Shown one piece after another: positions 1-55,136 of a DNA stretch of 55,136 nt (positions are counted from its first letter, which is position 1; every line of letters starts with the position of its first letter). The notes below the pieces were generated by a model. It worked only from the letters and a program-made list of their open reading frames with translations. It searched no databases and was not told where the DNA came from. The stretch comes from an uncultured Christensenellaceae bacterium. GTDB taxonomy: Bacteria > Bacillota > Clostridia > Christensenellales > UMGS416. The stretch covers positions 1 through 55,136 of the forward strand of contig CALWDW010000041.1 in NCBI GenBank assembly GCA_944376795.1. The letters are read 5' to 3'. A program made the position numbers and the translations under genes.

Positions 1-89
1 GAGGAAACCTTTTTCAAAAGGTTTCCTCCCCCGCGCCCCCTCCCTTCCCAAACTTTGAATGGAAGGGTGGGCGATGGAATGAACCCGCG
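1..89. repeat. Palindromic G/C-box intergenic repeat, copy 1 (cut by window start)
   Basis: This copy starts inside the palindrome at AAACCTTTTTCAAAAGGTTT, followed by CTCCCCCGCGCCCCCTCCC, AAACTTTGAATGGAAGGGTG and GATGGAATGAACCCGCG. The same block recurs almost exactly at 144-237, and variants occur at 13955, 14252 and 54813. Its strong inverted repeat would form a hairpin on either strand. No protein-coding signal is seen in 1-303; the open frames there are by-products of GC skew. The family is unnamed here. Confidence 0.8.
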
Positions 90-143
90 CCTTCGCTCTC
101 TATGGGAGTTCCGTCTGAAATCCTTACGTGAGCTCGTTTTTTC

Positions 144-237
144 GGGGGAGGGAAACCTTTTGAAAAAGGTTTCCTCCCCCGCGCCCCCTCCCTTCCCAAA
201 CTTTGAATGGAAGGGTGGGCGATGGAATGAACCCGCG
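144..237. repeat. Palindromic G/C-box intergenic repeat, copy 2
   Basis: This is the complete copy: GGGGGAGGGAAACCTTTT, a short spacer, AAAAGGTTTCCTCCCCC, then the ACTTTGAATGGAAGGGTGGG tail shared with copy 1. The two copies are nearly identical over about 90 bp and sit about 145 bp apart, so this is a direct tandem pair of a dispersed hairpin repeat downstream of the AraC regulator gene. It may act as a transcription stop or be a non-autonomous (REP/MITE-like) element; the sequence does not decide which. Confidence 0.8.
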
Positions 238-303
238 TCTTCACTCCGTCTGGGTGCGTCTGCGGATGCCATCCGTGCACTTGGTTTTTCGGGGGAAACC
301 GCT

Positions 304-1119
304 CTACAGGGTCACGCGGAGGGCGCGGTACTCCCGCACGGTCATGCCGGTATACCGGTGGAACAGACGGCTGAGGTAATTCTCATCGGCGATGCCCACC
401 TGCTCCCCCGCTTCCCGCAGGGTGAGGTTCTTAGCCAGCAGCAGTTCCTTGACCCGCTCCAGCTTGGCTCGATGGATATAGGCCACCAGCGTGCAGCCGG
501 TTTCGGCCTTGAATACCCGGCTCAGATGGGAGGAACTCAGTCCCAGGTCGGCGGCAATCTCCTCCACCCGGATGGGCCGGTCCAAGCGACGGGTAACGGC
601 GTCCATGGCCCGCCGGGCATATACCTGCCCCACCGGGCTGCCGGTCCCGGCGGGATCCTCCAGGGCGGCCCGGGCCAGCCCCTCCATCAGTTCCAGCAGC
701 AGCCGGCAGCCGGCCAACTCCCGGAGCGGATCGGGCCGGGCATAGGTGCGGACCAGGTCCCGAAATCCGTGCTCGATGCGGGAATTGTGCTGATCCATGG
801 GGAGGATGCGGGGCAGGCGCAGCGGCATTCCCGCCTCCCCTTTCCCCTCCAGCAGAAACCCCACGGTAAAGTGGCTGTGCAGCGGCGCAGCGCTGTCCAT
901 CCGGCAGGCCCGGGCGAAGTCGGCCACATGGATGCTAGGCGCGGAAATTCTTCGCAAACTTCCGTCTTCGTAGGCAACGGTAACATCCCCCTGCTCCACG
1001 TAGGTAATTTCCCACATTCCCGGCCGGGCAGGGAAGCGCATGTGGTAACTGCCGGTACGGTATCCGTGGGCAAAGAGAATGCGAGGCAACCCTTCCAAGG
1101 TTATGGTGACGGTCTCCAT
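304..1119 (-). CDS. AraC-family transcriptional regulator
   Basis: A 271-residue regulator with an N-terminal cupin-like sensor region (about residues 1-150) and a C-terminal AraC-type double helix-turn-helix, seen as VEEIAADLGLSSSHLSRVFKAE followed by LTLREAGEQVGIADENYLSR and the closing FHRYTGMTVREYR. The start at 1119 is chosen because AAAGGAGGAAAAT lies directly upstream; a longer in-frame start at 1218 has no ribosome site and would run into the divergent promoter region. It is transcribed away from the glycyl radical enzyme gene at 1235 with 115 bp between starts. That layout is typical of a local activator of the divergent metabolic operon. The inducer is unknown but probably relates to the enzyme's substrate. 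Confidence 0.9.
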   Translation of the reverse strand: METVTITLEGLPRILFAHGYRTGSYHMRFPARPGMWEITYVEQGDVTVAYEDGSLRRISAPSIHVADFARACRMDSAAPLHSHFTVGFLLEGKGEAGMPLRLPRILPMDQHNSRIEHGFRDLVRTYARPDPLRELAGCRLLLELMEGLARAALEDPAGTGSPVGQVYARRAMDAVTRRLDRPIRVEEIAADLGLSSSHLSRVFKAETGCTLVAYIHRAKLERVKELLLAKNLTLREAGEQVGIADENYLSRLFHRYTGMTVREYRALRVTL

Positions 1120-1234
1120 ATTTTCCTCCTTTTCGGCATGCATATCATAGCAGAATCCTCCAGATTTCGCAAGATCGTGCGTTGTGTTTTCCGTAGGCCT
1201 CTGGCATACTGGCGTCATAGAGGAGGTGACCGTA

Positions 1235-3355
1235 ATGCAACGATTGGAGGCCCTGCGGCAGGAGCTTTCCGCCGAGGCGGAGGTTGCAGATATCCGTCCC
1301 CTGCTGCTCTGCCGCGGCTATGAGGCCCACCTGGACGATCCCATTCCCTTGGCCCGGGCCCATGCCGCCGCCGCGCTGTTTACCGGCCATGCCAAGCATA
1401 TCTATCCCCACGACCGTATCCTGGGTTCTCTGCGGGGAGCCTTGGGGAAAGCGTCCCCCGCCCGGCTGGCTTGGGCCCGGGAACTGGCCGACAGCTATGG
1501 ACGCAACACATTTTGGACCAACTGCGACCACTACGCCCCGGACTACCCCACCTTCCTGGCTCAAGGCATTCCCGGCACCCTGGCGCGGATCGCGGACGCC
1601 CGGATCGTCCACGCCGGGGACCCCGGCCGCCTGCAGAATCTGGAGGCCATGGAGCTGACCCTCCGCGGCTTCCGGGAGATGATCCTGGGCTACGCCCAAG
1701 CGGCCCGGAACGCCGCCGGAGGAGATCCCGAGCTGCTGGCTGCCGCCGATGCCTGCCAGGCCGTGGCCGACGCCCCTCCCGCCACCTTCCGGGAAGCCCT
1801 CCAGCTGGCCTGGCTATGCCACACGGCCTTCCTGTACGAAGGGCGCTACGCCATGGCCCTGGGACGGATGGACCAGTACCTTTACCCCTACTACGCCGCC
1901 GACCGGGCGGCCGGACGGATCACCCCGGAGGAAGCCCAGGACCTGCTGGCCTGCACGCTGCTGAAGATCGGGGAATACCGGCTGCTGGGAGGGGACGACG
2001 TGGTCAATATCGCCATCGCCGGCTGCACCCGCCAGGGAGATCCCGCCCTCAATCCCCTCTCCTACGCCATACTCCGCGCCGTGCGGGACTGCAATATCCC
2101 CGGCCCCAACCTCTCCGCCCGGCTCTATCCCGGCGTGGACGAGGGCTTCCTGGACGAATGCCTCCAGGTGATCGGTACCGGCCTGGGCTATCCCGCCCTG
2201 ATGAACGACGCGGTCAATATCCCGGCGCTGGCTGCCAAGGGCTATCCTCTGGAGGACGCCCGGGACTACGCCATGGTGGGCTGCATTGAGAACTTCATCC
2301 CCGGCAAGCAGCCGCCCTGGTCGGACGGCCGCTACAACACCCCCAAGTACCTGGAACTGGCCCTCAATGGCGGCGTATGCATGCTCACCGGGGTTCCCAT
2401 GGGACCGCCCACCCCGCCCGCCGAGGAAATGGCTTCCATGGAGGACTTCATGGCGGCGCTGAAGCGCCAGATGCGCCATGGCGCATCGCTGTATATGGCC
2501 CGCTTCCGCAACGAAAACGACCGCTACCGCCGGGAAAACTATACCCAGCCCTTTCTCTCCCTCTTCTGTCAGGACTGTATTGGCCGGGGCCTGGACATCC
2601 GGGAGGGCGGGGCCCTCTACCCCAGCGTCCACGGCGCAGGCTGTATGGGGATCGCCACGGTGGCCGATTCCCTGGCGGCCATCCACCGGGTGGTATTCCA
2701 GGAAGGCCGCTGCACCCTGGCCCAGCTGCGGGATGCCCTGGCCGCCGACTTCCAGGGCAGGGAACCCCTCCAGGCCGCCCTGCTGCGGGCCCCCAAGTAC
2801 GGCAATGGCGACCCCTTTGTGGATCAATACGCCCAATGGTTTGTAGACTTCCAGGCCGAGCTCTTTGACGGCTACCGCACCCCCGACGGCGGCCGGGTCT
2901 ACATTGCCATCGCCTCCAATGTCCAGAACATTCCCGCCGGCCGGGAGGTGGCCGCCACCCCCGACGGACGCCGGGCCCGGGCGCCCCTCAGCGACGCCGC
3001 CTCCCCCATGCACGGCATGGATCGGCAGGGGCCCACGGCGGTGATCCGATCGGTCACCCGGCCGGACTACACCAAAGTGGCCTGCGGCACCGTAGTCAAC
3101 CAGAAATACAGCCCCGAAATGTTCTCCCGGCCTGAAAAGCGGGCGCTGCTGCGCTCCATGATCCAGGTGTATCTGGCCCAAGGCGGCCAGGAAATCCAGA
3201 TCAACGCCGTCTCCCGGGAGCTGCTGCGGGACGCCATGGACCATCCGGAAGCATATGGCAGCCTGGTGGTGCGGGTCTCAGGCTTCTCGGCCTACTATAC
3301 CACCCTGGACCGGACCGTCCAGGAGGATATCCTCCAACGAACCCAGCACGGATAA
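1235..3355 (+). CDS. Glycyl radical enzyme (pyruvate formate-lyase superfamily), substrate unknown
   Basis: A 706-residue cytoplasmic glycyl radical enzyme. The active-site thiyl cysteine lies in MVGCIEN (Cys about 350) with the adjacent Glu typical of C-C/C-O/C-N lyases and dehydratases. The radical site is RVSGFSA (Gly about 683), 23 residues from the C-terminus, a normal distance. It is shorter than PFL (about 760) and most dehydratases (about 790-850), so the substrate cannot be assigned by length or motif. The start at 1235 is supported by AGGAGGTGAC upstream. It forms an operon with the dehydrogenase at 3372, suggesting that it makes an aldehyde or ketone which is then reduced or oxidised. 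The radical-SAM activase such enzymes need is not adjacent and is not seen anywhere in the window, so it must be supplied elsewhere. Radical chemistry makes it oxygen-sensitive. Confidence 0.93.
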   Translation: MQRLEALRQELSAEAEVADIRPLLLCRGYEAHLDDPIPLARAHAAAALFTGHAKHIYPHDRILGSLRGALGKASPARLAWARELADSYGRNTFWTNCDHYAPDYPTFLAQGIPGTLARIADARIVHAGDPGRLQNLEAMELTLRGFREMILGYAQAARNAAGGDPELLAAADACQAVADAPPATFREALQLAWLCHTAFLYEGRYAMALGRMDQYLYPYYAADRAAGRITPEEAQDLLACTLLKIGEYRLLGGDDVVNIAIAGCTRQGDPALNPLSYAILRAVRDCNIPGPNLSARLYPGVDEGFLDECLQVIGTGLGYPALMNDAVNIPALAAKGYPLEDARDYAMVGCIENFIPGKQPPWSDGRYNTPKYLELALNGGVCMLTGVPMGPPTPPAEEMASMEDFMAALKRQMRHGASLYMARFRNENDRYRRENYTQPFLSLFCQDCIGRGLDIREGGALYPSVHGAGCMGIATVADSLAAIHRVVFQEGRCTLAQLRDALAADFQGREPLQAALLRAPKYGNGDPFVDQYAQWFVDFQAELFDGYRTPDGGRVYIAIASNVQNIPAGREVAATPDGRRARAPLSDAASPMHGMDRQGPTAVIRSVTRPDYTKVACGTVVNQKYSPEMFSRPEKRALLRSMIQVYLAQGGQEIQINAVSRELLRDAMDHPEAYGSLVVRVSGFSAYYTTLDRTVQEDILQRTQHG

Positions 3356-3371
3356 AGGAAAGGAGCCATCC

Positions 3372-4466
3372 ATGCGTACAGCGCTCGCCGCCGTCATGAC
3401 CGGCGTCAACCAGCCTTTCACCCTACGGGAATATCCCATCCTGCCGCCGCCCGCCGGAATGGCCGGGCTGACCCTGCTGGCCAGCGGGGTCTGCGGCACC
3501 GACCTGCACATCCACCAGGGGCGTCTGGGGGTCTCCCTGCCTGCCGTCATCGGCCATGAATTCCTGGGCCGGGTAGACGCCATCGCCCCGGAGGACAGCG
3601 CCGCCAGCGGCATTGCACCGGGAGATGCCGTCCTGGTGGATATCGCCTGTCCCTGCGGCCACTGTCCCCTCTGCGAGGCCGGAGACGATGCCAACTGTGT
3701 CCACATGGGCGTAACCAACGGCGGGGACCCCGACACACCGCCCCACTTCCACGGGGGCTACGCCCAGTACAACGTCTCTCCCGTGGCCAACCTGGTCAAG
3801 CTCCCCGCCGGATTGGATCCGGTGATGACTGCGGTTTTTGCCTGCGCGGGCCCTACGGTGCTGCATGCCCTGGGGCTGGCCGCCCGGGCCGGCATCTCCC
3901 TGGCAGGGGTTTCCACCGCCGTCGTCCAAGGCCTGGGCCCGGTGGGCGCCTTCGCCGCCATGGCGCTCAAGGCCATGGGGGTCCCCCACGTGCTGGCAGT
4001 GGTGCGCCGGGACGATCCCCGGCGGGCGGCCCTGGCCGGCGCCCTAGGCGCCGACGCGGTGCTGGCCTCCTCCGTCCTGGGAGAGGCAGCCATACTGGAG
4101 CGGATCCGGGCGCTGGCGCCGCTGGGCGCCGATCTGGTGCTGGAGGCCTCGGGAAATCCCCAGGCCATCCCCTTTGGCCTGGCCGCCCTGCGCAACCGGG
4201 GCGTATACCTGATCCCCGGCCAGTACTCCCAGAGCGGAACGGTGGCCATTGCCCCCCAGGAGATCACCTTCAAGGCCCTGCAGCTGCTGGGTTCCTCCCA
4301 ATACGCTATGGCGGACGTCCGCGGCTACCTGGACTTTTTGCAGGAGCATCCTGCGCTTCACGGCCCCATCGCCCGCCTGGCCGCGTGCTACCCGGTATCG
4401 GAGGTCAACCGTGCCGTAGCCGACGCCGGCGCCGGGCGCAATATGAAGACGCTGCTGGTTCCCTAG
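3372..4466 (+). CDS. Zinc-dependent medium-chain alcohol dehydrogenase
   Basis: A 364-residue MDR-family dehydrogenase. It has the catalytic-zinc motifs GVCGTDLH and GHEFLG, a structural-zinc lobe CPCGHCPLCEAGDDANC with four cysteines, and a Rossmann dinucleotide motif GLGPVGAFAA. The start at 3372 follows AAAGGAAAGGAGCC. It lies 16 bp behind the glycyl radical enzyme and is surely co-transcribed. It resembles sorbitol/threonine dehydrogenase-type enzymes that interconvert polyols or hydroxyacids and ketones with NAD(P). The likely role is to process the product or supply the substrate of the radical enzyme; the specific substrate is not deducible. Confidence 0.9.
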   Translation: MRTALAAVMTGVNQPFTLREYPILPPPAGMAGLTLLASGVCGTDLHIHQGRLGVSLPAVIGHEFLGRVDAIAPEDSAASGIAPGDAVLVDIACPCGHCPLCEAGDDANCVHMGVTNGGDPDTPPHFHGGYAQYNVSPVANLVKLPAGLDPVMTAVFACAGPTVLHALGLAARAGISLAGVSTAVVQGLGPVGAFAAMALKAMGVPHVLAVVRRDDPRRAALAGALGADAVLASSVLGEAAILERIRALAPLGADLVLEASGNPQAIPFGLAALRNRGVYLIPGQYSQSGTVAIAPQEITFKALQLLGSSQYAMADVRGYLDFLQEHPALHGPIARLAACYPVSEVNRAVADAGAGRNMKTLLVP

Positions 4467-4520
4467 CGTCTTTTCCCTGGTGGGCCGGCTGCCTTCCCCC
4501 AGGCAGCCGGCATGGCGCAG

Positions 4521-4565
4521 AATCAAGCAAGGCCCTGGGTTTGAAACCCAGGGCCTTGCTTGATT
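4521..4565. terminator. Bidirectional intrinsic terminator between convergent genes
   Basis: A perfect 22-nt inverted repeat (left arm 4521-4542, one central base, right arm 4544-4565) with core GGCCCTGGG/CCCAGGGCC lies between the dehydrogenase (+) and the ArsR gene (-). The arm ends, AATCAAGC and GCTTGATT, give only short U-rich tails, but length and placement fit a shared terminator. Confidence 0.75.
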
Positions 4566-4616
4566 TCCTATAGTGGGACGTACACCAGCGCAAAAAGGTG
4601 GCGCTTCCCTGCGCAT

Positions 4617-4901
4617 TCAGGCCGGCGTACCGGAAAGAGTGCGCAGCAGCAGGCGCGCATCTTCGTCGGCAATGCTGTAGTTAATCTCCTGCCCATGGCG
4701 CTCGCCACGGATGATGCCTGCGGTGCGAAGCTTGGCCAGGTGGGCCGAAACGCTGGGCTGCGGGATCCCCAGCACCTCCACAATACCGGTAACGTTGCTG
4801 GAATGCTGGCAAAGCTGCTCGACGATGCTCAGCCGATAGGGATGGGCCAATGCCTTCAACTTCTCAGAAAGCTGGGTTATGCGCGGGGTAGGTTCGTTCA
4901 T
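4617..4901 (-). CDS. ArsR/SmtB-family winged-helix regulator
   Basis: A 94-residue protein consisting almost only of the ArsR winged helix: ALAHPYRLSIVEQL, the recognition-helix stretch QPSVSAHLAKLRTAGII, and the wing ERHGQEINY. One cysteine (in QLCQH) is present but no CxC metal motif, so classical alpha-3N or alpha-3 metal sensing is doubtful; a redox, sulfide or small-molecule sensor is possible. The start at 4901 follows CTGAAAGGAGACATGAACT. It is monocistronic and the target gene is not obvious. The 600-bp stretch upstream carries a candidate small RNA and its terminator, so the regulator may be partly expressed by read-through. Confidence 0.88.
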   Translation of the reverse strand: MNEPTPRITQLSEKLKALAHPYRLSIVEQLCQHSSNVTGIVEVLGIPQPSVSAHLAKLRTAGIIRGERHGQEINYSIADEDARLLLRTLSGTPA

Positions 4902-5064
4902 AGTTCATGTCTCCTTTCAGCGGGAAGCTGTGCGCTTCCCTTCTTGGCATTATTGTGTCCATGGATTCGCATAACCATACCTGGCAAGAGAAGAATAACG
5001 CAAGCGGCTTCCCAGTACCGGCCTGATTTCCCGTTGATAGAACTCCCACAAAAGAGGGCATAGC

Positions 5065-5093
5065 AAAAAAGGGATCCGCTTTCTGCAAATCCC
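5065..5093 (-). terminator. Intrinsic terminator of the candidate small RNA
   Basis: Read on the minus strand, GGGATTTGC-AGAAA-GCGGATCCC forms a 9-bp stem (5071-5079 with 5085-5093, two G-U pairs), followed by TTTTTT (5065-5070). No protein gene ends just before it, which implies that a non-coding transcript terminates here about 165 bp before the ArsR gene. Confidence 0.8.
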
Positions 5094-5227
5094 CTCTCAA
5101 ACTACTCCCGGAATGCCGTCACACCTTAATTATAACCCGCCTAATGGCAGGTGGGTGCCCTGCTGCCGTTTCAGCCTTCCCCTTGCCATATAGGCGGGGC
5201 CTGACATCCGCGGGCGAGACCCGGACT
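5065..5227 (-). ncRNA. Candidate small non-coding RNA, possibly 6S RNA
   Basis: The minus strand carries TTGTGC-N18-TATAAC (5234-5263) and then about 160 nt that end at the intrinsic terminator at 5065-5093, with no open frame supported by a ribosome site. Near the 3' half, ACCCACCT/AGGCGGGT (5135-5156) makes an 8-bp hairpin followed by GACGGCATTCCGGGAG. This layout resembles the 3' central-bubble hairpin and closing strand of 6S RNA (ssrS), and the length fits too. I could not demonstrate a full closing stem. A leader or attenuator for the ArsR gene is an alternative. Confidence 0.4.
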
Positions 5228-5413
5228 CCCAAAGTTATAATGTGGGTTTAAGAAAAGGCACAACGCACACCCCAGGAAAACCTGTCCTGTCCCTAGTCAA
5301 AACCTTCCACCGCCGAATCCGCATCCCGCCGCGCCAAACGGTCGAAAAAAGCAGTTCCGAAAACCATGGAAACCCGGTTCCCACGGAAGGCGGTCGGTTG
5401 ATTTGACAGCCTC

Positions 5414-5442
5414 ATTATACTATCCGGCCTCACCGTTGTCAA
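5414..5442 (-). promoter_or_regulatory. Consensus sigma-A promoter pointing into a gene-free stretch
   Basis: On the minus strand there is a perfect TTGACA (5437-5442), a 17-bp spacer and a perfect TATAAT (5414-5419). Transcription would start near 5407, about 500 bp before the ArsR start. The first ~110 nt can fold with GTCAAA (5402-5407) closing on TTTGAC (near 5297) and an inner CCTTCC/GGAAGG. A perfect promoter that serves no adjacent coding sequence suggests a structured RNA spanning about 5407 to 5065, or a long leader. No coding sequence is supported in 5094-5513. Confidence 0.8.
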
Positions 5443-5513
5443 TCACGGCGGCACTGGAAATTGCTTGCAAGCACAGGCCCGCCCGCCGCATTCACAGGAC
5501 CCAGAGCGAGGTA

Positions 5514-6386
5514 CTAAAGCGTGCAGTCTCCGGCCCAATCTACCAGCCGCTCCACGTCGGCGCAAAAGTCCGTGCGGAGCGCCTCTAGGGAAGAGGCCGC
5601 CCAGCTGGGGAACGGCTGGCGCTGGCAAGCAAGATACAGGGTTACCACGGGAGAGACCACAGCGTCCACGGCCGCTTCCAAGGCATCCCACGGCCCATAT
5701 TCCGTCAAAAACGCTTCCTTGCTGTGCGTCGAAAGCGCCGATGTGACGTTCCTCACGTCGGCATAGGCATAGCCTTTGCCCATCAGATTATAGTCAAACA
5801 TAAAAGCCGAGGACAGGTCCTTTGCCACGATCATGTTTGTGTAATAAAAATCATTGTAGGTAATCGTCCTGCGGACGCGCCGCAGCGCACGGCAGATGGC
5901 ATCGAAATGCACGTCCAACAGCCTCCAGGCGGCCTCCCCCTGTGTACCGGTCTTCTCCTGGATCCTGCGAATATTTTCCAGCGTAAAGAAATCGCTTTCG
6001 TCATACATCTCCGCCCCATGGAGTGCCGTATAGGCATAGCCGCGCTGATGGAGCCGCCGGTACCACCTGGCCAGGCCCTTCGCCACAGCAGGATCGTCCA
6101 TATCGTGCTCCCGACCCAGGCGGAAAAGAGGGCTGCTTGCTATATCCTCCAGCAGTATGGCGGAATCCGTGGCCGCCGCCACGGACAGCGTAGGAACGTC
6201 CAAACCGGCCAGCATACGGTAGTTGGCAATCTCCCGTCGAAAATCCTCCCCGCGGAAGCACTTGATCACAAAGGAATGGGCCTGGCTCACAACGCGGGCC
6301 ACAACAACCCCATCCTTATCCTGCAGGACAGAAACCTCTTCCCAGGGAACCCCCATCTTCTCCAATGCATCCTGCACAATATCCAT
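5514..6386 (-). CDS. Aminoglycoside-phosphotransferase/choline-kinase-fold protein
   Basis: A 290-residue protein with the APH kinase-like fold. It has an N-terminal lobe with the lysine-containing strand HSFVIKCFRGEDF, an ARWYRRLHQRG helix, a catalytic-loop equivalent TYNDFYYTNMIV (about residues 175-186, Asn-Asp in place of the usual His-Gly-Asp) and the metal-binding strand FMFDYNLMGKG (about 195). Family members phosphorylate antibiotics, choline, thiamine or sugars, and some (CotS/YutH type) are spore-coat proteins. The altered catalytic loop makes drug resistance unlikely. The start at 6386 follows a GGAGGG site. It stands alone, downstream of the tRNA-Leu terminator. Confidence 0.75.
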   Translation of the reverse strand: MDIVQDALEKMGVPWEEVSVLQDKDGVVVARVVSQAHSFVIKCFRGEDFRREIANYRMLAGLDVPTLSVAAATDSAILLEDIASSPLFRLGREHDMDDPAVAKGLARWYRRLHQRGYAYTALHGAEMYDESDFFTLENIRRIQEKTGTQGEAAWRLLDVHFDAICRALRRVRRTITYNDFYYTNMIVAKDLSSAFMFDYNLMGKGYAYADVRNVTSALSTHSKEAFLTEYGPWDALEAAVDAVVSPVVTLYLACQRQPFPSWAASSLEALRTDFCADVERLVDWAGDCTL

Positions 6387-6410
6387 AAGCGTCCCTCCAC
6401 AGTGAGAATC

Positions 6411-6448
6411 AAAAAAGCCGGACGCCCGCGTCTCCTAGGGTGTCCGGC
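6411..6448 (-). terminator. Intrinsic terminator after tRNA-Leu
   Basis: On the minus strand, GCCGGAC (6442-6448) pairs with GTCCGGC (6417-6423) and is followed by TTTTTT (6411-6416). It lies directly behind the tRNA-Leu 3' end. Confidence 0.9.
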
Positions 6449-6449
6449 T

Positions 6450-6533
6450 TGGTGCGGTAGATGGGACTTGAACCCATACGTCATAAACACACGCCCCTCA
6501 AACGTGCCTGTCTGCCGATTCCAGCACTACCGC
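6450..6533 (-). tRNA. tRNA-Leu(GAG)
   Basis: The minus strand reads GCGGTAG ... CTACCGC-A-CCA with an encoded CCA end. Acceptor arms pair over 7 bp, the D-arm is followed by an anticodon stem CACGT/GCGTG with loop TTGAGGG (anticodon GAG), a class II variable arm follows, and the T-arm is ATGGGTTCAAGTCCCAT. The length is 84 nt with CCA, as expected for leucine. Confidence 0.96.
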
Positions 6534-6560
6534 GCATGCTACGCCTGCGTAGCAGAGTAT

Positions 6561-6589
6561 ATTATAATGCATCCCGCCTTCTACGTCAA
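6561..6589 (-). promoter_or_regulatory. Promoter of tRNA-Leu
   Basis: The minus strand has TTGACG (6584-6589), a 17-bp spacer and TATAAT (6561-6566), placing the start about 20 nt upstream of the tRNA 5' end at 6533. Confidence 0.85.
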
Positions 6590-6668
6590 GCGCTTTGCAA
6601 GAAAAAACCGCCGCATTTCTCCTATCTGTGCTATAATGTCCCAAGAACGATGGAAAGGAGGATGGCCT

Positions 6669-7169
6669 ATGGAGGGCATCACATGGATGCAGGTGACGGA
6701 GGACGCGCAGATTCAGGAGGTCGCGCGCCTGGCCGGCATCATTTGGAGGGAGCACTACCATTCGATTCTGGAGGAAGCGCAGATCGACTACATGCTGGAG
6801 AAGTTCCAGTCTCCCCCGGCCATTGCGCATGGGATCCAAGAGGAGGGCTATGCCTACTACCTCATCTGCCTGGATGGAAAGCCGGTGGGATATACCGCCC
6901 TGGTTCCGGAAGAAAACACGCTCTTTCTGAGCAAGATCTATCTGCTGCGGGAGGTGCGAGGCCGCGGCGCAGGGAAGGCGACGGTAGAATTTGTCCGGGA
7001 CCGCGCCCGGTCGCTGGGGCTTCCCACCGTATATCTGACGGTTAACCGGAATAATGCCGATTCCATCGCCTTCTACCGGCACGCGGGCTTCGTCAAGGTC
7101 CGCACCCAGGTGGCGGACATTGGTTCCGGGTACGTGATGGATGACGACATTATGGAGCTGACCGCGTAG
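6669..7169 (+). CDS. GNAT-family N-acetyltransferase
   Basis: A 166-residue GNAT enzyme. The acetyl-CoA loop is seen as REVRGRGAGKA (motif A, R-x-x-G-x-G/A), preceded by the strand LFLSKIYLL and followed by YLTVNRNNADSIAFYRHAGF (motif B with the usual aromatic). The substrate, a small amine, peptide or protein N-terminus, is not deducible. The start at 6669 is preceded by GAAAGGAGG; an ATG at 6662 is in a different frame. A TATAAT at 6632-6637 gives a plausible promoter with a weak -35. It is monocistronic and ends in a clear terminator. Confidence 0.88.
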   Translation: MEGITWMQVTEDAQIQEVARLAGIIWREHYHSILEEAQIDYMLEKFQSPPAIAHGIQEEGYAYYLICLDGKPVGYTALVPEENTLFLSKIYLLREVRGRGAGKATVEFVRDRARSLGLPTVYLTVNRNNADSIAFYRHAGFVKVRTQVADIGSGYVMDDDIMELTA

Positions 7170-7234
7170 CCTGCAGCTATGCTCACTTCCTCATTGCAAA
7201 GTGCGATCGAATATATGGTTCCGTCCCGCTACAG

Positions 7235-7263
7235 AAGGCCGCCGTTTCGATGGCGGCCTTTTT
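7235..7263 (+). terminator. Intrinsic terminator of the GNAT gene
   Basis: AAGGCCGCC (7235-7243), loop GTTTCGAT, GGCGGCCTT (7252-7260), then TTT G. It separates the GNAT gene from the cotJ operon. Confidence 0.9.
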
Positions 7264-7293
7264 GTATCATCAGCACCCCTTGGGAAAGGGACG

Positions 7294-7301
7294 CATACGA
7301 T
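7294..7301 (+). promoter_or_regulatory. Candidate sigma-E -10 element of the cotJ operon
   Basis: CATACGAT matches the mother-cell sigma-E -10 consensus (CATACAAT-like). It lies 33 bp before the cotJA start and 17 bp before its ribosome site. A good -35 (ATA type) at the usual spacing is not evident, so the assignment rests on the -10 and on the known sigma-E control of cotJ in Bacillus subtilis. Confidence 0.45.
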
Positions 7302-7334
7302 GGGATAGATCACACTAGAAAGGAGGCCTGCGCC

Positions 7335-7517
7335 GTGCAGACCACACCCATGACCGCCGAATGCAGCCTGCCGCTGGCCATTGCCACCGTGCCTATGCAG
7401 TCATTCCAGCGGCTCTATGATGCCCAAACCGCCCTGAGCAAAGGGACGGTATTTCGTGAACTGGATCTACCTTTTTGGGGAAGCGAGGTGAACCGCTGTG
7501 GCAGCTGCCGTCGATGA
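7335..7517 (+). CDS. cotJA: Spore coat-associated protein CotJA
   Basis: A 60-residue protein with the CotJA signature: LPLAIATVPMQSFQRLYDAQTALSKGTVFRELDLPF covers residues 12-47 and matches the family pattern of a P-Q-F motif followed by a G-T-x-F-x-E-L-x-x-P-F motif. A GTG start at 7335 is chosen because AAAGGAGG (7319-7326) is spaced 8 bases from it; the ATG at 7350 is too far away. In B. subtilis CotJA is a small inner-coat protein that helps bring CotJC into the coat. It is the first gene of the operon and overlaps cotJB by 20 bp. Confidence 0.9.
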   Translation: MQTTPMTAECSLPLAIATVPMQSFQRLYDAQTALSKGTVFRELDLPFWGSEVNRCGSCRR

Positions 7518-7758
7518 ACAGGTTTTGATGCGTGCCATTGAGGCCGTAAGCTTCGTCATGGACGATGTCCGCCTCTTTCTGGACACCCATCCCCAAGATG
7601 CCGACGCGCTGGCCTACTACAACAAGGCCCGCGGCGAGCGCGACGCGTTGGTCGCCCAATATACGGCCGCCTATGGTCCATTAAACTTTTACCAGGCCGG
7701 GGGGAGCACCCAGTGGAACTGGGTGCAAGGCCCCTGGCCCTGGCAGATTGAGAGGTAA
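7498..7758 (+). CDS. cotJB: Spore coat protein CotJB
   Basis: An 86-residue protein with the CotJB features: VSFVMDDVRLFLDTHPQDADAL near the N-terminus (about residues 17-39), ALAYYNKARGERD, and the closing YGPLNF ... WNWVQGPWPWQ. It starts with GTG at 7498 inside the end of cotJA and is preceded by GCGAGGTGAAC, so translation is coupled. CotJB is of unknown biochemical function and always travels with CotJA and CotJC. It ends 3 bp before the cotJC start. Confidence 0.93.
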   Translation: MAAAVDEQVLMRAIEAVSFVMDDVRLFLDTHPQDADALAYYNKARGERDALVAQYTAAYGPLNFYQAGGSTQWNWVQGPWPWQIER

Positions 7759-7761
7759 GCC

Positions 7762-7965
7762 ATGTGGTCTTATGAAAAACGCCTGCAATACCCCATCCGC
7801 ATCCGCCGCCCCAATGCCGCGGCGGCCAAGGTGATCATCAGCCAGTACGGCGGCCCTGACGGCGAGCTCGGCGCCAGTATGCGCTACCTTTCCCAGCGCT
7901 ACACCATGCCCTACCGCAATGTAGCGGGGGTACTGACCGACATCGGTACCGAGGATTCACAATGA
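7762..7965 (+). pseudogene. cotJC: 5' part of cotJC (manganese catalase), interrupted by an element
   Basis: The N-terminal 65 residues of CotJC run from MWSYEKRLQYP through IISQYGGPDGELGASMRYLSQRYTMPY to LTDIGTE, and then stop after the foreign residues DSQ. CotJC is a dimanganese catalase of the spore coat that destroys hydrogen peroxide. Its Mn ligands include the Glu and His of an E-E-L-x-H motif, and reading stops exactly within this motif, so the fragment cannot be active. The missing rest is at 13494-13910, 5.5 kb downstream on the same strand. Joining position 7955 to 13505 gives ...LTDIGTE-ELAHLEM... and a 600-nt gene of 199 residues. The start follows GAGAGGTAAGCC. Confidence 0.93.
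7945..7955 (+). other. Left attachment core of the cotJC-interrupting element
   Basis: GGTACCGAGGA lies in the cotJC codons for Gly-Thr-Glu-Glu. The identical 11 bp recur at 13494-13504. To the left the sequence is cotJC; to the right it is element DNA, which reaches the stop codon of the recombinase gene 2 bp later. This is the expected crossover core of a serine recombinase. Confidence 0.88.
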
Positions 7966-9528
7966 ACCGGCAGCGCCCTCTATTGTAAAGATCCATTGCA
8001 CGGGCAGCTGGCGGAGCACCACCGCAATCTGTCCGTCCGGGTAGACCGTCATTCGTTCCAACAGCCGCGTCCGAAAGCCCTCCGCGCCGGCATCCCGGAG
8101 GATCCCGGCGATCTCGGCACGCACATCCCACGCCGGACTTCGGGCGGCGTTCTTCTCCAACTGCGCCTCCAGCTGCGCGATACGGCGATTGCACCCCTGC
8201 TCCAGGTAGCGGAAGTCCTCCTCGGTGATTTCCTGCCCATAGAACGCCTCCATGGCCCGGCGCTTTCGCCCGATCTCCCGCTCCTGTTCCCGCAGCAGGC
8301 TGCGGCGTTCCTCCTCCGCCGTCTCCTCGCCTGCCAGCACGGTTTCCACCACCCGGGCCAGTTCCTCGGTCAGGCGCGCCGCATCGGGCACCGCCGTGTC
8401 CACCGCCTGGCGGAGAATCTCCAGGGCCGCGTCCTCCCGCAGCTGCCGGCCGATTTCGCAGCCCCAATCTATGCCTTGGAAATCACGCCGGGCGCTTCCC
8501 TGGGCGGCAGCCTTTCCGCAGCGCCATACCCGATAGAAAGCGCCCGAGGCCGTTTTTTTCTTCCTTGCCACGAAGCCGCTGCCACAGCACCCACAAAGGA
8601 TTTTCCCAGAAAGGGGATACCGGTTCCCATGGCCTGGTCGGGAGCCCTCGCTGCGGCAGCGGCGCATGCGCTCCTGCTGCGCCGCCTCCCAGGTAGCACG
8701 GTCCAGTATGGGCTCGTGATGATCCCGCAGGATGACCATTGCCTCCTGCCCATGGTTGTATTTCTTCTGGTGGGTGAGATAGTCGGGGGTATAGGTCTTT
8801 TTCTGAATCAAATCGCCGCAATACTTCTCGTTTTTTAGAATTTTGAGCACTGTCGCCGCCGACCACTTGCAGCTGCCCCGGGTAGACGCAATACCTTCCT
8901 GCCGCAGCTCCCGGGCAATGACGGAGGCGCCCTTTCCCTCTGTCAGGTACTTGTGAAAGATGCGCCGCACCGTCCGGGCGCCCTCGGGATTGACGGCAAG
9001 CTTCCCGTCCACCACGTCGTACCCCAGCAGAGGGCCGCCAAATACCACCCCCTGCTCCATCCGTCGGGTCTGCCCCCACTTAACCCGTTGGGAGGTCCTG
9101 CGGCTCTCCTCCTGGGCGATGGAAGCCATGATCGCCAGCCGGAGCTCCCCCTCCTGCTGGCGGGTATCGATGCCGTCGTTGAGAAAGAGGACGCCCACCC
9201 CATACCGTCCCAGCTCTCGCGTGTACTGCAGCGCGTCCAGGGTATTGCGGGCAAAGCGGCTGACCTCCTTGGTGATAATGAGGTCGATGCCGCCCGCCCG
9301 CGCCTGGTCCATCATGGCACGAAACTGGCGCCGTCTTTGGGTGCTGGTTCCGGAAATGCCCTGGTCGGCATAGATATGGCAGAGCTCCCAGGCGGGATTG
9401 CGCTGGATCCACTCCTGGAAATACCGGCGCTGGCTCTCCAGGGAATGGGCCTGATCCTCCCGGTCGGTGGAAACCCGGCAGTAAGCCGCCACCCGAACTC
9501 GATCCCGAGGGGTGTTCGGTGCTTTCAT
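7957..9528 (-). CDS. Large serine recombinase of the cotJC element
   Basis: A 523-residue large serine recombinase. The N-terminal resolvase/invertase domain starts VRVAAYCRVSTDREDQ with catalytic Ser about 20, then GGIDLIITKEVSRFARNT and MASIAQEESRRTSQRVKWG. A recombinase domain follows (about 170-270, LLGYDV ... GKGASVIARELRQEGI), then a zinc-ribbon start GKILCGCCGSGFV, and a coiled-coil region near residues 400-450 typical of this class. The start at 9528 overlaps the upstream small ORF by ATGA. In-frame codons further upstream coincide with that ORF and lack family similarity. Its last codon lies 2 bp from the attachment core, as in many site-specific elements. It should catalyse excision between the two GGTACCGAGGA cores. 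Confidence 0.95.
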   Translation of the reverse strand: MKAPNTPRDRVRVAAYCRVSTDREDQAHSLESQRRYFQEWIQRNPAWELCHIYADQGISGTSTQRRRQFRAMMDQARAGGIDLIITKEVSRFARNTLDALQYTRELGRYGVGVLFLNDGIDTRQQEGELRLAIMASIAQEESRRTSQRVKWGQTRRMEQGVVFGGPLLGYDVVDGKLAVNPEGARTVRRIFHKYLTEGKGASVIARELRQEGIASTRGSCKWSAATVLKILKNEKYCGDLIQKKTYTPDYLTHQKKYNHGQEAMVILRDHHEPILDRATWEAAQQERMRRCRSEGSRPGHGNRYPLSGKILCGCCGSGFVARKKKTASGAFYRVWRCGKAAAQGSARRDFQGIDWGCEIGRQLREDAALEILRQAVDTAVPDAARLTEELARVVETVLAGEETAEEERRSLLREQEREIGRKRRAMEAFYGQEITEEDFRYLEQGCNRRIAQLEAQLEKNAARSPAWDVRAEIAGILRDAGAEGFRTRLLERMTVYPDGQIAVVLRQLPVQWIFTIEGAAGSL

Positions 9529-9686
9529 GGTTTTCCCAGCCTCCGGCGGCACGCCTCCCGTTGATCGGGCCGCAGCCTGCCCCGTCTTTCCAGGGCCCAC
9601 AGGATGGCCTCCTGGTATTCTCGAAGAAACGCCGGTCGGGGATGGTCCTCCCCTTCCCGCCGAAGCAGCCTTGGCAATGTCTTCAT
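9525..9686 (-). CDS. Small basic ORF coupled to the recombinase; candidate directionality factor
   Basis: A 53-residue, strongly basic, helix-prone protein with the core REYQEAILWALERRGRL and the tail REACRRRLGKP. It is preceded by GAAGGGAGGG, starts at 9686 and ends in an ATGA overlap with the recombinase start, so the two are translationally coupled. I recognise no family. Large serine recombinases need a small recombination directionality factor to excise, and in the Clostridioides difficile skin element a small protein of this kind is required. Size, charge and coupling make that role plausible here but unproven. Confidence 0.7.
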   Translation of the reverse strand: MKTLPRLLRREGEDHPRPAFLREYQEAILWALERRGRLRPDQREACRRRLGKP

Positions 9687-9706
9687 CGCCGTCCCTCCCT
9701 TCTCCG

Positions 9707-9715
9707 TAACTTATG
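9707..9715 (-). promoter_or_regulatory. Candidate sigma-K/E-type -10 before the recombinase operon
   Basis: On the minus strand CATAAGTTA fits the mother-cell sigma-K -10 pattern CATA-N3-TA and lies 20 bp before the start of the 53-residue ORF. The sigma-K -35 (AC) is not at the expected spacing, so this is weak. If real, it would tie recombinase expression to the mother cell. Confidence 0.3.
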
Positions 9716-9742
9716 CGGGAGACACGGCAGACTTGCAGGGCA

Positions 9743-11833
9743 TCAGCCGCGGTGAAGCTGGCCCGAGCGCAGGGCGGTGGCGATGGAAATCTTCTTAACC
9801 GTACCGCTGTCAAAGGCCACCACCCCAATGTCGCCGATGCGGCTCACCAGGATTCCATGGCCAAAGGTTTTGTGGAACACCGGGCAGCCAGGGACGTAGT
9901 GCCGGGACTGGGCTTCCGCCTGCCGCACGTCCTGGCTGCGGGCGGTGCGGAGCTTTCTGCCCAGTGTGGGCTTGCGCTCCTTGGGCGGAAAAACTTCGCG
10001 GGAAAAGGATGAAGCCAGCCCCTCCCGGCGGAACGTAACAATCCCCAGTTCCTCACGCGCCCGGGTCATGGCCACGTAGAAGACCCGCCGCTCCTCCTCG
10101 TAGGCATCCCGTTCTTCCGGCGCTGGATCCTTGCCCGGCAGTATCTTGGGAAGCAGCCCGTCGGCCACGTCCATCAGGATAACCCGCTGGTATTCCAAGC
10201 CTTTGCTGGAATGGATGGTAGAAAGAATGAATGGGTGCTCCGGGCGGTCCGATCCCCGGCGCACCACCTCCTGCAGTTCCTCCAGCCGCTCCAAAAGCCG
10301 GGCCGGCGTGGGCTCCGCGTCCCCCAGCGCCTGGAGGATCTCCGCCTTATGCAGGTCGCCGCCCCGGTCCTCCAGATACGCCCCATAGCCCATGAAGTGC
10401 ACGATACGGTACACCGCCTTGCCCGCCGGCTCCTCCAGGAGATGGGCCAGATGGGTCTGCAGCGCCCGGCACTGCTTCTGCGTCCAGGCGGAGGCGGCAG
10501 GCAGGCCCGCCACATAGTCCAGAAGGGTCGTCCCCGCCTGTCCGGCCCGGGAAACCGCCTCCTGGGCCATCCCCCGGCTGATGCCCGCCCCCAGCTTGTA
10601 GTATAGGTTCAGAAACAGCTCCCCATCCTGGGGGTTCTGGGCAAAGCGGATGATATCGGTGATATCCCGCACCACCCGATTGGTAAAAAAGAGGCTCTCA
10701 TTCTGGCGGCAGCGATAGGGGAGCCCCGCCCGGTCCAGCAGGTCAATCAAGGGCAGGGCGCTGTCATTGTCCCGGTACAGGACGGCGGTCTCCGTCCGGC
10801 AGTCCTCGGCCAGTTTACACAGGTAGCGATACTGCCCGGCCCGGTCGTACACGGAGATCTCCCGGATGGGCGCTCCGTCGCCGCGGACGGCCCGCATGTG
10901 CTTGGGACGGCGTTGGGTGTTTTTTTGAATAAACGCATCGGCGGCCTCCACAATGGGCCGGGCGGAGCGGTAATTCTGCTCCATACGCAGCACCTTGGCG
11001 CCGGGATAGGCCGTATCGAACTGTGTGAGCGCCTGGGGATAGGCCGCGCGGAAGCCGTAGATGCTCTGATCCTCGTCCCCTACCAGGAAGAGATTCCCGG
11101 ACTCTCCGGCTAGGAGGCGGAGAATGGCATGCTGGATCCTGGAAGTGTCCTGGGCCTCATCCACGCAGAAATAACGGTACCGCCGCCGGACCGCTTGGAG
11201 GATCTCCGGATACCGGCGGAGAATCCGCAGCGCATAGACCATCTGGTCGTCATAATCCATACGCCGGCGTTCCCGGAGCGCGTCGTTATAAGCCTTATAG
11301 AAGGATGGGAAATCCACGCCCTCCGTCTCGATGCGGGCCAGTTCCTCCCCTTTGAGCATCTGGTTCTTGGCATAGGTGATGGCGGTCTGCAGCGCCTTGA
11401 CCGTGCTTTCGGCGGCAAACTCCTGGCACTGGTCGCGATAGAGGGCGGCCAGGAGGGCGCTTTTCTCCCCGCCGTCCTCCAGCAGAGCAAAGGCCCTGCC
11501 GCCGGTGACGCGCTCATAGCGGCGGATGATCCGGCTGCACACGCCGTTAATGGTATGAAACGCCATCCGCTCCGCCTCTTCCCGGCCAAAAAAGGCAGCA
11601 AACCGCTCCCGCATATCGCGGGCAGCGGCTACGGTATAGGTCATGGTCAGGATACTCTCCGGCGGGATCCCACAGACGTAGCGCATATAGCCCAGCCGGG
11701 CCACCAGCACGGTGGTTTTGCCGCTTCCCGGCACGGCCAGCAGCAGCACCGGCCCGTCCACAGTCCGAACCGCCGCCTCCTGCTGAGGATCCAGGGCCAC
11801 AGGGCACTGGGATTTGAATCGGGTAAAGTCCAT
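9743..11833 (-). CDS. UvrD/PcrA-like superfamily 1 DNA helicase
   Basis: A 696-residue SF1A helicase. Walker A is AVPGSGKTT (residues 33-41), followed by a Q-motif-like PQQEAAV upstream, motif II VDEAQDTS, motif III GDEDQSIYGFR, motif IV QNYRS, motif V TIHSSKGLEY and motif VI VAMTRARE. A C-terminal tudor-like domain ends the protein (FGHGILVSRIGDIGVVAFDSGTVKKI), as in PcrA. It translocates 3'-5' on single-stranded DNA. The start at 11833 follows GCGGAGGGCAGG. It is a cargo gene of the cotJC element, 57 bp from the small ORF, and may aid element maintenance or be an accessory second UvrD homologue. The host presumably has its own pcrA elsewhere. Confidence 0.9.
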   Translation of the reverse strand: MDFTRFKSQCPVALDPQQEAAVRTVDGPVLLLAVPGSGKTTVLVARLGYMRYVCGIPPESILTMTYTVAAARDMRERFAAFFGREEAERMAFHTINGVCSRIIRRYERVTGGRAFALLEDGGEKSALLAALYRDQCQEFAAESTVKALQTAITYAKNQMLKGEELARIETEGVDFPSFYKAYNDALRERRRMDYDDQMVYALRILRRYPEILQAVRRRYRYFCVDEAQDTSRIQHAILRLLAGESGNLFLVGDEDQSIYGFRAAYPQALTQFDTAYPGAKVLRMEQNYRSARPIVEAADAFIQKNTQRRPKHMRAVRGDGAPIREISVYDRAGQYRYLCKLAEDCRTETAVLYRDNDSALPLIDLLDRAGLPYRCRQNESLFFTNRVVRDITDIIRFAQNPQDGELFLNLYYKLGAGISRGMAQEAVSRAGQAGTTLLDYVAGLPAASAWTQKQCRALQTHLAHLLEEPAGKAVYRIVHFMGYGAYLEDRGGDLHKAEILQALGDAEPTPARLLERLEELQEVVRRGSDRPEHPFILSTIHSSKGLEYQRVILMDVADGLLPKILPGKDPAPEERDAYEEERRVFYVAMTRAREELGIVTFRREGLASSFSREVFPPKERKPTLGRKLRTARSQDVRQAEAQSRHYVPGCPVFHKTFGHGILVSRIGDIGVVAFDSGTVKKISIATALRSGQLHRG

Positions 11834-11878
11834 CCTGCCCTCCGCTTCATGAGACTGTACAAGCCGGCGCCGGAATCC

Positions 11879-12340
11879 TTATGCCTCCTCCAGGCAGGCG
11901 AGGATCTCGGCGGCGTTGGTGTCGGGCTTGACCTTGGGCATGGCCTTGCGGATGACGCCCTCTTCGTCAATCAGGTAGGTGGTACGCACCACGCCCATGC
12001 TCACCTTGCCGTAGAGCTTCTTTTCCTGCCAAACGCCATAGGCCTGGATGGCCGTAAGCTCCGGGTCGGAGAGAAGCAAAAAAGGCAACTGATACTTCTC
12101 AGCAAACCGCCCATGGGAGGCTGCGGAGTCGCGGCTGATGCCGATCACCACCGTATTCCGGGCCTGGAATTCTCCATAGTGCTGGGCAAAGGCGCAGGCC
12201 TGCCGGGTGCAGCCTGGGGTATTGTCCTTGGGATAGAAGTACAGCACCACCTTCTTTCCCCGGAAATCCGACAGGCTGACGTTCCTTCCGTCCTTGTCGG
12301 GCAGGGTAAAGTCCGGGGCTTTGGTTCCGATTTCCAGCAT
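11879..12340 (-). CDS. bcp: Thioredoxin-dependent thiol peroxidase (peroxiredoxin Bcp)
   Basis: A 153-residue Bcp/PrxQ peroxiredoxin starting with the family-typical [11 protein letters not shown]. The peroxidatic Cys44 in TPGCTRQAC and Cys49 give the CxxxxC pattern of atypical 2-Cys Bcp. The Arg of the active site is present in [17 protein letters not shown] sequence downstream. It reduces hydrogen and organic peroxides with thioredoxin. It sits inside the cotJC element, co-directional with the helicase (45 bp) and the dehydrogenase (22 bp). It is odd that an element which blocks a peroxide-destroying catalase itself carries a peroxidase. The start at 12340 follows CGAAAGGAGAACAAACC. Confidence 0.94.
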
Positions 12341-12362
12341 GGTTTGTTCTCCTTTCGTGGGT

Positions 12363-13406
12363 TTAGGCTTCGGGGATCAGCGCCACCTTCATCACCCCAT
12401 CCCGGCGGCGCGCAAAGAGGTCGTAGGCCTCCTGGATCCGATGCAGAGGAAAGGTATGGGTGATCAGAGGCGCGGTATCCAGCCTGCCCTGTGCGATGAG
12501 GTCCAGGATCTCGCCGCAGTGGCAGCCGTCCACGCCGCCGGTTTTGAAGGTCAGGTTCTTGCCGTACATTTCGGGCAAGGGCAAAGTCTGGGGGGCGTCA
12601 TACAGGGCCACTACCGTGACGATGGCATTGGGCCGGGCGCAGCGCCAGGCCATGCGGAAGGTATCCGGGCTTCCCGCCGCCTCCACCACCACATCGGCTC
12701 CGCCGTGGCCGGCCCGCGCCCGGACCCATTCCTCCGCCTGCTCCGGGCCCACGGTGAGAACCTCCGGATCCAGCCGCTGGGCAAATTCCAGCCGGCCGGG
12801 GTCGATATCGCAGAGGATGATCTGCCCGGGCCGGTACAGCCTGGCGCATTGCAGCGTGCAAAGCCCCGTAGGGCCTGCGCCGAGGATCAGCACGGTATCC
12901 CCCTCCTGGATCTGGGAAATGCGGGCCGCCCAGAAGCCGGTGGCCAGCACATCCCCCACCAGCAGCGCCTGGGAATCGGTCAGGCCCTGGGGAATCCGAT
13001 TCAGGCCCTGGTCGGCATAGGGTACCCGGACATATTCGGCCTGGCCGCCGTCGATGCGGCAGCCCAGGGCCCATCCCCCGTGAGGATCGGTGCAGTTATT
13101 GACCCAGCCGTGCCGGCAGAAGAAGCACGTTCCGCAGAAGGTCTCCACGTTCACGGTCACCCGGTCGCCGGGGCGGAAGCCGGAGACCGCCTCCCCCACC
13201 TGCTCCACCACGCCCACCATCTCGTGGCCCACGGTAATGCCCGGAACCGCCCGAGGCACCGCGCCGTGCCGAATATGCAGGTCGCTGGTGCAGATGCTGC
13301 TCATGGTGACCCGGATGATGGCGTCCCGGGGATGCTGCAGCGTGGGCTTGGGCTTGTCCAGCAGCCGGAATTCTCCGGGTTTGACGTAGGTATAGGCCAG
13401 CATCAT
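12363..13406 (-). CDS. Zinc-dependent alcohol dehydrogenase, cargo of the cotJC element
   Basis: A 347-residue MDR dehydrogenase. Catalytic-zinc ligands lie in [13 protein letters not shown] and GHEMVG, the structural-zinc lobe is [15 protein letters not shown], and the Rossmann motif is LGAGPTG with acid CDIDPGR, favouring NAD. It is a different subfamily from the dehydrogenase at 3372 and closer to sorbitol/2,3-butanediol or glutathione-independent formaldehyde dehydrogenases. The substrate is unknown. Two start codons in tandem (13406 and 13403) follow AAAGGGGAGGGAGA. It is the outermost element gene, starting 88 bp from the right attachment core. No repressor or regulator of it is visible. 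Confidence 0.9.
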
Positions 13407-13493
13407 TCTCCCTCCCCTTTCATCGAATCCTTTCTCATTATAAACGGCGAAGAAATGCCCGTCAACGAGGCGGCACGTTTTGCCTCCACGCCA

Positions 13494-13504
13494 GGTACCG
13501 AGGA
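13494..13504 (+). other. Right attachment core of the cotJC-interrupting element
   Basis: GGTACCGAGGA, identical to 7945-7955. To its right the cotJC frame resumes with CTGGCCCACCTGGAAATG (LAHLEM). The flanks outside the core differ between the two ends, as expected for attL and attR of a serine recombinase. Confidence 0.88.
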
Positions 13505-13910
13505 ACTGGCCCACCTGGAAATGGTCAGCGCCATTGTCTACCAGCTGACCAAGGACCTTCCCATAAGCGAGATCAAAGCCTCGGGCTTTGACACCTACTT
13601 TGTGGACCATACCACCGGGGTTTGGCCCAATGCCGCCAGCGGCACGCCCTTTGACGCCCTGTGCTTTGCCAGCAAGGGGGACGCCATTACCGACCTGACC
13701 GAGGACATGGCCGCCGAGCAGAAGGCCCGTACCACCTATGACAACATTCTCCGCCTGGTGGATGATCCCGACGTGCGGGATCCCATCAAATTCCTTCGGG
13801 CCCGGGAGATCGTACACTTCCAGCGCTTCGGCGAGGCATTGGAGAACGTCAAGTCCCAGCTGGATTCCCGGAACTTCTACGCCTTCAATCCGGAGTTTGA
13901 CCGGCGGTAA
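13494..13910 (+). pseudogene. cotJC: 3' part of cotJC (manganese catalase), displaced by the element
   Basis: This is the C-terminal two thirds of CotJC: GTEELAHLEM, then VDHTTGVWPNAASG, KGDAITDLTEDMAAEQKARTTYDNILRL, DPIKFLRAREIVHFQRFGEAL, ending FYAFNPEFDRR. It supplies the remaining Mn ligands (the His of ELAH, the Glu of AAEQKAR and the His of REIVHFQRF). It has no start codon or ribosome site of its own at the break; the frame simply runs in from element DNA. It shows no internal stop or frameshift, so it is under selection or only recently separated, which argues for regular excision. Confidence 0.93.
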
Positions 13911-13954
13911 GCGGTTCTCCCCTGCGGTTTTGGCGGCGGGAATTCCCGGCTCTT

Positions 13955-13993
13955 GGGGGAGAGGGCCCTTTTGCAAAAGGGCCCCCTCCCCCG
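13955..13993. repeat. Palindromic G/C-box repeat, variant copy 3
   Basis: GGGGGAGAGGGCCCTTTT-GC-AAAAGGGCCCCCTCCCCC, a variant of the 144-237 repeat with GGGCCC replacing GGAAACC. It lies 45 bp after cotJC and probably acts as its transcription stop. Between here and 14180 two further hairpins, CGCGGAAAGC/GCTTTCCGCG and TTTTGCCGC/GCGGCAAAA, occur but no gene is seen. Confidence 0.75.
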
Positions 13994-14184
13994 CAAAAGC
14001 CCGCCTCCTCGGAATCCTCGCGGATTCCTGCGGGGGCTCTTCGCGGAAAGCAAGCTTTCCGCGACCTTCATTACAATTAGCGGGAGCCTTTCGCGGCCCC
14101 CGCGCCCCACAGTTTTGCCGCATAGCGGCAAAACCCCTCATCGGGCAAAACGCGCCGTACACGCCGCCGCGTTTTGTAAATTAC

Positions 14185-14229
14185 AAAAAAATAGGGGAAC
14201 GGCTGTATTCGGATTACAGTCGTTCCCCT
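14185..14229 (-). terminator. Intrinsic terminator of the mrp-ywlG operon
   Basis: On the minus strand a 15-bp hairpin (14215-14229 with 14193-14207, one G-U pair, loop ATCCGAA) is followed by TATTTTTTTG. It lies about 155 bp beyond the DUF436 stop codon. Confidence 0.8.
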
Positions 14230-14251
14230 TCTACTCTCTCCTCATCCTCCC

Positions 14252-14319
14252 CCTAAAAGTTTTAGAAGGGTGGGGGCACGGGGGAGGGGAGCCTTTTTCA
14301 AAAGGTTTCCCTCCCCCGC
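14252..14319. repeat. Palindromic G/C-box repeat, copy 4, inverted orientation
   Basis: AAAAGTTTTAGAAGGGTGGG precedes GGGGGAGGGGAGCCTTTT-TC-AAAAGGTTTCCCTCCCCC. The tail AAGTTTTAGAAGGGTGGG lies before rather than after the palindrome compared with 144-237, so this copy is inverted. Confidence 0.78.
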
Positions 14320-14385
14320 AGAGACCCACACCCTCCAGAAGTTGTGTGACGGCTTCCCTCCCCTGCCAGGGGAAGGAAGCAAGCT

Positions 14386-14937
14386 CTACGGATATTCGGC
14401 CCGGGGCCCTCCCACATACCGGGGACGGCTGTAGGCCATGACCAGGGGGGCCATGCCCACGGTCTTCACCGAGGGGCGGAAGGGTACGGCCACGGCACGC
14501 ATATGCATGCCAATCATGGTGTGTCCGATATCCATTCCGGCGCAGGCGGCCACGGCCTGCACCATGGCGGGCTCCTCCAGGCGGGCATAGTACGCCACGC
14601 CGCAGGCGCCCCCGGCATGGAGAGCAGGACGAACGGTCACTTCCTCCAGTCCCCACCGCCGGATGGCGGCCCGAGGCACCACCAAAGAGCGATTGAGATG
14701 CTCACAGCAGCCCACCGCCAGCGTCATGGCGTAGGGGGCCAAGGCATCCAGCAGCGTATCGATCACCGTATCTCCAATGGCCTGGCTGGAAGCCGACCCG
14801 ATGCGCGCCCCGGCAATCTCGCTGGTGCTGCAGCCCAGGACGAAGAGCTCCTCCCGGCGCAGCCGCCCCTCCGCGGCCATATCCGCCACGGCCTGCCGGA
14901 TCTCCCGGACGATTTGATCCAAAAAAGCCTGTTCCAT
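14386..14937 (-). CDS. ywlG: TIGR01440/DUF436 family protein (YwlG-like)
   Basis: A 183-residue protein matching the YwlG family: ELFVLGCSTSEIAGARIGSASS near residue 32, LAVGCCEHLNRSLV near 93, and ACAGMDIGHTMIGMHMRAVAVP near 132. The biochemical function is unknown; the conserved Cys-Ser and Cys-Glu-His patches look like a catalytic or ligand site. It starts 3 bp after the Mrp-type ATPase gene ends and is co-transcribed with it. The initiation codon at 14937 is immediately preceded by AGGAGTAACAC. Confidence 0.9.
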   Translation of the reverse strand: MEQAFLDQIVREIRQAVADMAAEGRLRREELFVLGCSTSEIAGARIGSASSQAIGDTVIDTLLDALAPYAMTLAVGCCEHLNRSLVVPRAAIRRWGLEEVTVRPALHAGGACGVAYYARLEEPAMVQAVAACAGMDIGHTMIGMHMRAVAVPFRPSVKTVGMAPLVMAYSRPRYVGGPRAEYP

Positions 14938-14940
14938 GTG

Positions 14941-15777
14941 TTACTCCTTCAGGAATGCCTCCACCGCGTCGGCGGCGCCGTCCAGCCAGCTTCCCTGGAA
15001 GTCCTCGATCCTTCCGGCGTCGCAGGCCTGGGCGACCTTCTGATCCATGGGGATGCGTCCCAGCACGGGAAGGCCGTACTGCGCAGCCACCTCTTCCAGA
15101 TGGCTCTCCCCAAAGATGGGGATCCGCTTGCCACAGTCCGGGCACTCCAGGTAGCTCATGTTTTCCACAATGCCCAGGATGGGAATGTTCATCATCTGGG
15201 CCATCTTGACCGCCTTGGCCACGATCATGCTCACCAGCTCCTGGGGAGAGGTCACAATGATCACCCCATCCAGAGGCAGGGACTGGAAGATGGTCAGGGG
15301 CACGTCGCCGGTTCCCGGGGGCATGTCGATGAACATGCAGTCTCTCTGGTGCCAGATCACATCGGTCCAGAATTGCTTGACCACGCCGGAGATCACCGGT
15401 CCGCGCCACACCACCGGGTCGGTGTCGTTCTCCAGCAGCAGGTTGACGGACATGATGTCGATGCCGGTGCCGGTCCGCACGGGAATGAGCCCCAGCTCGC
15501 TGCCGTCGGCCTTCTCCTTTACGCCGAAGACCTTGGGGATGGAGGGCCCGGTCACGTCGGCATCCAGTATGGCGGAGGCATAGCCGCGGCGCTGCATGAG
15601 TACGGACAGCATGCTGGTAACCAGGCTTTTGCCCACGCCGCCTTTGCCGCTGATCACGGCGAATACCTTCTTCACCGAGCTGGCAGGATTGGGAGCAGCC
15701 AGAAGGCTCTCGGGCTGCTGGCGGGACGCGCAGTCCGCCGAACAAGTTTCACAGTTATGGGTGCAGTTCTCTTCCAT
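14941..15777 (-). CDS. mrp: Mrp/NBP35-family iron-sulfur carrier ATPase
   Basis: A 278-residue P-loop ATPase with deviant Walker A SGKGGVGKS (about residues 44-52), the switch DADVTGPSIP and the Walker B-like FIDMPPGTGD. The C-terminal CPDCG motif, which binds the transferred Fe-S cluster, is present, as is an N-terminal Cys-rich patch (CTHNCETCSADC) as in ferredoxin-like or NBP35-type extensions. It acts in the cytoplasm to assemble or hand over Fe-S clusters. The start at 15777 has AAGGAG at 7 bases' spacing; an ATG at 15783 is too close to that site. Confidence 0.93.
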   Translation of the reverse strand: MEENCTHNCETCSADCASRQQPESLLAAPNPASSVKKVFAVISGKGGVGKSLVTSMLSVLMQRRGYASAILDADVTGPSIPKVFGVKEKADGSELGLIPVRTGTGIDIMSVNLLLENDTDPVVWRGPVISGVVKQFWTDVIWHQRDCMFIDMPPGTGDVPLTIFQSLPLDGVIIVTSPQELVSMIVAKAVKMAQMMNIPILGIVENMSYLECPDCGKRIPIFGESHLEEVAAQYGLPVLGRIPMDQKVAQACDAGRIEDFQGSWLDGAADAVEAFLKE

Positions 15778-15996
15778 TGCCATTCTCCTTATGCAGCTTA
15801 GGGATCGCTCCCTAAGACGTAGTCTGCGCAAAGAAATACCGGTCCATTCCGGCAAACGCCCATGGGCCCGGCATATCCCTCAAGAATATCCGCCGTTATT
15901 CTACGCCTTTTGGGAAAAAAAGGCAAGCCCTGCGGAATGCGCGAAGAGGGGGCGCGGGCTTTCGGTCGGCGCCTGATTTCCTTTTGTATAAAAGAG

Positions 15997-16025
15997 TTGA
16001 CGCAAGCAAAGGAAGATAATAGAGT
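15997..16025 (+). promoter_or_regulatory. Possible promoter of a degraded gene
   Basis: TTGACG (15997-16002), a 17-bp spacer and TAGAGT (16020-16025) on the plus strand, in a locally AT-rich patch upstream of the gene remnant at 16099. There is no gene in 15778-16098 otherwise. Confidence 0.35.
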
Positions 16026-16098
16026 TTTGTGGAATTGTTTGTTGATCTTATTTTATAAGAGACCGGCAGGCGCGTCCGCAATAACCCAAATCACGGCC

Positions 16099-16480
16099 AT
16101 GCTGGCGGTTCCGGCCTGCCCCACGCGAGAGGATCCCCCTGGCAATCCGTGGGTATCCGCCATTTCCGTCATGAAGAATACCGGAACGGTTCCCCTGTAC
16201 ATTGACGGAATCTCCTTCGACCTGGAGGACGCGTCCGGATCACTCATGGAGGAGATCGAGTACAGCGCAAAAGGCGCCACGCTCCAGCCGCAGAGCTTTT
16301 CTTTCCGCGGTATCCCGATTTGGGAAGACAGATCCGCCGGGGATTCCCACGAAACCCTGCCGGACGGTCTTGCCTCAGGGACACAAGCCAGCTTCGAAAT
16401 CGCCTCCAGTATGACTTTGGCCAATCGACGCCGGACGTTTTTCCCCAGGCGAACCGCCCCCCAACCCGCCGGAATGTTCC
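16099..16480 (+). pseudogene. Remnant of an FxLYD-like extracellular protein gene
   Basis: Translation of this frame contains VSAISVMKNTGTVPLYIDG and ISFDLEDASGSLMEEIEYS, followed by LQPQSFSFRGIPIW, which has the pattern of a beta-sandwich FxLYD/DUF4352-type domain (N-terminal 'V-K-N-N-G' strand, 'L-x-D-x-x-G' turn, a proline-gated strand). No ribosome site, signal peptide or lipobox is present upstream, and the frame then runs unrelated through the downstream terminator and antisense to other genes. I read it as a truncated copy lacking its N-terminus. The exact ends are uncertain. Confidence 0.4.
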
Positions 16481-16498
16481 GCCTGGGCGCAGGAAATG

Positions 16499-16541
16499 GG
16501 CCGAAGCTCTTTCGAGGCTGCGAGAGCTTCGGCCTATTTTT
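16499..16541 (+). terminator. Intrinsic terminator (overlaps end of the GNAT gene)
   Basis: GGCCGAAGCTCT (16499-16510) pairs perfectly with AGAGCTTCGGCC (16523-16534), followed by TATTTTT on the plus strand. It likely ended the degraded gene at 16099. On the minus strand it also sits at the stop codon of the acetyltransferase gene and may serve both. Confidence 0.8.
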
Positions 16542-16998
16542 CGGAATTCTCCCGGCAAAGCGGCTGCCGCAGGTAGATCATATCCACCAGCTGCACGCCC
16601 TCCTCCCAGATGGGATGGTCGTAGTGGTCGGTGAAAAAGTTGGGAATCCGGTGATGCCGCCGGAAGCCGCAGCTCTCATAGAAAAGGATGGTCGCAGGGC
16701 TGTCCCCGGTACCCACCTGCAGAGCGGTATACAGGCCGGCATAATGCTCCAGAAGGAAGCCGATGAGCCGCCGCCCGTAACCCTTCCGCTGCTCTTCGGG
16801 AAGGACGGCGATGTTTTTGATTTCCAGGATGCCGCCGGGCTCTTCGGTGACGACGCACTCGGCCTTGACCTCCGGGTCGGCCAGCACGTACATCCTCCCC
16901 CGATCCAGGTAGCGGTCGATCATACTCTCCTGCTCATCGGCCAGGAGCAGCAGGGAAAGGTAGTCCCGCTTTCCCGTCTTGACTTCACGAATCTCCAT
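16534..16998 (-). CDS. GNAT-family N-acetyltransferase
   Basis: A 154-residue acetyltransferase with LEIKNIAVLPEEQRKGYGRRLIGFLLEHY (motif A, Q-R-K-G-Y-G) and LFYESCGFRRHHRI-type motif B (ILFYESCGF). It resembles the YjbC/YvbK-type GNAT proteins. The start at 16998 is chosen because AAAGGAAACTGCCC lies upstream; the TTG at 17016 lacks a site. It overlaps the preceding TIM-barrel gene by 14 bp, so the two are coupled in one transcript. The substrate is unknown. Confidence 0.87.
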   Translation of the reverse strand: MEIREVKTGKRDYLSLLLLADEQESMIDRYLDRGRMYVLADPEVKAECVVTEEPGGILEIKNIAVLPEEQRKGYGRRLIGFLLEHYAGLYTALQVGTGDSPATILFYESCGFRRHHRIPNFFTDHYDHPIWEEGVQLVDMIYLRQPLCRENSEK

Positions 16999-17803
16999 GG
17001 GCAGTTTCCTTTCCAAGGCCTAGTTCCTGCCGTTTCCGCAGCCATTGAACCGACCGGCGCAGGCCCTCTATGGTTTTGGTCTCCAGGACAACGCGGCAGT
17101 TCCGTTCTCGGGCCAGCGCCAGGTATGGATCCAGATCCAGCTCCCCCGTCCCCAGGGGCAGGTGGCATGCGCCGCCCAGGGCATCGTGGAGGTGCATATG
17201 GCAGATGCGGTCCGCATTCCGCATCCAATACGGCGCATCCAGTCCCCCGCAGCCATGGTTGTGCCCCACGTCAAAGGTCAGGCCAAATACCGGCGACGCC
17301 AGGAGCATATCCAGGGCTTCCCGCTGAAAGGGAAGCATGCCCTCGCAGTTCTCGATGCAGATCCGAACATCGGCGCCTGCCGCCGCGTCCTCGCACATGC
17401 TGCAGAAACCGGCGATGCTCTCCCGGTACCGCCGGCCATATGCCGCGAAGAGGTACGTCCTTCCTTGGGGCAGCGTAAAATAAACGCCCCGGGCCAGGTG
17501 CATATTAAGGATAGGAATCCCCAGCCTTCGCGCCAACGCCAGGGCTTCGGCCACGGTGCGCAGGTATCCCTGTGCAATATAGGGGTTAAAGTCGCATACA
17601 TTGAGGTTTTCATCCAGGTGGAGGGTATAAGAAACCGCGTACCGCTCCCGGATCTCCTGCAGCTTGGAAACCTCCATCTCCTGCAGCTGGTAAGGGGGCA
17701 GGTTCATATTCAGCTCGATGAAATCCAGGGAAAGCTCCCTGCAAAGGGCGGCGCACGCGGCCAGCGTTCCGGTTTCCAACAGGGTGGGCATACCGAATTC
17801 CAT
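16985..17803 (-). CDS. Sugar phosphate isomerase/epimerase (xylose isomerase-like TIM barrel)
   Basis: A 272-residue AP-endonuclease-2 (xylose-isomerase-like) TIM barrel. Metal-ligand positions are seen as LNMHLARG, ICIENCEGM (Glu), LTFDVGHNHG (Asp, His), ICHMHLHDA (His) and VLETK (Glu). Such enzymes isomerise or epimerise sugars or keto-sugars using a divalent metal. The start at 17803 follows GAGAGGAGGAGCGCA. It is co-transcribed with the GNAT gene, so an acetylated sugar or amino-sugar pathway is conceivable, but nothing shows the substrate. Confidence 0.86.
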   Translation of the reverse strand: MEFGMPTLLETGTLAACAALCRELSLDFIELNMNLPPYQLQEMEVSKLQEIRERYAVSYTLHLDENLNVCDFNPYIAQGYLRTVAEALALARRLGIPILNMHLARGVYFTLPQGRTYLFAAYGRRYRESIAGFCSMCEDAAAGADVRICIENCEGMLPFQREALDMLLASPVFGLTFDVGHNHGCGGLDAPYWMRNADRICHMHLHDALGGACHLPLGTGELDLDPYLALARERNCRVVLETKTIEGLRRSVQWLRKRQELGLGKETAHGDS

Positions 17804-17871
17804 TGCGCTCCTCCTCTCGCAGGCTCCCCCGTCCGGCAGAACCGCCAATTCCCCGGAAGCCGAGAATATAG

Positions 17872-17910
17872 AAAAAAGCCGGGCACCCATCGTCTCCAAA
17901 GGTACCCGGC
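17872..17910 (-). terminator. Intrinsic terminator after tRNA-Val
   Basis: On the minus strand, GCCGGGTACC (17901-17910) pairs with GGTGCCCGGC (17878-17887), followed by TTTTTT (17872-17877). Confidence 0.9.
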
Positions 17911-17911
17911 A

Positions 17912-17988
17912 TGGTGGGATTAAATGGACTCGAACCATCGACCTCTACGATGTCAACGTAGCGCTCTAACCAGCTGAGCTATAATCCC
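17912..17988 (-). tRNA. tRNA-Val(GAC)
   Basis: The minus strand reads GGGATTA ... TAATCCC-A-CCA with an encoded CCA. The D-arm is AGCTCAGCTGGTTAGAGC, the anticodon stem CTACG/CGTAG encloses TTGACAT (anticodon GAC), and the T-arm is GATGGTTCGAGTCCATT. Length 77 nt. It is the cognate tRNA for the GTC specifier proposed for the valS T-box 3 kb away. Confidence 0.97.
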
Positions 17989-18009
17989 GCGTGAATCGCG
18001 TCAAAAAAC

Positions 18010-18037
18010 ATTATACACAAACTACCGGAAATTGCAA
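18010..18037 (-). promoter_or_regulatory. Promoter of tRNA-Val
   Basis: The minus strand has TTGCAA (18032-18037), a 16-bp spacer and TATAAT (18010-18015), 22 bp from the tRNA 5' end. Confidence 0.8.
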
Positions 18038-18086
18038 GCCCCTTTTCACACTTTTTGAGAAAGCACGGTTCCCCTTCGGGGCATCA

Positions 18087-18115
18087 TTGCAATTTTGCGC
18101 GCTTACGGTTATAAT
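18087..18115 (+). promoter_or_regulatory. Promoter of the HPr-like/DUF4364/TSCPD genes
   Basis: TTGCAA (18087-18092), a 17-bp spacer and a perfect TATAAT (18110-18115), 60 bp upstream of the HPr-like start. Confidence 0.8.
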
Positions 18116-18174
18116 GAAAGTTGCACACGGCCCCTGGCCGTCCCCGCGTACCACAAGCAGAGAGGGAGGAAATC

Positions 18175-18423
18175 ATGGACCAGATCACCACCATCAAGAT
18201 CATGCTGCCCACCATGGACGATGCCAAGACTTTCGTCTCCATCGTCGCCAAGTACCCCATGGAAATGGACCTTCGCATCGGACGCTATGTGGTCGATGCC
18301 AAGTCAATCCTAGGCATATTGAGCCTGGGAAAGCAGGATATCCTCTCCCTGGATGTGTATGGAACGGTGCCCGAGCGATTCCTGGAGGATATTGCGTCCT
18401 ACATTGTCACCGAGGGCGAGTAG
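18175..18423 (+). CDS. HPr-like protein lacking the active-site histidine
   Basis: An 82-residue protein with the HPr fold signature VDAKSILGILSLGKQDILSLDVYG, which includes the regulatory Ser46 position. The loop that in HPr carries His15 (G-x-H-A-R-P) instead reads PTMDDAKTF, so it cannot accept phosphate from enzyme I. In Bacillus the related Crh protein also lacks His15 and works only through Ser46 phosphorylation in catabolite control. A similar regulatory role is likely, but a drifted HPr-fold protein is possible. The start at 18175 follows GAGAGGGAGGAAATC. Confidence 0.85.
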   Translation: MDQITTIKIMLPTMDDAKTFVSIVAKYPMEMDLRIGRYVVDAKSILGILSLGKQDILSLDVYGTVPERFLEDIASYIVTEGE

Positions 18424-18483
18424 CCCGCCGGCAAGGCCTTGGCCCGGCCGGCAGGTACGCATGGGCTTTGGGGAGGTACCAAC

Positions 18484-19020
18484 TTGCTACACAAAAAGGG
18501 CGACCTGACGGAAAATAAGCTGATCCTGCTCTACCTGCTCCAGCAGGCCGGCCTGCCTCTGCAGCTGGATCTGATCACCGTGCTGGTCACGGAGCAGGAT
18601 TGGATGTACTATTTTGATATGTGCCAGCACCTCCTGGATCTTTCCGAAAGCGGGCTGATCGCCACGCGGGTCCTGGGAGGCGAATCTTTTTACATCATTA
18701 CCCCTGAGGGCCGGGAGAGCCTGACCCACTTCCAGTCCCGCATTCCCTTCTCCATTCGGGAGAAAATCGACGCCTACGTCCGGGAAAATCACGCCGAATT
18801 GGCCGCGCCCACCCACATCCACGCCACTTTCCACCAGCGGGAGGACGGGGACTTCCTCATCCGCCTCAGCCTTACGGAGGAGGATACCCACGAGATCTTC
18901 TCCATGGCCCTGATGGCGCGGGACCGCAGGGAGGCCGCCCAAATCTGCCAGGAATTCCGCAAGCGCGGCCCGTCCCTGTATGCCCAGGTGGTGCATCAGC
19001 TTACCTCCAGCGTGGACTGA
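18484..19020 (+). CDS. DUF4364 family protein
   Basis: A 178-residue protein of the DUF4364 family, recognised by GDLTENKLILLYLLQQAGLPL at the N-terminus, DWMYYFDMCQHLLDL, and the winged-helix-like stretch ESFYIITPEGRESL. This family is common in Clostridia, probably DNA-binding, and uncharacterised. The TTG codon at 18484 is chosen as start because GGGGAGGTACCAAC precedes it and the homologous N-terminus begins there. It lies 60 bp behind the HPr-like gene and is likely co-transcribed. Confidence 0.85.
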   Translation: MLHKKGDLTENKLILLYLLQQAGLPLQLDLITVLVTEQDWMYYFDMCQHLLDLSESGLIATRVLGGESFYIITPEGRESLTHFQSRIPFSIREKIDAYVRENHAELAAPTHIHATFHQREDGDFLIRLSLTEEDTHEIFSMALMARDRREAAQICQEFRKRGPSLYAQVVHQLTSSVD

Positions 19021-19078
19021 CCCGCCGCAGCCCGCTGCCTTCGGATTCCTTATCCCACAACCAGAGAGGAAGAAAACC

Positions 19079-19324
19079 ATGTTTCAATACCGCACCCACG
19101 GAACCTGTTCCACCGCCATCACCTTCGACCTGGTGGACGGCCGCGTCCACAATGTTCGCTTTACCAACGGCTGCCGGGGCAACCTCCAGGGCATCGGCCG
19201 TCTGGTGGAGGGTATGGAGGCCCAGGAGGTCATCGCCCGCTGCAAGGGCGTCCAGTGCCACGGAGGGACCTCCTGTCCGGACCAGCTGGCCAAGGCCCTG
19301 GAAGAGGCCCTGGCCCAGGGCTAG
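19079..19324 (+). CDS. TSCPD domain-containing protein
   Basis: An 81-residue protein of the TIGR03905 family, containing the diagnostic CHGGTSCPDQLAKAL near the C-terminus and TNGCRGNLQGIGRLVEG in the middle. The four cysteines (GTCST, NGCRGN, VQCHGG, TSCPD) resemble the zinc-binding tail domain found in class II ribonucleotide reductases. The family's role is unknown. It starts after AGAGAGGAAGAAAACC and follows DUF4364 by 58 bp. Confidence 0.9.
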   Translation: MFQYRTHGTCSTAITFDLVDGRVHNVRFTNGCRGNLQGIGRLVEGMEAQEVIARCKGVQCHGGTSCPDQLAKALEEALAQG

Positions 19325-19328
19325 GCTC

Positions 19329-20087
19329 TTAGGCGCGAAGCTCGGCCAAGGCCTGGCGCAGCAGCGCCGCCATCCGGCGCTGGGTGTAGGCAAATATCTT
19401 CTCCCCCACCTGGGCGCTGGCCGTGCCCCGGGGATCCACCCCCGCCAGTCCCAGGGGCATCACCCCTGCCGGCGCGGTGATTTGGGCCATATCCACCAGA
19501 TCCTCCCGGCAAGCCATGACAATGGAGGTCTCGTTGGACGCGCCGTGGTCCACCTGGAAGCCCTCTTCCCGCCAATTCTCTCCATAGTCGTCAAAGAAGC
19601 AGCACAGGCAGCGCAGCCCGTGCTGCTTTTCCATCTCCGGCGCCAGGGCCTGGAACTGCCGGGTGGAAGGGCCGTGGCCATGGGCCACCAGGATCCGGAT
19701 GCCCGCCCGGGCCAGCTGCCCGGCGATGGCGTCCACCATGGCATGATAGAGGGCATCCGGCACATAGTAGGCCGATCCGGGGAGCTGCTGCTCCGGATAG
19801 GAACGCTCCTTTCCCTCCTCCACAAAGTGATCCATGCCGATCAGCTGCCCCTGCGCCCCCTCCTTCACAAAATCGGGGCCCAGAAAGAGCTTGGGCAGCA
19901 CCACGCCCCCCACCTCCCGGGCCAGCCGCTCAAACAGGGCCTGGGACTGGATGCCGTCGGCCCCCAGGGGCATGTGCTCGCCGTGCCACTCCAGGGTTCC
20001 CAGGGGCAGGTAGGCGATGGGGGCCGCCTGGATCCGCCGGGTGAATTCCCCGGGCAGAAGCTCCTCATACAATACGGGATTTTTCAT
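19329..20087 (-). CDS. Creatininase-family amidohydrolase
   Basis: A 252-residue creatininase-fold hydrolase. The metal and active-site motifs are LPLGTLEWHGEHMPLGADG (Glu, His, Asp ligands, about residues 28-45), LVAHGHGPSTRQ, and HGASNETSIVMA (His-Gly-x-x-x-x-Glu). Family members hydrolyse creatinine, formamidopyrimidines or mycofactocin precursors; here the substrate is unknown. The start at 20087 follows GGGAGAGCCATCC. It converges on the TSCPD gene with only 4 bp between stops, so their transcripts must overlap at the ends. Confidence 0.86.
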   Translation of the reverse strand: MKNPVLYEELLPGEFTRRIQAAPIAYLPLGTLEWHGEHMPLGADGIQSQALFERLAREVGGVVLPKLFLGPDFVKEGAQGQLIGMDHFVEEGKERSYPEQQLPGSAYYVPDALYHAMVDAIAGQLARAGIRILVAHGHGPSTRQFQALAPEMEKQHGLRCLCCFFDDYGENWREEGFQVDHGASNETSIVMACREDLVDMAQITAPAGVMPLGLAGVDPRGTASAQVGEKIFAYTQRRMAALLRQALAELRA

Positions 20088-20232
20088 GGATGGCTCTCCC
20101 TTCCGCGCATGCGGGTTTTGTTTTCCGAATGCTCCCAGTATACCCCCCGCCCGCCAGGCCGTCAAGCAGCAAGCGGGCCGGTTTCTCGGGGAAACCGGCC
20201 CGCGGCATGGGAGCGATCCAGGGCTCGCGGCG

Positions 20233-20928
20233 CTACGGGGCCTGTATCAGGATTACGAACGTGCCATCCTCGCCTATAAAAGTCCAGTCGGCAATGCTCC
20301 CTTCGAATGTGGATAGCCCGTCCTGCTGGATCTCGGCAAAGTCTACATACGTATTGAGTTCATCCCGCAGATCTCCGTCCGGCTCAAAAAGGACAAGAAG
20401 CGCACCCGTGAGGGCGCCTATCATTCCCGCATCGTCCACATCCAGAGTGACCCAATCCGTTTCCAGAAACACCGTATGCAATTGGCCCCCATCCACCTCA
20501 AAAAAAGCAAAAGACGATTCCGGCGCAATGGCGTAAAAGTAGCCGGTAACCGCAGGCATTCCGCTCATCACCTGATCGGCCTCATAGGAATCCACAGCGG
20601 ACGTGCCAGTAAATGGATCGTCTATTTCGAGGCTCTTAAACATTTCCTGCACAAAACTTATCATAAAGTGCGTACTCACGCCCAATGTTGGCGTCTCCTC
20701 CTGGGGAACGGGAGTCGGGGAGGGGGTCGGTGTGGGCGTAGGCGTAGGGGTCGGCGTGGGCGTAGGCGTCGGCGTCGGTGTGGGCGTAGGGGTCGGCGTG
20801 GGCGTAGGGGTCGGTGTCGGCGCAAGCGTAAGCGTGGGCTCAGGCGTGGCAACCACGGCGGCCGGCGCACAGCCGGCCAGCGCCAAAACCATCAGCAGCG
20901 CCAAGCACGCCGTCAGCGTTCTTCGCAT
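20233..20928 (-). CDS. Lipoprotein with a long Thr-Pro repeat linker
   Basis: A 231-residue secreted lipoprotein. The signal peptide ends in the lipobox LALAGC (Cys about 20), a linker of about 18 Thr-Pro pairs follows (about 37-72), and then a globular domain of about 155 residues without a recognised family (FMISFVQEMFKSLEI ... TFIGEDGTFVILIQAP). The linker would hold the domain away from the membrane through the cell wall. The start at 20928 follows GGGAGGAATCCTGC. Monocistronic; function unknown. Confidence 0.82.
   Translation of the reverse strand: MRRTLTACLALLMVLALAGCAPAAVVATPEPTLTLAPTPTPTPTPTPTPTPTPTPTPTPTPTPTPTPTPSPTPVPQEETPTLGVSTHFMISFVQEMFKSLEIDDPFTGTSAVDSYEADQVMSGMPAVTGYFYAIAPESSFAFFEVDGGQLHTVFLETDWVTLDVDDAGMIGALTGALLVLFEPDGDLRDELNTYVDFAEIQQDGLSTFEGSIADWTFIGEDGTFVILIQAP
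20711..20838. repeat. Hexanucleotide-type tandem repeat encoding the Thr-Pro linker
   Basis: Plus-strand units GGCGTNGGNGTNGG repeat without interruption, with alternating GGCGTA, GGGGTC and GGTGTG variants. Third-base variation keeps Thr-Pro on the minus strand. Such tracts change length by slippage. Confidence 0.9.
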
Positions 20929-21052
20929 GCAGGATTCCTCCCATGGTCTGTTTTTCCCAATTATACAACAAATCTCGCGCCATTTGCAATAGGCCGCGGC
21001 GTTCGGCCCTCCTGTTTTCGCGGGAATTTCCCGGGAAACCCCGGTGTTCCCC

Positions 21053-21081
21053 TTGACAGCCAGGAAAAAAGCCGGTACAAT
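21053..21081 (+). promoter_or_regulatory. Promoter of valS-folC
   Basis: TTGACA (21053-21058), 17-bp spacer (21059-21075), TACAAT (21076-21081), directly upstream of the T-box leader. Confidence 0.92.
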
Positions 21082-21087
21082 AGCTAC

Positions 21088-21338
21088 CAACAATGGGAAA
21101 GGCTTTGACGCAGAGGAGTACGCCAGCCTGCCGCACCAGAGAGGGGAGCCCACCGGCTGTAAGGTTCCCTGGCGGAAAGGGGCCGAAGGTCGCTGCCGAG
21201 CCGGACGGGTGAAGTCATCAGCCCGTCCCGGTCGCCGCCGTTATGGCGTGAAGCTGCGGGCGTTCTGCGCCCGAATCAAGGTGGTACCGCGGAGCTGATC
21301 CGTCCTTGGAGGGATGGATCGGGCTCCTTTTTATTTAG
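21088..21338 (+). promoter_or_regulatory. T-box riboswitch (valine) controlling valS
   Basis: A leader of about 250 nt with a Stem I (GAGTACGC region, AGAGAGGGG and the distal GGCTGTAAGGTTCC), a specifier candidate GTC at 21189-21191 (valine), the conserved T-box AGGTGGTACCGCGG (21279-21292) and a terminator GGAGC ... GGGCTCC-TTTTTATTT (21291-21335). Uncharged tRNA-Val pairs with the specifier and the T-box bulge, favouring the antiterminator so that transcription reaches valS when valine is short. The specifier was assigned by position in Stem I and the downstream gene, not by modelling. Confidence 0.93.
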
Positions 21339-21355
21339 GTTAGGAGGAATGGACG

Positions 21356-24004
21356 ATGAGCCGCGCCGAAACCATGGAGAAAAACTACAACCCCCTCGCG
21401 TCAGAGAAGGCAATCTACGAAACCTGGGAGTCCAAGGGCTATTTCCACGAGGAGCCCGATCCCGCCCGGAAGCCCTTCACCATCATGATGCCCCCGCCCA
21501 ATATCACCGGGCAGCTGCACCTGGGCCACGCGCTCCAGGGCGCCGTCCAGGACGCCATCACCCGCTACAAGCGGATGCGGGGCTTCTGCACCCTCTACCT
21601 GCCGGGCACCGACCACGCCTCCATCGCCACCGAGGTCCGCATCATCGAGACCCTGGCCAAGGAGGGAATCTCCAAGCAGGAGCTGGGCCGCGAAGGCTTC
21701 CTGAAGCGGGCCTGGGACTGGAAGAAGCAGTACGGCGGCCGCATCGTGGAGCAGCTGCGCAGCCTGGGCGTCTCCTGCGACTGGAAGCGGGAGCGCTTCA
21801 CCATGGACGAGGGGAACAACGCCGCCGTGGTGGAGGTGTTCAACCGGCTGTATGAAAAGGGGCTGATTTACCAGGGCCACCGGATCATCAATTGGTGCCC
21901 GGTGTGCAAGACCGCCCTCTCCGACGCCGAGGTGGAGTACGAGAGCCAGGACGGCCACCTCTGGCATATCCGCTATCCCCTGGAGGACGGCAGCGGCGAA
22001 ATCGTGGTGGCCACCACCCGTCCGGAGACCATGCTGGGGGATACCGCCGTGGCTGTGCATCCCGACGATCCCCGCTACGCCGCTATGGTGGGCAAGATGC
22101 TCATCCTGCCCCTGGTGGGCCGCCGCATCCCCGTGGTGGCCGACAGCTACGTGGAGATGGAGTTTGGCTCCGGCGCGGTGAAGATCACCCCCGCCCACGA
22201 CCCCAACGACTACGAGGTGGGCCAGCGCCACGGTCTGGAGCAGATCACCGTCATGCACGAGGACGGCACCATGAACGAGAACGCCGGCGCTTACCAGGGC
22301 ATGACCGCCCAGGCCTGCCGCAAGCAGCTGGTGGAGGACCTCCAGGCCCAGGGCTTCCTGGTGCGGGTGGAGGACTATGCCCACAACGTAGGCACCTGCT
22401 ACCGCTGCCACACCACGGTGGAGCCCATGCTCTCCAAGCAGTGGTTTGTCTCCATGCAGTCCCTGGCCGACGCCGCCAACCGGGAGGTCCGCGCCGGGAA
22501 GACCCGCTTCATCCCCGATCGCTACAGCCGGGTCTATTTCTCCTACATGGACAATATCCGCGACTGGTGCATTTCCCGCCAGCTTTGGTGGGGGCACCGC
22601 ATCCCCGCCTGGCACTGCCAGGACTGCGGCGAGGTGACGGTCTCCCGCACCGAGGTCACCGCCTGCCCCAAGTGCGGCGGCGCCGTGCGCCAGGACGAGG
22701 ACGTGCTGGATACCTGGTTCTCCTCGGCCCTGTGGCCTTTCGCCACCCTGGGCTGGCCCCAGAAGACCCCCGACCTGGATTACTTCTACCCCACCAGCCT
22801 CCTGGTCACCGCCTATGACATCATCTTCTTCTGGGTGGCGCGGATGATCTTCTCCGGCGTGGAGCAGATGGGCGAGGTGCCCTTCCCCGATGTGCTGATG
22901 ACCGGCATCGTCCGGGACGCCCAGGGCCGCAAGATGAGCAAATCCCTGGGCAACGGCATCGACCCCCTGGAGGTCATCCAGACCTACGGCGCCGACGCCC
23001 TGCGCTTCGCCCTGACCATGGGCACCACCCCCGGCAACGACATGCGCTACTCCCAGGAGAAGATCGAGGCCGCCCGCAACTTCTCCAACAAGATCTGGAA
23101 CGCCAGCCGCTTCGTGCTCATGGGCCTGGGAGACGCCCCGGTGAAGTCCATCGACGAGGTGGAGCTGGAGCCCATCGACGGCTGGATCCTCACCCGGCTG
23201 GGCCGGCTGATCCGGGAGGTAACCGACCATATGGAGGGCTATGAACTGGGCATGGCCACCGGGAAGGTCTACGACTTCATCTGGAGCACCTTCTGCGACT
23301 GGTACATTGAGTGGGCCAAACAGCGCCTCTACAGCGATGACGAGACGAAAAAGGAGGCCGTCCGCGCCGTGCTGGTCCACGTGCTGGAGCGTTCCCTCAT
23401 CCTGATGCACCCCTTCATGCCCTTCGTCACCGAGAAGATCTGGGACTACATCCCCGGTCGGGAAGAGGGCTCCCTGATCATGGCGTCCTGGCCGGAGGAC
23501 CATCCCCTCTACCACCGGGACGAGGACGAGGAGGCCATTACCGCCGCCATGGACATCATCCGCGCCATCCGCAACATCCGCGCCGAGATGAAGGTGCCCC
23601 AGGGCAAGCGCACCCGGGTGCTGATCCTCCCCGCCCACCAACGTGCCGCCCAGTCCCTGCCCATGAACGCCTCCGCCATGGAGAAGCTGGCCTATGCCCA
23701 GTCGGTGGAATTCATCACGGACAAGCAGCAGGTTCCCAAGGGCGCCGTAGGCAATGTCTGCGACTGGGCCGAGGTCTTCCTGCCCCTGGAGGACCTGGTG
23801 GACATAGAGAAGGAAAAGGCGCGCCTGGGCAAGGAGCGGGAGAAGCTGTCCGGCGACATCGCCCGGGCCGAGGCCAAGCTGGCCAACCCCGGTTTCACCG
23901 GCAAGGCCCCGGCCGCCGTGGTGGAGAAGGAGCGGGAGAACCTGGCCCTGAACCGGGAAAAGCTGACCCGTCTCGACGCCCAGCTGGCCGCCTTGGAAGG
24001 CTGA
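21356..24004 (+). CDS. valS: Valyl-tRNA synthetase
   Basis: An 882-residue class Ia aminoacyl-tRNA synthetase that charges tRNA-Val. The HIGH motif is HLGH (residues 55-58, after PPPNITGQL), the CP1 editing domain follows with TTRPETMLGDTAV, zinc-type cysteine pairs occur in the inserts, KMSKS is exact near residue 528, and the C-terminal coiled-coil arm typical of ValRS is present (EKEKARLGKEREKLSGDI ...). The start at 21356 follows TTAGGAGGAATGGACG. It is controlled by the T-box upstream and followed 3 bp later by folC. Confidence 0.98.
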   Translation: MSRAETMEKNYNPLASEKAIYETWESKGYFHEEPDPARKPFTIMMPPPNITGQLHLGHALQGAVQDAITRYKRMRGFCTLYLPGTDHASIATEVRIIETLAKEGISKQELGREGFLKRAWDWKKQYGGRIVEQLRSLGVSCDWKRERFTMDEGNNAAVVEVFNRLYEKGLIYQGHRIINWCPVCKTALSDAEVEYESQDGHLWHIRYPLEDGSGEIVVATTRPETMLGDTAVAVHPDDPRYAAMVGKMLILPLVGRRIPVVADSYVEMEFGSGAVKITPAHDPNDYEVGQRHGLEQITVMHEDGTMNENAGAYQGMTAQACRKQLVEDLQAQGFLVRVEDYAHNVGTCYRCHTTVEPMLSKQWFVSMQSLADAANREVRAGKTRFIPDRYSRVYFSYMDNIRDWCISRQLWWGHRIPAWHCQDCGEVTVSRTEVTACPKCGGAVRQDEDVLDTWFSSALWPFATLGWPQKTPDLDYFYPTSLLVTAYDIIFFWVARMIFSGVEQMGEVPFPDVLMTGIVRDAQGRKMSKSLGNGIDPLEVIQTYGADALRFALTMGTTPGNDMRYSQEKIEAARNFSNKIWNASRFVLMGLGDAPVKSIDEVELEPIDGWILTRLGRLIREVTDHMEGYELGMATGKVYDFIWSTFCDWYIEWAKQRLYSDDETKKEAVRAVLVHVLERSLILMHPFMPFVTEKIWDYIPGREEGSLIMASWPEDHPLYHRDEDEEAITAAMDIIRAIRNIRAEMKVPQGKRTRVLILPAHQRAAQSLPMNASAMEKLAYAQSVEFITDKQQVPKGAVGNVCDWAEVFLPLEDLVDIEKEKARLGKEREKLSGDIARAEAKLANPGFTGKAPAAVVEKERENLALNREKLTRLDAQLAALEG

Positions 24005-24007
24005 TCC

Positions 24008-25354
24008 ATGGAACAGGCAATGAATTACGCCCAAAGCGTAGCCTTCGTGGAAAACGCCGGCCTCTTTGGCGCGGTGAAAAATGGGCTGGACAATATCCGG
24101 GAGCTGCTGCGCCGCATGGGCAATCCCCAAGATACCTTCCTCTCCATCCATGTGGCGGGCACCAACGGCAAGGGCTCGGTGTGCGCCGCCCTGGACGCCA
24201 TCCTGCGCCAGACCGGGCGGAAGATCGGACTGTTTACCTCCCCTTACCTGGAGCGCTTCACCGAGCGCATCCGCATTGATGGAGAGGAGATCGCCCCGGA
24301 GACCTTCGCCCGCTGGGCCAACCGGGTCCGGACTGTCTGCCAGGAGATGGTGGCCGACGGCTTCAGCCATCCCACCTTCTTCGAGCTGGTAACCGCCATC
24401 TGCTTCGGCGTCTTTTCCGAGGCGCGGGTGGACGCCGCCGTCATCGAGGTGGGCATGGGGGGACGGCTGGACGCTACCAACGTCCTTTCCCCCGCCATGA
24501 CGGTCATCGCCAACATCGGGCTGGACCACACCCACGTCCTGGGGGACACGGTGGAGGCCATTGCCCGGGAGAAGGCGGGTATTATGAAGCGCGGGGTGCC
24601 GGTGGTAGTCTATCCTCAGACCTTTGACACCGCCTACGCCCAGCTGCTCCACTGCGCCCGGGAAGCCGGGGCTCCCCTCTATGCCCTGCGGGATGCGGCC
24701 ATCACCGTGGAGGAAAGCGGCCTTGCGGGCTCCCGCTACACCCTGCGTTACCAGGGGCTGGACTTTGGCGTCCTCCACGTTCCCCTTTTGGGACGGATGC
24801 AGGTACTAAACTCCGCCACCGCCGTGCTGGCCGCCGCCCTGCTGGCCCAGCAGGGGAGCATCCCCCTCACCCTGGAGCAAATCCGTGCCGGATTGGAGGC
24901 GGTACGCTGGCCGGGACGGATGGAGCTGCTCAGCCGGGAACCCATGCTCCTGCTGGATGGGGCCCACAATCCCCAGGGCGCCCGGCAGCTGGCCCAAACG
25001 GTGCGGGACTTTTTTCCCAATGGCAACGCCGTGCTGGTAACGGGTATGCTGCGTACCAAGGACGCCCACCACGCCGCCCAGGCCCTGGCCGGGTGTGCAG
25101 AGACCATCCTGGTCACCGCCCCCGACTCGCCCAAGGCGCTGCCTCCCGCCGACCTGGCTGCCTGCTATCGGGACGCCGGCGCCGCCGTCCAGGTGATGGA
25201 GGACTATCGCGCCGCCCTGGACACGGCCCTGCAGCTGGGATGCGCCCAGGGCCGTCCGGTGATCGTCACCGGCTCCCTGTACCTGGTAGGCGCGGCGCGA
25301 ACCTATCTTCTTTCGAAGGACGGTCCCCTGGCTTCCTCCGAGGCCAAGGGCTAG
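24008..25354 (+). CDS. folC: Bifunctional folylpolyglutamate/dihydrofolate synthase
   Basis: A 448-residue Mur-ligase-fold enzyme. It has the P-loop GTNGKGS (residues 51-57), the omega loop TSPYLERFTERI, MGGRLDATNV and the C-terminal ligase motif LLDGAHNPQGARQL. It adds glutamate to dihydropteroate and tetrahydrofolates in the cytoplasm. It lies 3 bp behind valS, an arrangement common in Firmicutes, and must share its T-box control. Confidence 0.97.
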   Translation: MEQAMNYAQSVAFVENAGLFGAVKNGLDNIRELLRRMGNPQDTFLSIHVAGTNGKGSVCAALDAILRQTGRKIGLFTSPYLERFTERIRIDGEEIAPETFARWANRVRTVCQEMVADGFSHPTFFELVTAICFGVFSEARVDAAVIEVGMGGRLDATNVLSPAMTVIANIGLDHTHVLGDTVEAIAREKAGIMKRGVPVVVYPQTFDTAYAQLLHCAREAGAPLYALRDAAITVEESGLAGSRYTLRYQGLDFGVLHVPLLGRMQVLNSATAVLAAALLAQQGSIPLTLEQIRAGLEAVRWPGRMELLSREPMLLLDGAHNPQGARQLAQTVRDFFPNGNAVLVTGMLRTKDAHHAAQALAGCAETILVTAPDSPKALPPADLAACYRDAGAAVQVMEDYRAALDTALQLGCAQGRPVIVTGSLYLVGAARTYLLSKDGPLASSEAKG

Positions 25355-25378
25355 CCGTCGGCCCAAAACCGAACAGGA

Positions 25379-25404
25379 GGGGACCGGTGCGCCGGTCCCC
25401 TTAA
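25379..25404 (+). terminator. Terminator-like hairpin after folC
   Basis: GGGGACCGG (25379-25387), loop TGCG, CCGGTCCCC (25392-25400), then TTAAAT. The tail is short, so termination may be partial. Confidence 0.6.
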
Positions 25405-25659
25405 ATCGTTAAAAAATCCAAATTGCAAAGAAACCCGCTCCCAAGCCTTCGCCCGCCGTTTACAAAAACGGCGGAACAGGACGTCCTCCCTCAGCGAGAA
25501 GGGAACGGGCCGCGTCCCGGAGGCCCCGATGCGGGCCTTTTTTCTGCGCACGGGGTCGCGGACGGTTTGGAAATCGCCGCAGCATCAGCGCCGCATCGCT
25601 GCATTGCGCAGTCCCATGGGGGAAATGGTTGCCTTCCTATTTCGGCAGTTCCCTGACGT

Positions 25660-25711
25660 TCTTGGAGAGGTTTCTCCCCTAAGGTTTTCAAAGGGAACCC
25701 CCTCTTTTCCA
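25660..25711. repeat. Degenerate palindromic repeat
   Basis: GAGAGGTTTCTCCCCTAAGG and TTTTCAAAGGGAACCCCCTC look like a decayed copy of the G/C-box repeat family. The stretch 25401-25754 otherwise shows no gene. Confidence 0.4.
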
Positions 25712-25753
25712 ATCCATTTCGCAGCGCCGCCCGCCAACGCCCTGACACGCCGG

Positions 25754-25780
25754 CAAAAAAAGCCCCGCGTGCGCAGGGCT
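25754..25780 (-). terminator. Intrinsic terminator of the phosphatidyltransferase gene
   Basis: On the minus strand AGCCCTGCG-CA-CGCGGGGCT (25761-25780) is followed by TTTTTTT (25754-25760). The plus strand ends in CTTTT, so it may work both ways. Confidence 0.85.
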
Positions 25781-25811
25781 TTTCGTCTATCCCAAGGAGC
25801 CGGCAGACATC

Positions 25812-26351
25812 TCACTTCCCGTCCCGCCGCAGGTAGGGCTTATATACGTTGAGGTAGGCATATTGGAGCATGGTCACCACCGCCAGCACCACCGCCCCGG
25901 TCATAATGTAACCGTCCCAGGGCGCGGTGTAATCGTGGAGGAAGGTGAGAATGATGGCGCCAAAGAACACAAAGGTGGAGAGCTTTCCCATCCAGTTGGC
26001 ATAAACCACCCGGTCCTTATTCTTATACAGGAAGAACCCACCCGCAATCATGGCCAGTTCCTTGACCAGCACCACCGCCAACGGCCACCAGCCGATCAGC
26101 CCGGCGCCCTTGAAGCAAATGAGCACCGAAAGCTGCAGCAGCTTATCCGCCAAAGGGTCCAAGAGCTTCCCCAAGTCGGTAATCCAGTGATTCCGCCGGG
26201 CCAGGTAGCCGTCCAATATATCGGTAAAGGAGGCCACCAGGTAGATCACGAGAGCGGCCACCATCCGATCGCAGGCAAAGGCCGCCACCACGCCTCCCAC
26301 GCAAAGCAGACGGAAAAAGCTGAGCCAATTGGGGATATTCTCTTTCTTCAC
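25812..26351 (-). CDS. CDP-alcohol phosphatidyltransferase (PgsA/cardiolipin synthase type)
   Basis: A 179-residue integral membrane enzyme with about five or six membrane segments. The family signature D-x2-D-G-x2-A-R-x8-G-x3-D-x3-D is exact: DILDGYLAR (about residues 44-52) ... DLGKLLDPLADK. It transfers a phosphatidyl group from CDP-diacylglycerol to an alcohol, most likely glycerol-3-phosphate to make phosphatidylglycerophosphate. The GTG at 26351 is chosen as start because GGGAGAGGATCTT precedes it and homologues begin at NIPNWLSFFRL. It is monocistronic. Confidence 0.88.
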   Translation of the reverse strand: MKKENIPNWLSFFRLLCVGGVVAAFACDRMVAALVIYLVASFTDILDGYLARRNHWITDLGKLLDPLADKLLQLSVLICFKGAGLIGWWPLAVVLVKELAMIAGGFFLYKNKDRVVYANWMGKLSTFVFFGAIILTFLHDYTAPWDGYIMTGAVVLAVVTMLQYAYLNVYKPYLRRDGK

Positions 26352-26452
26352 AAGATCCTCTCCCTGCCGGGGCATCCCATTCCACCGGCGTTCTTCGCGC
26401 AAATTCTTTGTTCAGTATACTCCAATTCCCCAGCCTTGGCAAGGGCGCGAAA

Positions 26453-26482
26453 GCGGCCATCCTCCTGAAGAATGATGGTCGC
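26453..26482 (-). terminator. Possible terminator at the end of the receptor-permease cluster
   Basis: GCGGCCATC (26453-26461) and GATGGTCGC (26474-26482) pair with one G-U, about 90 bp beyond the last gene of the cluster. The U-tract on the minus strand is poor (CTTTCG); the plus-strand tail is CTCTTATTTT. Confidence 0.4.
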
Positions 26483-26572
26483 CTCTTATTTTCCGGGCCT
26501 GTGCCACTGTAAAAGCTTTTCTTCTAAGGGAGTGCCCTTTGCCTGATGAACGCCGACAAAACGCCCTTTTTT

Positions 26573-27724
26573 CTACGGTTTTCGTTGCAGCCCCGCGTCC
26601 TGGCTATACAATCTCCGCCGCAGGGGCGCAATCCGCCGGGCGGCCCCCACCAAGCACCCCAAGCCCAGGGCCAGCATTCCTCCGCAGCCCCACAGCACCC
26701 CCTGAGCCCACAGGGCCAGGGGCAGCACGGGAGTGGGATGGGACAGACGATAGCGGCGCAGGGTCAGCAGGTTCTCCCACAGGGTATCCAGGTGAAGCAA
26801 GTTCCCCGGAAGAACCTCGGCCGGCAAAGGCAGCACGGGAAAGGTCCCCCGGGCCAGGGCCGCCAGCCCCGCAACAGCCAAAGCCAGCGTCAGCCCGGCG
26901 GCCAGCAGCCGCCAGCCGTGCCGCAGCAGAAACCGCCCGGGGTAGTACTGCCGCCAGCCCGCCGCCATGGGCCGGATCACCCACCGGCGCAGGGCCCATC
27001 CGCCCAGGGGCCAGAGGCTCCACACCCCCAAGGCCAATCCCAGCCACAGCAGCAGCCGCCAGAAGAAGGCCGTCCAATCCTCCCACTGGTAGAGCGGTGC
27101 GTATCCGCCGATCTGGTTCCCCAGCAGCTCCCGCAGCCGGTAGTCGGCTGTCGCCTGGGTTCCCGGGGCAAAGCGCACCACCGCCAGCAGCTCTCCCGAT
27201 CCTGAGGAAACCGCCTCGCAAAGGTAGGCGCCGGCCTCCTCGCCGGTCCACCACGCCGCTAGTCCCTGGGGCATCCGGTAGAGGGCCTCCACCGTCCGTT
27301 CCGCCTCGTCCAATATCACCCTTTGCCCCAGGCCTCCGCCGCCCCACAGTGCCTCCGCCGCCGAGGTCGACAGTGCCAGCCCCCCTAAGGAGGAGGTATC
27401 GGGAGGCGTCCCGTCCAGGATATGCACCCCCAGCATGGACGGCCAGGCTTCCCCGTCCACGCGATAAACCGCCGCCTCCACCGTGCGGCCTTGGGTGGCC
27501 AGCACGCCGCAGCCCCGGCGCAGGAGCACCAGTTCGGAACCGTCCGGAAGCAGAGGCCCCATCTCTACCGTCTCCGTAAGCCGGTAAGCCGCCGTTCTCC
27601 CCGTCTGCCCCGCCAGCCGCGCCGCCCCCAGGGCGGCAAGGGCCAGGGCGAGCAGGTACGCAAGGCAGCAGGCCGCTATTGGGCCCAAACCGCCTCGATG
27701 CCGTCCCAGATCTCTCGGTCCCAT
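26573..27724 (-). CDS. Membrane protein resembling a MacB/FtsX-type permease
   Basis: A 383-residue protein with an N-terminal membrane segment (residues 15-38), an extracytoplasmic domain of about 190 residues whose stretch VYRVDGEAWPSMLGVHILDG ... LALSTSAAEALWGGGGLGQR resembles a MacB periplasmic domain, then three hydrophobic regions near residues 215-245, 275-300 and 335-360. It lacks the exact FtsX signature and is shorter than usual. It overlaps the adaptor gene by 49 bp and is the last gene of the cluster. Pairing of an adaptor and a FtsX-like permease normally needs a LolD-type ATPase, which is absent. Confidence 0.6.
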   Translation of the reverse strand: MGPRDLGRHRGGLGPIAACCLAYLLALALAALGAARLAGQTGRTAAYRLTETVEMGPLLPDGSELVLLRRGCGVLATQGRTVEAAVYRVDGEAWPSMLGVHILDGTPPDTSSLGGLALSTSAAEALWGGGGLGQRVILDEAERTVEALYRMPQGLAAWWTGEEAGAYLCEAVSSGSGELLAVVRFAPGTQATADYRLRELLGNQIGGYAPLYQWEDWTAFFWRLLLWLGLALGVWSLWPLGGWALRRWVIRPMAAGWRQYYPGRFLLRHGWRLLAAGLTLALAVAGLAALARGTFPVLPLPAEVLPGNLLHLDTLWENLLTLRRYRLSHPTPVLPLALWAQGVLWGCGGMLALGLGCLVGAARRIAPLRRRLYSQDAGLQRKP

Positions 27725-28944
27725 GAGGTCACCACCTTATCGCCGCTATAAACCCCTTGCAAAATCACCGCCTGGCCGTTGTAGATCTGCTTGACCTCCA
27801 CCGGCGTATAGTACAGCGTCACCCGTTCCGCACCGCCGAGCTCCTCCCACTCGGAGACCACATAGACCCCTGCGCCTCCGCCCACCAGGGCCGCCGCCGG
27901 AATCATGCAGTTCTCCATAGGGCCGCGCAAAACCAGCATCCCCTGCTCCCCCGTCCCCAAGGCGGGAATCTCCTCCAGAGGCTCCATGGTAAAGCGCATA
28001 CCGCCGCCAGCCAGGGACTTTTCCGCAATATCAAGCTTTGTCTGCGCAATCCCCAGCCGCAGGGTGCAGCTGCCGGCATACTCTCCCATGCCCTCCACTG
28101 CCGCGGTCTCCACCACGAGGGTCACAGGGCCGCCCTGGGGAATGCAGGAGAGCAGCTCCATCCCTCCGGTCAGAGCCGCGCCCGGCTGGACCAGCCGTTC
28201 CGCCACCACCAGATTTTCGGGCGCCGTCAGCCCCTGGGGCGTCAGCATGGAGGCCAGCCGTTCCAGGTTCGCCTGCTCCCGGTCCACCATTTCCCGGGTC
28301 TGTCCCTGGAAAATCCCCTGGTCGTAGAGCCGCTGCTGGGTTAGGGCCTGGGCCTCCTCCTCCTGCCGGGCCTCCAGGTCGTCGCTGTACTGGGTAATCA
28401 GCTCCTGCTTGCGGGCGTCGTACTTGGCCTGGCGTTCCTCCCGAAGCGAACCGCTCACCCGCCGCACTTGTTTGGCCAGTTCCTTCATCTCCGGGAGCTC
28501 CTCGCAGTCGTGGGCCAGCACCTCCTGGATGGCGTCAATCTGCGCGGCCAGCTGGCGGAGCTGCCGCCGGACGGCGGTGACGGCATTGTCATAGTTTGTC
28601 TGCCACAGTTCCAATTCCCCCTGCCGCAGCGCCACCGCGTCGGCCAGCGCCGCCGCATCCTCTGCATCCAGAGGGATGAGCAGCGCGCCCCGTTCCAGCG
28701 CCGCCCCCACCTCCGGCATGGCGCCCGCCGTCAAGAGTCCCCCATATCCCTGCGGCATGGACACCGTCCAGGCGTCCTCGGAGGTCAGGGCCGCCCGCTG
28801 CACCGGCAGCTGGTAGTGGAACTGCCCCGGCGCGGCGGTGTCGGCGGTGATCTTGGGGAGGGTGTAGGTGTAGATGGACCGGGAGAAAAAGAGCACCCCG
28901 GCCAGCGCCGCCACGATGATCAACGGAAACCACTTCTTTTTCAT
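27676..28944 (-). CDS. HlyD-like membrane-fusion/adaptor protein
   Basis: A 422-residue protein: an N-terminal signal anchor (residues 5-22), a short beta region, a long helical hairpin (about 100-250, with WQTNYDNAVTAVRRQLRQLAAQIDAI and SMLTPQGL at the turn end), then beta-barrel regions (VTLVVETAAVEG ... LGTGEQGMLVLRG; VVSEWEELGGAERVTLYYTPV). The layout matches periplasmic adaptor subunits (HlyD/MacA) of ABC exporters, used in Gram-positives as extracellular adaptors. It starts by an ATGA overlap with the upstream permease and so is translationally coupled to the sugar-type permeases. Confidence 0.75.
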   Translation of the reverse strand: MKKKWFPLIIVAALAGVLFFSRSIYTYTLPKITADTAAPGQFHYQLPVQRAALTSEDAWTVSMPQGYGGLLTAGAMPEVGAALERGALLIPLDAEDAAALADAVALRQGELELWQTNYDNAVTAVRRQLRQLAAQIDAIQEVLAHDCEELPEMKELAKQVRRVSGSLREERQAKYDARKQELITQYSDDLEARQEEEAQALTQQRLYDQGIFQGQTREMVDREQANLERLASMLTPQGLTAPENLVVAERLVQPGAALTGGMELLSCIPQGGPVTLVVETAAVEGMGEYAGSCTLRLGIAQTKLDIAEKSLAGGGMRFTMEPLEEIPALGTGEQGMLVLRGPMENCMIPAAALVGGGAGVYVVSEWEELGGAERVTLYYTPVEVKQIYNGQAVILQGVYSGDKVVTSWDREIWDGIEAVWAQ

Positions 28945-29771
28945 CCCATAAACCTCATTTTCTGCAGTCCGTCCATGATGTAGGTCTCGCAATAGTAGAA
29001 TATCAGCAGCACGGGAACCATATAGAGTACCGCGCCGGCAAAGTGATTGCTCATGCCCATGCTGGAGAACACGCTGTTGAGCACGGTGGACAGGGGCATG
29101 AGCAGCCGGCTCTCCAGCAGGATCAAGGGCTGCTCCACCATGTTCCACGCCTCGGTAAAGGTTAGGATCATCAGCGCGGCCAGCGCAGGCCTGACGGTGG
29201 GCAGGATCACGTAGGCAAACTTTCCCGCAAGGCTCTTGCTCTCCAGGTCGTAGGCCTCCAGCAGTTCGTCGGGAATGGACGCGCACATCTGCCGGGAAAA
29301 GAATATAGCAAAGGGGGCAAAGGCCCCGGTGAGGATGATCGCCCAGACCGTATCGAACAGGCCGATTTCCTTGACCAGGATGTAATTGGCCACCAGCGTC
29401 ACCTGGAAGGGCATCACCATGGCGATAATCAGCAGGAAGGTCAGCGCGCCGCTGCCCCGGAAGGGCACCTTGGCCAGCACATAGCCCGCCGGCACCGCCA
29501 GCAGCGTACCCAGCAGCGTGATGGGCAGGGCATAGACCGCGGAATTGAGGAAGTACCGCACGTAGTCCGGCGAGGAAACCAAGGTCAAATAGTACTGATC
29601 CAAGGTGGCGGCCCGGGGGACCAGCCGCAGCAGGGGGCCCTCCTCCCGCAGGTAGCTCTCCTGCAGGTCCATCAGGGAGAAGAAGGAGCCGGTAACCGTG
29701 GCCAGTATGGGGTAGAGGAAGAGGAGGGCCGCCACCGCCGCAATCCCCCACCAGGCAAGCTTTTTGATCAT
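28941..29771 (-). CDS. Carbohydrate-type ABC transporter permease (MalG-like)
   Basis: A 276-residue binding-protein-dependent permease with six membrane helices. The coupling (EAA) loop reads EAYDLESKSLAGKFAYVILPTVRPAL, which is diverged from the usual EAA-x3-G but keeps F-x-x-I-x-L-P-x-x-x-P. It begins with the MalG-type N-terminal helix and FLNS at the first periplasmic loop. It contacts an ATPase from the cytoplasm and pairs with the MalF-like subunit 5 bp upstream. The ATPase is not in the window. Confidence 0.92.
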   Translation of the reverse strand: MIKKLAWWGIAAVAALLFLYPILATVTGSFFSLMDLQESYLREEGPLLRLVPRAATLDQYYLTLVSSPDYVRYFLNSAVYALPITLLGTLLAVPAGYVLAKVPFRGSGALTFLLIIAMVMPFQVTLVANYILVKEIGLFDTVWAIILTGAFAPFAIFFSRQMCASIPDELLEAYDLESKSLAGKFAYVILPTVRPALAALMILTFTEAWNMVEQPLILLESRLLMPLSTVLNSVFSSMGMSNHFAGAVLYMVPVLLIFYYCETYIMDGLQKMRFMG

Positions 29772-29775
29772 GGCG

Positions 29776-30624
29776 TCAGTCCTCCTTGGTGAGCCGCTTG
29801 GCCAGAAACATCCCCAAGGCCACCAGCACGTAGACCCCCAGGGCAAAGACGATGGCGGCGGAGGTCAGGTTTTGGTAGTGGAGGGTTTCAAACTGGTGAT
29901 TCATGTAGTGCTGCACCATATAGATCTCCCGGCTGGGATAGGCGCCGTAGAGCAGATAGGCCTCCTTAAAAATCTTTAAGGCGTTGACGATGGCCAGGAC
30001 GGTGACAAAGATCACCGTAGGAATGCTCAAAGGCAGCGTAATGGCCAGATGCTGGCGGAAGCGGGAGCAGCCGTCCAGGGCGGCGGCCTCATAGAGCTGG
30101 GGATCGATCCCGGCAAAGCCCGCCATGAACAGCATCATGAACAGCCCGGCGTTCTTCCAAATATAGAACACATAGAGGGCCCATCGCATATCCATGGCGC
30201 CATACCCCAGGAGCCGCCAGATGACCCCGTCCTGGGCAAACACGACGCCAATGGACAGCACCACCGCCGCCGAGGGCAGCAGCATGGGCAGCAGGAACAC
30301 CCCGCGCAGCCGGGCCATGGTTCCCCGGGCGCCCTGCAGCAGGGCCGCCAGCAGGAATCCCAGCGCCACCCCCAGGGGAACGGCCACGCAGGTAAACACC
30401 GCGGTATTCCCCAGGGCCAGGAGGTAGTACTCGTCCTGCAGGATATGGGCGTAGTTCTCCAGCCCCGCAAAGCGCCGGGAAAACATGTTCTCCAGCAGAG
30501 AGTAGTACACCGACACGCCGAAGGGCGCCAGGTAGAACAGGCCGAAGCCCAAGAGGGCCGGGGCCATGAGCCAGAGCGGGCGGCGCGCCCGCCTTCCCCG
30601 GCCTTTGGGAATTTTCCGTTTCAT
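29776..30624 (-). CDS. Carbohydrate-type ABC transporter permease (MalF-like)
   Basis: A 282-residue permease with six membrane helices. The N-terminal stretch PLWLMAPALLGFGLFYLAPF is family-typical, and the coupling loop is LYEAAALDGCSRFRQHLAITLPLS (EAA...G intact). It starts after GAGGGGAGGGGACGT. It lies 52 bp behind the first propeller-SBP lipoprotein gene and forms the translocation pore with the MalG-like subunit. Four receptors but one pore pair are encoded in this cluster. Confidence 0.94.
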   Translation of the reverse strand: MKRKIPKGRGRRARRPLWLMAPALLGFGLFYLAPFGVSVYYSLLENMFSRRFAGLENYAHILQDEYYLLALGNTAVFTCVAVPLGVALGFLLAALLQGARGTMARLRGVFLLPMLLPSAAVVLSIGVVFAQDGVIWRLLGYGAMDMRWALYVFYIWKNAGLFMMLFMAGFAGIDPQLYEAAALDGCSRFRQHLAITLPLSIPTVIFVTVLAIVNALKIFKEAYLLYGAYPSREIYMVQHYMNHQFETLHYQNLTSAAIVFALGVYVLVALGMFLAKRLTKED

Positions 30625-30675
30625 ACGTCCCCTCCCCTCTTGGAGCCCTTCCCTGCCTCCCGCATGACGCCGGCC

Positions 30676-32790
30676 CTACCGCAGCATCATCTCGGTCTTC
30701 TCGGTGAGCTCGGCGATCAGTTCGTCCAGGGTGAGCTGGCCCAGCCGGTAGCTCGCGGTAAAGTTGGCCAATTGGAGCCAATCCTCCTGGGAGAACCGCG
30801 GCATCACCGTGCGGGCAAGCACCGCCTTATAGGTCTCCAGCCCCCGCTCCAGGAACAGGGCCGTGTCGTCATCCATCATTTGGTCGGCATTGGGATCGAC
30901 GGTATAGTCCTCCCGCGCCTCCACCTCGTAAATGATGCTCTCGTCATACCAGAGGTCATAGGCGTGCTTCTGGTCGTAGCTGGAGAGGAAGGCCAGGAAA
31001 TCCGCCGCCCGCTCCTTGTTCTGGCTGCGGCTGTACAGGCCCAGGTATTGGCTGTTGGATCCCACGGAGTAGACGCTGGGGCTTCCGTCCTCGGTCCGCA
31101 CGCTGGGCAGGGGGTAGAAGTAGTAGGGATACGTATCCTGATCCAGGAACCCGCCCAGCATCCAAATGGAGACATTCCGCTGGCTCAGGCTGGCATAGGC
31201 CGAGGCCCCCCATTCCATGCTCTCTTCAAACCGCCGGTTGGCCCACTCCTTTTGGCTGTAATCCTTCCACATCTCCATCAGATCCCGGAACTGCTGGGTA
31301 TCGAAGTCAATGGACCGCGTCTCTTCGTCGTAGTAATTCACCAGATAATCCATCATGAAGGGAGGCCAGCGGTCTTCCATCGAGGAGCTCACCTCGTTCA
31401 TATAGGGCAGCCCATCCAGCGTGCCGTCCCCATCGGCATCGCAGGTGGCCGCGTCCATCATGGCGTAGAAGTCATACCAGTCCCAGCCCTCCTCGGGCGT
31501 GGGCAGCCCCGCCTTCTCCATCCCATTGGGGCTCACCTTCAGGGCATGCACCGTCAGCTCCAGGGGTACGCAGGGCAGCGCGCCGTCCACCATCAGCCCG
31601 GACAGGGCGCCGGGCAGCAGCCGCTCGTCCGCCAGGATCTCCTGGATCCCCGGGTATGCCGCCAGGTCCTCCAGCACGCCGGTATCGTAGTAATCGTACA
31701 TCTCCCCGTAGACGGCCTCGATGCCCACAATATCGATATCCTCTTCCCCGGCCAGCAGCCGGGTCTTCATGTCATAGGAATCCACAACACGATATCGAAT
31801 AAGCAGCCCCGGGTTGGCGGCCATGTAGTCCTCTATGGACATCGCAAAGTAGTTGATGGGCTCATAGGGCAAATAAAGCGTAAGGATTTCGGAGGGTTCC
31901 CTTCCCAGGCCATCCATGGGAACGCTGTAGATTTCACTGGTAGTCATTTGTACGTAGACATAATGAGAGCCGGCCGTCATGCGCACGCCGTTTTCGGGCA
32001 TCACCAGGCTGGTGATCCGCGCCTCCCGCTCAAAGTCCAGCACCCCCAGGCTCCTGCCCTTGCAGGCGTAGAAGACCCCGTTTTCCTGCCCCCTGCACAC
32101 CGCCTGGCTGTTGTCCCACCACAGCTCCCGGGGCCGGTTCCGCAGGTCGGTGGTCCTGTAACCGCGGCCGGGCAGTCCCAGCAGCAGTTCGCCGTCCTCC
32201 ATGGGCAGCACCCAAGACAGGCTGCTGTAGTACTGGCTCGTTTCCGCCGCGCCCGTGTTGAGGTCCACAAAGTATACGCCCGAGGACGAGGAAGTCACAT
32301 GTTCGGCGTCCTCGCTGACGGTTACCACCAGCTGATTGCCTGCCACCGCCGGATCCCCCATAATCACGCTTCCCTCAAGATCCAGCTCCATCCGGTTCAC
32401 CTCTTCCAAGGTTTCCACATCGTAGATGCGGAGGACATTGCCCTCCTGGGTGGCGTCGATGGCGTAGAGCAGCCCGTTGGCATAGGTCAGCCGGTAGCAC
32501 GACGCCAGGCCGGTGATGCTGCCCAGATCCTTCCCGGTGGGATCCTTGACCAGTATTTCGTCCCGCGCCCCGATATAGAGCCGGTCCTTCTCGTCGGCGG
32601 CGATGCCGGCCCTGTACTCCATGTCACGGAGATGTTCTTCCACCTCGATCAGGGTCATCTCAACGGGCGGGAGCTCCTCCGGAGAAGGCTCCTCCGCTCC
32701 CGAGGGCGCACAGCCGGCCAAGATACCAGCGAAACAAAGCAGCGCTAGCAGCCCCGCTAGTCTTTGTTTCCCCCGTGTCCATGCTTTCAT
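30676..32790 (-). CDS. Propeller-SBP fusion lipoprotein, paralogue A
   Basis: A 704-residue lipoprotein. The signal peptide ends in the lipobox FAGILAGC (Cys about 27). Residues about 50-310 show repeated four-strand units (DRLYIGARDEILVKDPTGKDLG; NGLLYAIDA; NQLVVTVS) typical of a beta-propeller. From about residue 325 it reads as a family-1 solute-binding protein (LTLYLPYEPIN; MKTRLLAGEEDIDIVGIEA; GWDWYDFYAMMD; an acidic D-x-D-x-D-G loop, CDADGDGTLDGL; ERAADFLAFLSSYDQ) and ends LTLDELIAELTEKTEMMLR. The binding half should capture a glycan or peptide; the propeller is an unusual N-terminal addition. It lies directly upstream of the permease genes. The start at 32790 follows GGGAGGCAGAACCGA. 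Confidence 0.85.
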   Translation of the reverse strand: MKAWTRGKQRLAGLLALLCFAGILAGCAPSGAEEPSPEELPPVEMTLIEVEEHLRDMEYRAGIAADEKDRLYIGARDEILVKDPTGKDLGSITGLASCYRLTYANGLLYAIDATQEGNVLRIYDVETLEEVNRMELDLEGSVIMGDPAVAGNQLVVTVSEDAEHVTSSSSGVYFVDLNTGAAETSQYYSSLSWVLPMEDGELLLGLPGRGYRTTDLRNRPRELWWDNSQAVCRGQENGVFYACKGRSLGVLDFEREARITSLVMPENGVRMTAGSHYVYVQMTTSEIYSVPMDGLGREPSEILTLYLPYEPINYFAMSIEDYMAANPGLLIRYRVVDSYDMKTRLLAGEEDIDIVGIEAVYGEMYDYYDTGVLEDLAAYPGIQEILADERLLPGALSGLMVDGALPCVPLELTVHALKVSPNGMEKAGLPTPEEGWDWYDFYAMMDAATCDADGDGTLDGLPYMNEVSSSMEDRWPPFMMDYLVNYYDEETRSIDFDTQQFRDLMEMWKDYSQKEWANRRFEESMEWGASAYASLSQRNVSIWMLGGFLDQDTYPYYFYPLPSVRTEDGSPSVYSVGSNSQYLGLYSRSQNKERAADFLAFLSSYDQKHAYDLWYDESIIYEVEAREDYTVDPNADQMMDDDTALFLERGLETYKAVLARTVMPRFSQEDWLQLANFTASYRLGQLTLDELIAELTEKTEMMLR

Positions 32791-32889
32791 TCGGTTCTGC
32801 CTCCCTTTCCACATTCATTTTGCTATCATAAGCAAAATGGAGAGTTCTTCCAGAAGATTGTTCCTCCCCATTTTGCTCGGCGCTTTCCG

Positions 32890-33282
32890 TTACCATCCTA
32901 TGGTAGACACATGTTCTCCTGTTACCTTGTAAGGACAAGCAATCGTCGAGGCCTGGCCAGTGAGCGTATGGTACTTCTGGGCTATATGGTCTCCATTCGT
33001 AAAGCGAACATGGGATGCTGTATTGCACGTGCGTTTACATCCCAAACGAAATTGTCGCTCATTGCACCCAGAATGTACCGTACACGCATATGTTGTAACC
33101 ACACGCCCGTCATAGCATAATCTTTCAATTGTGGTCACAAAACCACATCCAGAGCAATGCTCATTCTCATAATCCATCGGCTGAATGACGACAGGATCTG
33201 CGGCCAAAGCTCCACTCGTCCCCATCACACAAAAGCACACCGTCAAAAGGCTTACCAGGAGAATCCGTTTCAGATTCTTCAA
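32890..33282 (-). CDS. Small secreted Cys/His-rich protein, paralogue 1
   Basis: A 130-residue secreted protein: a Lys-rich start, a hydrophobic signal peptide ending near ALA-ADP (about residue 28), then a mature domain HCSGCGFVTTIERLCYDGR ... CTVHSGCNERQFRLGCKRTC ... SHVRFTNGDHIAQKYHT ... CPYK. Cys and His are spaced like a metal-binding or disulfide-stabilised fold. I recognise no family. It starts with TTG at 33282 after GAAAGGTGATG. The gene is distinctly AT-richer than its neighbours and is tandem with paralogues 2 and 3. Confidence 0.8.
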   Translation of the reverse strand: MKNLKRILLVSLLTVCFCVMGTSGALAADPVVIQPMDYENEHCSGCGFVTTIERLCYDGRVVTTYACTVHSGCNERQFRLGCKRTCNTASHVRFTNGDHIAQKYHTLTGQASTIACPYKVTGEHVSTIGW

Positions 33283-33399
33283 CTCTTCACATCACCTTTC
33301 TATCTTTTGTATTGGCATCGCGCAAGTCTCCTACTTTATCCGTCTTCTACCAGCACAATTCAGATTTCCCTTCGATGTACCGGCATAGCTCGTTTCTTC

Positions 33400-33801
33400 T
33401 TAGTCCCAGTAAAGCGTTACATGATTTGCCTCATAGGGGCAATAATACGTCTTAACCTCCGAGGTAACAGTATGATAATCCTGTGCCATATGATCTCCCG
33501 TTGTATAGCGGACATGAGAGTTATTGATCTGGCATACGCGCTTGCACCCAAGCCTAAACTTCCTTATCTTACAGCCTGGCCCAAGGTGAACCGTGCAATA
33601 GTCTCCTTGCGCGTCAAGCCGACCTCCATCGTAACAGTACCTTCGGATTGATGTAGAAAACCCACATTCCGGGCAGTGCTCATTCGCGTAATCCCTCGGC
33701 TGGATTTCCCCTTCCCCTATGGCCTGGGAAAAGCTTGCACCCCCTATGCAGAAGCCCATTGTCAAAAGGCTTACCAACAAAATCCTGCTAAGTCTTTTCA
33801 T
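33400..33801 (-). CDS. Small secreted Cys/His-rich protein, paralogue 2
   Basis: A 133-residue protein with a signal peptide (KRLSRILLVSLLTMGFCIG ... SQA, residues 1-27) almost matching that of paralogue 1. The mature part is EHCPECGFSTSIRRYCYDGG ... YCTVHLGPGCKIRKFRLGCKRVC ... SHVRYTTGDHMAQDYHTVT ... CPYE. It keeps every Cys of paralogue 1 plus a Gly-Pro-Gly-Cys turn. The start at 33801 follows AGAAGGAGATACGACC. Function unknown; it is presumably exported into the wall or the medium near the propeller-SBP lipoproteins. Confidence 0.82.
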   Translation of the reverse strand: MKRLSRILLVSLLTMGFCIGGASFSQAIGEGEIQPRDYANEHCPECGFSTSIRRYCYDGGRLDAQGDYCTVHLGPGCKIRKFRLGCKRVCQINNSHVRYTTGDHMAQDYHTVTSEVKTYYCPYEANHVTLYWD

Positions 33802-33904
33802 CGGTCGTATCTCCTTCTTATAATTTTGCACAGCTTGCCTTATCCCGTCACTTACTTATCTCTTTCCTCTTTCTTCCACCTTCAGCAGCCAGCACATGAG
33901 TTCC

Positions 33905-34306
33905 TTAGCCCCACGAATAGACAGGCGTATGCGCTCCATAAGGGCAGGGATAATCTGCGCCATAGGCTGCGTTTTTAGTATGCATCATACTCGCCTGATG
34001 GTCACCATTGTGGGTATAATAGTGAGTTGCTACGTTCATACACTGACGCTCCTTGCCAAGATAGAGCTTTTTGACCTTACAACCAGGTCCCGTATGCACT
34101 GTGCAGTCCGTAGTAATCACCTGTCTCCCGTCATAGCAAGCCCGGCGAAACTGCTGGGTCGACCCACACGCTGGGCAATGCTCGTAGGCCATGTCTGTCC
34201 ATGCAACCGATCTTCCTTCGGATCCTGCCAGGGCCGCGCCTCCTACCACGGCCACCGTGACAAGAACCATGAGCAGAATTCCGACTCTTTTTTTCGAGAT
34301 CTTCAT
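33905..34306 (-). CDS. Small secreted Cys/His-rich protein, paralogue 3
   Basis: A 133-residue protein with a signal peptide (KKRVGILLMVLVTVAVVGGAALA) and the shared mature pattern EHCPACGSTQQFRRACYDGR ... CTVHTGPGCKVKKLYLGKERQC ... THYYTHNGDHQASMMHT ... CPYG. It is the most diverged of the three and the first in the transcript. A TTGACA-N18-TATAAT promoter lies 142-171 bp upstream, so this trio can be expressed separately from the lipoprotein gene before it. The start at 34306 follows AAGGGAAAGGTGTCCC. Confidence 0.82.
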   Translation of the reverse strand: MKISKKRVGILLMVLVTVAVVGGAALAGSEGRSVAWTDMAYEHCPACGSTQQFRRACYDGRQVITTDCTVHTGPGCKVKKLYLGKERQCMNVATHYYTHNGDHQASMMHTKNAAYGADYPCPYGAHTPVYSWG

Positions 34307-34447
34307 GGGACACCTTTCCCTTCTCCGTGAAGCTTCACGGGTCATCCTGGTACGTATGTTCCAATGGGGCGGCAAGCCGTGCAAGCTGGGTGCTTGGATC
34401 TTGGGCGGTTTCCTGACTCGATGCTTGTTTCTGTTTTGTATAACTTT

Positions 34448-34477
34448 ATTATACAATCCATATCCTGCTTTTGTCAA
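34448..34477 (-). promoter_or_regulatory. Promoter of the Cys/His-rich peptide genes
   Basis: The minus strand has TTGACA (34472-34477), an 18-bp spacer and TATAAT (34448-34453) inside a 250-bp AT-rich gap (34307-34571). No coding sequence is otherwise seen in the gap. Confidence 0.85.
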
Positions 34478-34571
34478 CCATCTTTTTCTCATTATTCCAA
34501 TTCTTTTTGTAGAGTATTGGAATGTTTTACAACAATGTTTGTTTTCTTACCATTGTTTCTCTCGACAAGCC

Positions 34572-36650
34572 CTACCGCAGCATCATCTCGGCCTTTTCAG
34601 TGAGCCCGGCCACCAGTTCATCCAGCGTGATCTGGCCCAGCCGGTAGCGGTCCACGCAATCTTTCATGGCCTCCCGCAGCTCCTGGGTTATCAAGGACGG
34701 ACGCATCTGGGGCGCCAGCCAGGCATACACGGGATAGGCATACTCCAAAAAGGCCTGGTCGCTATGGCGAAAGGCGCGATACCAAATCTGATCCTCGGTG
34801 TCCGTATGGCTGTATTCTTCCACGCTCTCCACCGCATAAAGGATCCCCTTGTCCACGTGGAAGGCCGCGGCATGCCGCTGGTCATAACCGGATACGAAAG
34901 CCAGAAAATCCGCCGCCAGCCCACGGTTTTCTCCCAGGCTGTACAGGCCGAGTTCCAGGCCGCTTCCCGTCCGGGCCCGTGCCATACCCTCTCCGTCCAG
35001 GCTTGGCAGGGGAACAAAGCGGTACGGATACGCCTCGACCGGGATTTCTCCGCCGTGGCCATCCCATAGGTCGGTGACGTTGACATAGAGTTCCACGGGC
35101 TGCATCGCCGTGTTTTCCGAAGCCGTTTTCGACGCGGCAGACACCCACGGCGCCTCCAGCGCCTCCCGCCACGCCTGCATCAGAGAGCGGAACTGCGGCG
35201 TATCAAAAGCAATGGTGCGTTCTTCGGCCCGGTAAAAGCTGACGGCATAGTCTTCCAGAAAGGGCGGCCAGCTCTCCAGCGTCTCCACCGCATAGGGGAT
35301 CCATTCCAAGCCGCCGTCTACGTCCGTATCCCCGGGAAACTGCCCCAGCATCGAGAAAAACTCCAGCCAACTCCATTCCTTGGCGGGCAGGGGCAGCCCG
35401 GCCTGACGAAACGCCTCCGTATGTACCCGCAAAGCGGGCAGCGTCAGCTGAACGGGAACGGTCCACCACGCCCCCTCCTGCTGAAATCCCTCCAGAATTC
35501 CGTCAATCAGCCGGGGATCTTCCCGAACCGCGGCAAGGGCCGGGTACCCATGCAGGTCCTCCAGGAGGCCGGCCTGGGCATATCCCGTGCCATACACCTG
35601 ATGGGCATAGACGCCCACAATATCGATTTCCGCCCCCGCCAGCAGCCGCGTCTTCATGGCATAGGCATCCTGGACCTCATACCGAACCAGCGTACCCGGC
35701 CGCTGCAGCATATAGTCGGCCATGCAGCGCAAAAGATAGGTCTGCGGCTCCTCCGGCAGCAGCAAAGTCAGCGTCTCCCGGGGGATCTGCAGCTGGCTCT
35801 CGGGGATGCAGACGATTTTCCCCTCCTGGGCGTGGTACACATAGACCATGCGGCTTCCGCCCGCCATCTGCCAGACAAATCCAGAATCCAGCGCCCCGCA
35901 GCCGACAGCCTGCTGCTGCCCCGCGTCCATCACGCCCAAAGTGCGCCCCACGCAGTAGTAGATCGTCCCGTCGTCCTGCATGCGGCATCCGGCGTCGCTC
36001 AGCGGCATCCACGTCACGGATTCCGGCGGCTCCTCGAGCTTCCCGGTGAAAAATGTCCCATTGCCCACCCAATAAAATCCTTTGTCCGCCGGTACGGCCC
36101 AGTACAGCCCGCCTGCCGGCGCATAAACTTCCAGCAAGCCCGTCTGCGGATCCAGCAGGAATCCTTGGCCATATCCGGGGCCTTCCTCCTCATCCACATA
36201 GCAGGATACCAACAACCGGTCTCCCAGCGCATAAAGGCGGCTGACCGTTCCCGGCAGTTCCAGAGGCCAGGCCGCCTTTTCCACGCCTTCTACCGAATCC
36301 CACACCCGAAGGATATAACGTTCCCCGCCTTCCGTATCCTGGTCCAAGGCGTATATCTGCCCTTGGGCATAGGCAATGTGCAGGCAGTCGCGCAAGCCGC
36401 CCCATATGCCTGCCGGTTCTCCCCACGGAGTATAGATGCGGATCTCCTCTCCCGCCGCGACATAGAGCCTGTCGGATGCATCCGCCGCAATGGATACCGG
36501 CATATCCTCCTGGATCGCCGTTACATCGATGGTATGCCGCTCCTGGGGAATCTGCGTTTCCTCGGAAGGCGGCACGGCGCAGCCCTGCAAAACCCCGGCC
36601 AAAAGGGCCGCTAAAAGTCCCAGCGCCATTCTCCCTGGATATTTCCGCAT
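34572..36650 (-). CDS. Propeller-SBP fusion lipoprotein, paralogue B
   Basis: A 692-residue lipoprotein (lipobox LAGVLQGC, Cys about 24). Propeller-like repeats run to about residue 300 (DRLYVAAGEEIRIYTPWGEPAG; GQIYALDQD; DRLLVSCYVDEEEG). The solute-binding half follows (LTLLLPEEPQTY; MKTRLLAGAEIDIVGVYA; EWSWLEFFSM; LAADFLAFVSGYDQRH) and ends ITLDELVAGLTEKAEMMLR. The acidic loop of A and D is reduced to DTDVDGGLEW. The start at 36650 is chosen over 36656 for its 8-base spacing from AAAGGAGGA. It is the most diverged receptor of the four, so a different ligand is likely. Confidence 0.85.
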   Translation of the reverse strand: MRKYPGRMALGLLAALLAGVLQGCAVPPSEETQIPQERHTIDVTAIQEDMPVSIAADASDRLYVAAGEEIRIYTPWGEPAGIWGGLRDCLHIAYAQGQIYALDQDTEGGERYILRVWDSVEGVEKAAWPLELPGTVSRLYALGDRLLVSCYVDEEEGPGYGQGFLLDPQTGLLEVYAPAGGLYWAVPADKGFYWVGNGTFFTGKLEEPPESVTWMPLSDAGCRMQDDGTIYYCVGRTLGVMDAGQQQAVGCGALDSGFVWQMAGGSRMVYVYHAQEGKIVCIPESQLQIPRETLTLLLPEEPQTYLLRCMADYMLQRPGTLVRYEVQDAYAMKTRLLAGAEIDIVGVYAHQVYGTGYAQAGLLEDLHGYPALAAVREDPRLIDGILEGFQQEGAWWTVPVQLTLPALRVHTEAFRQAGLPLPAKEWSWLEFFSMLGQFPGDTDVDGGLEWIPYAVETLESWPPFLEDYAVSFYRAEERTIAFDTPQFRSLMQAWREALEAPWVSAASKTASENTAMQPVELYVNVTDLWDGHGGEIPVEAYPYRFVPLPSLDGEGMARARTGSGLELGLYSLGENRGLAADFLAFVSGYDQRHAAAFHVDKGILYAVESVEEYSHTDTEDQIWYRAFRHSDQAFLEYAYPVYAWLAPQMRPSLITQELREAMKDCVDRYRLGQITLDELVAGLTEKAEMMLR

Positions 36651-36710
36651 AGCCATTCCTCCTTTTCCCTGCCATTGCATGGCCTGCCGGGCCCAATCCA
36701 CGGCTATAAG

Positions 36711-36917
36711 CTACGCATGGGAAGCGCAAAGCGGGCAGCTATAATCCCTGGCGCAAAAGCCGCACTCCATTCCCAGGTGAACCTCTCGATAAAGATGATG
36801 GCCTTTCGTCCTCGTTACATGCTGGGATCCACAGGTCTTTTCCTGTCCTTTGTACCGCATAATCTGTGCACAGTCCAAACCCGCATGCGCATGCGGGCAG
36901 GTCCTCATGGTTTCCAT
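36711..36917 (-). CDS. Short Cys/His-rich protein, paralogue 4 (no signal peptide)
   Basis: A 68-residue ORF ending TCGSQHVTRTKGHHLYREVH ... CGFCARDYSCPLCASHA. Its HxTxTxGxHxxxExH block aligns with SHVRxTxGDHxAQxYH of paralogues 1-3 and with the remnant at 39089. It starts 13 bp after lipoprotein C ends. It has no signal peptide and only a weak GGAG site at the first ATG, so it may be a truncated relic, but the Cys/His pattern is well kept. Confidence 0.55.
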   Translation of the reverse strand: METMRTCPHAHAGLDCAQIMRYKGQEKTCGSQHVTRTKGHHLYREVHLGMECGFCARDYSCPLCASHA

Positions 36918-36930
36918 TTCTCCGCCGGCC

Positions 36931-39003
36931 CTACCGCAGCATCATCTCGGCCTTTTCGGTGAGCCCGGCCACCAGTTCGTCCAGGGTGAGCTGGCCCTGC
37001 ATGTAGGCGGCGATGATCTGCTGGTAGGCGCTTCGCATTTCCGCATTGTACACCGGCATCACCGTATAGGGGGCGACCCGCTTGTACACCGGAAGCCCCC
37101 GCTCCAGGAATGCCTCCACCATATCGGAATAGATTTGGCTGAAGGCCGCATCTTCCCGGGTGGCATCGTTGTCATACGCGTCCTGTGAGGGGATATCGTA
37201 GACGATGGCCTCGTCCTTGCTGATAGTGTAGCGATGCTTCTGCGCATAGGACATCAGAAAGGATAGGAAGTCCGCCGCAGCCTCGGGATTGGGCCCATTT
37301 TCGCATATGCTGAGAACGCTCGTATATTCTCCTGCGCTCCACACCCGCTGTCCCGGTGTGAATACCGGCCGCTCCATGAAAAAATAGGGATAATCTTCCA
37401 GGGAATCGCTGGCGCCGTCTCCCCGCCCCATATGGGTGGTCAGAATATAGAGCTCGGTCTGCGCCAGGATGGCCGGCTCGGCCCCGGTGTGTCCGTCCTC
37501 CCGCTGACAGTATGCCTTCCACAGTTCCATCAGCTCCCGGAATTGGGGCGTATCAAAGGCCACCGTCCGGTTCTCCCCGTCATAGTAGGCTGCCAGGTAG
37601 TCCGCCATAAAGGCCGGCCAGTCGCTCTCCCCCGGGGATGCCAGCACAATCCCCTCCGGGTTCTCCACCGCCAGCGTCATAAGTTCCGCCCAGGTCCAGG
37701 GCTCCTCCGGGATCTCGATTCCCCGGCTTTGCAGCCCCTGGGGATCCACTGCCAGCGCCGGCAGGGATAGTATGGTGGGGACACCCCACAGCGCTTCCCC
37801 GTCCCGCAGGCACCGGTCAATCCCCGGAATCAGCCGCGGATCCTCCAGCCACTCCTCCATTGCGGGATAGTCCCCCAGGTCCGCCATCACCCCCGACTGC
37901 CGGTAGCTCCAGACATCCTCGTCGAAGACGCAGCATTCGAAGATGTCGATATCGTCCACCCCGGCCAGCAGTTCCTTCTTCAGTTCGAAGGAATCCATCA
38001 CCTCCCAGCGGATCAGGACCCCCGGATGCGCCAGCATATAGTCCTGGATGCAGTGCTGCAGGTAGTTCAGCGGCGTGGACCGCAGCGCCAGGGTCAGCAC
38101 CGTCTCCGGCTGGGTGGCCAGCACGCTCTCGGGCACGCACGCCACCCAACCCTCTTGGCTGTAGGCATAGAGCATATCCCGTCCCCCTGCCAGCCGCCAG
38201 TAGGATTCGCCCTCCAGCACGGCGCAGGCCAGGGCATATTTCTCTTCCCAATCGATGGTCCCCAGCATGCTTCCGGATAGGTAGTATATTCTCCCATCAT
38301 CCTGCATGCCGCATCCCGCGCTGCTTATAGGCCCCCAGTCCAGCTGGGTCAAACGCTCGCCGCCGTAGTCCCCCAGCAGCAGCCAGCTCTCCCCCAGCAG
38401 CACCTGGCCCCCGGGAACCGGCGCCCCCCAGTACGCCATGGCCCCATAGCCATATGCCGTCAGCGCTCCGGTCTCCATATCCGCCAGGTAACCCTGCCCG
38501 TAACCATGTCCGTCCTCCCCCTCCTCATAGCAAACCAGCAGCAGCTTCCCGTCCAGGGCGTTCATCCGGCTGATGCTTCCCTCCACCGCCAGGGAAACCC
38601 GCGCTTCCTCCCGCAGGCTCGCCTCGTCGTACCGGATCAGCGTATATCCCGCCGCGCCCCGGTCGGCGGCGTATAGCTTCCCCTTCCAGTTGGCCAGGTT
38701 CCGGCAATCCTCCAGTCCCTGGATGCTTCCCTCATCCTCGCCCCACGGGGATTTGACCACGATTTCCGTCCCCGCCGCCAGGTAGAGCCGGTCATCCATC
38801 CCCGCCGAAATGTCCACCCGATCCCCGTATGCCGTCACGTCCAGAATCCCCACCTCCCGGGGCAGGTGACTGCCATCCGTTTTCTCCGGTTCCGGGGTCC
38901 TTTGGCAGCCCCCCGCCAGCAGGCAGGGGAGAAGAAGCCAAGAAAGTACAAGCCTTGCCGCTGTGCCCTTCCGTACACGCCGCCCATTCCATCGCTTTCG
39001 CAT
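36931..39003 (-). CDS. Propeller-SBP fusion lipoprotein, paralogue C
   Basis: A 690-residue lipoprotein with lipobox CLLAGGC. The N-terminal propeller (DRLYLAAGTEIVVKSPWGEDEG; GKLYAADRG; GKLLLVCYEEGEDG) is followed by the solute-binding half (LTLALRSTPLNY; ELKKELLAGVDDIDIFECC; PWTWAELMTLA; EAAADFLSFLMSYAQKH), ending LTLDELVAGLTEKAEMMLR. It lacks the acidic D-x-D-x-D-G loop. The start at 39003 follows AAGGGAGGACGGAGG. It sits between small Cys/His ORFs 4 and 5. Confidence 0.85.
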   Translation of the reverse strand: MRKRWNGRRVRKGTAARLVLSWLLLPCLLAGGCQRTPEPEKTDGSHLPREVGILDVTAYGDRVDISAGMDDRLYLAAGTEIVVKSPWGEDEGSIQGLEDCRNLANWKGKLYAADRGAAGYTLIRYDEASLREEARVSLAVEGSISRMNALDGKLLLVCYEEGEDGHGYGQGYLADMETGALTAYGYGAMAYWGAPVPGGQVLLGESWLLLGDYGGERLTQLDWGPISSAGCGMQDDGRIYYLSGSMLGTIDWEEKYALACAVLEGESYWRLAGGRDMLYAYSQEGWVACVPESVLATQPETVLTLALRSTPLNYLQHCIQDYMLAHPGVLIRWEVMDSFELKKELLAGVDDIDIFECCVFDEDVWSYRQSGVMADLGDYPAMEEWLEDPRLIPGIDRCLRDGEALWGVPTILSLPALAVDPQGLQSRGIEIPEEPWTWAELMTLAVENPEGIVLASPGESDWPAFMADYLAAYYDGENRTVAFDTPQFRELMELWKAYCQREDGHTGAEPAILAQTELYILTTHMGRGDGASDSLEDYPYFFMERPVFTPGQRVWSAGEYTSVLSICENGPNPEAAADFLSFLMSYAQKHRYTISKDEAIVYDIPSQDAYDNDATREDAAFSQIYSDMVEAFLERGLPVYKRVAPYTVMPVYNAEMRSAYQQIIAAYMQGQLTLDELVAGLTEKAEMMLR

Positions 39004-39088
39004 CCTCCGTCCTCCCTTGTGCCTTGGTTCCTTCCCTGCATCATGCATGGCTTGCCGGGCATGCCATGGCAGAACGTTATCATTTTTC

Positions 39089-39400
39089 TCATCCGATGCT
39101 TGGCGCATGGGAAGCGCATAGCGTACATGCTACCAATCCGCCGCAGCCGGCGCATACGGCAGACGCATGGTATTCCTCCCCAAGATGCGTCCCTCTCGTA
39201 ATGGTGGTATGGGAAGGAGAGCTTTGGCAGACCTTCTTCGTGCCTTGGGACTCCTGCACACGGACGCACCCAACGCCCCCACCGGCAGGGCCGTCATCGC
39301 CAGTACCCGCGCCAGAACGGCCCATGGCATCCGTTTTCCTTTCGCCGGCGGTTCTCGGGCTGCGCAGCTCGCCAAGCCTGTGCCGTTTGACCTTCCTCAT
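39089..39400 (-). pseudogene. Frameshifted Cys/His-rich secreted protein, paralogue 5
   Basis: The C-terminal part (KKVCQSSPSHTTITRGTHLG, ECH-type spacing, VCAGCGGLVACTLCASHA) matches paralogue 4 closely. A convincing signal peptide (MPWAVLARVLAMTALPVGAL) lies directly upstream at about 39256-39330 but in another frame, and the frames switch near 39230. A single frameshift would rebuild a secreted Cys/His protein. It is therefore broken, or the sequence has an indel error. It begins 13 bp after lipoprotein D. Confidence 0.55.
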
Positions 39401-39412
39401 GCCCCGCCGGCC

Positions 39413-41518
39413 CTACCGCAGCATCATCTCGGCCTTCTCGGTGAGCTCGGCCACCAGTTCGTCCAGCGTGAGCTGGCCCTGCATGTAGGAGGCGATGATC
39501 TGCGCCAGCTGGCTCTGCTTCTCATAAGAGAGGCAGGGAATCACCGTCTGCGGCAGGCTCTCCGCGTAGACATCCCAGCCCCGCTCCAGGAAGATGGCCG
39601 TTTCCTCGTCGGACATGGGATCCGTATCCTCCGGCGCCGTATAGTCCTCTCGGCTCTTCACCTCGTAGAGTATGGCCTGGTCGTACCACAAATCGTACCG
39701 ATGCTTCTGCTCGTAGCGGATGAGGAAGGCCAAAAAGTCCGCCGCCCGCTCCTTGTGGGCGCTGCGGGCATAGAGGCCCAGCATATAGCTGTTGTTACCC
39801 AAGGCCAGGAGGCTCTGGCGTCCTTCCTCCACCGGCATCCGAGGCACAGGCAGGTAGGTATAGGGAAAGGTCTCCTGCGTGTAGTTTTCGCCGCCGATCA
39901 CCCAGGTGATGCCCTGCCCAATATTCAGCTCTTGCAGGGCCATGGCGCCCCACTCCATGCTCGCAGGATCGTACCGCTGCAACGCCCAGGGCTTTTCGCA
40001 GTAGGACTTCCATCGCTCCATGAGCTCCCGGAAGACGGGGGTATCGAAGTCAATGCTCCGCGATTCCGCATCGTAATAATTCACCAGATAGTCCTCCAGG
40101 AATACCGGCCAGCCGCTCTCGGGAACATGCAGATAATCCATGAACGGCAGTCCATCCAGCACGCCGTCCCCATCAGCATCGCAGGCAGCCGCATCCATCA
40201 TGTCAAAAAAGTCCAGCCAATCCCATCCCGCCTCCGGCGCGGGCATGCCGGACTTCTCATAGTTCCGCGTACTGACCATCATGGCCCGCACCCGCAGATC
40301 GGTGGGCACACAGAGCAGTTCCTCCCCCACCTTGCAGGCCGATAACGCCCCGGGGATCATCCGCGGATCGTCCAGCACCTCCTGCACCGAAGCGTATGGG
40401 GACAGATCCTCTAGCACGCCGGCATGATGGTAATCATACAGCTCGGCCTGTCTGGACTCCATCGCAAAGATGTCGATGCCGTCCACCCCGGCCAGCATTT
40501 TGGTTTTCATATCGTAGGAAGACGTCAGCTCATACTGAATGCTCACACCGGGATTCTGGGTGATATAGTCGGCGATGCTCCGCTCCAGGTAATTGTACGG
40601 AATTTCTGACAGAAGCAGCGTCAAGGTCTCCGTGGGCTCCAAGGCAAGGGTCTCCCAGGGGATGGCACAGAGGCTGCCGTCCGCGAGCAGCGCATAGAGC
40701 ATATGGCTTCCTCCCGCCAAGCGCAGGATCGCTTCGGGCATCGCCATGCAGGTGACGACGGTCTTTTCCTCCCAGTCGGCCACCCCCAGCATGCGCTCCT
40801 GCGCCACAAAGATCACGTCCTCTCCCGGGACCCGGCAGCCCGCCTGGGTAAAGATCGCCCAAGGCGCCGCGCCGGGCACGGCATCCCAAGAGGCCGCCTG
40901 CTGGCACATCCTATCGCCGCCCATGAATAGGGCGCCATTATCCATCGCAACGGCCCAGCCGACTGTGCCGCCGCATGGATACTCTTGGGAGGCTCCCGTC
41001 TGGGGATCGACCCGGTAACCGCCGCCATAGGCGGCATCCTCCTGCGGCTCGCTGGCGGTGACCAGAAGCTGATCCCCCAGGGCCGCCAGACAGCTCACCT
41101 TGCCGCCGAAGTCCAACGTATGGGTCTCCAAAAGCTCCAAAGAGGGGAGCGCATAGACGGTCAGCACATCGGACTCCTCACTTTCCTGGAGCGCATAGAG
41201 CCGCTCCGTCCCGCACGCCACCCGGTGGCAATTCTCCAGTCCCTCGATGCGGCCCAGATCCTCCCCTTCGGAGGATTTCACCCAAATGGCGTCGCCCATC
41301 GCCAGATAGAGCCGGTCTTCCGTATCGGCGGCGATGCCGGTTTGGACCGGCACGTCCCGCTGGATGACGGCCGGCGCGGCAAGCCCGGTATTCCCCGAGG
41401 GAGAGGGGAGCGGCGCGGGCCCCTCTGCGGGCGCGCATCCCGCCAGGCCGCCGGCCCATAGGATCGCATAAACAAGTCCCAAAATCCACGCGGTTTTTCT
41501 GACCTTCTGCTGTTTCAT
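39413..41518 (-). CDS. Propeller-SBP fusion lipoprotein, paralogue D
   Basis: A 701-residue lipoprotein (lipobox AGGLAGC, Cys about 28), probably the first gene of the cluster's transcript. Propeller region: DRLYLAMGDAIWVKSSEGEDLG, ERLYALQE, DQLLVTASEPQE. Solute-binding half: LTLLLSEIPYNYLERSI, YDMKTKMLAGVDGIDIFAME, GWDWLDFFDMMD, an acidic loop ACDADGDGVLDGL, ERAADFLAFLIRYEQKH, ending LTLDELVAELTEKAEMMLR. It is closest to A, sharing the acidic loop and the C-terminal half. The start at 41518 follows ATAAGGAGGAATCGGG. The region 41519-41767 upstream holds no gene and no clear promoter. Confidence 0.86.
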   Translation of the reverse strand: MKQQKVRKTAWILGLVYAILWAGGLAGCAPAEGPAPLPSPSGNTGLAAPAVIQRDVPVQTGIAADTEDRLYLAMGDAIWVKSSEGEDLGRIEGLENCHRVACGTERLYALQESEESDVLTVYALPSLELLETHTLDFGGKVSCLAALGDQLLVTASEPQEDAAYGGGYRVDPQTGASQEYPCGGTVGWAVAMDNGALFMGGDRMCQQAASWDAVPGAAPWAIFTQAGCRVPGEDVIFVAQERMLGVADWEEKTVVTCMAMPEAILRLAGGSHMLYALLADGSLCAIPWETLALEPTETLTLLLSEIPYNYLERSIADYITQNPGVSIQYELTSSYDMKTKMLAGVDGIDIFAMESRQAELYDYHHAGVLEDLSPYASVQEVLDDPRMIPGALSACKVGEELLCVPTDLRVRAMMVSTRNYEKSGMPAPEAGWDWLDFFDMMDAAACDADGDGVLDGLPFMDYLHVPESGWPVFLEDYLVNYYDAESRSIDFDTPVFRELMERWKSYCEKPWALQRYDPASMEWGAMALQELNIGQGITWVIGGENYTQETFPYTYLPVPRMPVEEGRQSLLALGNNSYMLGLYARSAHKERAADFLAFLIRYEQKHRYDLWYDQAILYEVKSREDYTAPEDTDPMSDEETAIFLERGWDVYAESLPQTVIPCLSYEKQSQLAQIIASYMQGQLTLDELVAELTEKAEMMLR

Positions 41519-41767
41519 CCCGATTCCTCCTTATGCCATGGGGTCGGCAGGGAGCGCCGGCTGCCGCCAGCCGCGTCCCGGCTGACATTGGGATCTCGCC
41601 AAATATCACGGTTATGGGTTCTTGCTTCCATCTTATGGAAAGCCCGCCGTCCTGTCGAGATCTTTTGTCTCATTGATACATTCCGCCGTCTCAATTGTCA
41701 TGCCGCCTGTCTCAGCCGCAGTCTCCCTGCTTTCGAAGAGCGCAGCTGCTTTCCTGGATTTTTTCGC

Positions 41768-41794
41768 AAAAAAAAGAGAGGGGATTTCCCTCTC
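41768..41794 (-). terminator. Intrinsic terminator of the cell-shape operon
   Basis: On the minus strand GAGAGGG-AAATC-CCCTCTC (41776-41794) is followed by TTTTTTTT (41768-41775), about 100 bp after the DUF3842 gene. It separates the operon from the receptor-permease cluster. Confidence 0.9.
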
Positions 41795-41896
41795 CGAATT
41801 GTCCAAATAGGCGATACCGCAGCGCCGTCGAAAGCCTGGGCCCGTCCCGGCGGCGATAGGGGAGCACGCCGTGACGGCGAGTTCCTCCCCATTTCG

Positions 41897-42325
41897 CTAC
41901 CCCTCCCCGTCCAGGAGCTCCTCCAGGGCGGGCCCCAGGCCGGCCAAAAGCTCCCGCACCGGGGCGTCCGAGGCGCCCAGCACCCGGACACCGCAGCGCT
42001 GCATGGGCAGCAAGAGCTTGGGCGCGGGGCTCTGGGCGATGGCCTGGGCCATGCGGGGGGTGATCTCTCCCATCATGGCGTCGGCCACCAGAATCGCCAT
42101 AGGCCCCAAAATCACATCCGCCCGGGCGGCCATGCAGCAGATGGCGTTCTCTCCGGTGGCGCCGTCCTTAGCGCCTCCCGCCAGCATATTGCCGGTGGCG
42201 GCGGCGTTGGTACCCAGGGCGGCAATCGCGAGATCGGTACGGTCCAAACGCAGCAGCGCCTCTACAATGGCCCGCCCCAGGCCCCCGCCCTTGCCGTCCA
42301 CCACCACAAGGGTATGCTTCTTCAT
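41897..42325 (-). CDS. DUF3842 family protein
   Basis: A 142-residue protein with the DUF3842 pattern: VVVDGKGGGLGRAIVEAL at the N-terminus, ALGTNAAATGNMLAGGAKDGATGENAI in the middle, DVILGPMAILVADAMMGEITPRMA, and LLPMQRCGVRVLG. A Rossmann-like Gly-rich loop suggests nucleotide binding. The biochemical role is unknown. It overlaps the rodA stop by an ATGA and is found next to cell-shape genes in many Clostridia. Confidence 0.9.
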   Translation of the reverse strand: MKKHTLVVVDGKGGGLGRAIVEALLRLDRTDLAIAALGTNAAATGNMLAGGAKDGATGENAICCMAARADVILGPMAILVADAMMGEITPRMAQAIAQSPAPKLLLPMQRCGVRVLGASDAPVRELLAGLGPALEELLDGEG

Positions 42326-43485
42326 GGGATCAGGTCCCCCTCAATCTGATAGCTTCCCCGCCGCAGCCCCACGTTCAGCGCCAAGGCAATGGCCAGGGTA
42401 TTGGACCACATGCTGCTGCCTCCGTAGCTGAGGAAGGGCAGCGGGATGCCGGTCATGGGCATGACGCTGAGGCACATGCCGATATTCTCTACGATATGGA
42501 AGAGGATCATGGCCGTCACCCCCAGAATGATCAGCTGGCCGAAGCGGTCCCCTGCCTGCATAGAGAGCTGGATCAGCCGCCAGATCAGCGCGGCGTAAAG
42601 CAGCAGGATCAGGATGGACCCGACAAAGCCCCAGGTCTCCGCCGCCACGGTGAAGATGAAGTCGGTATGCTGCTGGGGGATATAGTCCAGCTGGCTCATG
42701 GCGCCGGGGGCAAAGAGGCCCTTCCCGGTGATCTGGCCGGAACCCACGGCAGCCACCGACATGCGCACCTGGTAGCCTGCGCCGGTAACGTCCAGGGTAG
42801 GATCCAAGAATACCAGGAAGCGGGCCTTTTGCTTGTCAGTAATTAGGAACATCCACATGGGAATGAAGGCGGCGATGCCCGACAGGGTCAGGCCGGTCAT
42901 AAACTTCCAATTGGTGCCCGCCCCATAGAGCATGACGGCGGTAATCACCACGTAAACCATGGCGGTCCCAAAGTCAGGCTGGGCGCAGATCAGCACCAAG
43001 GGGATCCCCACCCGGAGGAGCACCGGAAAGAGCTGGCGAAAGGATTGGACACCTTTGGGCATGTCGGCCAGCTGCCGCGCCAAAGTGATAATCAGGGCCA
43101 GTTTCGCAATTTCCGAGGGCTGGAATCCCCGATTCCCCAGCACCTGGAACCAAGACTGGGCGCCGCCCGCCACCTTGCCCACCACCAGCACCACGGCCAA
43201 GAGGGCCACGTTCACCCAGTAAATCAGTTCCTTCACCCGGCCGTAGAAGTGGTAGGGGATGGCGATGGCAACCGCCCCCAACAGGCAGCCCAGCCCGAAC
43301 CAAAGCACATGCAGCCGGGGATAGGTCCAGTCCGCCGAAGCCAGCTTCTCCGCCAGGCTGGCGTCCCCCGGTGCGGTGGGACGGCCGGTGGCGTTGATCT
43401 GCAGGACAAAGCCCACCGCCACCAGCGCCACCACCAGCGCCACCAAAATCCAGTCAAAATATCCTTTTCGCGCCTTGAAGGCCAT
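42322..43485 (-). CDS. rodA: Rod-shape SEDS glycosyltransferase RodA
   Basis: A 387-residue SEDS polymerase with about ten membrane helices. Signature motifs are GNRGFQPSEIAKLALI, QPDFGTAMVY, SSVAAVGSGQ-type MSVAAVGSGQITGKGL, QHTDFIFTVAAETWGF, and IPLPFLSYGGSSMW. It polymerises peptidoglycan strands with PBP2 (encoded by mrdA in this operon) in the elongasome. It starts at 43485 after a short gap of 35 bp from minD. Confidence 0.95.
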   Translation of the reverse strand: MAFKARKGYFDWILVALVVALVAVGFVLQINATGRPTAPGDASLAEKLASADWTYPRLHVLWFGLGCLLGAVAIAIPYHFYGRVKELIYWVNVALLAVVLVVGKVAGGAQSWFQVLGNRGFQPSEIAKLALIITLARQLADMPKGVQSFRQLFPVLLRVGIPLVLICAQPDFGTAMVYVVITAVMLYGAGTNWKFMTGLTLSGIAAFIPMWMFLITDKQKARFLVFLDPTLDVTGAGYQVRMSVAAVGSGQITGKGLFAPGAMSQLDYIPQQHTDFIFTVAAETWGFVGSILILLLYAALIWRLIQLSMQAGDRFGQLIILGVTAMILFHIVENIGMCLSVMPMTGIPLPFLSYGGSSMWSNTLAIALALNVGLRRGSYQIEGDLIP

Positions 43486-43520
43486 GGTTTGCTCCTTTGT
43501 ACATGGTATAAAGCCGGCGG

Positions 43521-44312
43521 CTATCCCGAAACCCGCCGCAGCGCGTCCAAGGCTGCCAGCAGCGGCCGGCTGCGGGAGGGATCCCGGATCGGGATCTGCG
43601 CCCCCATAAGGCGCTTGGCCATCCTGCGGAAGGCGGCGGAGGCCACGCCGCTCTCGTCCACCGCAGGCCGCCCCAGGTTGTTGCCAGAGACCACCCGGGT
43701 ATCCTCGCAGACGATCCCCAGCAGCTCGGCGTCCAGGATGGAGAGGATCGCGTCCAGATCCATCATGGAGCCCGCCCGCACCATCCGGGGGCGGAAGCGG
43801 TTGATCATCAGCTGCATGGGCAGCTGCACCTCCCGCAGGATCTCCACCACCCGCAGCGCGTCCCGTACCGCCGAAACCTCGGGAACGGTCACCACCAGGG
43901 CCCGGTCGGCTCCGGCGATGGCGTTGCGGAAGCCCCGGTCGATGCCCGCCGGGCAGTCAATGATGACCCAGTCGTAGCGTCCCCGGAGCTCGGCCACCAG
44001 CTCCATGATCTCGTAGGGCGTAATGCCCCCCTTCCGCAGGCTCACCGGGGCAGGCAGCAGGGCCAGCCCCGGATGGGCCCGGTCGACAATCAGCGCCCGG
44101 GTCAGGGGACAGGTCCCCTCGATCACGTCCACCAGGTCGTAGACGATGCGGTTCTCCAGCCCCAGGGCCACGTCCAGATTCCGAAGGCCCATATCCATAT
44201 CCACCAGCACCACATGCTGGTGCTGGGCCGCCAGGGCCACGCCCAGATTGGCGGCGGCAGTGGTCTTTCCCACCCCGCCCTTGCCTGATGTCACTACCAT
44301 TACCTGTCCCAT
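43521..44312 (-). CDS. minD: Septum-site determining ATPase MinD
   Basis: A 263-residue deviant Walker A ATPase: TSGKGGVGKTT (residues 9-19), DMDMGLRNLDVALGLEN, VIIDCPAGIDRGFRNAI, and a short amphipathic C-terminal tail (RSRPLLAALDALRRVSG) for membrane binding. It normally recruits MinC to block polar division. Neither minC nor minE lies in this operon: 88 bp separate it from mrdA and 35 bp from rodA. The start follows GGGAGGAACGAC. Confidence 0.95.
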   Translation of the reverse strand: MGQVMVVTSGKGGVGKTTAAANLGVALAAQHQHVVLVDMDMGLRNLDVALGLENRIVYDLVDVIEGTCPLTRALIVDRAHPGLALLPAPVSLRKGGITPYEIMELVAELRGRYDWVIIDCPAGIDRGFRNAIAGADRALVVTVPEVSAVRDALRVVEILREVQLPMQLMINRFRPRMVRAGSMMDLDAILSILDAELLGIVCEDTRVVSGNNLGRPAVDESGVASAAFRRMAKRLMGAQIPIRDPSRSRPLLAALDALRRVSG

Positions 44313-44400
44313 GTCGTTCCTCCCATCATATCATGGGTGCATGGGCGTCCTATGATCCTGCCCGGGCCGCCCCTTGCAAAGACGGCCGGGCCTCGCCGGG

Positions 44401-46914
44401 TCAGTTCACCCAGCTGTTCTCCTGGGGAAGCTCGTGAATCTCCCCCTCGGCGTACTTCTCATCCAGGTAGTACTCCACCACCGCCCGGACGGTGGTGGCG
44501 CCCCGGTCTCCGGCAATCCCGTTGGGGATATACACCACCACGCAGATCTCCGGATCCTCATAGGGGGCAAAGACCGTCATCCAGCAGTTGTTCTCCAAAT
44601 CGATCTGGGTGACCTGGCCGGTGCCGGTCTTCCCGCCGATCTGGTTTTTATACTTGAAGTTCTCAAAGGCCTGACCGGCGGTGCCGCCGTCCTCCAGGGA
44701 GACCACCTCTCGCATGCCCTCCTTGATGGCCGCCAGGTACTCGTCGGGAACGTCCAGGTTCCGCACCAGCTGGGGCCGGCGCTCCTCCAGCACCGTGCCG
44801 TCGCTCTGGACGATGGCCTTGACAATGCTGGCATCGTAAACATTACCGCCGTTAATGAGCGCGGAAACGTACCGGGCCACGGCAATGGGGGTCACCAAGG
44901 TTACGTCCTGGCCGATGGCCGCGGTGATGGTGCGGTTGTCGTTCCAGATGATCTCGTAGAGCATGGCCGAAACCGTGCTGCCGGTGGAACGCACCAGCGT
45001 CTCCGGAAGCTCCAGCCGGTCCCGGAGGATCAGCCGCACGTCGGCGCCATACTCCCGGGTCTCCTCCAGGTTGCCCACCAGCGCCATAATGGCCAGGGCA
45101 GCCTCGTCATAGACGGCGTCCTCATGGGTGAGCCCGGCCTCCTGGCAGGCCGAAACCAGCTCCTGCCGGATATTGCGGTAGACAAGCAGGGCCAGCCCGG
45201 TGGGGGATTCGGAGGGATCATAGAGGGATTCCTGGTTGGCGATCTGGCTGGAGACCTCCCCCGGCAGCTCAATATTGGTCAGGCTGCCCAGCCCCAGCTT
45301 CTCGATCCACTCATCCATCTGCTCGATGCCCATCCGGTAGGCGATATCAAAGAAGAAGTAGTTGCACGATACGCGGATGGCCGAGGTAATATTTAAGTCG
45401 GCGTGGCGCTCAAAGTAGGGCCGCACCCAGCAGCGGGGCCCCCGGGCGGTGTCGCTGGTCAGGTGCTTGGTGAACATTCCTTCGTCCGAAATGGTGGTGT
45501 CCAGGGTGATAATGGGATCCCCATTCTCGTCGGTGGACATCAGCCCCGCCAGGCCCACCGCCATCTTGTACACCGAGCCGGGGGTATCCCGGCTGCTGAT
45601 GGCCTTGTTGAGCAGGGGCTTGAGGGGGTTGTCGGCAAAGAGTTCGTTGTACTCCTGGGTGGTCATCCCCTGGATAAAGAGGTTGGGATCAAATCCCGGG
45701 TAGGAGGCCATGCCCAGCACCTGTCCGGTCTGGACGTTCATCACCACGGCGGCCCCGTACTTGACGTAGTTCAGCTCCCGCCCGCCGTAGAGGGACTCCA
45801 GCTGCTGGTCATACTCCTCCTGCTCGGCCAGGTACCGTTCCTCCTGCTCGGCGCGGATGGCGGCGATATTCTCGGCCAGGGCGTCCTCCAGCACCTTCTG
45901 CAGGTCGGCGTCGATGGTCAGGATCACGTCGTTGCCGGCGGTCGCCTCGGTGGAGAGCTCGGGGAATTCCCGGATCACCTTGCCCAGGCTGTCCACCTCC
46001 ACCACCCGCTGCCCGGTGCGCTGGGTGATGTTGCCGGTCAGGTAGGTCTCCATGGTGCTCTCGATCCCCGCCACGCCGATGAGGTCATCCTGGGAATAGC
46101 CCATCTCCTCGTACTCGGCAATGGTGTAGGCATCGTTCATATACCCCAGGTAGCCCAGCACATTGCTGGCCAGCGTCCCCTTGGGGTAGACCCGCACCGT
46201 ACTCTCGGCGATGGTCACCCCCGGCAGCTCCACCGAGGCCATCTCGATTTGGGAGACCGTGGTCATATTCACATTCTCCGCCACCACGATGGGGATATAG
46301 CTGCGGTAGGCGTTGTACTGCACCTGCTGCCAGACCCCCAGGATCTCCAGGGCCTCCTCATCGGTGGCCGACTCCGGAATAAAGTAATATTCCCGCAGCC
46401 CGGCCAGGATCCCCGCCGGCGTATCCCAGTCGGTATTGATCATGCTCTGCCTGTCCTTTTGGGAGGGCAGCATATACGTCCTCCAGGCATCGTACCGCTT
46501 GGCAATGGCCTCCTCGTCGGTAATGCCCCAGGAGAACTCGATGGCGCCGTCCTCGGTCTTGGCCAGGGAAGGGGCGTTGGCAGGGGTTCCGCCGTTATCC
46601 CGGATGATGGAGAGCATCTGGGAAATGACCCCGGTATATTTTTCCCGGGCTTCGGCGCCAGTCTCTCCAGGATCCTTGGCAAATTCTACGTTGTAGGACT
46701 TTTTATCATAGGCCAGGGGCAGGCCGTTGGTATCCAGAATGCTGCCGCGGGTTCCGGTCACCCGGAGGGTACGCTGCATTCCCGATTGGGACTGCTCGGC
46801 ATACTCCGCGCCGTGGCGGAACTGCATGTCAAAGAGGCGGGCCGCCAGCAGCATGAAAACCAGGCCAATGGCCACAGCCAGCCGCAGGGGCCGGCGCTTC
46901 TGCGGATCGGTCAA
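44401..46914 (-). CDS. mrdA: Penicillin-binding protein 2
   Basis: An 837-residue class B PBP. An N-terminal membrane helix (about residues 12-30) is followed by the PBP dimerisation domain (TRGSILDTNGLPLAYDKKSYNVEF) and the transpeptidase: SxxK is SVYK (about 445), SxN is SCN (about 516) and KTG is KTGTGQ (about 760). It has a family-2 length but an enlarged linker rich in E/Q (around residues 340-380). It cross-links peptidoglycan in sidewall synthesis with RodA. Confidence 0.96.
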   Translation of the reverse strand: MTDPQKRRPLRLAVAIGLVFMLLAARLFDMQFRHGAEYAEQSQSGMQRTLRVTGTRGSILDTNGLPLAYDKKSYNVEFAKDPGETGAEAREKYTGVISQMLSIIRDNGGTPANAPSLAKTEDGAIEFSWGITDEEAIAKRYDAWRTYMLPSQKDRQSMINTDWDTPAGILAGLREYYFIPESATDEEALEILGVWQQVQYNAYRSYIPIVVAENVNMTTVSQIEMASVELPGVTIAESTVRVYPKGTLASNVLGYLGYMNDAYTIAEYEEMGYSQDDLIGVAGIESTMETYLTGNITQRTGQRVVEVDSLGKVIREFPELSTEATAGNDVILTIDADLQKVLEDALAENIAAIRAEQEERYLAEQEEYDQQLESLYGGRELNYVKYGAAVVMNVQTGQVLGMASYPGFDPNLFIQGMTTQEYNELFADNPLKPLLNKAISSRDTPGSVYKMAVGLAGLMSTDENGDPIITLDTTISDEGMFTKHLTSDTARGPRCWVRPYFERHADLNITSAIRVSCNYFFFDIAYRMGIEQMDEWIEKLGLGSLTNIELPGEVSSQIANQESLYDPSESPTGLALLVYRNIRQELVSACQEAGLTHEDAVYDEAALAIMALVGNLEETREYGADVRLILRDRLELPETLVRSTGSTVSAMLYEIIWNDNRTITAAIGQDVTLVTPIAVARYVSALINGGNVYDASIVKAIVQSDGTVLEERRPQLVRNLDVPDEYLAAIKEGMREVVSLEDGGTAGQAFENFKYKNQIGGKTGTGQVTQIDLENNCWMTVFAPYEDPEICVVVYIPNGIAGDRGATTVRAVVEYYLDEKYAEGEIHELPQENSWVN

Positions 46915-46972
46915 ATCAACACCTCCCTTTCCCCGGCAGGGAAGCCTCCTTCTGAGGTATCCGGCCGCCGGC

Positions 46973-47533
46973 TTATCCTCTGTGATCCTTGCGCAGGAAG
47001 AAATACGCGCTGGTCAATCCTTCGCCTTCCCGCCGCTGGGCCAGCATGCGCACCGACCGGCCCAGGGTCCGCTGCAGGAGGATGAATACCGGCCACGCCA
47101 CCGCCACGGTGAGCAGCAGACCGCCCCCCAGGCGCAGCCAAAACGTGCCGCCCGTATACACGCTGCCCCGGGTCAGGTACAGGGCGGCCAGCTCATAGAG
47201 CCGGGCCAGCACATAGCCCGCCGCAGGCAGCACCAGGGGCGGCAGGGCCTCGTTTCCCAGGGCAAAGCGGCGGCTGCCCGATGCCAGCCCTGCCGCCAGT
47301 AGAGGCACGGTATAGCTAAAGGTGCCGTTGCCCAGGAACCGGTCCAAAAGCAGGCCGCAGACCAGGGCGGTTATCCCCGCCGCCGGCCAGCCGTCGTTGA
47401 GCCCGATCCCCGTTACCACCACCAGTACCAGGGCCGGGGCACAGGCCCCCACCCCCCATTGGGATAAAGCTGCCGCCTGCAGCACCAGGGCCAGATAGGC
47501 TGCCAGCACAATGGAGAGCACGCGCCGGGTCAT
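46973..47533 (-). CDS. mreD: Rod shape-determining protein MreD
   Basis: A 186-residue membrane protein with five or six hydrophobic helices (VLSIVLAAYLALVLQAAAL; PALVLVVVTGIGL; ITALVCGLLLDR). Position between mreC and mrdA, size, and the GLLLDRFLG motif identify it. It anchors the elongasome in the membrane. Its start overlaps the mreC stop by ATGA. Confidence 0.92.
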   Translation of the reverse strand: MTRRVLSIVLAAYLALVLQAAALSQWGVGACAPALVLVVVTGIGLNDGWPAAGITALVCGLLLDRFLGNGTFSYTVPLLAAGLASGSRRFALGNEALPPLVLPAAGYVLARLYELAALYLTRGSVYTGGTFWLRLGGGLLLTVAVAWPVFILLQRTLGRSVRMLAQRREGEGLTSAYFFLRKDHRG

Positions 47534-48417
47534 GACTGGTCCTCCTCTTCGCCAGCGGTGATGGCAGGCGTATAGCAGACCACCAGCACGTCCTCCAGCC
47601 GCCCAATATCCGCGCTGGGCTGCACCAGCACCTGGTCGCCGGAGGCCGACACCACGCGGCCCACCGTCAGGCCCCGGGGATATACGCCGCCCAGCCCGGA
47701 GGTGAGCACTTCATCCCCGGGCAGCAAGTTGGCATTATAGAGCAGATAGTGAAGTTGGCAGAGGGGTTCGCCGCCGTCCTCGGCATCGGCGCCCTTGAGG
47801 ATCCCTTCGTCCCGGGTGCGCTTGACCACCACGGCTACGCTGCCCCGGGCATCCAGCACGGTAACCACCACCGCCTGATGAAGGGATACCTCGGAGATCC
47901 GGCCCACCAAGCCCTCGGCGGTGACCACGCACATGTCTTCGGTCACCCCGTCGGCCGAACCCTTATTGATGGTAAACTGGCTCATCCAGCTTCCCGGATC
48001 CCGCAGGAGCACCTTGGCCGGGATGCAGGTCAGCTGGGTATTTTGGGCGGTAAAGCCCATCAGCGCCCCCAGCCGTTCGTTCTCCTCCCGCACCTCGTCC
48101 AGCATGGAGACCTGGGTGCTCAGCTGGGCAACCTGGGCCTTCAGCGCGGCGTTTTCCTCATACACCGATCGCCAGGAGAAGAGCCAGTGAAAAAAGTCCC
48201 CCACCGTACCGGCCGCCTCCCCGCCCCAGGCCAGGGGCGCGCCGGCAATTTCGGCGGCTCCGTCCAGCAGCGTGGGGAGGGCGTTGACCTGCTGCACGTA
48301 GGCCGATCCCAGCAGAATGCAGACCGCCGCCACACAGGCCGCCAGCGTCCCAATGACCGCCTGGGATGCCCGGGACGGCCGGTTCCACAGCCTTGTTTTT
48401 TTCCGAAACCATTTCAT
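47530..48417 (-). CDS. mreC: Rod shape-determining protein MreC
   Basis: A 295-residue bitopic protein with a membrane helix (about residues 22-42), a coiled-coil (YEENAALKAQVAQLSTQVSMLDEVREENERLGALMGF, about 90-130) and two beta-barrel lobes with the family motifs IPAKVLLRDPGSWMSQFTINKG and GLVGRISEVSLHQAVV. It ends GDEVLTSGLGGVYPRGLTVG, also family-typical. It is coupled to mreB by an ATGA overlap and to mreD likewise. Confidence 0.95.
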   Translation of the reverse strand: MKWFRKKTRLWNRPSRASQAVIGTLAACVAAVCILLGSAYVQQVNALPTLLDGAAEIAGAPLAWGGEAAGTVGDFFHWLFSWRSVYEENAALKAQVAQLSTQVSMLDEVREENERLGALMGFTAQNTQLTCIPAKVLLRDPGSWMSQFTINKGSADGVTEDMCVVTAEGLVGRISEVSLHQAVVVTVLDARGSVAVVVKRTRDEGILKGADAEDGGEPLCQLHYLLYNANLLPGDEVLTSGLGGVYPRGLTVGRVVSASGDQVLVQPSADIGRLEDVLVVCYTPAITAGEEEDQS

Positions 48418-49454
48418 AGGTGATACACCGCCCCTCTATGCTCCCGCTGCATCCGGCTGACCGTCTGGAACTCCTCCACGATCCGGCCCGCGCCCAGCGC
48501 CACCGCCTCCATGGGGTGGTCGCAGAGGGTGGCCTGGATCCCGGTCTCCCGATACACCAGTACGTCCAGCCCCGGCAGCAGAGAGGTCCCTCCCGAGAGC
48601 ATCATGCCGTTGTGCATGACGTCCGCGGCCAGCTCCGGCGGCGTAGCCTCCAGGGTCGCGCAGATGGCCTCCAGGATCCGGGCCAGGGGCGCCGCCATGG
48701 CGGCCCGCACCTCCTGGGCGGAAATCTCTACGGTGCGGGGCAGCCCATCCTTGATGTTTTGGCCCCGGATGGTCATGGTATTGTTAAACCGGGGCTCAAT
48801 GGCCGAACCGATATTGATCTTAATGTCCTCCGCGGTGCGGTCCCCGATCAGGATGTCATAATGCTTGCGCAGGTAGGCGGCGATGGCTTCGTCCAGGCGG
48901 TTGCCCCCCACGCGGATGGAACGGGAAACCACAATGCTCCCCAGAGAGACCACCGCCACCTCGCAGGTTCCTCCGCCAATGTCCACAATCATATTGCCCA
49001 AGGGCTCTCCCACGGGCATCCCTGCGCCGATGGCGGCGGCCAGAGGCTCGTCGGCCACCACGGCGTTCCAGGCGCCGGCCTTGAGCATGGCCTCCTTCAC
49101 CGCCCGGCGCTCCACATCGGTAACCCCGCAGGGCACGCAGACCACCACATTGGGGGAGAGGGCCAGGAACCACTGCCGCTGCAGCACCCGCTTGAGGAAG
49201 TACCGCAGCATGGCCCGGGTGATGTCAAAGTCGGCAATTACTCCATCCTTGAGGGGGCGGACGGCCACAATATCGTCGGGGGTGCGGCCCATCATGCTCC
49301 GGGCGCTCTCTCCCACCGCCACCACCTGGTTCCGTTCCCCGGCCCGCAGAGCCACCACCGAAGGCTCCCGGATGACGATGCCCCGCCCCTGGACGTAGAC
49401 CAGCACGTTGGCCGTCCCCAGGTCGATGGCAATATTACTGCGCAGCATGGGCAT
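48414..49454 (-). CDS. mreB: Rod shape-determining actin homologue MreB
   Basis: A 346-residue actin-fold ATPase: phosphate-1 IAIDLGTANVLVYVQGRG, CVPCGVTDVERRAVKEA, phosphate-2 MIVDIGGGTCEVAVVSLG, the KINIGSA connector and adenosine motif MMLSGGTSLLPGL. It forms membrane filaments that guide sidewall synthesis. Two start codons (49454 and 49448) follow GGAGGAAGGGGGGG. It overlaps the end of maf by 20 bp. Confidence 0.97.
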   Translation of the reverse strand: MPMLRSNIAIDLGTANVLVYVQGRGIVIREPSVVALRAGERNQVVAVGESARSMMGRTPDDIVAVRPLKDGVIADFDITRAMLRYFLKRVLQRQWFLALSPNVVVCVPCGVTDVERRAVKEAMLKAGAWNAVVADEPLAAAIGAGMPVGEPLGNMIVDIGGGTCEVAVVSLGSIVVSRSIRVGGNRLDEAIAAYLRKHYDILIGDRTAEDIKINIGSAIEPRFNNTMTIRGQNIKDGLPRTVEISAQEVRAAMAAPLARILEAICATLEATPPELAADVMHNGMMLSGGTSLLPGLDVLVYRETGIQATLCDHPMEAVALGAGRIVEEFQTVSRMQREHRGAVYHL

Positions 49455-50034
49455 CCCCCCCTTCCTCCAGCATATCCATGAGCATCAGGCGCAGCCGGGC
49501 CAAAGGCAGACCCACTACGTTATAATAGCAGCCGTCCAGCCGCACCGCCCAGGCCGCCGCCGAAAACTGAATTCCATAGCCGCCGGCCTTGCCCATGGGC
49601 TCGCCGGAAGCCACATTGGCGGCGATCTCCGCCTCGGTAATGGGGGCAAAGGTGACCGCTGTCACCTCGCAGGCGGTACGCTCCGCCCCATTGTGCAGCA
49701 GGCAGAGCCCGGTATAGACCCGGTGGGTGCGCCCTGATAGGGCCCGGAGCATGGCGGCCGCCTCCCCGGCGTCCCGGGGCTTTCCCATCAGCAGGCCGTC
49801 CAGCTCCACCATGGTATCCGCTCCCAACACGAAGCAGGGCTCCCCATGCCGTGCCGAGACAGCCCATGCCTTTCGCCGGGCCAGGAGCACCACGGCCTCC
49901 CGTCCGCCGCAGCCCTGGGGCAGGTCCTCGTCCACCCCCGCCTCCTCCCACACAAAGGAGTCCACCACACGCCCCAAAAGCTCCCGCCGCCGTGGGGATG
50001 CCGAGGCCAGGATAAACGGTTGGTCCAGGTGCAT
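49435..50034 (-). CDS. maf: Maf-family nucleoside triphosphate pyrophosphatase
   Basis: A 199-residue Maf protein: FILASASPRRRELLGRV (residues 7-23, S-x-S-P-R-R), LGADTMVELDGLLMGKP (D-T), LSGRTHRVYTGLCLL and YGIQFSAAAWA. It hydrolyses non-canonical dTTP/UTP-type nucleotides and is linked with division arrest in Bacillus. Start 50034 follows AAAGGAGGACATGCCCC. It leads the operon. Confidence 0.95.
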   Translation of the reverse strand: MHLDQPFILASASPRRRELLGRVVDSFVWEEAGVDEDLPQGCGGREAVVLLARRKAWAVSARHGEPCFVLGADTMVELDGLLMGKPRDAGEAAAMLRALSGRTHRVYTGLCLLHNGAERTACEVTAVTFAPITEAEIAANVASGEPMGKAGGYGIQFSAAAWAVRLDGCYYNVVGLPLARLRLMLMDMLEEGGDAHAAQ

Positions 50035-50065
50035 GGGGCATGTCCTCCTTTCCATCAATGGGGCC

Positions 50066-50095
50066 ATTATACCATATCCTTCCAAGCTCTGTACA
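50066..50095 (-). promoter_or_regulatory. Promoter of the maf-mreBCD-mrdA-minD-rodA operon
   Basis: The minus strand has TGTACA (50090-50095), an 18-bp spacer and TATAAT (50066-50071), about 32 bp before the maf start. Confidence 0.65.
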
Positions 50096-50330
50096 CCCTT
50101 TCCCTTCGTCACGGTCCGCGCCCACCGGCGCAACCCGCCGCCAGAGGCGCTTTCCGCCGCCGTTCGTCAGGGAATCCCGTCCCTTTCCGACGAACGCCGT
50201 CCTTTCCTGGGGCGACATTTTTTTCACAGTCCATCCCGGTATGCAGAATGATGTCGTGGTCGAGGCTGTCCGCCGGAGAATTCATGCGTCTAGGTCAAAA
50301 TCCTCTCAAAACCGCATGATCGGCCCATAG

Positions 50331-50356
50331 GCGGCGGGCCCGCCGCGTGCTACAAT
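50331..50356 (+). promoter_or_regulatory. Palindromic operator next to a -10 box, upstream of the beta-helix genes
   Basis: GCGGCGGGCCCGCCGC (50331-50346) is a perfect 16-bp palindrome. It is followed 4 bp later by TACAAT (50351-50356), and the first beta-helix gene starts 26 bp further on. It covers the spacer and -35 area, so a dimeric regulator there could block RNA polymerase. The rest of 50100-50330 shows no gene. Confidence 0.5.
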
Positions 50357-50381
50357 CGAGAAAAAGCCCAAGGAGGATGTC

Positions 50382-51812
50382 ATGGCCATCTACTATATTG
50401 ACAGCCGTCAGGGTTCCGATACCCAAGACGGGCGCACGCCCCAGACCGCCTGGGCCTCCCTGGACGCCCTGCAGAGCCTGCGTTTCCAGCCGGGAGACCG
50501 GCTGTGTCTGGCCTGCGGCAGCCGTTGGGAGGGCTCCCTCGCCCCCCTGGGCAGCGGCGCGCCGGGAAACCCCTGCGTCATCGAATCCTATGGCCGGGGG
50601 CCCCGTCCCCGGATCGACGGCCAAGGCCGGGTCTTCGCGGCGGTGCTGCTGCACAATACCCAGGGCTGGGTGGTCCGGGGCCTGGAGGTCACCAACACCG
50701 GCGCCGAGCCCTCGCCCCGGCGCATCGGGATCCTGATCCATAACCAAAATCATGGCACCTGCCGGGATTTCGTCATCGAGGATAACTACGTCCACGACGT
50801 CAACGGCAGCAACGTTAAGGCCGAGGGCCCCTTTGCCGTGGGCATTGCCGCCATCGCCGAAGGGGAAGATCCCCCCTCCAACTTCGACGGGATCACCATC
50901 TCCCGGAACCACCTGGTCCGCTGCGACCGGGTGGGCATCTACATCAGCGGCCTGTCCGACCGGCGGAAGTGGTTCCCCAGCCTGCATGTGGTGATCTACG
51001 GCAACCTTCTGGAGGATATCGGCGGCGACGGCATCCTCAACATTGCCACCGACGGCTGCGTGGTGGAGCGCAACCGCCTGCTGGGCGCCCGGATGCGGGA
51101 CGACCGCTACTGCGCCGGGATCTGGCCCTGGGGCGCCGACCATACCCGCATCCGCTACAATGAGGCCGCCTACTGCCGGGGCACCCGGGACGGCCAAGGG
51201 TTTGACAGCGACGACGACTGCATCGGCACCATCCACGAGTACAATTACTCCCACGACAACGAGGGCGGCTATATGCTGGTGTGTACCGTGGCCCCGCCGG
51301 AAATGCTGCCCTATCAGCCCCACAACGCGGGCTGCATCGCCACCCACATTTACCGCAATCTTTCGGTCAACGACTGTCTCCGCACCTTCCATCTGGCCGG
51401 CCCTGTAGTAGGCACCACCATCCAGGAAAACTGCGTCTACGTGGGCCGAGGGATGGACGTAGCGGTCTTCCAGTACACCGGGGCCGCCGAGACCTTGGGT
51501 CCGCCAGAGACCACCGTCATCGCCCGAAACATCTTCGCCAGCCGGGGCACCGCCCGCTATGTGGAGGCCGTAGACCGTCTGGAGGACGGCACCTTCACCC
51601 AGCGGCCCGCTCCCAATCCCCCCTATGCCCGCTTTACCGGCAATGCCTTCCTGGGCAGCCACGAAAATCCCCCCCATGACGACGGCCGGCCCATTCCCGC
51701 CCCCCCGCTGGAAGAACTGGAAGCGGTGCTGCTGGATGAAAACGGCCGCGCCAAGCCCGGCCTGGAGACCCTGGACGCCTTTCTGGACCTGATGGGCTGG
51801 CCCAAGCGCTAG
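50382..51812 (+). CDS. Right-handed parallel beta-helix protein, paralogue 1
   Basis: A 476-residue protein with the start YYIDSRQGSDTQDGRTPQTAW ... FQPGDRLCLACGSRWEGSLAP, typical of pectate-lyase-fold carbohydrate-active proteins (GH141-like or DUF1565). Parallel coils follow (IEDNYVHDVNGSNVKAEG; ISRNHLVRCDRVGIYISG; VIYGNLLEDIGGDGILN; VERNRLLGARM; YNEAAYCRG; YNYSHDNEGGYMLVCT). No signal peptide or membrane anchor is present. It should act on a polysaccharide or oligosaccharide, but catalytic residues are not identified. The start at 50382 follows CAAGGAGGATGTC. Confidence 0.82.
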   Translation: MAIYYIDSRQGSDTQDGRTPQTAWASLDALQSLRFQPGDRLCLACGSRWEGSLAPLGSGAPGNPCVIESYGRGPRPRIDGQGRVFAAVLLHNTQGWVVRGLEVTNTGAEPSPRRIGILIHNQNHGTCRDFVIEDNYVHDVNGSNVKAEGPFAVGIAAIAEGEDPPSNFDGITISRNHLVRCDRVGIYISGLSDRRKWFPSLHVVIYGNLLEDIGGDGILNIATDGCVVERNRLLGARMRDDRYCAGIWPWGADHTRIRYNEAAYCRGTRDGQGFDSDDDCIGTIHEYNYSHDNEGGYMLVCTVAPPEMLPYQPHNAGCIATHIYRNLSVNDCLRTFHLAGPVVGTTIQENCVYVGRGMDVAVFQYTGAAETLGPPETTVIARNIFASRGTARYVEAVDRLEDGTFTQRPAPNPPYARFTGNAFLGSHENPPHDDGRPIPAPPLEELEAVLLDENGRAKPGLETLDAFLDLMGWPKR

Positions 51813-51848
51813 CTTCATCCATGTCCTTCTCAAGAAAGGAGTATATCT

Positions 51849-53270
51849 ATGACCACCTACTACCTGGACAGTATCCGCGGCTGTGATCAAAACGACGGCC
51901 GCACCCCTGACACCCCCTGGAAATCCCTGGAAAAGGCCAACCAGCTGGTCTTCACCCCCGGAGACCGTCTGCTCCTGGCCAGAGGCAGCGCCTGGGAGGG
52001 CTCCCTCGTTCCCCAGGGCTCCGGCGATCCCGGCCTGCGCTGCGTTATCGGCAGCTACGGCGCCGGCCCCCGTCCCGCCATCCACGCCCAGGGCCGTACC
52101 GAGGCCGCCGTCCACCTGCGCAATACCCAGGGCTGGGTCATCCAGGGCCTGGAGGTCACCAACACCGGGACCGAGCGGGCCAACCACCGGGTGGGCATCC
52201 TGGCCGAGCTGGAGAACTACGGCACCGCCCGGGGCATCACCATCCGGGACAATGACATTCACGACGTCAACGGCAGCAATGTGAAGGCCGAGGGCGACAC
52301 CAAGGGCGGCATCATCGTCCGCGCCCAGGGGGAGGAGGTTCCCTCCCGCTTCATCGACGTGCAGATCCGGGACAACCGCGTGGTCACCTGCGACCGCATC
52401 GGCATCTACTTTGTGGGAGAGAGCCGCCGGGACCATTGGTTCCCCAGCCTGGACGTGGTGATCTACGGCAACTACCTGGAGGACATCGGCGGCGATGGCA
52501 TCCTCAATATCGGCACCGACGGCTGTGTGGTGGAGCGCAACCGCCTGCTGGGCGGCCGGCTGCGGGACAATATGTACTGCGCCGGTATCTGGCCCTGGAG
52601 CGCTGACAATACCGTTATCCGCTACAATGAAGCCGCCTACTACCACGGCACCAAGGATGGCCAGGGCTACGACTGCGACTACAACTGCGTAGGCACCGTG
52701 CATGAGTACAATTACTCCCACGACAATGACGGCGGCTATATGCTGGTCTGCACCGCGGGGAAGAAGAACAATATGCCCCGGGACATCGGCACCATCGCCA
52801 CCCGCATCCGCCGGAACCTGACGGTCAACGACCTGTGCCGCACCTTCCACATCGCCGGACCCTCGGTGGGCACCCGGATCGAGGAGAACTGCGTCTATGT
52901 AGGCGAGGGCATTGATATCCCCGCCTTCCAGTACACCGGCATTCATGAGAAGATGGGAGCGCCGGAGCAGGTACTGATTGCCCGGAACATCTTCGCGGCC
53001 CGGGGCACTCTGCGCTACGTGGAGGCCGTGGACCGTCTGGAGGACGGCACCTTCACCTGGGAAGAGGTCCCCAATCCCGACTATGTGCTCTATGACGGCA
53101 ACGCCTTCCTGGGCAACCATCCCGGCAAGCCCGCAGATCCGGGCATTCCCGTCTCCGCCCCCACTCTGGAGGAGATTGAGGCGGTGGTGCTGGACGAAAA
53201 CGGCCGCGCCAAGCCCGGCCTGGAGACCCTGGACGCCTTCCTGGACCTGATGGGCTGGCCCAAGTCCTAG
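51849..53270 (+). CDS. Right-handed parallel beta-helix protein, paralogue 2
   Basis: A 473-residue paralogue that shares with paralogue 1 the N-terminal block (YYLDSIRGCDQNDGRTPDTPW), the coil series (NDIHDVNGSNVKAEGDTKGG; CDRIGIYFVG; VIYGNYLEDIGGDGILNIGTDG) and the tail EAVVLDENGRAKPGLETLD-AFLDLMGWPK. It has no signal peptide. It starts at 51849 after AAGAAAGGAGTATATCT, 36 bp behind paralogue 1. Confidence 0.82.
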   Translation: MTTYYLDSIRGCDQNDGRTPDTPWKSLEKANQLVFTPGDRLLLARGSAWEGSLVPQGSGDPGLRCVIGSYGAGPRPAIHAQGRTEAAVHLRNTQGWVIQGLEVTNTGTERANHRVGILAELENYGTARGITIRDNDIHDVNGSNVKAEGDTKGGIIVRAQGEEVPSRFIDVQIRDNRVVTCDRIGIYFVGESRRDHWFPSLDVVIYGNYLEDIGGDGILNIGTDGCVVERNRLLGGRLRDNMYCAGIWPWSADNTVIRYNEAAYYHGTKDGQGYDCDYNCVGTVHEYNYSHDNDGGYMLVCTAGKKNNMPRDIGTIATRIRRNLTVNDLCRTFHIAGPSVGTRIEENCVYVGEGIDIPAFQYTGIHEKMGAPEQVLIARNIFAARGTLRYVEAVDRLEDGTFTWEEVPNPDYVLYDGNAFLGNHPGKPADPGIPVSAPTLEEIEAVVLDENGRAKPGLETLDAFLDLMGWPKS

Positions 53271-53350
53271 CCGGTTTCTCCTTTGTCTCGGCCCCGGTCT
53301 TCCGGGGCCGGAATCATGTTTGATATCCTCTAACCGAAAGGAGCGCCAGA

Positions 53351-54781
53351 ATGGCAACGACTTACTACCTGGACAGCCTCCGCGGCTGTGATCAAAACGA
53401 CGGTCTCACCCCCGACACCCCCTGGAAATCCTTGGAAAAGGCTAACCAGCTGATCTTCACCCCCGGAGACAGCCTGCTCCTGGCCAAGGGAAGCGCCTGG
53501 GAGGGCTGCCTCATGCCCCGGGGCGCGGGAGAATGCGCCCGCCGCTGCGTCATTGGCAGCTACGGCGCCGGGCCCCGCCCCGCTATCCACGCCCAGGGCC
53601 GCGCCGAGGCTGCCGTCCACCTGCGCAATACCCAGGGCTGGGTTGTCCGCGGCCTGGAGGTCACCAACACCGGCGCCGAGCGGGCCAACCACCGGGCAGG
53701 CATCCTGGCCGAGCTGGACAATTACGGCACCGCCTACGGCATCACCATCCAGGATAATGACATCCACGACGTCAACGGCAGCAACGTCAAGGCCGAGGGC
53801 GACACCAAGGGCGGCATCATTGTCCGCGCCCAGGGCGAAGAGATCCCCTCCCGCTTCATTGACGTGCAGATCCGGGACAACCGCGTGGTCACCTGCGACC
53901 GCATCGGCATCTACATCAACGGCATGGGCCGCCGCACCCGCTGGTTCCCCTGCCTGGGTGTGGTGATCTACGGCAACTACCTGGAGGACATCGGCGGCGA
54001 CGGCATCCTCAATATCGGCACCGATGGCTGCATTGTGGAGCGCAACCGCCTGCTGGGCGGCCGGATGCGGGACGAAATGTACTGCGCCGGCATCTGGCCC
54101 TGGAGTGCCGACAACACCATCATCCGCTACAACGAGGCGGCCTACTACTACGGCACCAAGGACGGCGAAGGCTTCGACTGCGACTACAACTGCGTGGGCA
54201 CCGTGCAGCAGTACAACTATTCCCACGACAATGACGGCGGCTTCATGCTGGTCTGCACCCCCTTCTGCACCGGGGAGTACGCCAACCCCGAGAACATCGG
54301 CTGCGTCAACTCGGACATCCGGCGGAACCTCTCGGTGAACGATAAGTCCTGCCTGGTTTCCCTCTGCGGCGAAATCATCGGCACCCGTTTTGAGGAAAAC
54401 TGCCTCTACTCCGGCGCGGGTATGGACCTGCCGGCCATCGCCTGCGTATCCGGCTACGGCCAGAAGAACTATCCCCAGCAGGTGCTGATCTCCCGGAACA
54501 TCTTCGCCGCCCGGGGCGTGCAGCGTTTCGGACGGATCACCGAGTTCTTCCCGGACGACACCTTCGTCCTCCAGGAGGATCCCGCCGATCCCCTGGTGCG
54601 CTACATGGGCAACGCCTACCTGGGTAACCACCCCATCCCCCCGCAGGATCCCGGGGCCCCCGTCCCCGCCCCCACCCTGGAGGAAATCGAAGCGGTGGTG
54701 CTGGACGAGAACGGCCGCGCCAAGCCCGGCCTGGAGACCTTGGACGCCTTCCTGGACCTGATGGGCTGGCCTAAGGCCTAA
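53351..54781 (+). CDS. Right-handed parallel beta-helix protein, paralogue 3
   Basis: A 476-residue paralogue, nearly identical to paralogue 2 up to about residue 300 and then diverged (SVNDKSCLVSLCGEIIGTRF; YSGAGMDLPAIACV), before the identical tail (VVLDENGRAKPGLETLDAFL). The pattern suggests a recent duplication with changes at the C-terminal half of the helix, where a substrate groove may lie. No signal peptide. The start at 53351 follows GAAAGGAGCGCCAGA. Confidence 0.82.
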   Translation: MATTYYLDSLRGCDQNDGLTPDTPWKSLEKANQLIFTPGDSLLLAKGSAWEGCLMPRGAGECARRCVIGSYGAGPRPAIHAQGRAEAAVHLRNTQGWVVRGLEVTNTGAERANHRAGILAELDNYGTAYGITIQDNDIHDVNGSNVKAEGDTKGGIIVRAQGEEIPSRFIDVQIRDNRVVTCDRIGIYINGMGRRTRWFPCLGVVIYGNYLEDIGGDGILNIGTDGCIVERNRLLGGRMRDEMYCAGIWPWSADNTIIRYNEAAYYYGTKDGEGFDCDYNCVGTVQQYNYSHDNDGGFMLVCTPFCTGEYANPENIGCVNSDIRRNLSVNDKSCLVSLCGEIIGTRFEENCLYSGAGMDLPAIACVSGYGQKNYPQQVLISRNIFAARGVQRFGRITEFFPDDTFVLQEDPADPLVRYMGNAYLGNHPIPPQDPGAPVPAPTLEEIEAVVLDENGRAKPGLETLDAFLDLMGWPKA

Positions 54782-54812
54782 GCGCCCGACGGTTTTGGGG
54801 ATTTGTTTTCTG

Positions 54813-54890
54813 CGGGGGAGGGAAACCTTTTGTAAAAGGTTTCCCTCCCCCGGGCCCCCACCCTTCTAAAACTTTAGGAGGAAGGGTGGG
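54813..54890. repeat. Palindromic G/C-box intergenic repeat, copy 5
   Basis: GCGGGGGAGGGAAACCTTTT-GT-AAAAGGTTTCCCTCCCCCGGG followed by CACCCTTCTAAAACTTTAGG and AAGGGTGGGG. Same structure as 144-237 and downstream of the beta-helix operon, where it may stop transcription. Confidence 0.82.
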
Positions 54891-54939
54891 GAGAATGTGG
54901 AAGAAGAACGGCTGCAAGAGGAATGCAGCCGCAGCCTGT

Positions 54940-55136
54940 CAAAAAAGGTCGCATCATGCGGCCCTTTCTGATATACTAATGTCAGGTGATGAAGATGCTA
55001 AAGAAAGACGCGGAGCAGCGACAGGCAGTAGAAATGCTGTGCACAGATATGTTGGTACCCAGAGAACACTTGCTGCGGAAGATCGACGCTGCGGTAAATT
55101 TCGCACGTATTTACGAATTGGTAGAAGATTTATACT
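54940..55136 (+). mobile_element. Left end of an IS1182-like insertion sequence (cut by window end)
   Basis: The stretch AAAAAAGGTCGCATCATGCG-GCCCTTT forms an inverted repeat immediately upstream of the transposase start at 54989. Terminal inverted repeats cannot be verified without the right end. Confidence 0.5.
54989..55136 (+). CDS. Transposase, IS1182-like family (N-terminal fragment)
   Basis: The first 49 residues contain MLVPREHLLRKIDAAVNFARIYELVEDLY, the typical InsH/DUF772 N-terminal domain of IS1182/IS5-type transposases (V-P-x-x-H-L-L-R-K-I-D). The start at 54989, with GTG at 54986 as an in-frame option, is preceded by TCAGGT, a weak site. The gene continues beyond the window. Confidence 0.8.
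   Translation, partial: MKMLKKDAEQRQAVEMLCTDMLVPREHLLRKIDAAVNFARIYELVEDLY

What the first reader, a model, noticed from the sequence alone, without database searches (positions are those of the whole stretch)
7762..13910. cotJC is split by a skin-like element whose precise removal restores the manganese catalase
The 5' part of cotJC ends in GGTACCGAGGA and the 3' part begins with the same 11 bp, 5,549 bp apart. Joining them gives LTDIGTEELAHLEM and an uninterrupted 199-codon gene. A large serine recombinase gene begins 2 bp inside the left junction. The 3' fragment, cut off from any start, has no stop or frameshift, which argues that it is still used. Together with a sigma-E-like -10 ahead of cotJA, this suggests mother-cell-specific excision as for skin in sigK. 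I know of no established cotJC case in this lineage. The junction logic is seen directly; developmental timing is inference.
Basis: partly seen in the sequence, partly recalled or inferred. Interest (0 to 1): 0.95.

Follow-up and report, generated by a model that had tools for sequence, protein, structure and literature searches.

The report
Spore catalase gene assembled from pieces
In this bacterium the spore-coat catalase gene cotJC is cut in two by a 5.5-kb element that carries its own recombinase, which is predicted to cut itself out and rejoin the gene during spore formation, and in one related species the same gene lies in five pieces.

Summary
cotJC (7762-7944 + 13494-13910) is split at codon 62 by a 5,549-bp element with an exact 11-bp core at both ends; rejoining gives 199 codons. 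One correction: the recombinase gene ends, not begins, at the left junction. It is the genome's only Mn-catalase gene.
It is not a one-off. Of the 80 best recombinase relatives kept from GTDB genomes, 69 have a cotJC piece within 500 bp. In a class sample 31 of 97 genomes with a match show cotJC only in pieces (my reading). Other recombinase clades cut cotJC at three more sites; Butyricicoccus sp. Marseille-Q5471 has five pieces over 83 kb that join into one open frame.
Sporulation control is inferred: a conserved small protein precedes the recombinase (76 of 81), with a CATA box at fixed distance (60 of 73; shuffles 5.5), as in mother-cell promoters. Elements move between species. The only sign of excision is one draft genome whose scaffold also holds the rejoined junction. 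No paper found names a cotJC case. New variant of skin-type elements.

The parts
7294..7301 (+). CATACGAT, mother-cell-type -10-like box before cotJA
   Evidence: sequence; resemblance only
7335..7517 (+). cotJA (GTG start)
   Evidence: PF11007 4.3e-14
7498..7758 (+). cotJB (GTG start)
   Evidence: PF12652 1.5e-29
7762..7944 (+). cotJC 5' piece, codons 1-61
   Evidence: PF05067 1.5e-18 for 7762-7962
7945..7955 (.). left core GGTACCGAGGA (attL)
   Evidence: exact repeat
7945..13493 (.). intervening element, 5,549 bp, 63.8% G+C
7957..9528 (-). large serine recombinase, 523 aa
   Evidence: PF00239, PF07508, PF13408
9525..9686 (-). small protein of 53 aa overlapping the recombinase start; candidate excision factor (RDF)
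   Evidence: HMM of the family, E 1.8e-20 (the window's copy is in the model); found upstream of the recombinase in 76 of 81 loci
9708..9715 (-). CATAAGTT, promoter-like box 29 nt before the small ORF
   Evidence: position conserved in the family
9743..11833 (-). UvrD/PcrA-like helicase (cargo)
   Evidence: PF00580 9.3e-61; 56% identical relative beside the recombinase in L053
11879..12340 (-). PrxQ/Bcp peroxiredoxin (cargo)
   Evidence: PF00578 2.1e-46; 81% identical in the element of L039
12363..13406 (-). zinc alcohol-dehydrogenase family protein (cargo)
   Evidence: PF08240 8.4e-28; 75% identical in the element of L039
13494..13504 (.). right core GGTACCGAGGA (attR)
   Evidence: exact repeat
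13494..13910 (+). cotJC 3' piece, codons 62-199 and stop
   Evidence: PF05067 4.7e-28

Best explanation
A 5,549-bp element encoding a large serine recombinase sits inside cotJC at codon 62, and the recombinase, likely helped by the small protein encoded just before it, is predicted to excise the element precisely between the two core copies in the sporulating mother cell, which would restore the 199-codon catalase gene there while the spore inherits the element. Shown: the insertion, the shared core, the in-frame rejoin and the recombinase at the junction. Inferred: that the small protein is the directionality factor, that the CATA box is read by sigma-E or sigma-K, and that excision takes place in the mother cell. 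The element belongs to a mobile family that enters cotJC of different species at the same codon; because the mother cell dies, excision there would cost the element nothing and spare the host's spore coat, so cotJC would work as a safe docking gene. Other recombinase clades use three further sites of the same gene.
For: Exact 11-bp core and 199-codon rejoin. Only PF05067 gene of the genome. Relatives of this recombinase sit at cotJC: 77 of 80 loci hold a cotJC piece, 69 within 500 bp; of 29 recombinase loci from the order (28-59% identical, flanks of at most 1.5 kb, some at contig ends) 4 do. 64 of the 80 loci and the window show the 5' piece running to LTDIG or a near variant (the filter itself asks for the glycine). 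Rebuilt attP has dyad symmetry of 13.3 of 22 on average in 24 pairs, against 9.3-9.8 for attL, attR and attB, 10.7 for mismatched partners and 9.2 shuffled; window 12. An intact gene with the uninterrupted site exists in the same family (G005). A draft genome of a relative (UBA1417, L057) holds attL, attR and, after a 2-base gap, a contig that starts with the rejoined junction LTDVG-TEELAH. 56 of 57 single-site loci have an open frame from an ATG to the junction. Median pN/pS is 0.18 for 5' pieces and 0.20 for 3' pieces. Small ORF upstream in 76 of 81 loci; CATA 24-42 nt before it in 60 of 73 (shuffles 5.5, max 17) and 21 of 33 dereplicated (2.7, max 9) (slot chosen). Many loci have ATA-N17-CATAYATT, close to the mapped C. 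difficile spoIIID promoter ATA-N16-CATATATA (PMC3789822, passages). cotJC is listed as sigma-E-regulated in B. subtilis (PMC3416734, passages). Spo0A and sigma-E over cut-off.
Against: No read, PCR or circle shows excision in this organism; two exact attP patterns gave 0 hits in IMG/VR. The rejoined junction of L057 may come from a strain without the element. The window's own box (CATAAGTT) has no clear sigma-E -35, and the strict sigma-E pattern is met in only 5 of 37 dereplicated loci (shuffles 0.4), sigma-K in 2 of 37 (no excess). The small protein matches no Pfam family. Elements are often recent arrivals, so open frames and low pN/pS may date from before the insertion; only 24 of 156 pairs look old enough, their pS is near saturation, and the window's three pairs there have pN/pS of 0.41-0.65. 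The tool flags stops inside some pieces (I take them to lie at the edges but did not check each), and L076 lacks an ATG. SpoIIID (102.4 of 111.5 bits) and sigma-K (284.7 of 298.65) fall under their cut-offs.
Confidence: 0.8

Rival explanations
1. A plain site-specific mobile element that targets a conserved gene; cotJC is simply inactivated and dispensable, with no programmed excision.
For: Elements move between species: in 242 of 244 pairs the recombinase DNA is more alike than the host cotJC 5' DNA. C. difficile mutants in two cotJC-like genes had less catalase activity but no significant coat defect (reported in PMC11222575, passage). Some genomes keep a second, unsplit copy (G128, G145); in G128 it is a diverged paralogue (129 of 182 nt identical).
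Against: Pieces of about 30 codons stay in frame in genomes with three to five pieces, apart from stops flagged near some edges; rejoined junction in one assembly; conserved mother-cell-type box before the recombinase operon; pairs with old insertions and low pN/pS, e.g. L061/L067 pN 0.000, pS 0.498.
Confidence: 0.08
2. Excision is real but not tied to sporulation: it follows phage-like induction or chance, so cotJC is restored in a fraction of cells only.
For: A relative in the same family seems to carry a phage-like element at the same site (G004, terminase-like ORF recognised by eye); 8 of 36 IMG/VR contigs hold the piece between sites A and B; excised yin element of C. botulinum was detected at all time points (PMC10747680, passages).
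Against: CATA box at a fixed distance before the small-ORF/recombinase unit across the family.
Confidence: 0.11
3. The split is an assembly join.
For: The genome is a draft of 62 contigs.
Against: Same junction in independent assemblies, including isolates such as Pseudoflavonifractor phocaeensis An901, whose element also shares cargo order.
Confidence: 0.01

Closest known systems
skin elements in sigK (Bacillus subtilis, Clostridioides difficile)
   Same: Large serine recombinase in an element that splits a mother-cell gene, in-frame rejoin; in C. difficile a 72-aa directionality factor under sigma-E and SpoIIID (PMC5025042, passages).
   Different: Target is a catalase, not a sigma factor; no phage genes seen here; the best sigK-like gene of this genome is uninterrupted; the family is mobile and the same gene is cut at four sites.
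gin element in gerE, Bacillus cereus ATCC10987 (PMC5595907; introduction and passages read)
   Same: Non-phage intervening element with serine recombinases in a sporulation gene.
   Different: 28.6 kb with three recombinase genes, in a transcription-factor gene.
Elements in spsM, spoVFB, spoVR and yabG (PMC6957869, PMC10747680; passages)
   Same: Element inside a sporulation gene; excision restores the gene.
   Different: None is cotJC; the passages I read name one element per gene.
Heterocyst interruption elements (PMC4874684; passages)
   Same: 10 of 87 interrupted genes hold several elements, Rivularia nifD four; excision in a differentiating cell.
   Different: Genes of heterocyst-forming cyanobacteria; here a spore-coat gene of Clostridia with separate serine-recombinase clades per site.
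phi027 prophage beside a CotJC homologue in C. difficile R20291 (PMC11222575; passages)
   Same: Mobile element next to a CotJC-type gene.
   Different: Described as adjacent, not as splitting it.

Membership tests
Sporulation gene-intervening elements (skin type) | Element lies inside the coding region of a sporulation gene | tested here: met
   cotJC split at codon 62
Sporulation gene-intervening elements (skin type) | Element encodes its own site-specific recombinase | tested here: met
   Resolvase, Recombinase and Zn-ribbon domains, frame intact
Sporulation gene-intervening elements (skin type) | Short direct repeat at the ends and in-frame rejoin | tested here: met
   11 bp, 199 codons; attP symmetry 12 of 22, shuffled 95% point 11
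Sporulation gene-intervening elements (skin type) | Directionality factor in the element | tested here: inconclusive
   Conserved 53-aa protein ahead of the recombinase; no Pfam match, only weak PHROG matches of other members
Sporulation gene-intervening elements (skin type) | Mother-cell-specific expression of recombinase or directionality factor | tested here: inconclusive
   CATA box at conserved place; sigma factor not shown
Sporulation gene-intervening elements (skin type) | Excision during sporulation | not testable with these tools
   Needs DNA or reads from sporulating cells; one relative's scaffold holds the rejoined junction, cell type unknown
Prophage | Phage structural genes in the element | tested here: not met
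   Recombinase, small ORF, helicase, peroxiredoxin and dehydrogenase were found; Pfam was run on these, not on every ORF
Mn catalase (PF05067) | Family profile matched by both pieces | tested here: met
   1.5e-18 and 4.7e-28, both over cut-off
NCBIfam ManCatBAC equivalog | Score over 350 bits | tested here: not met
   32.5 and 57.9 bits for the two pieces scanned apart

The most novel reading that the evidence does not exclude
cotJC of gut Clostridia is a shared docking gene assembled by programmed DNA splicing: recombinase clades, each loyal to one of four sites at the catalase's metal-ligand motifs, hold the gene in up to five pieces over 83 kb and rejoin it in every mother cell. About a third of sampled species with the gene carry it only in pieces. 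It would be the most fragmented sporulation gene known, arrived at independently of the nif genes of heterocysts.
Probability: 0.6. Interest if true: 0.92.

Novelty: new variant of a known kind. Interest (0 to 1): 0.86.

Why it matters
The reports of intervening elements in sporulation genes that I saw describe one gene and a few strains at a time. If cotJC is rejoined in mother cells, programmed DNA rearrangement is routine in a large part of the Clostridia, including cultured gut genera. It would explain why cotJC looks broken in many genomes, show how one host gene can serve several unrelated elements as a harmless address, offer naturally site-specific recombinases for four targets in one gene, and make testable what sets the order and efficiency of several excisions in one gene.

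Tried and rejected
Longest-common-substring core detection for 26 relatives and the window gave 10 bp or more in 8 of the 27 and short chance-like matches in the rest; I replaced it by codon-anchored junctions. Strict sigma-E patterns upstream were met by only 5-6 of 37 dereplicated loci (shuffles 0.4-0.7), and the sigma-K pattern by 2 of 37, which 14 of 200 shuffles reach. Exact attP patterns in IMG/VR: 0 hits. A 4.4-kb 'Bacteriophage sp.' record looked like an excised circle but is a linear stretch with the 5' cotJC piece. Unsplit copies beside split ones in G126 and G128 are diverged paralogues, not excised forms (134 of 186 and 129 of 182 nt identical); for G145 my motif found no unsplit copy to compare. 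The second recombinase of the genome (contig C56) lies beside no sporulation gene that I could recognise by eye. Pfam and PHROGs gave no family for the window's small protein. Structure prediction was not used: a 53-aa protein would not decide the RDF question.
Full report
Observation. The 11-bp core GGTACCGAGGA stands at 7945-7955 and 13494-13504; removing the 5,549 bp between gives a 199-codon cotJC. The 2.68-Mb genome has three copies of the 11-mer, two of them these, and two of its reversed control. Both pieces match PF05067 over its cut-off at adjoining profile positions, and PF05067 has no other match in the genome. The recombinase gene runs on the minus strand from 9528 to a stop at 7957-7959, so its 3' end, not its start, lies at the left junction.

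What the element holds. Besides the recombinase (PF00239, PF07508, PF13408) it has a 53-aa ORF overlapping the recombinase start, a UvrD/PcrA-like helicase, a PrxQ/Bcp peroxiredoxin and a zinc dehydrogenase. I saw no phage or conjugation gene, but ran Pfam on these genes only. The element of Pseudoflavonifractor phocaeensis An901 (L039) carries a peroxiredoxin (81%) and dehydrogenase (75%) in the same order; L053 has a helicase (56%) beside the recombinase.

The recombinase family and cotJC. A scan of GTDB genomes with the recombinase alone gave 451 relatives, of which the tool kept the best 80. 77 of the 80 loci hold a cotJC piece, 66 within 150 bp and 69 within 500 bp of the recombinase; L093, L108 and L111 hold none in the DNA kept. 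As a contrast, of 29 recombinase loci from the order (L005-L033, 28-59% identical, flanks of at most 1.5 kb) 4 hold a piece; two of the most similar, L007 and L008, start at or near contig ends. In 64 of the 80 loci and in the window the 5' piece runs to LTDIG or a near variant before it leaves the cotJC sequence; my filter asks for that glycine, and the 16 others failed it or lack the piece. On the 3' side, where the filter does not ask for it, the rows begin GGN-ACN-GAR-GAR. Exceptions seen later are G127 and G148, which have tandem elements at this site, and G007, which has another recombinase. Rebuilt attP sites of 24 loci have dyad symmetry of 13.3 matches in 22, against 9.8 (attB), 9.3 (attL), 9.8 (attR), 10.7 (mismatched partners) and 9.2 (shuffled, 95% point 11); the window's attP scores 12. 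One of the 24, L057, had its right end misread (next paragraph); without it the mean is 13.5.

A rejoined junction in one draft genome. In L057 (Ruminococcaceae bacterium UBA1417, a metagenome assembly) the scaffold holds attL (...CCTGACCGATGTCGGTACAGAAGCGTCAC), attR (...CCCCCCGGTCGGTACAGAAGAACTGGCGCAC) and then, after two N, a contig that starts TCCTGACCGATGTCGGTACAGAAGAACTGGCGCACCTCGAG, which is the rejoined gene (LTDVG-TEELAHLE). The simplest reading is that reads of the rejoined form were in the sample, from cells that had excised the element or from a strain without it.

Empty and occupied sites among relatives. In the window's own family (8 genomes) four have a cotJC match: G005 is intact with the site uninterrupted; the window, G004 and G007 are split at or within a few bases of the same place. 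G004 continues into DNA with a terminase-like ORF (recognised by eye); G007 has a recombinase 24% identical to the window's next to the 3' piece. In the order, 50 of 160 genomes matched: by my reading 26 have an intact gene, 11 a split one and 13 only weak matches (recounted). In the class, 97 of 146 genomes matched: 63 have an intact gene, 31 only pieces, one (G284) two abutting pieces, and two only a ~33% paralogue (recounted). These tallies rest on match ranges, not on inspection of each locus; the match list was cut, and contig ends may mimic some splits.

More than one split. Split points cluster at codons ~30 (A), 62 (B), ~134 (C) and ~174 (D). In Butyricicoccus sp. Marseille-Q5471 the pieces lie at 205516, 212909, 262180, 274768 and 288904 of one contig and join into a 228-codon open frame; the cut points were chosen at shared or conserved codons, and at B, where two elements lie in tandem, by codon and not by a shared core. 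There each split has a recombinase frame 4-40 nt away. Over the loci examined, 42 recombinase frames could be tied to a split, 28 of them within 120 nt and 36 within 700 nt; none was found at the D split of G148. All 12 at A and all 4 at D lie at the right end on the gene's strand; B and C vary. On a tree of 72 recombinases those at A (12), C (3) and D (4) each form one clade with 100/100 support; B falls in more than one clade (39 rows needing 3 changes and 4 rows needing 2); all labels need 7 changes against a shuffled mean of 31.0, none of 200 as low. The tree program warns of long branches joining, so the deep order is not claimed. Aligned with solved Mn catalases, E35, E65, H68, E136 and H169 match the metal ligands that I recall as E35, E66, H69, E148 and H181; the four sites lie 2-5 codons from the nearest. 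The likely reason is that these are among the gene's most constant DNA words.

Mobility. In 242 of 244 locus pairs with recombinases over 85% identical, recombinase DNA is more alike than the host cotJC 5' DNA; several pairs have 97-99.9% recombinase identity and 70-87% cotJC identity. L080 and a few other multi-split loci in that set have non-cotJC DNA in the compared stretch. So the family spreads between species and enters the same codon anew.

Are the pieces used? 56 of 57 single-site loci, the window included, have an open frame from an ATG to the junction (6 multi-split loci set aside). Among 156 pairs with recombinase pS under 0.62, those with cotJC pS over 0.1 have median pN/pS 0.18 for the 5' piece; 19 pairs of 3' pieces have 0.20. 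In 24 pairs cotJC is no more diverged than the recombinase, so the insertion may predate the host split; L061/L067 has pN 0.000 and pS 0.498, but L078/L092 and the three pairs with the window have 0.41-0.65, and pS is near saturation. This supports selection after insertion but does not prove it.

Timing. A conserved small ORF (invariant F20, Q25, L29, L32, Q42 in 12 chosen members) lies upstream of the recombinase on the same strand in 76 of 81 loci (missing in L053, L066, L079, L093, L102). CATA stands 24-42 nt before it in 60 of 73 loci with enough sequence (shuffles 5.5, max 17; other slots 3-8) and in 21 of 33 dereplicated ones (2.7, max 9; other slots 2-7); the slot was chosen. Many loci, chiefly of Lachnospiraceae, share ATAYGGTACAA-N9-CATAYATT, close to the mapped sigma-E promoter ATA-N16-CATATATA of C. 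difficile spoIIID (PMC3789822, passages read). Most Oscillospiraceae-type loci, the window among them, have another upstream word and CATA only. In C. difficile skin excision depends on a 72-aa factor under sigma-E and SpoIIID (PMC5025042, passages); the small ORF fits that role by place and size only. In B. subtilis cotJC is listed under sigma-E (PMC3416734, passages); its C. difficile homologues cotCB and cotD are in the sigma-K regulon. The genome encodes Spo0A (two matches over the cut-off) and sigma-E; SpoIIID and sigma-K matches fall just below theirs.

Literature. Ten searches of open-licence PMC papers (cotJC a term in five, manganese catalase or cotJ operon in two more; several lists were cut) showed no report of an element inside cotJC. 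I read passages of PMC3416734, PMC4028888 and PMC11222575, which name cotJC; other listed papers that hold the word were not opened. Subscription papers and preprints are not held. Known hosts of such elements in the passages read are sigK, spsM, spoVFB, spoVR, gerE and yabG. Several elements in one gene are known from heterocyst genes, with four in Rivularia nifD (PMC4874684), so the multi-split principle is not new to biology, but I found no sporulation case.

Verdict. The element is a new member of the skin type at a new gene, and the gene as a whole, cut at up to four sites by separate recombinase clades, is a new variant of that kind. Excision in the mother cell is predicted, not shown.

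Noticed in passing
L057 / L125 (Ruminococcaceae bacterium UBA1417), around the 2-N gap: The scaffold holds attL, attR and the rejoined cotJC junction at once: a sign that the excised or empty form was in the sample.
   Followed up: partly
L037 (G004) about 1695-3198; L036 (G007) 400-2380: In two relatives of the same family cotJC is split at about the same codon by other elements: one with a terminase-like ORF, one with a recombinase only 24% identical to the window's.
   Followed up: partly
L151-L155 (Butyricicoccus sp. Marseille-Q5471, contig 205516-288987): cotJC in five pieces with a recombinase beside each split and two elements in tandem at site B (inner core copy at 228456).
   Followed up: yes
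L158-L161 (Intestinibacillus massiliensis Marseille-P3216T): cotJC in four pieces over about 76 kb; an inner core copy at 236722 suggests tandem elements at site B.
   Followed up: partly
L214, L215, L216, L219, L220, L221, L223, L224 (IMG/VR): 8 of 36 contigs filed as viral hold the cotJC piece between sites A and B (two more, L217 and L218, hold the 3' side), so elements in cotJC are being called viruses.
   Followed up: partly
L253 (MT839280.1): A 4.4-kb 'Bacteriophage sp.' record holds a 5' cotJC piece plus a recombinase 98% identical to that of Oscillibacter sp. ER4.
   Followed up: yes
L217, L218, L006, L010, L011: Recombinases of or near the same clade abut the other junction or lie in the other orientation; GGTACC is a palindrome, which might allow insertion either way.
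   Followed up: no
window 11879-13406 and L039 4187-6403: Peroxiredoxin and dehydrogenase cargo shared in order between the window's element and that of Pseudoflavonifractor phocaeensis An901: a peroxide-defence gene rides in an element that splits a catalase gene.
   Followed up: partly
G000 contig C56 17190-18347 (in L250): A second, distant serine recombinase gene in the same genome, not beside a sporulation gene that I recognised.
   Followed up: partly
L077 and L110: Genomes in which cotJC is also cut near codon 134-137 by recombinases of a third clade.
   Followed up: yes
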